34,009 nt of DNA, from IMG/VR virus record IMGVR_UViG_3300006802_000279, positions 1-34,009 of that record; one strand, given 5' to 3'. The DNA comes from a virus. Of this stretch, positions 1 through 34,009 are shown piece by piece. The position numbers were made by a program, and so were the translations under genes. The first letter of the stretch is position 1, and the number at the start of each line of letters is the position of its first letter. Below the pieces are notes generated by a model. That model saw nothing but the letters and a program-made list of their open reading frames with translations. It was not told the DNA's origin and made no database searches.

Positions 1-1
1 G

Positions 2-130
2 ATAAATCAAGTACATTTAGATGCATGGAAAAAAGGAATTAAAACTTTATATTATATGCGGACTGAGTCAGTGCTACGTGGAGATATAGCAAGTAAAGCT
101 ATGGAAGACTGCGTTGCTTGTGATGGATAA
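2..130 (+). CDS. nrdA: Ribonucleotide reductase class I large (alpha) subunit, C-terminal fragment
   Basis: Only the last 42 codons are inside the window; the gene is cut by the left edge and ends with TAA at 128-130. The readable end includes AWKKGIKTLYYMRTES and finishes MEDCVACDG. The phrase WKKGIKTLYYMRT matches the conserved C-terminal part of class I alpha subunits, and the closing CxxC pair (Cys-Val-Ala-Cys) matches the flexible C-terminal arm that is re-reduced by thioredoxin or glutaredoxin and passes electrons to the active site. The enzyme makes deoxynucleotides for phage DNA synthesis. It is the only plus-strand gene seen, so it marks the end of the metabolic/replication arm, which converges on the late arm at the hairpin just downstream. 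Family assignment is confident despite the short fragment; the phage-versus-host subfamily cannot be judged. Confidence 0.85.
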   Translation: MNQVHLDAWKKGIKTLYYMRTESVLRGDIASKAMEDCVACDG

Positions 131-134
131 TAAT

Positions 135-162
135 AAAGGGGAGCTCAATTGAACTCCCCTTT
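135..162. terminator. Bidirectional hairpin terminator between converging arms
   Basis: A near-perfect palindrome lies four bases after the nrdA stop: AAAGGGGAG (135-143), a mismatched C, TCAATTGA (itself a palindrome), an A, then CTCCCCTTT (154-162). The stem is flanked by A3 and T3, so it can act on both strands. It sits where the plus-strand nrdA transcript meets the minus-strand late transcript ending at 208. The U-tracts are short, so efficiency is uncertain. Confidence 0.8.
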
Positions 163-207
163 GGTTACAGGATCTTTGGGTATGGTACGCCCATTATTCT
201 TTGATCC

Positions 208-753
208 TTACCACTTTACTTTATCAGCCCAATATGCAGCTGACATTTTACCTTTCTTTATATTTTTAGCGTGACGAGCTTTAAAACTTTTACGTCTTGC
301 TTTTTGTTTAGCGGATTCACCTTCTTTTGGTTTACCAGCTGTTTTTACTCCTTGCTGACCAAATCTAATTATTTTTTCTTTACCACCTTCACAAGCCTTT
401 ACGATGTGAGATTTAGTTTTATGACTAGGTGTTTTTCTAGGTTTATTACAAGCTAAACTTTTTTTATCAACCATTTTAGTAGGAGCACCACATTCTTCAC
501 CAGTTTTTACATTAACCCAGTTTTCTTTTTCAAACCAGTCTTTTAATGTAGCTCCAGGTTTTCTAGCACCACTTACCTCTGATCTTTGAGATCTTTCTCT
601 TTTACCTAATCTACCAGCTGATTCTTTAGCACGTATAATTTTTTTCTTTTCTTCAGGACTCATTCTAGCTACTTTACTTTTTGGAAGACAAACCTTAGTT
701 GTACCTCCTCCTTTAACAGCAAACAACGGAGTATTTCTATATGGATGTGCCAT
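208..753 (-). CDS. Conserved marine-virus basic protein with WF- and ADKVKW-type motifs
   Basis: 181 residues, very basic, no membrane segment. It starts MAHPYRNTP, the same MAHPxRN beginning as the next gene upstream. The middle has LKDWFEKENWV followed by a cysteine-bearing segment (TGEECG, LACNKP, VKACEG). The C-terminus has IRFGQQGV, then RRKSFKARHAK and KGKMSAAYWADKVKW. From memory, very similar C-termini recur in small proteins of cyanophages, pelagiphages and some algal large DNA viruses, as a domain of unknown function. The paired cysteines could bind a metal and the lysine/arginine content could bind DNA, but both are inference. It is the last gene of the late arm before the terminator. 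An AGGAG lies about 15 bases before the start, too far to be a convincing ribosome site. Confidence 0.75.
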   Translation of the reverse strand: MAHPYRNTPLFAVKGGGTTKVCLPKSKVARMSPEEKKKIIRAKESAGRLGKRERSQRSEVSGARKPGATLKDWFEKENWVNVKTGEECGAPTKMVDKKSLACNKPRKTPSHKTKSHIVKACEGGKEKIIRFGQQGVKTAGKPKEGESAKQKARRKSFKARHAKNIKKGKMSAAYWADKVKW

Positions 754-755
754 TT

Positions 756-1334
756 TTATTGATTTAATCTCCTGTTTACTCTTTCTAGTGCCGCTCTTCT
801 TCTTTCATCTGTCTCTCTTCTAGCATTTTTTTGTGTTATATCTGAACTTATATACATACCTCTACCACCACCTAAATCTATAGGTCTATAAATCTCCTTA
901 GGATATGTAGTAATATTACCTGTTTTTTCATCTCTATACCATCTCCATATTTCTGGATCTTTATATAATTTATTCATATAACGAACATATGAAGGATCAT
1001 TTATTAAATCACCTGATTTAACTCTATCAAGATGAATCCAACCACCTGCATCAGGATTACCTTCTGTTCTATCTACTGCTTCTTCATATGATCTTTGTAA
1101 ATCTGGACCATATACTCTAGCCATTTCAAAATCTTTGCCTTGTTCAACTCCTTTTAAAGAATCTTCTATCATTGCCGCGGCTTCTCTACCTGTATCTCCT
1201 TGATAATAATAATTATCTGGATTATTTTTGTCTATTCTAAATTGTTTTAAATCTTGATATTCTTTTGTATGCCATCTAGCATGTCTATCTAATGGTGACT
1301 TATATTGTTTTTTGTTTCTAAATGGATGTGCCAT
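756..1334 (-). CDS. Hypothetical phage protein, MAHPFRN start, charged C-terminus
   Basis: 192 residues, soluble, rich in Arg, Asp and Tyr. The beginning MAHPFRNKKQYKSPLD combines the MAHPxRN start shared with the gene 2 bases downstream and an SPLD motif of the kind seen in several small proteins here. The body has many aromatic and acidic residues (NYYYQGD, EIWRWYRDEKTGN) and ends in an Arg/Glu-rich helix (TDERRRAALERVNRRLN). I do not recognise a family. The shared N-terminus with its neighbour suggests either a common targeting signal or an ancestral duplication of only the first residues, since the rest is unrelated by eye. Start chosen at the ATG giving the MAHP start; the leader is A/T-rich without Shine-Dalgarno. 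Confidence 0.7.
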   Translation of the reverse strand: MAHPFRNKKQYKSPLDRHARWHTKEYQDLKQFRIDKNNPDNYYYQGDTGREAAAMIEDSLKGVEQGKDFEMARVYGPDLQRSYEEAVDRTEGNPDAGGWIHLDRVKSGDLINDPSYVRYMNKLYKDPEIWRWYRDEKTGNITTYPKEIYRPIDLGGGRGMYISSDITQKNARRETDERRRAALERVNRRLNQ

Positions 1335-1381
1335 AATTTTAATGTATATTAATTATTGTTTTCTACAATATGCTTTTGCTA

Positions 1382-2386
1382 TTATTTCTTTTTACCTACG
1401 CCCCAGTTTGAAGCACCTCTTTTTCTACACTGTACTAATTGACCTGATGCATAAGCACTTGGCCAAACTTTAACTCTTGATTTTACTTTATGATAACAAG
1501 CATCTTTTTTACCCTCTTTGTTTAAAGGACTTTCCGCATCATCAGTTTTTCTTAATCTTATTTGACCTATTTTAGGATCATACATAAACTCACTTCTTTC
1601 AGATTCCATTTCTTTTATGTTTTCTTCTCGAGTAATAGGTTTTTCAAATTTAGTACCTTTAAATTTATGAGTTCTATCTAAATATCCTTTTTCCCATTTA
1701 GCCCATGCTTCATCTTTACTTAAACTATCTTTTTTTATTTCATGACCTTTATTTGCAGGAGAACCTTTTATTTTATCTAAATAGTCTTGAGGAATATAAT
1801 CTTCTCCAGCTCTTCTCATTTTTCTTAAACCTCTTCTCGTTTGACTTTTAGTAATATCATATTTTTCAGCTACTCTTTCAATATTAGCTCTTTTAGCTTG
1901 TCTTTTAGCTTTACCTTTTACAGGTTCTAGTGTTTTTTTCCAATTATTACCTGGAAAACCTGCTTTATCATGACCAAGATTTAAAGGTGAGTGCGGCATT
2001 TTAAATGTACCAATAGCTTCTCTCATTTTTTTATTATGAGCAATACCTTCTTTATTGCCAGTAGTATTAGGACTATTGTTTTTTCTCATTTCGTTCCAAG
2101 CTTCTGAGTGCATCATACTTGAAGCGCAGTGATTTAAAGGAGTTACTACTTTTTCTTGAAACTTGTCATGATTTTTTTTAAAAAACTTTCTTTCCATAAC
2201 TTGCCTTTGTAGTTCTTTCGCTCTTTCTGCTTCTATCCTAGCATTTTGCCTGTTGTGTTTTTCTATGTTTCTTTGAATATTACGAGCGTAAGTATCATCA
2301 ACTATTTTTGGTTCTACAATTCTACGTGCAATTTCACGCGCCGGCAAATACTCGGGCACACGATAATCTTTTTTAGTTTGTTTCAT
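1382..2386 (-). CDS. Basic phage protein with C-terminal VWPSAYASG domain
   Basis: 334 residues, strongly basic and mostly helical. The C-terminal 40 residues contain DACYHKVKSR, KVWPSAYASGQLVQCRKRG and SNWG; this short cysteine-containing domain recurs, from memory, in proteins of marine phages and algal viruses, function unknown. The protein also carries three SP-type motifs: HSPLNLGHD, GSPANKGHE and ESPLNKEGK. The central part (KRANIERVAEKYDITKSQTR, then RRGLRKMRRAGE) looks like a small helical, possibly DNA-binding, segment. The start overlaps the stop of the M15 peptidase gene in an ATGA arrangement (2383-2386), so translation is probably coupled. It may be a minor virion protein or a DNA-binding late protein; the sequence does not decide. 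Confidence 0.7.
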   Translation of the reverse strand: MKQTKKDYRVPEYLPAREIARRIVEPKIVDDTYARNIQRNIEKHNRQNARIEAERAKELQRQVMERKFFKKNHDKFQEKVVTPLNHCASSMMHSEAWNEMRKNNSPNTTGNKEGIAHNKKMREAIGTFKMPHSPLNLGHDKAGFPGNNWKKTLEPVKGKAKRQAKRANIERVAEKYDITKSQTRRGLRKMRRAGEDYIPQDYLDKIKGSPANKGHEIKKDSLSKDEAWAKWEKGYLDRTHKFKGTKFEKPITREENIKEMESERSEFMYDPKIGQIRLRKTDDAESPLNKEGKKDACYHKVKSRVKVWPSAYASGQLVQCRKRGASNWGVGKKK

Positions 2387-2844
2387 ATTACTTTGTATTT
2401 AGTTTTACCCATATCGTCTTTATAGGCTTTTAAACATTTATTTCTATTATCTTCTTTTGATACATATGATACGTGCACCCAATTTGGTTGAGTATCAGTT
2501 CCAAATTCCCATATCATTTGATCAAAATCTAAGTTTTCTTTTATCCAATGATACATCTCTGCATTACTTTTATAACCATATACATCATCAATATCAATTG
2601 CTTGACCTTTACAATGCTGTGAAGTTTTTGATCCTCCTATGGCTTCGTTTAAATCAGCTGATCTAAAAAACGAATTAACTTTTATTGGTCCACCAACCCA
2701 TTCGCGTAATGGTTGAAACACTTTTTCAGCTAATAATTTCATAGCTTCTATCTGTGTTGGGTTTGGTGTGTTATCTATTCCTTTACGCTTTGCAGTTTCA
2801 GAGTGTATTGCTTCAGCATAAGTTATGTTATGACTTATCTTCAT
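2383..2844 (-). CDS. Endolysin: peptidase M15 (D,D-carboxypeptidase-like)
   Basis: 153 residues, a single small zinc-peptidase domain. It carries the M15 signature SxHxxGxAxD as SQHCKGQAID, placing zinc ligands at His77 and Asp84, and the third ligand in NWVHVSY at about His124. An earlier segment, VNSFFRSADLNEAIGG, corresponds to the usual SxxRxxxxN substrate-side part of the family. Such enzymes cut peptide cross-bridges of peptidoglycan and are common phage endolysins. No signal peptide is seen, so it needs a holin; small membrane proteins lie just upstream (3225-3386, 3474-3779) and a holin-like protein lies at 30609-31064. Its stop overlaps the next start by four bases. The family call is confident; the exact bond cut is not determined. 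Confidence 0.88.
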   Translation of the reverse strand: MKISHNITYAEAIHSETAKRKGIDNTPNPTQIEAMKLLAEKVFQPLREWVGGPIKVNSFFRSADLNEAIGGSKTSQHCKGQAIDIDDVYGYKSNAEMYHWIKENLDFDQMIWEFGTDTQPNWVHVSYVSKEDNRNKCLKAYKDDMGKTKYKVI

Positions 2845-2905
2845 CTTTACCTAATCTTTTTCTTACAATGTTCATAGTTGTTTTCATTTTAGCTGCGTAG
2901 CTAGG
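2828..2905 (-). other. Coding-like tail after an A7 run, readable by a +1 shift from the 64-residue gene
   Basis: The gene at 2901-3095 ends NRKKKT-stop on an A7 run (2906-2912). In the +1 frame the text continues without a stop as PSYAAKMKTTM, then NIVRKRLGKDEDKS, ending TAA at 2828-2830 and running 17 bases into the endolysin start. It contains an ATG (2885-2887) that would give a 19-residue peptide on its own. Its lysine/arginine-rich composition continues that of the upstream gene. It may be a short separate gene, a frameshift extension, or the remains of a gene broken by a homopolymer indel. Confidence 0.4.
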
Positions 2906-3095
2906 TTTTTTTCTTTCTATTAAAAACAACTTGTTGATTTAAGCTACCGATAATTCTTTTTAAATTACCTTTTCTAGATTTTATTAACCAAGTAGCTAAT
3001 GCGCTTGGTGAAAGTTCTTTAAACTTACCTTTAGCATCTGGAGCATCTGAGTGTTTAAACTCGCCCATGCGTTTAAAAAATGGTGAATCGTACAT
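2901..3095 (-). CDS. Small conserved marine-phage protein (SPSALATWLIKSRKG)
   Basis: 64 residues, basic, soluble. It begins MYDSPFFKRMGEFKH and contains ELSPSALATWLIKSRKG followed by GSLNQQVVFNRKKK. From memory, closely similar small proteins occur in many uncultured marine phage genomes; I know of no function. It is packed five bases after the 48-residue gene and before the endolysin. Its C-terminal coding frame appears to break at an A7 run, with a plausible continuation in the +1 frame (2828-2905), so the natural protein may be about 88 residues. The start is the first ATG and has an A/T-rich leader. Confidence 0.72.
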   Translation of the reverse strand: MYDSPFFKRMGEFKHSDAPDAKGKFKELSPSALATWLIKSRKGNLKRIIGSLNQQVVFNRKKKT

Positions 3096-3100
3096 AATTA

Positions 3101-3247
3101 TTATATTTCGCTAAATACTGCATAAGCATATATTTTACGCTTTCTACCTTTTGGTATTGTAGCTATTAATTCTTTTCGTTCTTTAACTTCTTCTTCTTTT
3201 ATAGAATAGTATTTAGGATTTGTACTATTTAGTTTTCTTTTTTTCAT
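3101..3247 (-). CDS. Small basic protein, 48 residues
   Basis: Read directly: it begins MKKRKLNSTNPKYYSIKEEE and ends with GRKRKIYAYAVFSEI-stop (TAA at 3101-3103). It has no membrane segment and no family I recognise. Support comes from tight packing: it overlaps the 53-residue membrane gene by 23 bases at its 5' end and lies five bases before the 64-residue gene at its 3' end, which is the usual style of this late arm. Leader is A-rich with no Shine-Dalgarno. Confidence 0.62.
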   Translation of the reverse strand: MKKRKLNSTNPKYYSIKEEEVKERKELIATIPKGRKRKIYAYAVFSEI

Positions 3248-3386
3248 TTTCTATCCATTTACTAATTGTATAACCTATTGTAACTAATAATAAAACTATT
3301 TTCAAACCTATTTCTATATTTGTAAGCGTTGTTACTCCTAGTGTTGAACCGTTTAATGCTAATATTTTAATATTTTCTGGACACAT
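3225..3386 (-). CDS. Small single-pass membrane protein, holin/spanin candidate
   Basis: 53 residues, starting MCPENIKILALNGSTLG. A hydrophobic stretch at about residues 24-41 (with IVLLLVTIGYTI) is followed by SKW and a charged, lysine-rich tail, giving one membrane span with a positively charged, probably cytoplasmic C-terminus. Small proteins with this MxPENxKI...NxST...GY-type pattern are, from memory, frequent near the lysis genes of marine phages. Its place between another membrane protein (3474-3779) and the M15 endolysin supports a role in lysis, perhaps as a holin or antiholin, but this is inferred from context. The ATG follows the previous stop as TAA-A-ATG, so translation is likely coupled. 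Confidence 0.68.
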   Translation of the reverse strand: MCPENIKILALNGSTLGVTTLTNIEIGLKIVLLLVTIGYTISKWIENEKKKTK

Positions 3387-3387
3387 T

Positions 3388-3477
3388 TTATTTATATTTT
3401 TTAAACATTAATTTGTATAATAATTTATTCCAAGCTTCTTGTATTTTATCAACTATCTTTATTAGTCTATCTTTCAT
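3388..3477 (-). CDS. 29-residue amphipathic peptide
   Basis: The frame reads MKDRLIKIVDKIQEAWNKLL and continues YKLMFKKYK-stop. The spacing of Leu, Ile, Val and Trp against Lys and Asp makes a clear amphipathic helix that could lie on a membrane. Its ATG overlaps the stop of the 101-residue gene (ATGA, 3474-3477), and its stop lies one base before the next ATG. That double coupling is the main argument that it is translated. Function unknown; a lysis accessory role fits the location. Confidence 0.5.
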   Translation of the reverse strand: MKDRLIKIVDKIQEAWNKLLYKLMFKKYK

Positions 3478-3779
3478 TTTTTTGATTTTAATTGTTCAAT
3501 TATTTCTTGTATTTTTTCTACATCTTTTTGTAAATACTCAATTCTTAAATCTTGTTTAGCGTCATCAGGTAATGCACCCATTTCACCTCTTGGCCACTTA
3601 ATTCTAAATTCATCATTTAAAGTTTGATTGTATTCAAGTCTCATTATTGATGATTCAATAATACTTATTTTACCTGTTAAATCAAACCATATACCAGCTA
3701 TAGATACAATTCCTATTACTATACCTATCAATGTTTTTATATCAAGTTTTATTTGTGATTTTTCTGATAGTTCTTCCAT
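3474..3779 (-). CDS. Membrane-anchored coiled-coil protein of the lysis region
   Basis: 101 residues. One transmembrane segment at about residues 17-33 (LIGIVIGIVSIAGIWFD) follows a short charged N-terminus. The rest is soluble, with a conserved-looking FRIKWPRGEMGALPDD and a C-terminal coiled coil (EYLQKDVEKIQEIIEQLK). One span plus a coiled coil on the far side is the shape of an inner-membrane spanin or of a holin-associated protein. It heads the row of tiny genes that leads to the M15 endolysin. No lipobox or outer-membrane partner is seen, so the spanin idea remains an inference. Its ATG follows an A/T-rich leader. Confidence 0.68.
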   Translation of the reverse strand: MEELSEKSQIKLDIKTLIGIVIGIVSIAGIWFDLTGKISIIESSIMRLEYNQTLNDEFRIKWPRGEMGALPDDAKQDLRIEYLQKDVEKIQEIIEQLKSKK

Positions 3780-3850
3780 TTTTTATTTTTAATATAGTTA
3801 ACAACTATTCCACCTAACCACGTGGCTATTAAATCTTTAACATCAAAACT
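3749..3850 (-). other. In-frame coding-like tail directly after the giant protein stop
   Basis: After the TAA of the 2396-residue gene (3851-3853) the same frame stays open for 33 codons: SFDVKDLIATWLGGIVV, then NYIKNKKWKNYQKNHK, ending at 3749-3751. It has no ATG, GTG or TTG start. The hydrophobic LIATWLGGIVV segment next to a basic tail looks like a small membrane peptide, and it fills the 71-base gap between two genes. It could be a small gene with a non-standard start, a readthrough tail, or chance. Confidence 0.3.
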
Positions 3851-6800
3851 TTATCTTCCGGTATTTGTTGAACGCTCGCGCAAGCTGTTAGAGTCAGGAG
3901 TAAGCCAATACTCAATTTCGCCGCTAGGCCTTGGAACTTGTATATAATCCTCATATAGTTTGCCTCTAGGTTTACCTTTAGTCATTGGTACTCTTTTAAA
4001 ACCTTGTGTTTTAAGTTTACGAGCATCGTTTTTATATTTTTCTTTTATAGCTTCATCTTCTTCAGCTTCTTTATCTATTGTTGTTTGTAAACCCCAATAT
4101 GGTAAACCAAGTTCCCAACCTGAATAACCAAATAGTAATGCAACTTTTTGCCAAACTTCTGTCTGTCTATCTAATGCTTGTCTAATGTTCATCATTATTC
4201 TAGCGGCTCTATCTAATGGAATATTTGTTGTAGATGAAACTATTTGAGACACAGCTAGATAAGCTGGATTATCTAAACTAAATCCTCTACGTTTCATTTC
4301 TTTCATATTCCAAGAAAAAGATCTAAGAGCGCTTCTAAGTTTTCTAACCTTTGAATCAATTGCTGGTGAGAAGTTAAATACTTCGCTTACAGCATCTTCG
4401 TATTTAGGTCGTTTTTTAGCACCTTGTTGAACTAAACTAGCTATAACATCTTTAACTGTATCAACTGCAGCGCCACCATATCCTAAACCTCTTAGTAATG
4501 AACTAATCATACCATCAGCAATATTACCAGCTCTATCTTCTAATGTTCTTTCTTCTTCATCATCAGATCCATAAGCTAATGCAAATATAGCTTGCTGCAT
4601 AGCATTGAATATTAAGTTTTGCACAAAACCATAATATGCTATTTTAGATAAATTAGTTTTCCAATCACCTCTACCAGCTTTTAAATCCATTGCAGACTTC
4701 TTCATTATTCTTGCGTACTGCATAGGTGTGTTGGCAAAGTTCAATATTAATCTACCAATACTACTAGCTTGCTGCATTGATATTCTATCAGTTCTACTTG
4801 ACTGTTGTGATTCTTCAGATATTTGGTAAAAATCTTCAAATGCTTGAGCTTCTGCTTCTTCTCTAGTATAAGCTTTACCTGTATCTATATTTACTTGTTC
4901 AAGAAGCTTATCTACTCTGTTTCTATAAAAAGTTGCACCACCTGTTGCTATAGCCATACTATCAGCAAATCTTGTTAATACAAAACCTTTGTTAAGTAAA
5001 TATGCTATAGCTCCTCTCATACCACCTTTTCTAGCGGCTTCTGCTATTTCAGATTCAGCAACGTTTATTTTTAAACCATTACGTCTCTGAACTAAGTAAT
5101 CAGAGTTTAACAATGTCATTACATCTGACCAATATTGTTTTTGATTAGCAAATGCTTTTGCTGCAGCAACTGGATTATTATCTGACCAGTTTATAAAGTT
5201 AACACTAGATATTAACTGTAGTCCAGCAGATCTCATGTTTAAGAACATCACAGCACCAACAGAGTTGTTCAACCAATCTAACAATGCATTTACTTGAGGA
5301 TTAGCACCTACTGGTCTGTTACTACCAGACTTCATTCTACCTAAAACATTTTTCAATGCTATAATATAGTTGCTACCGTATAAAGCCTCTAACTTGTTTA
5401 AGTTTTTATCAGAGAATATTATATCTACATTTTGTTGCCACTCTTGTAAAAATTGTTTTCTACCTGATTTATTTAAACTTTGTATAATATCTGATGTAAT
5501 GTTACCAGCTATCCAGTTTTCACCTGGAGCAGGATATTCTTTACCTTTTTGTATAAACGCTATCTTCTCTGCAAATACTTTTAAATCAGCATTACCTTCT
5601 ATTTTTTCAACTAATCTGTTTAAATCTCTTGTTGAAAGACCAGGTATTTCCATACCCTGCATATTCCATATATAAACTCTAAGCGCTTGTGAATGGGTAA
5701 AATCTCCAACACCAACTGGTTTATTTAAGTTTTTAGGTATGTTATCTATATTTTGTCTTAATGCTTGGAAATCTTGAGCTACTGTTATCTTAGCTGATAT
5801 AAGTTCTTGCTCTGCTTTATTAAATGGATCGAATAAATTATCTTTAAACCATTTCTTAGCTAAGTCACCTCTTTCACCTTTTGGTAATATTTTATATAAT
5901 AAACCAGAAAAGTCCTCTGCAGATGGTGGAATAAAGAACTCAAATCTACCAACTTTTTTACCAGTTGTTTTAGCTCTAGCTTTTGAGTATGTTTTATACC
6001 ATTGCTTTCCGCTTTGTTGTTCTATTATAACATTAAACTCTTTATCTAAATCTTTTACTTTATTTGCTTTAGCTTGTTGTATATCAGATTTAACATCTAC
6101 TTGATCAAGTATGTTTTTAACAGCTTGCACATTTGGCAATGCGTCATCAGCAAAATAAAAATCATTATAGCCTTTAGCAGCTTTGTCTAACACCCATAAT
6201 GCTTTAGCATCAGGCGAACCATCTGCTAAACCAGTTATATTTTTTAAAGGTATGTTTAAACCAATACCATCTAAAAATGCTTTAATAGATGTTGCTGAAG
6301 CTTGTGGTCTTGCTGTTAAAACAAATATATCACCACTACCAAATTTTTCTTGACGTTTTAATGCAAGATCAGCTAGTGGTCCTTTTCTACCTTCTACAAC
6401 TTTATTAAATTCACTAAAGTCAAACTCAGCTCCTTGTTCTAATAAATTTTCAGATTCAACCGCGAACTCAGCTGGAGTTATTTTTTTAATTGTGCCATCA
6501 GGCATATTAACAATAACCTTGCTATTGCTATATGCTAAAGTATCGTCAAAATCAAATACACTAATACCTTTTGTAGGAGCGTTAATATCTCTAGCTATTT
6601 GAGCAGCTTGATCTGCATTACCCATGTCAACTATAGATTGCTCTGTAGTACCATTTTCTTTTATTAAGCCAAATACTTTTTCTTTATTATTGTTTACTTG
6701 TTTAGAAGATAAGTTGTTTATTTTTAAAGAACTATTAAGTTCGTTTAAAGCTGTTTTAGCAGTTTTACCTTCTAATATAACTTTTTCTAAAATATTATTT

Positions 6801-9800
6801 TGTGCGTTTATATTATCAGGTGTTTGATTTCTAGTAGACAAAGGAACTCCTAAGTCTTCAGCCATAGTATTTCCAGTTATTGGATCTACTAGTGTATTTA
6901 TATTTATACCAGCCTTTATTAATCGTATAGCTGAATCATTTAAAATACTTGATCCTTCTGGTAAAATTTTATCTAAATCTGCTTGATCAAGTTTTTCGTT
7001 ATCTTTTTTAGATAATTGAGTTTGATAATAATTTTTTCTAACTAAAGGCATTATATCTTTAGCTTTGTTGTTAGCTATAGCATATATTAAATAACCACCA
7101 ATAGTAGAAGCAGGCGGATTATGTTCTTCAATAAATTTTCTACCAGTTTTATTTTTTCCAATTTTTCCGTGCTCAAAAACTTTTGATTTATATTTAAAAA
7201 TAGCAGCTGTTTTTACAATACCTTTAGTTGCTTGATAACTAGATGTTATAAATAAAGCAGCGTTTTCTACAGATATTTGTTTATTTTCAACAGCTTTAGA
7301 TAAAATCTCAACCATAGATTCTAACGTGTTTAAATTATCTTTTGACTGTTGTTGTCCTTTCTTTGTAAATCCATTTTCAACTTTTACCTGTACTGGATTA
7401 ATTAAATTAGGATATAAATCATCATTTTTTTTAGCAGCTTCTAAAGCTGTTATATATTTTGGATCTGTAGTTCCATAATATAAACCACCTCTATTTGCTT
7501 TAAAACTACCTGCATATTTTTTTAATAATTTTAATTGTTCTGATTTTTTAGAAGGTCTTTTTAAATACATTTTGCCATTAATAGGCTTTTTAAGTATGTA
7601 ATATTGTGTCTTACTTTTAGTGTCTTCAATAAATTTACCATTTACAATTTTACCAGGTTTATATTTTGATCCAAAATTAGCAAAGCTACCAGCTTTAAAA
7701 ATAATAGAAGGTATTTTACCATTTATTATTGCTTCTAACATAGAATCTTGTCTTGATTCTCTATTATTTTCATTTATAGTTACTTTATCTAAACCTAATA
7801 TTTTGATAATATCTTTTATACTTTCAGCAGATCCTATTTTCTTTAAAATATCTACATCTTGTGGTTTAAATTTTTCTTTAACTTCAGGTTTTTTAACTTC
7901 AGGTTTTTTAGGCGTAGGCTTTTTAACCGCAGGCTTTTTAATAAAGTCTTTTATTTTTTTAACAAAATCTTTTATAGCTGAAACAAAAGGTGTACCTGCT
8001 TTTATACCAGCTCTAAGTGTTCTAAGTCCAGCTTCAACAATACCAGTTAAAGCGTTCATAGATAAATTTGTTTTTCTAAATGTCTCTAACTTTGATATAG
8101 CTTCGCTTAAAACGTCTGTTTCTATATCATTTACATTATCTTCTGTTATCATTTCATTAACAACTGAGTCAACAGTGCCTTCTACAACATCTAGAGATTT
8201 ATCCTCTAAGTTTCTTTTATCTAAATTGTATTCTACTTCATTTAAAAACTGTTCTGCCGTTAGATTTGATCCTTTTAATTCTAACCTACCTTGTAAATCA
8301 GTCATAAAAGCTTGATCACCTCTTAGTTCTTGCATTTGTTCTATAGCAATACCTTCGCCTAACACTTCCATTAATGATTGATGACGCTTTTCGTTAGCTT
8401 TAAAATAATCTTTTATAGTTTCTAACTTAGCATTGGTAATAGCAGGTATTCTATAAACTGGTTTTTTAAAGTCAGTTCTTTTACCGTCTTCTATTTTAAC
8501 TGTTGGTACACGATCAATTACTTCTATTTCAAATAATCTAGGGAATCTTCTTTTTAATTGAGCAACAGGTAGTGTAGCAATAAAGTCTTTTGTAATTAAA
8601 CGATCTACATTATTATTATACTGCTCAGTATTCCATCTACCAAGTTTATCTTTTAAAAGCTGTCTATATTCTTTTGTTTTAATTTGATTAACAATATTTT
8701 TAGCAACAGCTTTTGGTGACGTACTAACAGTTGCAACAGCTCTGTTAATATCATCTTTGATCATCGTTGTTTGCTCTGATCTTACTTCTGGTGTAACATT
8801 TTCAGTTATTACTTCTAACGATGCTGGATAAACTTTTGGTCTTGCAACTTCAGCTGGCGTTACATCTACATCTACTTCTTCTGCTACAACTTCTCTAGCT
8901 TCTGGTCTATCAAGAGTTGTTACGTCTCTTTTACCAATATATTTATCGTAAATACCTTGAGCTTTCGGAGCTATATTAGCCGTTACAAATGTAGAAAAAG
9001 ATCCCTGTTCTGGTGACCATCTTTCCATTATACCAGCAAACTCCTTATTTATTTCAGCTATAGCATCTTCTCTAGCCATATCACCTTTACGAGTATCAAA
9101 CTTAATAGCAGCTAAACCTATTTTATTATATTGATCTAATAATGCTTCAACATCTACATTTGCAGGATCTTGTTGATATTGTAATGCTAACTCATCAGCT
9201 CTTGGTGCTCTTCTAGTAGGTATAACACCCATAGCTACAGTTTCAGCAGCTTCAACTTCTGCTTGAGTTTGTGCTTCTGTTGCTAAGGTTCCTAATCTAT
9301 CATTTATTTCATTAACTCTGTTTTGTTGAGTTTGAGTAATAGCTTTGTCATTAACTTCTTTAATTATATTTTCAAGCTTTTTCTTTTCTATAACTAATCC
9401 TACAGCTTCAGTGTTTAGATTTAATCCAACAGGTTTTAATTGATTAACAGCGCTTTGAGTATCTCTAAAGTTTTCTTTTATTTGATTACCTTTTTCTATA
9501 GTTATTTCTCCATCGCTTACTTTACTATCTACTGAATTATTTAACCTTACTCCAGCAACTGGTATTTGGCTTAACTCTATTTGAGTTTCGTTAATAGTAG
9601 GTGTTTTTAATTCAGTTGGAACATCAGGTAAACCTGGTTCTATATCAAAAGCTTGCTCTATATTATCGTAGTTACCTTTGTTTAAAGAATTATTTATAAC
9701 CTTGTTACTTACACCTCTAGATATTATATTTGGCACTGCTCCAGTAGCACTAATTGTTTTACCAGAAAGAGCACCTATAATAAAAGTGTCAATATATTCT

Positions 9801-11041
9801 TGTGTTTTTCCTACAAAAGCATCTTCATCACCTAAAATAAGAAGTTCTGATAAATCCTGTAGCATTGACGTGGCTGTTTCTGTAAGACCTTCTCCTGTAA
9901 AATCTTTTGCTATTTGTAAACCCCACTCTTTTAAAGATCTATCTAAAACATCTTTTGGAGCTCCAAATAAATTTTTAAATAAATTTCTTCCTAAACCAGC
10001 TGAGTATCTGTCAAATAAAGCTTCTGCACTCCCAACAAGTGTGCTATGAGCTACAAGTTTACCACTTATATCTCCTTTTTCAATTATTTTTTCTAATTTA
10101 GCTTTTTTAGTTTCATAATCTGGATCGTCAACACTTAGCTTATCTAGTTCGTTTTTAGCCTCATAAGCTTCATCTTGTTTACGTCCACTTTCTCCAGCAG
10201 CCGTACCTAATAATAAAGAACTCAGTCCAACAACAGGTACAGATGCTTGAGCCATGTATAATAATGAAGGTATAGCTTCTGAATAACCTTGAGCAGTTGC
10301 TTGTAATGCTTTTTTACCAGCATCACTAAAATTTCCTTTTCTTAACTCTTCATAAGCATTTTTATATGTTTCAAATATACCTTCTTCAAACTTATAAATA
10401 TTTTTATCTTCTTTTTCTATTTGATCTTTTACTTGGTTACTCAAACCATATAAAAACATAGATAAAGCTCTATTATTTCCACCAGCAGATATTACAGCTG
10501 CTCTAGCTTCAGGATGTAATTCATTTATTCTTTCTAGCTGCTCATCACTTAACATTAAAGCAGCTGTAGCCTCGTCAATAGCAGTAGGTATTCTAAGTAA
10601 ATCAGATACAATATTTTTTGCTGTTTGTGATGTTTTTTTAACAATTAGTTCTTTTAAACCTTCATCTGTAGTATAATATTCTTTTTCTTCTTCTTTTTCT
10701 TTTTCAATAGTAGGCTTTAATAAAGTATTTAATCTATCTAATTCGTTTTGTAGTATAGCGTTATCAGGATCCATTAAACCCTTCGTCTTTGTTATAGCTT
10801 GTTCTACGTCATATATTCTTTGAGAAATATTTTTAGATTCATTGTAAAAACCACTAGGAGCAATTTTAAGTTCTTCTAATATTTGAGTACTTGGCTCTGT
10901 ATATTTTTTTAAAATTTTATCTACTTCTGATGAATCAATATATACTTCTTTTATTTCTTCCTCTTCTTCAACTGAAGGCGTAAATAACATGTCAGGACTC
11001 CAAAGCTGATCGGGTCCTAATATTTCATTTTCTTCTTCCAT
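3851..11041 (-). CDS. Giant internal virion (ejection-type) protein with HAD phosphatase-like and sigma-70 region-2-like segments
   Basis: 2396 residues, the largest gene. Residues about 260-283 are hydrophobic (VPVVGLSSLLLGTAAG). Residues about 633-712 resemble sigma-70 region 2, with WSPEQGSFSTFVTANI at about 675-690 and a following TTLDRP. A KKP-repeat linker lies at about 1032-1056. A HAD-type fold is indicated by DFDDT (Asp1497, Asp1499), LTARP (Thr1576) and FADD (Asp1632-Asp1633), the family's motifs I, II and IV. The last 500 residues are helical with several hydrophobic stretches (AVMFLNMRSAGLQLI near 1930). Size, position after three smaller ejection-type genes and membrane-active segments parallel T7 gp16, which is ejected into the host with the DNA; that parallel is inferred from gene order. 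No lytic transglycosylase motif or RNA polymerase DxDGD motif was seen. Confidence 0.72.
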   Translation of the reverse strand: MEEENEILGPDQLWSPDMLFTPSVEEEEEIKEVYIDSSEVDKILKKYTEPSTQILEELKIAPSGFYNESKNISQRIYDVEQAITKTKGLMDPDNAILQNELDRLNTLLKPTIEKEKEEEKEYYTTDEGLKELIVKKTSQTAKNIVSDLLRIPTAIDEATAALMLSDEQLERINELHPEARAAVISAGGNNRALSMFLYGLSNQVKDQIEKEDKNIYKFEEGIFETYKNAYEELRKGNFSDAGKKALQATAQGYSEAIPSLLYMAQASVPVVGLSSLLLGTAAGESGRKQDEAYEAKNELDKLSVDDPDYETKKAKLEKIIEKGDISGKLVAHSTLVGSAEALFDRYSAGLGRNLFKNLFGAPKDVLDRSLKEWGLQIAKDFTGEGLTETATSMLQDLSELLILGDEDAFVGKTQEYIDTFIIGALSGKTISATGAVPNIISRGVSNKVINNSLNKGNYDNIEQAFDIEPGLPDVPTELKTPTINETQIELSQIPVAGVRLNNSVDSKVSDGEITIEKGNQIKENFRDTQSAVNQLKPVGLNLNTEAVGLVIEKKKLENIIKEVNDKAITQTQQNRVNEINDRLGTLATEAQTQAEVEAAETVAMGVIPTRRAPRADELALQYQQDPANVDVEALLDQYNKIGLAAIKFDTRKGDMAREDAIAEINKEFAGIMERWSPEQGSFSTFVTANIAPKAQGIYDKYIGKRDVTTLDRPEAREVVAEEVDVDVTPAEVARPKVYPASLEVITENVTPEVRSEQTTMIKDDINRAVATVSTSPKAVAKNIVNQIKTKEYRQLLKDKLGRWNTEQYNNNVDRLITKDFIATLPVAQLKRRFPRLFEIEVIDRVPTVKIEDGKRTDFKKPVYRIPAITNAKLETIKDYFKANEKRHQSLMEVLGEGIAIEQMQELRGDQAFMTDLQGRLELKGSNLTAEQFLNEVEYNLDKRNLEDKSLDVVEGTVDSVVNEMITEDNVNDIETDVLSEAISKLETFRKTNLSMNALTGIVEAGLRTLRAGIKAGTPFVSAIKDFVKKIKDFIKKPAVKKPTPKKPEVKKPEVKEKFKPQDVDILKKIGSAESIKDIIKILGLDKVTINENNRESRQDSMLEAIINGKIPSIIFKAGSFANFGSKYKPGKIVNGKFIEDTKSKTQYYILKKPINGKMYLKRPSKKSEQLKLLKKYAGSFKANRGGLYYGTTDPKYITALEAAKKNDDLYPNLINPVQVKVENGFTKKGQQQSKDNLNTLESMVEILSKAVENKQISVENAALFITSSYQATKGIVKTAAIFKYKSKVFEHGKIGKNKTGRKFIEEHNPPASTIGGYLIYAIANNKAKDIMPLVRKNYYQTQLSKKDNEKLDQADLDKILPEGSSILNDSAIRLIKAGININTLVDPITGNTMAEDLGVPLSTRNQTPDNINAQNNILEKVILEGKTAKTALNELNSSLKINNLSSKQVNNNKEKVFGLIKENGTTEQSIVDMGNADQAAQIARDINAPTKGISVFDFDDTLAYSNSKVIVNMPDGTIKKITPAEFAVESENLLEQGAEFDFSEFNKVVEGRKGPLADLALKRQEKFGSGDIFVLTARPQASATSIKAFLDGIGLNIPLKNITGLADGSPDAKALWVLDKAAKGYNDFYFADDALPNVQAVKNILDQVDVKSDIQQAKANKVKDLDKEFNVIIEQQSGKQWYKTYSKARAKTTGKKVGRFEFFIPPSAEDFSGLLYKILPKGERGDLAKKWFKDNLFDPFNKAEQELISAKITVAQDFQALRQNIDNIPKNLNKPVGVGDFTHSQALRVYIWNMQGMEIPGLSTRDLNRLVEKIEGNADLKVFAEKIAFIQKGKEYPAPGENWIAGNITSDIIQSLNKSGRKQFLQEWQQNVDIIFSDKNLNKLEALYGSNYIIALKNVLGRMKSGSNRPVGANPQVNALLDWLNNSVGAVMFLNMRSAGLQLISSVNFINWSDNNPVAAAKAFANQKQYWSDVMTLLNSDYLVQRRNGLKINVAESEIAEAARKGGMRGAIAYLLNKGFVLTRFADSMAIATGGATFYRNRVDKLLEQVNIDTGKAYTREEAEAQAFEDFYQISEESQQSSRTDRISMQQASSIGRLILNFANTPMQYARIMKKSAMDLKAGRGDWKTNLSKIAYYGFVQNLIFNAMQQAIFALAYGSDDEEERTLEDRAGNIADGMISSLLRGLGYGGAAVDTVKDVIASLVQQGAKKRPKYEDAVSEVFNFSPAIDSKVRKLRSALRSFSWNMKEMKRRGFSLDNPAYLAVSQIVSSTTNIPLDRAARIMMNIRQALDRQTEVWQKVALLFGYSGWELGLPYWGLQTTIDKEAEEDEAIKEKYKNDARKLKTQGFKRVPMTKGKPRGKLYEDYIQVPRPSGEIEYWLTPDSNSLRERSTNTGR

Positions 11042-11050
11042 ATAATTTTA

Positions 11051-12604
11051 TTAAGAATATTGTTGAACAAAGGCTTCTATTTCTTCAGTTCTTTCAGTTG
11101 GTAAATCATTTACTTCTTCTGGTAATCTTTGATAATATATTGGCATACCCGCTTGCCAACTAGTAATACCTAGCATTTTAGAATAAAATTCTGGTATTGG
11201 CATTTCATTTTCATTTAATGCTTTTATTAAATCTCTACCTTGTGGTGTACTATCTGTTAACGTTTCTTTAACAATACTTGGTCCACCTGGTTCGCCTTGT
11301 TGTGGCAACTTAACATCTAATGCATGATCCATTATAGCTTGCATCAACCAAGCTTTTTGAGCATCGACTAAACTAATTTTCTGACTACTATTTGGACTTA
11401 TTTTATTAAAAGCATATCTATTACCTACAAATGCAGCTTTACCTTCTGGTGATAAATCTTCATATAACTTTTCTAACATACCAGTTACATTTTCATTTAT
11501 ACCAAGAGGTAAGTCTAAACCTAATCTTTTATTTGAATATCCAGATAATACAGATATATTACCACTAGCAATACTAAACAAACCCGCTATATGTGATTGT
11601 ATTTCTGATCTATAAGCACTGTTTTTATTTATAGCTTCTGTATTAATTGGTTTTACAAAAAATCTTTTAACTTTATTTTCAACAACTGAATATATAGGTA
11701 TTTTAATTGAAGTGTCTTGAGCTGTGTCAGAAGAGTCTTCGCTTAGTACCGTTCCACCTAAGAAATACTGTGGTTGTAATGTGGCATTTATCGTAATACC
11801 TGCATTGTTAAATACATTTCCTATTTTTAATCCAGCAGGTACGTCGCTAATATATAAATCTATTAAATCACCGTTTTCAATTTGTTTTGAATCAATTTCA
11901 CCTAATATTCTATAATATGCTCTACCATCTTCACGTATAACTATGTTTTTATTATTTAAGAAATCATCTACAATATAAGATTTTTTATGTAAAAACTTTT
12001 TAAATGTTTCTCCTGATATTAATATATCAACTGTTTGTTCAAATATAGTTAATTCACCATTAATAGTTTCTTTAAAATAAAAATCCCTGTTACAAACAAC
12101 ATCGTCGAAATAGTTGAATAATGTAGCCCATCCAGCAGCCATAAACATATTTCTATCTTTTACTCTTTCACTTGTACCGTTTATATTTATATTTTCATAA
12201 TTAGCTATAAATGATGGTAGATTATCAGGTGTTATTTCTTCAACACCAACTATTAAGTAACCACCTAATTTACCAACTTGATCTAGTCTCTTAAAATAAT
12301 CATCGATATATTTTTTATCAGCTTTTATTTCTTCTTGAGACATATTTTTAATATCAAGATTTAATCTTGTTTGTCTAGCAATTATGCCGTCTAATGGTCT
12401 TTGAGCTTCTTCAATAAAAGAATTAATTATAATATCAGCTAGACTTTTATCTTCATTTGGATTTGTAGCAAGAGGATAATTTAAAAAATTACGATATTTA
12501 TTACTAGCTTCTGTGAAAAAATCCATTTCAGCACTTCTTCTAGTTCTAGACACGTCAACTAGTCTGTTTAATTTTTCTATATTTGCTTTTATTAATTTAT
12601 TCAT
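11051..12604 (-). CDS. Hypothetical internal virion or tail protein (T7 gp15 position)
   Basis: 517 residues, soluble, no signal or clear membrane span. The N-terminal 100 residues are helical and charged (INSFIEEAQRPLDGIIARQT); the middle is mixed alpha/beta; the C-terminus ends in acidic residues (LPTERTEEIEAFVQQYS). It contains a glycine/proline-rich loop, LPQQGEPGGPS. I do not recognise a family. It lies between the 235-residue Ala/Gln-rich protein and the giant protein, 9 bases before the latter, so by position it corresponds to T7 gp15, an ejected protein linking gp14 and gp16. Position is the only basis for that idea. It is probably a virion component, because every neighbour looks like one. 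Confidence 0.6.
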   Translation of the reverse strand: MNKLIKANIEKLNRLVDVSRTRRSAEMDFFTEASNKYRNFLNYPLATNPNEDKSLADIIINSFIEEAQRPLDGIIARQTRLNLDIKNMSQEEIKADKKYIDDYFKRLDQVGKLGGYLIVGVEEITPDNLPSFIANYENININGTSERVKDRNMFMAAGWATLFNYFDDVVCNRDFYFKETINGELTIFEQTVDILISGETFKKFLHKKSYIVDDFLNNKNIVIREDGRAYYRILGEIDSKQIENGDLIDLYISDVPAGLKIGNVFNNAGITINATLQPQYFLGGTVLSEDSSDTAQDTSIKIPIYSVVENKVKRFFVKPINTEAINKNSAYRSEIQSHIAGLFSIASGNISVLSGYSNKRLGLDLPLGINENVTGMLEKLYEDLSPEGKAAFVGNRYAFNKISPNSSQKISLVDAQKAWLMQAIMDHALDVKLPQQGEPGGPSIVKETLTDSTPQGRDLIKALNENEMPIPEFYSKMLGITSWQAGMPIYYQRLPEEVNDLPTERTEEIEAFVQQYS

Positions 12605-12620
12605 TTTTAAACGTAATTAA

Positions 12621-13328
12621 TTATGGTCCTACTGCAGCTGTCGCTATATTACCTATGCTGCTAGCAACATTACCCCAAGCATTAGCTCTTGCTAAAGATG
12701 CTTGATTTTGTTGTGCTGCAAAACCTTGGTACATAGATTGATACATGTTTATATCTGCATTAGTTCTAGCTTCTTGCGCTTGAAACTCGAATATTTCACC
12801 TTGAGCTTCTAATTCTTCTGCTCTACCTTTTTCTCTAATTTGACTTTCTTCAAATCTTGTTCTAGCAGCAACTCTTTGTTGTTGAGCAGCTTGTTCGCCT
12901 TGAGCTTTCAGCTCAGCATTTTTAGCTTCTTGTTGTTCTAAACTTAATGCTACATCTTTCTTAGATTTTAACGCTGCCATAGCTAAAGCTGTAGCACCAC
13001 CAGCACTAGCCCCTGTAGCTTCTAACGTGTCTAATGTGTTAGCTAAAGCCATATCGCTTTGCTCAGCTTGCATTTCTGCAGCCGCTGTAGACACCTGCAT
13101 ATTATTAAATGGATTTGTTATTTGACTAGATAAATCAGTCGCAAGACCAGATAAATCAGTCACACCAGCGTAAGGATTTATAATGTCTTGTCTATTTTGT
13201 CTAGCTGTTTCCATTTGAAACTTAGCCTCATTCTTAGCGCTACGAGCCCTACGCATTTCTTTATGCGCTTTACCTGCTCCAACTGCTCCTGAAACTACTG
13301 CTGCGCCTATCGCTGTTGCTATTCCCAT
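12621..13328 (-). CDS. Internal virion protein, T7 gp14-like by composition and position
   Basis: 235 residues. The N-terminus MGIATAIGAAVVSGAVGAG is a Gly/Ala-rich hydrophobic helix, followed by a long Ala/Gln/Glu-rich coiled coil (QQEAKNAELKAQGEQAAQQQ) and a C-terminal small-residue hydrophobic helix (VASSIGNIATAAVGP). A glycine/alanine membrane-active N-terminus with a helical, Gln-rich body is typical of podovirus ejection proteins of about 200-250 residues, such as T7 gp14, which forms a channel in the outer envelope. Its place directly after a GNAT-like gene and before two larger proteins matches T7 gp13-gp14-gp15-gp16. Sequence similarity alone would not prove homology. It starts one base after the preceding stop, so translation is probably coupled. 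Confidence 0.65.
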   Translation of the reverse strand: MGIATAIGAAVVSGAVGAGKAHKEMRRARSAKNEAKFQMETARQNRQDIINPYAGVTDLSGLATDLSSQITNPFNNMQVSTAAAEMQAEQSDMALANTLDTLEATGASAGGATALAMAALKSKKDVALSLEQQEAKNAELKAQGEQAAQQQRVAARTRFEESQIREKGRAEELEAQGEIFEFQAQEARTNADINMYQSMYQGFAAQQNQASLARANAWGNVASSIGNIATAAVGP

Positions 13329-13329
13329 A

Positions 13330-13725
13330 TTAAATATTCTTTATTATTTCGTGTGATGGTGTTGGATCTATACTCCAACCTAATTCTTTATGTATTTTTA
13401 ATAAACTAGGATGTCTACCCATAGTCATTAAATGTATTATTCCTCTGTCTTTTAATAGTTTTTCTACAACTTGCATTAAAAACTTTATAGCTTCTTTTCT
13501 ATCTTTGTCTCTATACTGTGGATTAGAAACAATCCACTCCATTAAAGCTGCTTTTGAATTTGTCATGTATACGTAACATGCTACTATTCCAATATTATCT
13601 TTTTCGACTATAAAACCCGTGTCAGGTAAAAATGTTTTAGGAGGTGTTGTCCATCTCCACCACTTCCACCAACCAACTAATGTTTCATAATCCGACTCTT
13701 CTAGTCGTCGTATATTAAATTTCAT
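13330..13725 (-). CDS. GNAT-fold acetyltransferase-like protein (T7 gp13 position)
   Basis: 131 residues. The start MKFNIRRLEESDYETLVGWW is typical of GNAT proteins (strand then ESDxxxL helix). A strand with IGIVACYVYMT and another with ALMEWIVSNPQYR (GNAT motif near the acetyl-CoA loop, followed by EAIKFLMQVVEKLLKDRG) agree with the fold; the end has HKELGWSIDP, resembling the final GNAT strands. A tryptophan-rich loop, WWKWWRWT, sits at about residues 19-26. Many podoviruses carry a GNAT-like gene just before the ejection proteins; T7 gp13 is of similar size and position. In virions this fold may be structural rather than enzymatic. The acetyl-CoA pyrophosphate loop (Q/RxxGxG/A) is not clearly intact: YRDKDRKEA replaces the usual glycines. 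Confidence 0.65.
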   Translation of the reverse strand: MKFNIRRLEESDYETLVGWWKWWRWTTPPKTFLPDTGFIVEKDNIGIVACYVYMTNSKAALMEWIVSNPQYRDKDRKEAIKFLMQVVEKLLKDRGIIHLMTMGRHPSLLKIHKELGWSIDPTPSHEIIKNI

Positions 13726-13729
13726 ATAA

Positions 13730-15220
13730 TTATCTATTAGTATAATTACTACCTACAGCAAATAAATATTTTTGTCCTGAAATATCAGTAGTTAAATCAT
13801 TTTTTAAAGTTACTTTAGCATAAAAACCTTTCATACCAGTCATTGAATTACCAAACACTACTTCTCCTGGTATTATAGGACTATTATTTATAAGGTTAGC
13901 GTAATAAGTATTTTGTTTTCTATAAAAACCAGCTCTGTATTGTACACCGCTTTCAGTATAATAACCTTCATCGTAACTCAATATCGAGTTTGCAGCGTCT
14001 TGTTCATTTGTATCACCAAGTGCTGGTTGTTGTGGATTTGTATCTACACCTGTAAATTCACTATTTATAACAGTAGCTTCCCATCCATTACTACCTTCGT
14101 AACTAATAGTTTTAAATGTTTTCATTAACGTTGGTTGAGGATTAAATACAAATGTAACTTCAGATCTATATTGAACGTTATAAAACTGATTATAAGTAGG
14201 ACCTTGATAGTGCAGATAAGCATGTAATCCGTTTTCAGCATATTTAAACGACCAATACCTACCTCGTATACTTGTCGATGTGTCTGGTATATAACTCATA
14301 AAACTAGTCCAACCATTAACTAATTGATCGTAGACTACAGTAACTTCATCACCAGGTGTATTATCCATTAGTGTTAATACGTAGTTTTTATTATATACAT
14401 CGTAAGCACCTCTAATTCCACCTAGATCAGCGTCTTCTGGTGTATTAGCTAGTTTTGTTCTAAAATATTCTATCATTCCTTGATTAGATATTTCTTCAAT
14501 ACCACTAGGTCCTAATTTTAATACAGCTGATCTATCTCTATCTGTAAAATATTTATTGTATCCATAAACAGCAAAAGAACCTGGGTCTCTAGATATACCA
14601 AAATTACCTTCAAATGGTGATGGTGTACCTATAACTAATTGACTATTAGCGGTTAGTGGTTGACCTTCTTGAGTGAATACAACATCTTTGTCTATTGGCG
14701 CTCTATTTACTTTCGCTTCTTGTAATATAATTAAGTTTGTATTTTCGGCATATAGTTTTTGTACACTACCAGAAGCAGGATCAACAGCTCTAGTTATATC
14801 TTCACCTATTGGAAATTGGTTACTGCTATTTGAACCAGTTCTAGAATTATAAATACCTGAATATATTAAAGTATTTTCAAGTCTTTCTTGTGTATTGTCT
14901 TCTTCAACTATATACGCTTTATTTCCAAAATCTACACTTGTATTATTGTAACCTCCTCTTATTCTAGCTTCTTCAACAAACCAGTCTTCATATATGTTTG
15001 GAGGATACCTACCGTCAGTAGTTGTTCTTGCAGCTGGATTTAAAGCTTGAACATAAGCTGTTACTGCATATGGAGCTGTAGTAGCTGTAGAAGCTGTTAC
15101 ACCTGTATCAGCGTAAACAGCTAAACCAGTATCTATGCTATCATCAAAAGTTACGCTGTGGTTTTTTATTCTCTTCATATAGAAGGTATTAAAATAAGAT
15201 ACTTCTAAGCTTACAGGCAT
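13730..15220 (-). CDS. Tail nozzle protein, C-terminal half (beta-propeller-like)
   Basis: 496 residues, beta-rich, low in Lys, with many Thr, Asn, Gly and Tyr. Segments such as LIYSGIYNSRTG, QKLYAENTNLIILQEAKVNR and GNFGISRDPGSFAVYG are characteristic, from memory, of the propeller part of the large nozzle/tail-tube proteins of crAss-like and uncultured marine podoviruses (the counterpart of T7 gp12). It starts 10 bases after the stop of the 1144-residue gene, whose end (SGNIVDLYKQL) is what normally runs on into this part in relatives where the protein is a single chain. So the nozzle here appears to be made as two polypeptides, or a single gene was interrupted. Start at the ATG giving MPVSLEVSYF; leader is A/T-rich. 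Confidence 0.75.
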   Translation of the reverse strand: MPVSLEVSYFNTFYMKRIKNHSVTFDDSIDTGLAVYADTGVTASTATTAPYAVTAYVQALNPAARTTTDGRYPPNIYEDWFVEEARIRGGYNNTSVDFGNKAYIVEEDNTQERLENTLIYSGIYNSRTGSNSSNQFPIGEDITRAVDPASGSVQKLYAENTNLIILQEAKVNRAPIDKDVVFTQEGQPLTANSQLVIGTPSPFEGNFGISRDPGSFAVYGYNKYFTDRDRSAVLKLGPSGIEEISNQGMIEYFRTKLANTPEDADLGGIRGAYDVYNKNYVLTLMDNTPGDEVTVVYDQLVNGWTSFMSYIPDTSTSIRGRYWSFKYAENGLHAYLHYQGPTYNQFYNVQYRSEVTFVFNPQPTLMKTFKTISYEGSNGWEATVINSEFTGVDTNPQQPALGDTNEQDAANSILSYDEGYYTESGVQYRAGFYRKQNTYYANLINNSPIIPGEVVFGNSMTGMKGFYAKVTLKNDLTTDISGQKYLFAVGSNYTNR

Positions 15221-15230
15221 AATTATATAA

Positions 15231-18200
15231 TTACAGTTGTTTATACAAATCTACAATATTTCCACTTGTAGAAGATTCATAAAATATTTCAAGCGCGCTA
15301 TCAACAGGGGTTGTTTCAGAAACACTTAAAAAAGGTGTCATACAAGCTCTACCACCACCTGGAGCAGCTATAATATCAGCTAAAGTATCACCTGTAACAG
15401 TAGCTCCTAATGTATTCAATCTATTACTGTTTGGCACTTTTAATTGTGGTTGAGGATCTTGCGCGCCAACTCTTAATCCTATAGCTAAAGTATTTTCTTC
15501 TTGTTTATAAAAACTTTGAGATGCACCAATATTTCCCCATGGTATAACAGCAAGAGGGGTTCCAGAAGCTCCTGGATTTTGAAATTCACCAGCTGGTTGA
15601 CTATCATCTCTAAACGGAGATGTTGCTAACTCTAAACCTCCTTGACCAACGGGACCAATAGTTGTTACTTCGTCAATTGTTCTTCCGGGAAAATATTGAG
15701 TATTCCAATAATATTCAATATCAGTATTATAAGAAGTTCCTAATTTATTATTTGGATTAGGATTAGTTACTCTACCAATTAATCTTACTGATGCAGAAAA
15801 TTCTGTTTGTAAAGGTCCAACTTCATTTAAGTCGCGAGGAACTTTATTAATATTATCGCTAAATAAAGAAGCGAATGCAACTCTACCTTCGTCTCTATTT
15901 CCTGTTATTGGATAGCCACTTATATAACCTGGTAGATATACATTATAATATTCTTGCTCTTGTTGTTTTACTACAACTTTATAAGATTGCCAACCTAATG
16001 GGTTTTGAGTATATACTGTTAAATCAAGTAAAGCATCGTTAGCGCCACCAACCACTTGAACTATTTGCCCATCTACATATCCATTACCTGGATTAACTAT
16101 TTCTACACCTGTTATATCACCAGCGCCTCCAACGCTTGTAACTAAAACAGTCAAGTTTTCTCCTAAAGCTTGTGGTGTTCCACCTAAACCAGGATTGTAT
16201 TGAGTCTGATAAATAGTATCAGCAGAATACCCATTACCAGCGTCGTCTATTTGAACTTCATCAACACTCGAATCTATATAAGATTTATACAAACCAGGTT
16301 GACCATCAGCCGTAGGGGCTAAATTTATTCCAGTATTACTATTTATTGTTAAGTTTAAATTATTACCCAACCATTCATAAGTTGACAAAGCTTTCACAGA
16401 AGGTGTTCCAATTTGCACGTCGTCCCATGATTTATATGGAACATAGAGTGTTGATCCAGCTGTATTAGGATCTTGATCATTAGAAGATAATACAACACTA
16501 GACGCTCTACCAAATCTATCAGCTAAAACAAATCCTACTTGATAATTTCTACCTTGTTTTAAAGAGTGATTTGGATATTGGCAGTAATTATTATTTGACA
16601 CAGATCTATTACCTGTAATTACAGAATAATCTAATTCTTTTGGAGGCGTGTGTTTTTGAACAAAGTTACCATATACAACTCTATTACCAGTTACTTCTTG
16701 TGCAAGTGCTTTTATTGGAACATTATCATATACTCTATTCTGTTGATTACTTGGTAAAGTTCTAGATACTTGAATTGATTTATAATCAAACTTATAATAA
16801 AATTGCTCTCTATCATTTGTTGGTATTGCTTCAATGTCTCCTACAACTATATCACTAGTATCTATAGTTTTTACTATTCTTGTTATTAAAGCATCTGATT
16901 CTTTATATAATATATCTATACTTTTTACTTTATAATCACTTGTTAAAGCATTTAAAGCATCTGTGGTGTTTCTACCTCCATCTGGTAAAGGTATTTTTAA
17001 CACGATGCTATCTATTCTGTTTTCAAACCATTCTATAACAGTAGAGTCATATATGTTCAACATATCTCCCGCACCAGAGTTTCTTCCATATCCTATTTGA
17101 CCATATTGTTTTGGTATAAAACATATTTGAGTAAATGGAGCTGATAAAGAATATTCATTGTCTTCAAATCTAAACCTATAACTAAATCTTACGAATCTTT
17201 GCTCTAATAAATCAGCGTCTCCAGTAAAATTAGTATCATAATCTGGATTTAAACCTATAGTTATACTTTCAGTACCTGTTACTGTAGTTATATCTTTGTT
17301 TAATGTTATTTCAGCTTTTATACCAAGCGATATTTGATTAACAGCCATTATTCTAATATCATCTGCTATTGTTATACCTAAATCAGAACTTGTAAATAAA
17401 TCTCCTACTTTAGGTGTAGGACTTGGTGTTTCTTCAGTTGACGTAGCTAATGGTGGAGAATAAGCATAATCTATACTTATATTATCTCCAGCTGGAATTA
17501 CAACTGGAAATGGTCCTACGATGCCTGTAAGATTAGTATCAAAAGCATTTTCATTTCTTTCATCAGAAAGATTTTTCATAGTAGATCTAGAAAAATAAAT
17601 GTCAACAGTATCTGTTCCATTATATGTTCCAGGAACTCTATAAAAATTATTATATATTGTTAGTTGAGTAGCCGAATCTATTCTAAAAACAGTCCATAAT
17701 TCTTGAACTCCTTGACCTGGAAAACCAGTTACTATATCCCCAGTTTCAATATCTGATGTATCAGACATAGTTATTCTATATCCATATACATAATTATTTG
17801 AAGTTGGATCTCCAGTTCCAGAAAACAAATCAGTACCAGCTGTAACTTCTTTATATATTCTAGTTAAAACTAAAGGTGTTTCATAAGGATAATATTTAGC
17901 CACAGATATTTGATCTTCTCTTACATAGTGATCAGGTAGTGTGCTACTAGTTGGATTAGCTAGTTCAACATTTACTTTTCTTGGTTGATTTCTATTATCA
18001 GTAAAGAATAGTAAATCATCTATTTTATTTACACCGTATATAGGGTTTTTCTTAGAAAAGTTTAAAAAAGAACCTGTTACTAATTTTTTATATGCAAAAG
18101 TAGAATTATCAAATTCAACTATCATATTAGCAAAACCAAATACAATTTTATCTAAATTATTAACACTTATACTTTTATCTATTGTTACGTTTGTTGTTGT

Positions 18201-18665
18201 AACATTTGTAACAACAGGATCAACAGTAACACTTGAACCTCCCCAAGTAGCACCTTGTAATAGCATACCGGTTTGTATACCAGCAGCCTGTGGGTCAATA
18301 ACTGTACCCAAAGAATTAGTTAAAGAAATAGTTGTACCTGTTTGTATACCGTTTGAATAAGCTGTTATATCTCTAGCTGTTTTAGCACCTGTACTGTTTT
18401 GAGAAGTTATAAATACGTATATTTTATTTGCAGATTCATCTATGTATTTACCAATTACTTGAGATCCAACACCTGAATTAAAACCAAAATTAGTACCTGC
18501 TTTTTTCTCATTAGATAAAACATTTTCAAATTCACCAACACTATCTCCAGATGATCTACTTATTTGTAAATTCTGGGCATCACGATATTCACCATTAGGT
18601 ATTAATCTATCGTCCAAGTCTTTATTCATCTTGGACTTTAGAAAAGTGTTTTTTATTTCTGGCAT
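15231..18665 (-). CDS. Tail nozzle / tail tubular protein B-like, N-terminal part
   Basis: 1144 residues, beta-rich virion protein. It starts with NTFLKSKMNKDLDDRLIPN followed by GEYRDAQNLQISRS, the hallmark N-terminus of nozzle or tail-stabilisation proteins in crAss-like and uncultured marine podoviruses; this part docks the nozzle onto the connector rings. Later segments (NGEYRDAQN, FTDNRNQPRKVNVELAN, DLLFFTDN, GRASSVVLSSNDQD) fit repeated beta-propeller blades. The C-terminus, RACMTPFLSVSETTP to SGNIVDLYKQL, is followed within 10 bases by the gene for what should be the remaining blades (13730-15220). It is the counterpart of T7 gp12. It lies between the connector genes and the ejection module, as expected for the tail tip. 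Confidence 0.8.
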   Translation of the reverse strand: MPEIKNTFLKSKMNKDLDDRLIPNGEYRDAQNLQISRSSGDSVGEFENVLSNEKKAGTNFGFNSGVGSQVIGKYIDESANKIYVFITSQNSTGAKTARDITAYSNGIQTGTTISLTNSLGTVIDPQAAGIQTGMLLQGATWGGSSVTVDPVVTNVTTTNVTIDKSISVNNLDKIVFGFANMIVEFDNSTFAYKKLVTGSFLNFSKKNPIYGVNKIDDLLFFTDNRNQPRKVNVELANPTSSTLPDHYVREDQISVAKYYPYETPLVLTRIYKEVTAGTDLFSGTGDPTSNNYVYGYRITMSDTSDIETGDIVTGFPGQGVQELWTVFRIDSATQLTIYNNFYRVPGTYNGTDTVDIYFSRSTMKNLSDERNENAFDTNLTGIVGPFPVVIPAGDNISIDYAYSPPLATSTEETPSPTPKVGDLFTSSDLGITIADDIRIMAVNQISLGIKAEITLNKDITTVTGTESITIGLNPDYDTNFTGDADLLEQRFVRFSYRFRFEDNEYSLSAPFTQICFIPKQYGQIGYGRNSGAGDMLNIYDSTVIEWFENRIDSIVLKIPLPDGGRNTTDALNALTSDYKVKSIDILYKESDALITRIVKTIDTSDIVVGDIEAIPTNDREQFYYKFDYKSIQVSRTLPSNQQNRVYDNVPIKALAQEVTGNRVVYGNFVQKHTPPKELDYSVITGNRSVSNNNYCQYPNHSLKQGRNYQVGFVLADRFGRASSVVLSSNDQDPNTAGSTLYVPYKSWDDVQIGTPSVKALSTYEWLGNNLNLTINSNTGINLAPTADGQPGLYKSYIDSSVDEVQIDDAGNGYSADTIYQTQYNPGLGGTPQALGENLTVLVTSVGGAGDITGVEIVNPGNGYVDGQIVQVVGGANDALLDLTVYTQNPLGWQSYKVVVKQQEQEYYNVYLPGYISGYPITGNRDEGRVAFASLFSDNINKVPRDLNEVGPLQTEFSASVRLIGRVTNPNPNNKLGTSYNTDIEYYWNTQYFPGRTIDEVTTIGPVGQGGLELATSPFRDDSQPAGEFQNPGASGTPLAVIPWGNIGASQSFYKQEENTLAIGLRVGAQDPQPQLKVPNSNRLNTLGATVTGDTLADIIAAPGGGRACMTPFLSVSETTPVDSALEIFYESSTSGNIVDLYKQL

Positions 18666-18669
18666 TTAA

Positions 18670-19905
18670 TTATCTTTTTATCCATTTAGATTTACCACGC
18701 ATAACTTGTACTATTTCATCAAGTTTAATATTAGATAATCTAATTTTAGCATTTCTAAGTTTAGCACTTTTTTCTTGTCTTAATCTTTGTACTATATATT
18801 CTGGTTGATTAATTCTAGTTGATATAATAGCATGTGAAATATAAGCGTATAACGCATCTTCTGCCATCTTAGGTACTCTACTATCTAAATCATAAGCAAG
18901 TCCATCAGAGATGTATTCTAATATAATTAATTGATTAGCTAGATTACTTGAAAAAGATACTTTACCTTCTCTTTCGTTCATATTAAACCAACCGTTGTAT
19001 TGTGAATATTGAGGCAGCATACCATATTGCTCGCCCCAGCTCCAATAATTTCCATTACCCCAATCATAACCAGCCCAATAATAACCTTCATTAAATAACT
19101 GCCAATTAAAATCTTGACTAATTATATTAGTATTAGCTTCTTTCCAATACTTTTCTGTTAATGAAGTTCCTTCTAAGTTTTCATCAAAATTATCTTGAGT
19201 TGGAATACCTAATTCATCTTGTAAAGGTATTTCATAAGGACTGTTTGTTAAATTATTAGAAGGATATATAATTCTTTGTACACCTAAATTATCTATTCTA
19301 GATATTCTAACATAGTTAACATAATCTTGTGGAAGTATTACGCTTAAACTTGGTGGTATTGTTAATTCTTGAGATTTAATGCTTTTTAATGTATCATAGC
19401 TAAATTCTTGTAAACCTCGTTTAGCATGAAATATTATATCAGTTCTTTTTACACTTGGTATTAATTTATCTTTACCAACATAACCTACTAAGAAATTATT
19501 TACAATATCATTTAATGTTACATAAGCATAACTACCATAATTGTTTTCAACAGTAGTTCCATAGGCGTCTCTATTACCATAACTACCACCTGTTAAAGTT
19601 TTTAATTGACAAACAAAAACATTGTTAGCAGGTATATAATCTGCTACATTAGTAATAGTTAAAACATTATCAGATATAGTATAAGCTTTTTCAAACTCAG
19701 TATAAGTTACACCATCAGTACTACTATATACTTTATAATTATTTTTAGCGTAGTCTGGATTACTAGAATCATAATTACCGTAAACTAAATCTGTATCAAA
19801 AGTAAAAGTAAATACACTAGTAGTAACTGTTGTTGCAAATCCCTGCGCGCCCGCGTAATATTGTTCATTAGTTTCTTTTATTAAACCATTATTTGGTGTT
19901 GGCAT
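18670..19905 (-). CDS. Head-tail connector/ring protein with N-terminal beta domain
   Basis: 411 residues. The first 120 residues are Thr/Tyr/Asn-rich beta structure (FTFTFDTDLVYGNYDSS, then KVYSSTDGVTYTEFEK), resembling a fibre-binding or decoration domain. The remainder is a connector-type core: YVTLNDIVNNFLVGYVGKD, RGLQEFSYDTLKS, SVILPQDYVNYVRISRID and a basic helical C-terminus (LRQEKSAKLRNAKIRLSN) ending GKSKWIKR. This LPxDYVxYVRI pattern is frequent, from memory, in ring proteins of crAss-like and marine podoviruses, where they join portal and nozzle (comparable to T7 gp11). A Trp/Tyr-rich insertion near residues 265-305 (YYWAGYDWGNGNYWSWGEQY) is striking. It lies three bases after the 230-residue gene. 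Confidence 0.7.
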   Translation of the reverse strand: MPTPNNGLIKETNEQYYAGAQGFATTVTTSVFTFTFDTDLVYGNYDSSNPDYAKNNYKVYSSTDGVTYTEFEKAYTISDNVLTITNVADYIPANNVFVCQLKTLTGGSYGNRDAYGTTVENNYGSYAYVTLNDIVNNFLVGYVGKDKLIPSVKRTDIIFHAKRGLQEFSYDTLKSIKSQELTIPPSLSVILPQDYVNYVRISRIDNLGVQRIIYPSNNLTNSPYEIPLQDELGIPTQDNFDENLEGTSLTEKYWKEANTNIISQDFNWQLFNEGYYWAGYDWGNGNYWSWGEQYGMLPQYSQYNGWFNMNEREGKVSFSSNLANQLIILEYISDGLAYDLDSRVPKMAEDALYAYISHAIISTRINQPEYIVQRLRQEKSAKLRNAKIRLSNIKLDEIVQVMRGKSKWIKR

Positions 19906-19908
19906 ATC

Positions 19909-20601
19909 TTATTGTTTTTCGTTTGCATCTTCAGTAGCTACAGCTTGAGAAGCTACTTGTATTATTGTAGGATCTTGTATTATAACACCAGCATATGCTA
20001 ATATTCTTAATATTATTTCTGTTTGTTCAGATATATCTAATTCAAAATCTGTTGATCCAGCAGCATTATATAAGTATTGTCCTTGAGCACCTGTTGTAAA
20101 AGCCCACTGAATATCTGACGGCGTTTTAAGATAAGATATAGTTATATCTGCTTGTATGCTTGTAGGATAAACATAAAGTAAATTATTCTCATATAAATAT
20201 ATAGGAAAATTAGTTGTTGGTTGAGTTAAAGGGGAAAGTAATATTTGTCTTAACTCATTTCTTTGAGCATACTGTGTTAACTCTGTGTCTTTGTAAAACA
20301 CACTACCTAATCTGTAAACATCTGTAGGTGTTATTGTAAAATGTGGTCCTACATATGCTGTAGCACCAGTTCTTTGAAAAAATTGTAGCTTCTGCTCTAT
20401 ATTTTTTACACGATTACCGTACTCAGTATCGTTGTCAGGCAGTCTGTATTGTTGATTTAAATCGCTCGCGTAAGTTTCGAATATATTTAATTGCACCTGA
20501 GTAGCAACTTTATTAAACTCATCAGGTGTCATATAACCTCTTTGTTGCTGGTTAAGTATTAATAAAACCGTTTTATAAACTGTATCTACGTTTACTGCCA
20601 T
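19909..20601 (-). CDS. Head-tail connector/ring protein (adaptor-like)
   Basis: 230 residues. The N-terminal helix region DTVYKTVLLILNQQQRGYMT and PDEFNKVATQVQLNIFETY is typical, from memory, of small ring/adaptor proteins in crAss-like and uncultured marine phages; this protein class sits under the portal. The middle has beta segments (PTDVYRLGSVFYKD, IYLYENNLLYVYPTSIQ) and the C-terminus is helical, ending in an acidic/glutamine tail (AVATEDANEKQ). It directly precedes the second connector gene, consistent with a stack of rings between portal and nozzle. It starts just downstream of the strong terminator at 20622-20642, so part of its transcripts must read through that hairpin or start near it. 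Confidence 0.7.
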   Translation of the reverse strand: MAVNVDTVYKTVLLILNQQQRGYMTPDEFNKVATQVQLNIFETYASDLNQQYRLPDNDTEYGNRVKNIEQKLQFFQRTGATAYVGPHFTITPTDVYRLGSVFYKDTELTQYAQRNELRQILLSPLTQPTTNFPIYLYENNLLYVYPTSIQADITISYLKTPSDIQWAFTTGAQGQYLYNAAGSTDFELDISEQTEIILRILAYAGVIIQDPTIIQVASQAVATEDANEKQ

Positions 20602-20621
20602 TATATTTATATTGTTAAATA

Positions 20622-20642
20622 AAAGGCGGGCGAACCCGCCTT
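20622..20642 (-). terminator. Rho-independent terminator with UUCG loop
   Basis: On the minus strand the order is AAGGCGGG, TTCG, CCCGCCTT, then TTATTT. This is an 8-pair stem closed by the very stable UUCG tetraloop and followed by a U-rich tract. It lies 8 bases after the stop of the 272-residue head protein and before the connector genes. It should strongly reduce transcription from the head genes into the tail genes. Confidence 0.85.
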
Positions 20643-20649
20643 ATTACTA

Positions 20650-21468
20650 TTATTTTAGCCTTTTTTCTATAGACTTAAATACTTCAACACCTTCATCTGT
20701 TTTAAACCACGAGGCTATAGCCGAATATGGATTTTCATCAAATGGAACTGTCATTAATTTTCTATCATTACTAGCCCAATGCACAGATCTTTGATCTTGT
20801 GATATTGTAATAATATTTTGTTCAACTGCGTTAATAGCAAAATTTCTTAATTGAACATTTTCATCTGCCGCTAATGATAAGAATAATCTAGGATTTCTCT
20901 TAGCAAGTAATAATAAGTCTCTTCTTAATTCTTTTGAAGATAAACTATTTACTTTAGACCCATACTCTACTCTAACAATTGCTTCAGCTATGTCTATATC
21001 CATATTTCTAGCAGCATTAAGAGCTTCAATTTCCCACTCTATATTTTCTAATTGATCTTCAGCAATCATTTGTGGTATATGCTCTTTATATCTTTTATCT
21101 TTCATAGGGTGATATAAAGATAATAATTTTTGTAAAGCAATATTTTCTTTTGGAACTGTTAAAGTACCATCTCTAAAAGTAATGTGACCAAGAGTTACTT
21201 CTCCTTTTTGCTCATCTACAAATGGACTAGACATGTTAGTTGCATATCTAAGTTCTCGCTGCGCATTCTTTTCTGTATCATACCATAATAATGGATGTCT
21301 TCTAGTATGCTTTGCAGGTATTGTAAATGTTAAAGGTTCTTTACCTCCTTGTAGTAAATAAGTTCTATCTTTTACTTCCCAGTCATTTTTTTTAACTGGT
21401 TTTTCTTTTATAGCTGTAGCAACCTTTACAGGTTTTTCAACTACAACTTCTTTTTTGTCTTTTGCCAT
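20650..21468 (-). CDS. Conserved head-associated protein downstream of the capsid gene
   Basis: 272 residues. A Lys/Val-rich N-terminal tail (KKEVVVEKPVKVATAIKEKP) precedes a core with NDWEVKDRTYLLQGGKEPLT, IPAKHTRRHPLLWYD and SPFVDEQKGEVTLGHI. The C-terminal half is helical with LFLSLAADENVQLRNFAINA and MTVPFDENPYSAIASWFKTD. From memory, proteins with these exact features follow the capsid gene in many related marine phages, but their role is not established; a decoration, head-completion or regulatory role are all possible. It is bracketed by two UUCG hairpins (21493-21526 and 20622-20642), so it forms its own transcription segment with controlled output. Start at the first ATG; leader is A/T-only. 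Confidence 0.68.
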   Translation of the reverse strand: MAKDKKEVVVEKPVKVATAIKEKPVKKNDWEVKDRTYLLQGGKEPLTFTIPAKHTRRHPLLWYDTEKNAQRELRYATNMSSPFVDEQKGEVTLGHITFRDGTLTVPKENIALQKLLSLYHPMKDKRYKEHIPQMIAEDQLENIEWEIEALNAARNMDIDIAEAIVRVEYGSKVNSLSSKELRRDLLLLAKRNPRLFLSLAADENVQLRNFAINAVEQNIITISQDQRSVHWASNDRKLMTVPFDENPYSAIASWFKTDEGVEVFKSIEKRLK

Positions 21469-21492
21469 AATATAATAAAATTAAATAAGTTA

Positions 21493-21526
21493 AAAGGTAT
21501 ATGGGCGCCGAAGCGCCCTAACCTTT
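21493..21526 (-). terminator. Terminator after the major capsid gene, UUCG loop
   Basis: The core on the minus strand is GGGCGC, TTCG, GCGCCC (21503-21518), a perfect 6-pair GC stem with a UUCG loop. An outer AAAGGT/ACCTTT pairing extends it to 21493-21526, followed by TTAACTTATTT. It lies 10 bases past the capsid stop. It likely ends most of the abundant capsid message, or protects its 3' end, while some transcription continues. Confidence 0.8.
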
Positions 21527-21535
21527 ATAAAGTAA

Positions 21536-22990
21536 TTACACTCCTTTGAATAATACGAAGTTGTTAGCAGCTTGAGTTACTAAACATCTTTCAGAAAGGA
21601 AGTTAACTTCCATCGCATCAAGATCACTAGTAAATGCACCACCAACAGAACCTGTTAACCAAGACTTCATTCTTCTATCATCAGTTTGTGAAGCTCTATA
21701 TCTTACATGTAAGAAAGGTCTTCTGATGTTAGTTCCTAAAACTTGATCGTAAACAGTCGTAGTACCAGCTGGAATTAAAACTCCTTCAATAGAGTTTGGT
21801 CCAGTCATAGCACCTCTTGTAGAAGCATCGTTTAAGTATTTCCAGTCAGTCTTATAGAAATCATATGAACCTCTTCTGAAACCGCTGAAACCTAAGTTTA
21901 ATGCCATTTCTTCTGAGTTTTCAAATAATCCAAAAGCAGTACCACCGTTAAATCCTGCAGATACACCAGCAAGCATATCATCAAAATCTAAAGCAGTTTG
22001 TCTGTCTAAGAATAACATATTCTCTTCAATAGCTCCTTGAGTATCTAAGTTTCTAAGAATATCATCAAAGTCACTAATACCTGTAGCAGCAGAGAATCCA
22101 ACTTGTACATTACCTCTATCTTCGATAGCTGCAAATAAACCTTGAGTACCATTACCTGTTGTGATTGGAGAGGTAGGTCCAACTAACTCACCTTCAACAC
22201 ACATCATTTCTAAGTAGTCCTCAAATCTAAGTCTTGTTTCAGACTCAGCTTTTAAATACCAAAGGTATCCACCTGTTCCATCTTCAGTAGCAACTTCTAC
22301 CCAACCGATCTGTGCAGTATCAGAACCATTTACAACATATTTGTTTCTGATAATGATTGGATTGTTTGAGTATTGAGTAAACTGAGGATCAACACTGATA
22401 TACTCGTTACCAGTAGCAGCACCAGCTCCAGAATAGTTAGGAGTTGATGAACCTTTTTGATATTCAGAACCGTATACAAATACTTTCACAGCACCTACTA
22501 GTCCAGCTTCTCCAGCACCAGTACCTAAAGCAGAGGCTGTATAAGGTTGTACAGTAATAGTACCTGCAGCACCTGGTGTAGAAGCAGTAACAAGACATTT
22601 AGCCTCAGCTCCAAAGTCGTCCATAAGAACAACAGTAGCTCTTGGAGAAATAACATTCTCTACGCCTGCAACAGCACCTGGGTTAATATTTACAACACCT
22701 GTACCACTGTTAAATGTACAGTTGTCATAAGCAATGTGTAATCTATTTTGTTCAGACCAGATTACTTGGTCACTTGTCATTGGAAGTTCAGCACCTACCA
22801 TTCTTAAGAATCCAGATAAAGTTCTGTTACCATATCTTTCAACTTCAGCTTCGTAGATCTCTGGTAAATATTGCTGAGCAAAATCAGCAAAATTTGCAGC
22901 AGCATTATCTGTCCACTGTAAGTAGTTAGACGCTAAAACCTCTTGCGCTTGACTCGGTACGATCGAGCCAAATTGTGGGGTTAAACTCAT
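21536..22990 (-). CDS. Major capsid protein, HK97-fold type
   Basis: 484 residues. It follows the scaffold gene and precedes a terminator, the standard place for the capsid gene. The N-terminus (QAQEVLASNYLQWTDNAAAN) and IYEAEVERYGNRTLSGFLRM fit the N-arm and long helix; the C-terminus has RRPFLHVRYRASQTDDRRMK and SDLDAMEVNFLSERCLV, which I associate with capsid proteins of crAss-like-related marine podoviruses. The HK97 fold is inferred, because all such tailed phages use it. Base composition is visibly less AT-rich than in neighbours, with a restricted codon set, as expected for the most abundant protein. Its own UUCG terminator follows. Start ATG lies in AAATTTAGACAAATG, with no Shine-Dalgarno. 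Confidence 0.85.
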   Translation of the reverse strand: MSLTPQFGSIVPSQAQEVLASNYLQWTDNAAANFADFAQQYLPEIYEAEVERYGNRTLSGFLRMVGAELPMTSDQVIWSEQNRLHIAYDNCTFNSGTGVVNINPGAVAGVENVISPRATVVLMDDFGAEAKCLVTASTPGAAGTITVQPYTASALGTGAGEAGLVGAVKVFVYGSEYQKGSSTPNYSGAGAATGNEYISVDPQFTQYSNNPIIIRNKYVVNGSDTAQIGWVEVATEDGTGGYLWYLKAESETRLRFEDYLEMMCVEGELVGPTSPITTGNGTQGLFAAIEDRGNVQVGFSAATGISDFDDILRNLDTQGAIEENMLFLDRQTALDFDDMLAGVSAGFNGGTAFGLFENSEEMALNLGFSGFRRGSYDFYKTDWKYLNDASTRGAMTGPNSIEGVLIPAGTTTVYDQVLGTNIRRPFLHVRYRASQTDDRRMKSWLTGSVGGAFTSDLDAMEVNFLSERCLVTQAANNFVLFKGV

Positions 22991-23001
22991 TTGTCTAAAT
23001 T

Positions 23002-24225
23002 TTAATTATTAAATGTTCGTTTTTTGATTTTCAATTTTGACGAATCTGTTCCACTAATAGCTTTAACCTTAAAACCTCCTACATACACGTCCCCACTGGC
23101 AACTTGCCTCGGTGTATCTGCAGCTGGATTTTTAGATTTTTGAACAATGTCTTTAACACCGTCCGCTTTACCTTGCTCATAAAAATGAGTGGCTAGTTTA
23201 TCAGCATTCATCGCAGCATATAAAGCTTTATGATAACCTTGAGCATCACTAATATTTCCTTCTTTATCTAAAAATTTACCAATAAAGTTTTCAATATTAG
23301 ATTGTCTCTCAGCTACTCTTGAAGGATCTTGTACTTTGTATCTAAACTTTTTATCTCCTACACTGTAATCAAAACCTTTGAAATCTGTATTAAATAACTC
23401 GCTAGTACGTTTTCTAAAATTCTCTTGAGTTTGCTTTATATTTTCTTGCTGTTTATTGTAACGATTAAAAAAGTCCATAGCTTTTTGCTGTTCTTGCGTA
23501 ACACCAGGTCTTTGTTTTATCTCAGCGTAATACTGATTTTTTCTTTTTTCCAAATCCTGTTTAGCATTAGCAACAGCTTCTTTATATGCTAACTTTTTTC
23601 TTCGTATATCTTTTTGCTCATCTATATCTTCGTCATATTTATAATCTTCCATGATAAGATTAATATCTTCTGAATCAAGATGAGGTTTTGTTTTTCTTAA
23701 ATATTCATGTAGTAGTTGATCATCACTAAGTTTAGAATAGTCTCTATTTAACTCTACGTAATCTTGCACTGTTCCACCAGTTTCTTCCATAAACTTAACA
23801 AGTTTATCTACATTTTCTGGTAACTTAGGAGCTTCAACTACTGGTTGTTTTTCTTCAACTACTTTTTCGGATTTAACTTCTTCTTTAACTTCTTCTTTTA
23901 TCTCTTCTATTACTTCGATCGTAGATTCTTCTTTAACATCTGTATTGCTGACCCGTACTTCTTCGTCCACTTTTCTGCTATCTCCGGGTGTACTGCCCAC
24001 AGGTATCTCCTCTGTTTTTCGCTCTTGAACGGCATCTTCTTTTGGTTTTTCTGTTAAATCAATTTTAGCAACTTCAGGTGTAACTTCACCTTGTGCTTCT
24101 TTTTTTGTTAAATCTAATTTTACAGGTTCATCATTTGATTTACCTAAATTTTTAGCTTTACGTTTAGGTGTGACTTTACCTTTTAAAGTAAACTCACCTT
24201 CTTGTTTTACTGCTTTTTCAGCCAT
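23002..24225 (-). CDS. Capsid scaffolding protein
   Basis: 407 residues, extremely charged. The N-terminal 140 residues are a disordered Lys/Glu/Val-rich region (EVIEEIKEEVKEEVKSEK); the middle is a long helix/coiled coil (RRKKLAYKEAVANAKQDLEK); the C-terminus is basic (SSKLKIKKRTFNN), suited to bind the inner capsid surface. It lies between portal and capsid genes, the usual scaffold position. No protease domain or Ser-His-Asp motif is seen in it, so the scaffold is probably expelled or removed by another protein. No motif identifies it independently; the call rests on composition and position. It lies 11 bases before the capsid start. Confidence 0.78.
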   Translation of the reverse strand: MAEKAVKQEGEFTLKGKVTPKRKAKNLGKSNDEPVKLDLTKKEAQGEVTPEVAKIDLTEKPKEDAVQERKTEEIPVGSTPGDSRKVDEEVRVSNTDVKEESTIEVIEEIKEEVKEEVKSEKVVEEKQPVVEAPKLPENVDKLVKFMEETGGTVQDYVELNRDYSKLSDDQLLHEYLRKTKPHLDSEDINLIMEDYKYDEDIDEQKDIRRKKLAYKEAVANAKQDLEKRKNQYYAEIKQRPGVTQEQQKAMDFFNRYNKQQENIKQTQENFRKRTSELFNTDFKGFDYSVGDKKFRYKVQDPSRVAERQSNIENFIGKFLDKEGNISDAQGYHKALYAAMNADKLATHFYEQGKADGVKDIVQKSKNPAADTPRQVASGDVYVGGFKVKAISGTDSSKLKIKKRTFNN

Positions 24226-24251
24226 AATAAAATATAATTAAATAGTTAATA

Positions 24252-26651
24252 CTAAATAGTAGGCATAGGAGCTTGACCACCTTGTTGCTCAAAGTTTATA
24301 GGTAATAAATCATTTTTTCTTTGATCTATCATCTGACTTTGTTGCGTGCCAGCTATTCTTGTTCTTTTATCTTTACGATCTTCTATTTCTTGTTCTTTTT
24401 GCTTTTCAGCTTGAACTTTTAATTGTTCTAATTGTAATTGATAATTAAATTCTTCAGCCATTAATTGACGCTTAATGTCTGCTTCTGTTTGCATACGCTG
24501 TATTTCAAACTGAGACTTAGCTTGTTCAAAATTAACTTTTTCCGCTGTTAACGCTTGTTGTTTTTGAACTTCAGCTTCTGCAGCAGCTTGAGCCGCTTGA
24601 GAATTAGCATTAGCTTGTTGCTGAGCCATTTGAGCTTGCATTGCTTGTTCTCTTTGTAACTTACGTTTACGTTTTTGTTTTAGCATTTGATTTGCTAATT
24701 TCAAATTACGTATTTGTCTTATTTCAATAGCATCTTCTAAATCAATACCACCACTTGATAAAGCAACTTGTATGTTTTGTTCTAGCTTTGCTTTTTCTTC
24801 TTCGTCTGGTTCTAGATCTAAGAATATACCAAAGTCATGTAAATTTAATTTGTCAATTTCTCTTAGTGTCGATGTGTTAAATATGTTTATACTATCTCTA
24901 AGAGCATTTGCAGTTAAAGGATAATCTAACATATCTTTAATCTTTTTAGATATATTCTCACATATTCTAAGAGTTAAAAATAAACTAGCATTATTAATAT
25001 GCTTTGTAGCAATATTAGATGCTTGAGCTGCTATTTTTTGTAAGCCAACTAATGTATCTTTATCAGCTAAACTACCATCTCTCGCTTCGTTTAATCCCGT
25101 CACATCTCTTATCATTTGTAAATAATAATTGTATGTAGATATTAAACTTTGTATTTTAGCTTGACCAGAACCACTTGCTATTTCTTGCACAGGTATTTTA
25201 CCTCTGTTTATATCACCATCTTGTGTCAATGATCTACCAACTACAGAACCAGTTTGAAAATACATATTTAATGCTTCAGCTGGATTATAATTAGTACCAT
25301 TACCAAGATCAACTTCTGCAAGTCCGTCCATATCTAAGAATACTCCATCTGGTACCATTCTAGCAATTACTTGTTGTAGCTTTAAATGAGTTATTTGAAT
25401 CATATCAGCAAAACCAGTTATTCTGTTTACTGTAGAATCAATACGACCTTTGTACATTCTAGGTGCGCATATAGCATAATTCATTTCAACCTTTGTGGTA
25501 TCAGAAAATGGTCTAGTCATATTTGGACACATTTCCCAACGAAGCATAATATCAGTTCCTAATACCTTAGCACCTCGATATAAAACCTCAATAGTTCTAC
25601 CAACTCTTTCAAACATATCATTTTCAGGTGGATTAAACGTATCTGGTTTTTCAATTGCTTTTAATAAACCGTTTGGAGTTTCTTTTATTTTAAATACTTG
25701 GTCGCTATACGTTTTATATTCAAAGTATAGTATTGGAACAGAGTTCTCGTCCCAAGGTCCATTACCATAACCATACATATAGCTTTTATTACCTTGATAT
25801 TCTTGAATCTTTTTTAATTCAGCTTCAGGTAAATTAGGAAATTGCTTAGCAATCTCTGGTATTGTTAGTGGTTTAAATTCACCAACATAATATATATCTT
25901 CAAAGTTTGGATCTTCTGTATAAGAATAAACTAAATAAGCTGGATCAACATAATCAACTGTAATACCATTGCTTAAATTAAAATTAGTTTTTACAGCACC
26001 AATACCACAAGTAACTAAATCATAATTTATTCTTCTTCTTATTAAATCCCACTTGTTATAATCTAATACTTGATTAATAGCCTCTTCTTCTGCTATTTCA
26101 ATTGATTGCTTATAACTTAACTGCATGTGAAGTTCTAATTCTTCAGCTGTTTGAGGCATTTGATCTTCTGGTATAGTAGTATTAAATAAATTACTACCAA
26201 GTTGAGCAGTTATTTGCTTCATTGTATCTCTTGCGAATATATCTTGCGCTAACATTTCAGCATAGTTAGTTCTTTTTTGAACTGATGCTGGGTCTTGTGC
26301 AAACGCGTTTATATCATAATCTTTATTTGAAATACCATTTGTAAGTATATCAACAAATTTAGATACAATAGGTACTGGTTTCCAGTCAAGATTTAAATAA
26401 GATAAGTCACCATTAATAGATAGTTCATCTTTATACTTCTGTGTAGGTTGTTCACCTCTAGCATATAACCTAAGTCTATTATAGTTGTTCCAAGTAGTTA
26501 AATACCTATTTCCATTAGTTCTACCCTGATTAAACCACTCTTGTTCTATAGCTCTTGCTACTTGCAAGCCATAGTCAAAGCTAGCTTTTTCAGCGTCACT
26601 AACCACTTGGCTAGGGAAAATACTAGTACCGTTAGTATATATTTTATTCAT
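24252..26651 (-). CDS. Portal protein
   Basis: 799 residues, directly after the large terminase gene (stop and start abut at 26651/26652), as in nearly all podoviruses. Length suits the long portals of crAss-like and P22-like phages. The N-terminal half has conserved-looking YLNLDWKPVPIVSKFVDILT and AINQVLDYNKWDLIRRRINY; the middle has FADMIQITHLKLQQVIARMV, ITGF, and RDVTGLNEARDGS, the portal clip/stem area. The last 130 residues are a Gln/Ala-rich coiled coil (MAQQQANANSQAAQAAAEAE, later LQLEQLKVQAEKQKEQE) that would form the barrel helices reaching into the head. The portal forms the dodecameric DNA entry ring and binds the terminase. Leader TAAACTAGATG has no Shine-Dalgarno. Confidence 0.85.
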   Translation of the reverse strand: MNKIYTNGTSIFPSQVVSDAEKASFDYGLQVARAIEQEWFNQGRTNGNRYLTTWNNYNRLRLYARGEQPTQKYKDELSINGDLSYLNLDWKPVPIVSKFVDILTNGISNKDYDINAFAQDPASVQKRTNYAEMLAQDIFARDTMKQITAQLGSNLFNTTIPEDQMPQTAEELELHMQLSYKQSIEIAEEEAINQVLDYNKWDLIRRRINYDLVTCGIGAVKTNFNLSNGITVDYVDPAYLVYSYTEDPNFEDIYYVGEFKPLTIPEIAKQFPNLPEAELKKIQEYQGNKSYMYGYGNGPWDENSVPILYFEYKTYSDQVFKIKETPNGLLKAIEKPDTFNPPENDMFERVGRTIEVLYRGAKVLGTDIMLRWEMCPNMTRPFSDTTKVEMNYAICAPRMYKGRIDSTVNRITGFADMIQITHLKLQQVIARMVPDGVFLDMDGLAEVDLGNGTNYNPAEALNMYFQTGSVVGRSLTQDGDINRGKIPVQEIASGSGQAKIQSLISTYNYYLQMIRDVTGLNEARDGSLADKDTLVGLQKIAAQASNIATKHINNASLFLTLRICENISKKIKDMLDYPLTANALRDSINIFNTSTLREIDKLNLHDFGIFLDLEPDEEEKAKLEQNIQVALSSGGIDLEDAIEIRQIRNLKLANQMLKQKRKRKLQREQAMQAQMAQQQANANSQAAQAAAEAEVQKQQALTAEKVNFEQAKSQFEIQRMQTEADIKRQLMAEEFNYQLQLEQLKVQAEKQKEQEIEDRKDKRTRIAGTQQSQMIDQRKNDLLPINFEQQGGQAPMPTI

Positions 26652-28865
26652 CTAGTTTATAATTTTTGATAAAGAACCTCTATTATCATATTTTTTTATT
26701 CCTAAATCATAGTTTTGTCTAATCACTTTAGGAACAGGTCTATATTTATTTTTATTACAAGCCATTATAGCAAGTCCAGAACTAATAGAAGCATCATGTG
26801 TTGTTCTATTATTTATATCAAATTTAGCCCAATCTTCTAATGTTCTTTGAAAATATACATCGCCATAAGTACCATCTGGTCTCAAACCAACATATGTTTC
26901 AATGTAGCTTTCAATTGCTGCAGCATGTGCTTGCTTTATATCTTCACTAGAGTTAGGTATTCCACCTATCTCTTTTTCTGTAACAGATAGTTTATTATAT
27001 ATTTTATCTGGCCTGTTCATTGCGAATGCTCTATAACCACGCCTTTTAAAATGATATAATAATCTTGGTTTATTATTTTCTGCAAGTATTGGCATGCCAT
27101 AAAAAACACAAGCCATTAACACATCTTCAAAAAATATTTCAGCTGTTTGAGGTCTTGCAATATATTCTAAAAAGAAATGATGAGGAGGTACATCTTCCAT
27201 GCTAAATTTAGTTAAACCATGTAAAGCACCTTTTGACCCTCTTTTATCTACAGTTCCTGATATATCATAACTATCACATCCAAAAGCACCAAGCTCTTCA
27301 TTACCAGGATATTTCTTACCTAATTTTACTATTACATTATTTTGTAATCTTTTAGGTGGAACCCAAGATATAAAAAATCTACCATTGTTTTGTGGAGTAA
27401 AAATAACTTGTGTATCTTTAATTCCTCCAACCCATTGGAAATTACCTTGAGTAACAACTGATGTATGTCTTATATCAGCATTCCAATCTATTTGCTCGTA
27501 TATTTTTGTTAGATTAAATAATGATGATTTAGCCTCATCTCTAAACGCATGCTCTTCAGTTCTTGGAAACTGTCTATAAAATTCATTTAAAGCGTCTTGA
27601 TCATCTTTTAATCCATCAACTTCATTTTGCCAATACTCTATAACACCTAATGTTATTGGATCTCCTTGTGGTCCTTTAATGATGTCTTTCGGTGTATTGA
27701 ATACAGGTAATCCATAAGAATCAATGTATCCTTCGTAATTCCATTCCATAGGTATGAACAAACTATATAGTCCCGAACGAGTCTGTCCGTTGGCGTTTCT
27801 TTTTGTGGCATCTGAATCATAATATAATTTTTTAAAATTTTCACCACCTTTGTCTAATGAGTTACAAGTAGAACCCATTAAACATTTACCAACTATTCTA
27901 CTACCAAGTCTTAACGTGGTTTTCGTAACCCTCCAGTTGTTGAGGATGTTGTTCGGCTTCTCCCATTTACCCGATTCGTCGTGAACGAGAAGTTTGAGTT
28001 TTTCACCGTCGTAGGAGTTATCACCCGTGTTCTTCCAGTCGATCGTTGTGTCGAGACCCTGTAAGTCTGGTTGCGTCTCGTTTGCTGTGAGTTTACGCCT
28101 TGTGAGCTTGCTCGCCGGGACGCGATATGCGAGCTCGGTCTTGGGACGATCCATTCCGTCCTGAATGGGTTTGAAAAAGAATGGATAATTAACTGATATG
28201 GGTACCACCTTGTCTGTAAACATGGTCTTTGCATCAGGACCGGACTTTGATAATATACCATACCTGGAGTCAGATGATATGGTTGCCAAGTTAACCACCT
28301 CTCCAGAGGCCATGAATGAAAAACCAGAACGTCTGTTCTTAAGGTAGCACATCCCATAACACCGTTGATCGGCCTTACAAGCTTCCCAGAATATAAAGAA
28401 TAATCTATTTGATTCACGGAAGTCTGGTTTACCGACGTCAATTTTAGACCACTGCAAGTACATATAATGAGTGCCAGTAATATAAGTAGGAACGTCCTTG
28501 TTATAAAACCAAAAACCTTCTTCCCTACGGGTAAACTCATTATCGATGTAATCATACCATGTTTCTTTAAAATCTAAAGAATATTCTTCCCAGTCAAATA
28601 TTGTTTTTATTCTGTTTAATTCTTTAGGTATAGGTTTATATTCAAAACGATTAGACTCAAATCTAACTGTTTTATTTTCTTTAGGTAAAGCTATTTTTAA
28701 TCCTTGTATTTCGTATATCTCACCTATTTTACCTGTTTTGCTGATTATAATTACATCATGCTCTGGATTATAACCATATTCCCACTTAGCATATCTATTG
28801 TTTCTTTTAACAATACCAGGCTTTATGTAGTCATCTAAAATTTTATATAAACTTTGTTGATACAT
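26652..28865 (-). CDS. terL: Terminase large subunit (packaging ATPase and nuclease)
   Basis: 737 residues. The N-terminal ATPase has a P-loop-like KNRRSGFSF at 176-184, where the usual GKS/GKT is replaced by GFS, and a Walker B LLVHDE with Asp296-Glu297. The RNase H-like nuclease shows GCDSYDIS with Asp531 and THDASISSG with Asp691, plus a mid-domain acidic stretch EIFFEDVLMACVFYG. The unusual Walker A with conserved flanking Arg resembles the variant of crAss-like terminases. The enzyme threads DNA into the head through the portal and cuts concatemers. Codons about 104-318 are GC-rich and differ from the rest (see 27905-28560). The start has a strong Shine-Dalgarno (AGGGAGGT, 7 bases away) and overlaps the previous stop by one base (TAATG). 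Confidence 0.9.
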   Translation of the reverse strand: MYQQSLYKILDDYIKPGIVKRNNRYAKWEYGYNPEHDVIIISKTGKIGEIYEIQGLKIALPKENKTVRFESNRFEYKPIPKELNRIKTIFDWEEYSLDFKETWYDYIDNEFTRREEGFWFYNKDVPTYITGTHYMYLQWSKIDVGKPDFRESNRLFFIFWEACKADQRCYGMCYLKNRRSGFSFMASGEVVNLATISSDSRYGILSKSGPDAKTMFTDKVVPISVNYPFFFKPIQDGMDRPKTELAYRVPASKLTRRKLTANETQPDLQGLDTTIDWKNTGDNSYDGEKLKLLVHDESGKWEKPNNILNNWRVTKTTLRLGSRIVGKCLMGSTCNSLDKGGENFKKLYYDSDATKRNANGQTRSGLYSLFIPMEWNYEGYIDSYGLPVFNTPKDIIKGPQGDPITLGVIEYWQNEVDGLKDDQDALNEFYRQFPRTEEHAFRDEAKSSLFNLTKIYEQIDWNADIRHTSVVTQGNFQWVGGIKDTQVIFTPQNNGRFFISWVPPKRLQNNVIVKLGKKYPGNEELGAFGCDSYDISGTVDKRGSKGALHGLTKFSMEDVPPHHFFLEYIARPQTAEIFFEDVLMACVFYGMPILAENNKPRLLYHFKRRGYRAFAMNRPDKIYNKLSVTEKEIGGIPNSSEDIKQAHAAAIESYIETYVGLRPDGTYGDVYFQRTLEDWAKFDINNRTTHDASISSGLAIMACNKNKYRPVPKVIRQNYDLGIKKYDNRGSLSKIIN
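27905..28560 (-). other. GC-rich, codon-divergent patch inside terL
   Basis: Counting G+C per 60 bases: 28021-28080 has 33, 28081-28140 has 35, 28261-28320 has 28, while 28561-28620 has 13 and 26701-26760 has 15. The reading frame is intact throughout. Codons inside the patch prefer CTC, GAC, AAC, AAG and ATC where the rest of the genome uses TTA, GAT, AAT, AAA and ATA/ATT. The patch covers codons about 104-318, that is the whole ATPase core from before the P-loop to just past Walker B. It looks like an imported allele segment or an assembly chimera. Confidence 0.75.
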
Positions 28866-29143
28866 TATTTAGACCTCCCTTCAGCAAAACCTTTAAATTC
28901 TTTTGGTTTCTTTGTTTCTTCTTCAACTTTACCTTCAATAATGTTTTCTTCTTCATTTATTTTAGATAAAATTTCAAAAGCATCAAATATTGCTAATTTT
29001 TTTGTAGCAGCTGCGTTTTTTAAACGATCAGCTGAAATGTCTGGACCAAAATCAATAATTGGTTCTTTAGCAACTTTGATTAACTCGTCAACTGCTATGC
29101 GACCAGCTTGGATTATACTCTTCTTTATTTTTTTCGTGTCCAT
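28865..29143 (-). CDS. Small protein before terL, candidate terminase small subunit
   Basis: 92 residues, helical and acidic/basic mixed. Key parts are RIAVDELIKVAKEP, DISADRLKNAAATKKLAIFD and AFEILSKINEEEN, then a charged tail ending FKGFAEGRSK. From memory, a protein with this ADRLKxAAxTKKxAIFDAFxIL pattern commonly sits just before the large terminase in related marine phages. Position and size fit a terminase small subunit, which binds the packaging site, but no helix-turn-helix can be recognised with confidence. Its stop overlaps the terL start as TAATG, so the two are translationally coupled. Its start lies 56 bases inside the preceding gene. Confidence 0.65.
   Translation of the reverse strand: MDTKKIKKSIIQAGRIAVDELIKVAKEPIIDFGPDISADRLKNAAATKKLAIFDAFEILSKINEEENIIEGKVEEETKKPKEFKGFAEGRSK
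28873..28880 (-). promoter_or_regulatory. Strong Shine-Dalgarno of terL
   Basis: AGGGAGGT on the minus strand, ending 7 bases before the terL ATG. Nearly all other starts in the window lack such a site, so it is notable. It lies within the last codons of the preceding gene and supports the chosen terL start. Confidence 0.7.
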
Positions 29144-29693
29144 ACTTAATTACAATATCATTTGATTTCATACAATAAAGACGCTCTTCATCAATAAAAA
29201 ACTCCCATTCAGCGCCTGGTTTAAAACCTATCATGTCTCCTGAGATGATTTTAGATGCTTCTAATGAAGTATTACCTATTTTTAGTATACCAACATAAGG
29301 ATCTTCTTTTCTGTTTAAAAGAGGATCAGAATTTTTTATTGGTTTTACAAAGCATCTATCACCAAAAGACAACCATTTATCTTTATTTTTATATAAATAT
29401 ATTTGATCTAAACTTGCAAAATACATATTGTCTTTAAAATAAGATCTACTATCTTTTTTTTTACCTTGCATGTCATAGAATCTTCTAAATATATTTTGAT
29501 GCACTACGACTATATCACCTTTTTTTATAGGTGTTTTTATAGCTAATGGTGTTTGTAGAACTTTAGCGAAACGATTTACAAATTTCCAGGATTCTATTTT
29601 AGTATTTAATACTAATTTTTTATCTCCAATTTTTTTTACATTATCGTATCTTTCACCTATTGGTTCTACAATAAAGTCATATAAACTTTTCAT
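29088..29693 (-). CDS. Conserved phage protein, possibly GroES-like fold
   Basis: 201 residues, rich in beta strands with Lys and Phe/Tyr. It starts MKSLYDFIVEPIGERYDN and goes on to LNTKIESWKFVNRFAKVLQ, PIKKGDIVVVHQNIFRRFYD and DRCFVKPI. The layout V-x-P-x-G-x-R, N-T-x-I, A-K-V, GD-x-V-V-V-H resembles the order of strands in GroES (co-chaperonin) monomers, and a second weaker copy follows (YVGILKIGNT, SGDMIGFKPGAEWEF, YCMKSNDIVIKYG). Phage co-chaperonins such as T4 gp31 help fold the capsid protein, so such a gene beside head genes would make sense. This fold assignment is tentative; the mobile loop cannot be recognised. The 3' end overlaps the next gene by 56 bases, more than usual. Confidence 0.6.
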   Translation of the reverse strand: MKSLYDFIVEPIGERYDNVKKIGDKKLVLNTKIESWKFVNRFAKVLQTPLAIKTPIKKGDIVVVHQNIFRRFYDMQGKKKDSRSYFKDNMYFASLDQIYLYKNKDKWLSFGDRCFVKPIKNSDPLLNRKEDPYVGILKIGNTSLEASKIISGDMIGFKPGAEWEFFIDEERLYCMKSNDIVIKYGHEKNKEEYNPSWSHSS

Positions 29694-29920
29694 TAATACT
29701 CTAAATCGTATTCTATAGATATCGCCATATTAGAATTAAACTTCTTCCAAGGTAATACCTCATTGTTTTTCTTTATATGAATGTTATATGAATTATCTTT
29801 ATCTTCAAATAAGATATGAGATATTACATGACCACCATAAACCTCTTGTCCAACAGAATAATGCATCGCGTCATTTTTATAATCAGATCCAATACTGATT
29901 TTACGTATTACATTATTCAT
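29693..29920 (-). CDS. Small conserved phage protein, 75 residues
   Basis: It begins MNNVIRKISIGSDYKNDAMH and continues YSVGQEVYGGHVISHILF, then strands ending EVLPWKKF and MAISIEYDLEY. The repeated short strands suggest a small beta-barrel. From memory, similar proteins (NVIRKISIGxDYKNAMHY) are found near terminase genes of related marine phages, with no known role. It has the best Shine-Dalgarno of the window (29926-29933), and its stop overlaps the next start as TAATG. High translation and coupling suggest that it and the 201-residue protein are made together. Confidence 0.68.
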   Translation of the reverse strand: MNNVIRKISIGSDYKNDAMHYSVGQEVYGGHVISHILFEDKDNSYNIHIKKNNEVLPWKKFNSNMAISIEYDLEY

Positions 29921-29921
29921 T

Positions 29922-30179
29922 TTATCCCTCCTTATTTTCTTCTTCTTCTTTTATTTCTTCATAAGAACCATCTGCTACGTTTATAGATATTTTACCGTAT
30001 TTACCTTCTAGTTCTTTTTTAAGATCTTCCTGTGCTTTATTTACTTCTGCTAAACTATGTAATAAAGCATGCTTATCTGCTTCTAAAAAACCAACTTGCT
30101 GTAAAGTTTTAGCTATTTGATTTTGAAAATCTTGAATTTTGTTTAATTCTTCTTTTGTAATTTTTTTGTTTTCTTCCAT
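29922..30179 (-). CDS. Small coiled-coil phage protein
   Basis: 85 residues, acidic. A helix with heptad pattern runs from KEELNKIQDFQNQIAKTLQQ through HALLHSLAEVNKAQEDLKKE, followed by a short strand (YGKISINVADGSY) and an acidic tail (EEIKEEEENKEG). From memory, such small helical-hairpin proteins are common in the terminase-proximal region of crAss-like and marine phages; a packaging or assembly role is possible but unproven. It could also be a terminase small subunit candidate by size. It starts after an A-rich leader without Shine-Dalgarno and carries the Shine-Dalgarno of the next gene in its last codons. Confidence 0.65.
   Translation of the reverse strand: MEENKKITKEELNKIQDFQNQIAKTLQQVGFLEADKHALLHSLAEVNKAQEDLKKELEGKYGKISINVADGSYEEIKEEEENKEG
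29926..29933 (-). promoter_or_regulatory. Strong Shine-Dalgarno for the 75-residue gene
   Basis: AAGGAGGG on the minus strand ends 5 bases before the ATG at 29918-29920. It is the closest match to the 16S rRNA tail seen anywhere in the window and contrasts with the Shine-Dalgarno-free starts of most genes here. Confidence 0.75.
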
Positions 30180-30190
30180 TTTTATTTAAT

Positions 30191-30547
30191 TTAATTTGTC
30201 ATTAACCAATATCTTTTATAATAACTTGTGTGATTTGTACTTCCTTCAAATGTACAGGATATTGTATTTTCATCAACAACTCTGTACGTTATAAAAACCT
30301 CCCAGTTATTACTAGGATTAAATATTTTTGTTTTTATATAATCTTCTTTTTCTACTACAACTGTTTCTTTTAATGATTTATTTTCTGCAAAAGAAAAGTT
30401 TGTAAAGTTAAATTTAGCACCGTCATGTAAAATAACTACGTAATAACTTGTATTTTCACTTGACCATACGCCTCTTAATTGATCAGCTAACTGACCTTGT
30501 ATAGTTATACTAAATAGCATAAACAAGCCTAATAATAAATTTTTCAT
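30191..30547 (-). CDS. Secreted small protein with signal peptide
   Basis: 118 residues. The N-terminus MKNLLLGLFMLFSITIQGQ is a classical signal peptide with a probable cleavage near QG-Q; no lipobox cysteine is present. The mature part is beta-rich (QLRGVWSSENTSYYVVILHD, TKIFNPSNNWEVFITYRV, ISCTFEGSTN), resembling the small lipocalin-like or lipoprotein-like barrels with GxW near the start that Bacteroidetes export in quantity. I know no phage function for it. It may alter the periplasm or cell surface during infection, or be a captured host gene. Its leader contains two tandem AATTTGATTT copies. It is the only protein here with an export signal. Confidence 0.68.
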   Translation of the reverse strand: MKNLLLGLFMLFSITIQGQLADQLRGVWSSENTSYYVVILHDGAKFNFTNFSFAENKSLKETVVVEKEDYIKTKIFNPSNNWEVFITYRVVDENTISCTFEGSTNHTSYYKRYWLMTN

Positions 30548-30550
30548 AAT

Positions 30551-30575
30551 AATTTGATTTAATTTGATTTAATTG
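30551..30575 (-). repeat. Tandem 10-base A/T repeat in leader of the secreted-protein gene
   Basis: On the plus strand AATTTGATTT occurs at 30551-30560 and 30561-30570, followed by AATTG. It lies 4 bases upstream of the minus-strand ATG, in a 61-base gap that otherwise is A/T-rich with TATATATATAAATAAG. It may be a promoter or leader element; it may also be simple low-complexity sequence. Confidence 0.4.
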
Positions 30576-30608
30576 TCTTAAATTATTATTACTTATTTAT
30601 ATATATAT

Positions 30609-31064
30609 TTACTTTTTAAATATGCTAGTTGCTTTTTCTGTCGTACGTCCGCCAAAATAGGCTAAGATTACAGACATCATAACCTTCTCAAAAGTATCAT
30701 TCCAAGTTTCATGTATGTTAAATGGAATGGTATCGATACTGTCTAGTATACCTGCAAAAGAAAATACGACAATGCACCATACTAGAACAAGTGGGCGCAC
30801 ATTTTTACTCAACCAAGAATCAGACATTGAGTCAGCTTCCCATCTTGAAGTAATAGCTTCTATTTCTTTATTTTGTTGTTCGTATATTAATTGCTGTAAT
30901 TTAATTTTATCTTCTAAAGAAACGTCTGATTTAGTTATTTCAGCTATTGCTTCTTTAGGAGACGTTACACCTTGTAATACGTTTCCTAGTGTAGGATTTA
31001 TTACAGACGCTGCTCCAAACAATAATTGTCCAACAGTTGTGTCTTTAAATTTCTTTTTACTCAT
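30609..31064 (-). CDS. Holin-like membrane protein (GTA/3TM holin type)
   Basis: 151 residues. The N-terminal half is soluble and helical (SLEDKIKLQQLIYEQQNKEI, then ITSRWEADSMSDSWLSKNVR), followed by PLVLVWCIVVFSFAGIL, a transmembrane segment, and FEKVMMSVILAYFGGRTTEK, a second hydrophobic helix. The phrase RWEADxxSDSWLSKNxRPLVL is highly characteristic, from memory, of the holin family first described in gene-transfer agents. A holin opens the inner membrane at the end of infection. It lies beside the HExxH protein and far from the M15 endolysin at 2383-2844, so lysis functions are split across the two ends of the late arm. Starts 2 bases after the preceding stop. Confidence 0.75.
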   Translation of the reverse strand: MSKKKFKDTTVGQLLFGAASVINPTLGNVLQGVTSPKEAIAEITKSDVSLEDKIKLQQLIYEQQNKEIEAITSRWEADSMSDSWLSKNVRPLVLVWCIVVFSFAGILDSIDTIPFNIHETWNDTFEKVMMSVILAYFGGRTTEKATSIFKK

Positions 31065-31066
31065 AG

Positions 31067-31408
31067 TTAATATTTTTCGTAAGGATCTGTTTTACTATAA
31101 GCTTCTTTTTCCCATGGTAGGTTTTGAGCACCTTCATTCATTTGTGCTCTTGAATATTTTTTTCCTTTCCAATATACGAAATCATCATCATAATCGAGAT
31201 CACCTCTTTGCATTTGGTCAATATGTATTTTTTCATGATCAATTACACTTTGTCTTTCTATTGGATCTGTAATTTTATCTGATATTAAAATAGTACCATT
31301 ATTATTTGCTTTTCCTAAAACACCATCTTCAAGATTAGTATTATATATAGGAGTATTATCTCTCGCAAATGGAGGGTTTACTTTAAATTTACCTTTTAAC
31401 CTTATCAT
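31067..31408 (-). CDS. Small zinc-metallopeptidase-like protein (HEKIH)
   Basis: 113 residues. The sequence VIDHEKIHIDQMQRGDLDYD contains an HExxH zinc motif, His58-Glu59-Lys60-Ile61-His62. A downstream acidic residue that could be the third ligand lies in NLPWEKEAYSK near residue 100, the pattern of gluzincin-type minimal peptidases. Between them are tyrosine/tryptophan-rich strands (DFVYWKGKKYSRAQM). The N-terminus (MIRLKGKFKVNPPFARDNTP) has no signal peptide. From memory, short proteins with this HExxH and WxxEAY layout are frequent in marine phage late regions. It might act in capsid maturation or lysis; its position beside the holin favours lysis. Activity is inferred only from the motif. 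Confidence 0.65.
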   Translation of the reverse strand: MIRLKGKFKVNPPFARDNTPIYNTNLEDGVLGKANNNGTILISDKITDPIERQSVIDHEKIHIDQMQRGDLDYDDDFVYWKGKKYSRAQMNEGAQNLPWEKEAYSKTDPYEKY

Positions 31409-31420
31409 AATATAAATACT

Positions 31421-31443
31421 AAGGCCACCATAACGATGGCCTT
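31421..31443. terminator. Hairpin downstream of the 115-residue protein gene
   Basis: AAGGCCA (31421-31427) pairs with TGGCCTT (31437-31443) around a 9-base loop. It lies in the gap after the minus-strand stop at 31465. On the minus strand the stem is followed by AGTATTTATA, a poor U-tract; on the plus strand the tract TTTTGTATTTT is better. It is probably a weak terminator or a 3'-end stabilising hairpin for the abundant-looking upstream gene. Confidence 0.6.
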
Positions 31444-31464
31444 TTGTATTTTAATTTTAATCTA

Positions 31465-31812
31465 CTATGAATAAGCGATGTCTACTAGATATACTCTAGC
31501 ATCATTGTCATCATCACCATACTGAACTTTAGCTTTTACTCCTCCTGGATTAGCTGTTAAAGCATAGTTAATGTTTGTTCTTAGCGGTCCACCAGTTGCA
31601 TAAACTGGATTAACTGGAGCAGCTGAATCATTAGCTGTAGAGAAAGTTAGAGTTAAAGTATCTTTTGCAGCTACTTGTGTATCTAACGTAATAACAACTG
31701 TTTGATCAGCTGTTTGTTCTACTGCAGCAATGTTGTCAACATTTACTAAATGCTCACCATTCAATAAGTGACTTGCGTTTCCACTTACTTCAAATGCTAT
31801 GAATTTTGCCAT
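31465..31812 (-). CDS. Small virion-type beta protein (decoration or fibre candidate)
   Basis: 115 residues with a Thr/Val/Ala-rich, Lys-poor composition like a structural virion protein: MAKFIAFEVSGNASHLLNGE, TVVITLDTQVAAKDTLTLTF, then acidic DDDNDARVYLVDIAYS. The alternation of Thr and hydrophobic residues suggests beta sandwich. Two signs point to high expression: less AT-rich codons, similar to the capsid gene, and separate transcription features (the TTAATG leader element upstream and a hairpin downstream). I do not recognise the family with certainty; a capsid decoration protein or a small head fibre would fit. Confidence 0.65.
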   Translation of the reverse strand: MAKFIAFEVSGNASHLLNGEHLVNVDNIAAVEQTADQTVVITLDTQVAAKDTLTLTFSTANDSAAPVNPVYATGGPLRTNINYALTANPGGVKAKVQYGDDDNDARVYLVDIAYS

Positions 31813-31825
31813 GATTTTTGTTTTT

Positions 31826-31850
31826 AATTGTTAATGTTAATGTTTATTTA
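31826..31850 (-). promoter_or_regulatory. TTAATG-repeat leader element, copy 1
   Basis: On the plus strand the element is AATTG followed by two TTAATG units (31831-31842) and TTTATTTA; on the minus strand it reads as CATTAA repeats ending 14 bases before the ATG of the 115-residue gene. The same arrangement with three units occurs at 33385-33417. Shared only by these two leaders as far as I can see, so it may be a late promoter or translation leader. Confidence 0.5.
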
Positions 31851-31900
31851 TACTTTCCCGTAAGATTTAATGCTTGCATTACTTCTTTTGCAGGATTATA
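31844..31900 (-). other. In-frame coding-like tail after the 104-residue gene
   Basis: Immediately after the TAA of the gene at 31901-32215 the same frame continues YNPAKEVMQALNLTGKYK and then stops (TAA at 31844-31846). It has an internal ATG giving only MQALNLTGKYK. The residues look protein-like rather than random for such AT-rich DNA. It may be a C-terminus lost by a nonsense change, a readthrough tail, or chance. Confidence 0.3.
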
Positions 31901-32215
31901 TTATTGTTGAGTTGCTCTTTTTTGTAAGTCCTGTTCTTCTTTTTTTTGTTTTCTTTTTTCAATTAAATGACTAGCTACTTTACCAACGGTTTCTCCTATC
32001 TTCATTATATTTTCTTGTTGTTTATATAATGCTTGTGTAGCAGTTGGATCATACCAGTCACTAGGACTACTAGAAATTGTAGGTATACGAAAATAACCAC
32101 CTTTTGGTGAAGAATATTTACTAACATATGAAAATGGTGATCTATTACCAAATCCTATATTAAAACTATTCTTTTGATTTAAAAAGTTACCTCTTATTTT
32201 ACCTATTGTATCCAT
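31901..32215 (-). CDS. Hypothetical small phage protein, 104 residues
   Basis: Basic protein starting MDTIGKIRGNFLNQKNSFNI. The N-terminal half is rich in Gly, Ser, Tyr and Phe (NRSPFSYVSKYSSPKGGYF) and carries two SP dipeptides; the C-terminal half is a long charged helix (IMKIGETVGKVASHLIEKRK, then QKKEEQDLQKRATQQ). This split resembles small internal virion or scaffold-linked proteins, but I recognise no family. Its stop is followed in the same frame by an 18-codon coding-like stretch (31844-31900). The start overlaps the end of the frameshift-dependent frame next to it: only one base separates its ATG from that frame's TAA, which supports the reality of that frame. Confidence 0.6.
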   Translation of the reverse strand: MDTIGKIRGNFLNQKNSFNIGFGNRSPFSYVSKYSSPKGGYFRIPTISSSPSDWYDPTATQALYKQQENIMKIGETVGKVASHLIEKRKQKKEEQDLQKRATQQ

Positions 32216-32216
32216 A

Positions 32217-32405
32217 TTAACCTGCGTGATAACCTCTTAATGCCGCTTCTGCTTTTGCTTTACTAGCATATTTAGCTGGCCAAGGTTTATCTGTTTTATT
32301 ACTAATTACTCTCCAAGCACCACCCATTTGTTTAATACATCCGCTTCCACCTTCTGATTTAGCGCACGCATTAGCTGGGCTTGATGAATGTCTATTTATA
32401 TCAGT
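32217..32405 (-). pseudogene. 62-residue domain reachable only by -1 frameshift at an A9 run
   Basis: In this frame the text reads TDINRHSSSPANACAKSEGG, then SGCIKQMGGAWRVISN and KTDKPWPAKYASKAKAEAAL to RGYHAG-stop (TAA 32217-32219). The part with MGGAWRVISNK, PAKYxSKAxAEAAL and YHA is, from memory, a recurring C-terminal domain in marine phage proteins. The frame is closed upstream by TAA at 32412-32414 and has no start codon before its 27th residue. The gene at 32396-33028 enters an A9 run (32405-32413) as AAA-AAA-AAA; a -1 slip there joins exactly into this frame. So it is either a programmed frameshift product or a gene broken by a homopolymer indel. Confidence 0.6.
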
Positions 32406-33028
32406 TTTTTTTTAATAGTTTTTTTAATTCCAAATTTAGGTAAATCATTTAAACTTTTTTCTTCAGCATACTGTGTAGTATAATCTTTACCTTTGTAGCT
32501 AAAAGTACCTTTTGATCCAGACATTTCTCTAGCTTTTTTAAAAGCATCATTAAAACTATAATCACCTACAAAATTAGTATGATTAGAATTAACTTTGCTA
32601 CTATAACCTTTCATGCCCATTTTTTCTGTTTGGTTCATCGGTGAATCAGGTCTTTCATAAATCATTTCATCTATGTCTTTTCTTCTTTGTTCACCTGATC
32701 TTTCGTCATCACCTCTTTTTTTACCAGATCTTTCGTCAGTAGCTCTAGATTTTAATTCATAATAAATATCTTGAACATCTCCTTTTCTTTTTCTAGCTAT
32801 TTTTTCAGCTTGTCTTCTTATATGAGCATCAGTATGCATACCCATTGGAGAGCAGTTAGAGTTAGCTGGTGATTTTTTGTCAGCTATATCATTTTCTAAA
32901 TAATGTAATCTAGCTTTACCAGTTAAATCTTTATCATAAGCCATTTTAGCATCATATGCTTCGTCTTGTCTTTTAGAAAATCTAGGGTGATTACCACTGT
33001 ATTGCCCGTAATGTCCTTTGTGTCCCAT
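32396..33028 (-). CDS. Basic phage protein with SPAN/SPMN motifs, ends on A9 slippery run
   Basis: 210 residues as read in the normal frame. The start MGHKGHYGQYSGNHPRFSKR is His/Gly-rich. Motifs include KKSPANSNCSPMGMH and RPDSPMNQTEKMGMKG. A helical region has HIRRQAEKIARKRKGDVQDI and then two DERSGKKRG/DERSGEQRR near-repeats. Toward the C-terminus YSFNDAFKKAREMSG and GTFSYKGKDYTTQYAEEK form a small domain (FNDAFxxAR...F.Y.GK.YxT) often seen in marine phage proteins. The normal frame ends poorly, KKTIKKKLI, right after an A9 run, while the -1 frame continues with a 62-residue conserved-looking domain (32217-32405). The full product may therefore be about 270 residues. Likely a minor virion protein; role unknown. 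Confidence 0.68.
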   Translation of the reverse strand: MGHKGHYGQYSGNHPRFSKRQDEAYDAKMAYDKDLTGKARLHYLENDIADKKSPANSNCSPMGMHTDAHIRRQAEKIARKRKGDVQDIYYELKSRATDERSGKKRGDDERSGEQRRKDIDEMIYERPDSPMNQTEKMGMKGYSSKVNSNHTNFVGDYSFNDAFKKAREMSGSKGTFSYKGKDYTTQYAEEKSLNDLPKFGIKKTIKKKLI

Positions 33029-33036
33029 AATTTATT

Positions 33037-33384
33037 TTATTTTTTAGATGAGTATCTTCCTGGAGCTGCTTCAATAGCTTTCTTTAAATGCTCTGGTAAG
33101 TTTTTTTGTTTACCAACTAGTTCTTTTTCCATTGGACTATCTTTTTTCATTTTAGCTGGAGAACCTTTAGCATCACCTTTTTCGATGTCTACTATTGGCA
33201 TATCTTTTAATTCTGCTGATTCTCTATGCATACCATCTTTCATGTATATTGAAGAATCTCTGTGCATTCCGTGTTTCATATACATAGCTGAATCTCTATG
33301 CATACCTGATTTCTTGTCATCTTTATACATTTTTAAAGCTGACTTCATCATTTTCATCGGATTATTTTTTTGTGAATAAGGCAT
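33037..33384 (-). CDS. Repeat-bearing small basic phage protein
   Basis: 115 residues. It starts MPYSQKNNPMKMMKSALKMY and contains three tandem copies of a 12-residue unit: GMHRDSAMYMKH, GMHRDSSIYMKD and the shortened GMHRESAELKD. Then GDAKGSPAKMKKDSPMEKEL carries two more SP motifs, and the C-terminus KNLPEHLKKAIEAAPGRYSS is helical. Methionine and histidine are unusually frequent, which could bind metal. Small proteins with SPxK motifs and KNLPEHLKKAIxAAP-type ends are, from memory, known in marine phages, often with variable numbers of repeats. No function is known. A TTAATG-repeat leader sits just before the ATG. Confidence 0.68.
   Translation of the reverse strand: MPYSQKNNPMKMMKSALKMYKDDKKSGMHRDSAMYMKHGMHRDSSIYMKDGMHRESAELKDMPIVDIEKGDAKGSPAKMKKDSPMEKELVGKQKNLPEHLKKAIEAAPGRYSSKK
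33202..33306 (-). repeat. Three tandem 36-base coding repeats (GMHRDS units)
   Basis: Units at 33271-33306, 33235-33270 and 33202-33234 (the last shortened by one codon). They encode GMHRDSAMYMKH, GMHRDSSIYMKD and GMHRESAELKD. The DNA copies differ by synonymous and conservative changes (for example GGTATGCATAGA against GGAATGCACAGA), so the repeat is old enough to have drifted but is kept in protein sequence. Confidence 0.85.
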
Positions 33385-33417
33385 AATTGTTAATGTTAAT
33401 GTTAATGTTTATTTTTT
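33385..33417 (-). promoter_or_regulatory. TTAATG-repeat leader element, copy 2
   Basis: Directly before the ATG at 33382-33384 the plus strand reads AATTG, three TTAATG units (33390-33407), then TTTATTTTTTAATTG. It overlaps the last two codons and stop of the fibre gene. Apart from one extra hexamer it matches the element at 31826-31850. Candidate late promoter/leader. Confidence 0.5.
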
Positions 33418-34009
33418 AATTGTTCTATTTCTTGTTTTAATTCTTGTATTGCTTTTACAAGCATAGGTATAATATTAGCTTGTGAAACAGTATATTGATC
33501 AGGATTGTTAGTATTAACTATTCCTGTGTAGTCGTTTTCCATTTCATCAAGAACTTCTTTTACTTCTTGTGCTATAAAACCAGATGCTTCTTTGTCTTTA
33601 TCTACACCTGAATCTCTTAAATCCCATTTAAATTTTCTAGGTTTTAATTTGTCTATAAAGTTTAAACCTAATTCTAAATCTTCAATATCTTTTTTATCTC
33701 TAGCATCAGAAACAAATGACCATGCAGTGGCTGCTCCTTGAAACCTAGCTGTAACGCTTCCATTGTAAATACTAACCTCATTACTGACACCAACAGCAGA
33801 GGCTGCTGCTGTATATCCAATAATAATATTACTAGTACCTGTTGTTAAAGCATCTCCTGCTAAACCACCAACCAATGTGTTCTGAGTACCTGTTGTAACT
33901 GCTATACCTGCATTATGTCCAACAGCTACGTTATATATAGAGCCAGTACCATCTTGATTCATCAACGCAGCGTGTCCTACAGCTACACTTGCGCTACCTG
34001 TGTCTTCAC
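33402..34009 (-). CDS. Tail fibre/spike C-terminus with S74 intramolecular chaperone (partial)
   Basis: The frame is open to the right edge, so the 5' part is missing; about 200 codons are visible. The visible start holds fibre repeats of the form VAVGHxA: SVAVGHAALM, NVAVGHNAGIAVTTGTQNTL, then NIIIGYTAAAS. The end is a peptidase S74 chaperone: VSDARDKKDIEDLELGLNFI, DKLKPRKFKWD, GFIAQEVKEVLDEM, and a C-terminal coiled coil (IQELKQEIEQLKNKH). In this family the chaperone trimerises the fibre and cuts itself off before a conserved Ser-Asp; here Ser is encoded at 33708-33710 and Asp at 33705-33707. The product recognises the host surface. It is at the promoter-proximal side of the visible late arm. 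Confidence 0.85.
   Translation of the reverse strand, partial: EDTGSASVAVGHAALMNQDGTGSIYNVAVGHNAGIAVTTGTQNTLVGGLAGDALTTGTSNIIIGYTAAASAVGVSNEVSIYNGSVTARFQGAATAWSFVSDARDKKDIEDLELGLNFIDKLKPRKFKWDLRDSGVDKDKEASGFIAQEVKEVLDEMENDYTGIVNTNNPDQYTVSQANIIPMLVKAIQELKQEIEQLKNKH

Follow-up and report, generated by a model that had tools for sequence, protein, structure and literature searches.

A probable recent frame break where poly-A joins the modules of a variable phage accessory gene

Some genes are interrupted at a run of As and rescued by transcriptional slippage. In Citrobacter rodentium tssM1, an A11 run restores 20-25% full-length product (PMC4256274). 

In Blochmannia and Buchnera, genes broken at poly-A tracts are rescued by transcriptional slippage (PMC3017870). 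Single-nucleotide insertions during transcription become sharply more frequent as runs lengthen to 9-11 (PMC5574713), and the E. coli polymerase is more prone to slip on T than on A (PMC6260861). For slippage on A runs the length considered is n above 7, and isolated frame breaks that lie outside a conserved cluster are ascribed to indels or errors (PMC3711429). Programmed -1 frameshifting is described for phage structural genes, among them lambda G/GT and T7 gene 10 (PMC5009743).

The stretch of DNA analysed here (the window) comprises 34,009 bases of viral sequence with 32% GC. Judged by its sequence the phage is akin to Flavobacterium and Cellulophaga phages. The best terminase match, at 62% identity, is from an uncultured podovirus; Flavobacterium phage terminases are 46% identical, and the next-ranking matches belong to Cellulophaga, Tenacibaculum and Maribacter phages. 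Elsewhere the window encodes an S74 chaperone domain (33402-34007), a HEKIH motif (within 31067-31408) and a protein with a weak three-helix holin match (30609-31064). The gene of interest comprises a frame-0 ORF, the head, and a C-terminal domain in the -1 frame, the tail, which meet at nine consecutive As. The features are as follows.

32396-33028, minus strand: head ORF, frame 0, 210 aa, ending in ...GIKKTIKKKLI and a stop (ORF listing, translation)
32405-32413, minus strand: A9 run, codons AAA AAA AAA in frame 0, site of the frame break
32396-32404, minus strand: CTG ATA TAA, the last two sense codons of frame 0 and its stop, 3' of A9
32217-32411, minus strand: tail, -1 frame, KKTDINRHSSSPANACAKSEGGSGCIKQMGGAWRVISNK...GYHAG and a stop, predicted small beta-beta-beta-alpha domain (homology scans, AlphaFold)
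32217-32327, minus strand: 36-aa internal ATG ORF in the tail frame, which could serve as an independent start, though a poor one
32300-32404, minus strand: possible irregular RNA hairpin 3' of A9, a weak candidate stimulator (synonymous-codon z -2.5)
31901-32215, minus strand: next gene, 104 aa, starting 1 base after the tail stop, as in intact relatives

Frame 0 reads ATT AAA AAA AAA CTG ATA TAA through the run, so that a potential slippery heptamer, A_AAA_AAA, is present in the correct register. The -1 frame has a TAA just 5' of the run and then continues as KKTDINRHSSSPANACAKSEGGSGC...GYHAG; the whole open stretch, KKTDINRHSSSPANACAKSEGGSGCIKQMGGAWRVISNKTDKPWPAKYASKAKAEAALRGYHAG and its stop, ends at 32217 and is followed by a single base and the ATG at 32215. 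ORFs and translation thus confirm what the initial annotation had described, a 210-codon gene that runs through A9 and stops two codons on, with a domain of about 62 residues in the -1 frame. The one-base gap to the next ATG is likewise present, and in the intact relative L001 a single base likewise separates the end of the gene from the following ATG. The annotation was right about the stop just 5' of the run; its statement that the -1 frame has no usable start needs correcting, as there is an ATG at 32327 (36 aa).

The tail is truly coding, far above chance, because 90 viral stretches encode relatives and dN is low against dS. Searching IMG/VR with the tail sequence gave 29 loci, and searching it with the tail alignment gave the 90 viral stretches, of which 80 were kept; the family is common to more than 80 viral loci. 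Its members share a core, CAKSEGGSGC, which is the most conserved part, and a C-terminal YHA, and the tail of the window retains all residues that are invariant in the family. Against in-frame relatives its dN is about 0.05-0.13 and its dS 0.34-0.78. The AlphaFold model of the tail (pLDDT 76) is a beta-beta-beta-alpha fold whose modest-scoring matches are chiefly phage proteins that are uncharacterised, with none in the PDB, and a search of genome contigs gave one distant match, in Erysipelothrix (L088). The domain is also found in proteins of far larger phage contigs of up to 231 kb (L044, L045 and L071-L076), several of which begin with an ITESEL-type motif.

The head has an N-terminal module (about residues 1-131) with the signature GH.G..YSGNHPRFS...YDAK.AY.KDL and an orphan middle stretch (about residues 132-205). 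This stretch, at 32425-32640 (FNDAFKKAREMSGSKGTFSYKGKDYTTQYAEE), is without relatives in the collections searched, and it parts the head module from the tail module in the phage of the window only. Short SPAN/SPMN-like motifs (KSPANSNCSPM, DSPMN, SSSPAN) are repeated across 32217-33384 and occur in relatives too, and the neighbouring gene carries motifs of the same type (GSPAK/DSPME). Among the named phages searched there was no homologue of the head and one weak match to the tail. The suggestion that this is a capsid or tail gene finds no backing: the head ORF is without a Pfam or PHROG match and no feature marks the protein as either.

In relatives the two parts are usually a single reading frame. 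Complete ORFs that join the head motif and the tail number 24, at least 23 of them distinct given that L026 and L027 are nearly identical, and further truncated relatives are likewise in one frame. When fused ORFs of relatives are matched to the window, the head/tail gene is the only one that they match in two frames; one extra two-gene match, at 33100, is an L148 ORF that covers two adjacent genes of the window. In close relatives the junction reads ERPDSPMNACAKSEGG, with no A-run, while L170 has A8 right at the junction and L010 and L067 have a run of A9 or A10 ahead of the tail, all in frame. The head occurs without any tail in L118, L122, L125, L133, L145 and L160, and the tail is a stand-alone gene in L004 and many of L043-L069, where it starts upstream of the CAKSEGGSGC motif. 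Head and tail therefore seem dispensable to each other. The initial annotation had named both parts in one frame in relatives as the result that would speak against recoding, and this is largely what was found, including the in-frame A8 of L170; its view that both parts belong to one gene family, offset by -1 and joined by an A_AAA_AAA that could slip, is supported.

Stand-alone tails raise the question of whether the tail of the window is translated independently, from the ATG at 32327 or by reinitiation past the frame-0 stop. Distant relatives do have such genes and the ATG exists, but its product would lose CAKSEGGSGC, upstream of which the stand-alone relatives begin and upstream of which the tail frame has no ATG, GTG or TTG. 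Independent translation is thus very improbable.

The only other contig with a -1 break is IMGVR_UViG_3300027917_000344 (L003/L006/L035), which reads TCA TCA AAA AAA AAA CTG ATA TAA and has an A10 run. By sequence divergence it belongs to a different phage, with a dS from the window of about 0.75 in the terminase and 0.67 in the portal, and 83.6% nucleotide identity over 7.3 kb. From the A-run through the tail, by contrast with these values, only 2 of 195 nucleotides differ (99% identical, dS 0.025), a number so low that, given how far the genomes have diverged overall, its probability is about 5e-13. The block of identity is bounded by the A-run at one end and stops shortly into the next gene at the other, and immediately 5' of the run the two phages have unrelated sequences. 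Since the dS of the tail is so low despite those of terminase and portal, the shared break would most simply be one recently exchanged block that was joined at the poly-A to left sides that differ. The initial annotation had put forward conservation of both the frame break and the slippery run as support for recoding; the second copy does not show this, as it sits within the exchanged block. A scan for the exact junction DNA and one for A8 or more together with the tail motif gave only L035 and the in-frame L170, and a terminase scan added more relatives with no further break among them.

In the second contig the A-run is also flanked on either side by a 21-bp piece, GATATAAATAGATATTCATCA (about 9500-9560 in L035, about 3370-3430 in L003), so that the junction of L003 contains a 32-bp tandem repeat that is out of frame. 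In L030, compared with L029, an independent 4-base tandem duplication (TCTA) breaks the same gene near its N-terminus; the gene may for that reason tolerate breaks better than the terminase does, although the numbers are small.

Homopolymers are the usual place for sequencing or assembly errors, and with nearly all relatives in frame it might be supposed that the real run length puts both parts in one frame. Such an error is unlikely because a second contig, from a different phage with an A10 run and a different left side, has the same break, the search for further frame breaks in the window gave none, and all 80 related contigs have an intact terminase. Furthermore, the other A9 run on a coding strand (29454-29462) is in frame inside a 201-aa gene, and homologues align through it without a break. 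The existence of this second run in a genome of 32% GC also makes the junction A9 unexceptional. Against synonymous shuffles long runs are in fact rarer than expected in the genes of the window, with 7 of A8 or longer (14.9 expected) and 2 of A9 or longer (5.9 expected).

Functional, selected slippage would yield two C-termini in a set ratio, either by -1 ribosomal slippage on A_AAA_AAA or by transcriptional slippage that adds one A. The slippery run is perfect, the tail is intact, precedents exist (PMC4256274, PMC5009743), and with A9 in the window and A10 in L003 both runs are long enough for poly-A transcriptional slippage. The break is seen in two phages whose upstream sequences differ and whose register is the same, a coincidence with a chance of one in nine for two independent joins; this is mild evidence for constraint and the main remaining point in favour of a function. 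On the other hand, the break is limited to one recently exchanged block, so long conservation is not indicated, relatives manage without it, and the GeneTack criteria ask for conserved clusters of five or more (PMC3711429).

No Shine-Dalgarno-like motif lies at the usual upstream distance in either the window or the L003 copy. The 114 nt from the A-run fold at -31.3 kcal/mol in the window (z -4.2 against dinucleotide shuffles) and at -33.8 in the L003 counterpart, and the downstream fold is the most stable among 11 sequences tested. Against synonymous recodings z is -2.5 for the window (7/300 as low) and -2.6 for L003 (4/300 as low), but the in-frame relative L009 folds nearly as low, at -2.0, the others ranging from -1.2 to +1.5. 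The main helix begins about 15 nt 3' of the run, and the 65 nt directly 3' of it are without structure (z +1.3). The fold is modestly unusual, and as the two broken copies are nearly identical in sequence they together amount to one weak observation. On the sequences compared here a programmed frameshift is not supported, and selected slippage of either kind is possible but doubtful.

The probable explanation is a recent natural frame break, possibly leaky, at the module junction of a variable accessory gene. The normal form of the gene would be a head, a variable middle and a tail domain in one frame, and we infer that a recent rearrangement or indel at the poly-A junction moved the tail to the -1 frame in this lineage. 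Intact single-frame relatives exist and the break does not extend beyond a single lineage or block, as for breaks ascribed to indels. The main product is most likely the 210-aa protein, which lacks the tail. With an A9 run at the junction, some full-length protein may arise through RNA polymerase slippage (+1 A) or ribosome slippage on A_AAA_AAA, which would be a side effect of the junction and not an evolved, conserved switch. Three observations run counter to a recent break: two different upstream sequences share one -1 register, the downstream fold is the most stable of the 11, and the tail keeps its invariant residues as if it were expressed. A recent break looks the same in this last respect, and there is as yet no decay of the tail, although the 2 changes between the broken copies are too few to judge by.

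It is also conceivable, if rather unlikely, that poly-A acts as a frame-tolerant joint of a modular phage gene that is shuffled fast. Slippage would let the tail be joined to different heads out of register and still be produced at low level; the outcome would be two alternative C-termini, or else an on/off state that reverses with changes in run length. Should slippage be shown to be in use, the locus would be a simple case of a homopolymer joint that tolerates out-of-frame swaps of phage modules. More generally, it cautions that a clean slippery run followed by a conserved out-of-frame domain can stem from a recent natural break, and single-frame relatives settle such cases.

The single-frame relatives, such as L001/L008, L007, L011 and L029, have the same head and tail modules as the window but a continuous frame with no poly-A at the junction, where the window is split. 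Lambda G/GT and T7 gene 10 combine a slippery heptamer with a C-terminal extension, for which the window has potential equivalents, but they are structural genes, whereas the window protein bears no structural marks and its break is unconserved across the family and lacks clear stimulators. With tssM1 and the Blochmannia and Buchnera genes the window shares several features: in all of them a gene is split at a run of As, one additional A restores the frame, and the C-terminal domain is intact, and the symbiont cases are AT-rich as is the window. tssM1 differs in having an A11 run in place of A9. Compared with tssM1 and the symbiont genes, the short head protein of the window may function by itself, and its break seems to be recent.
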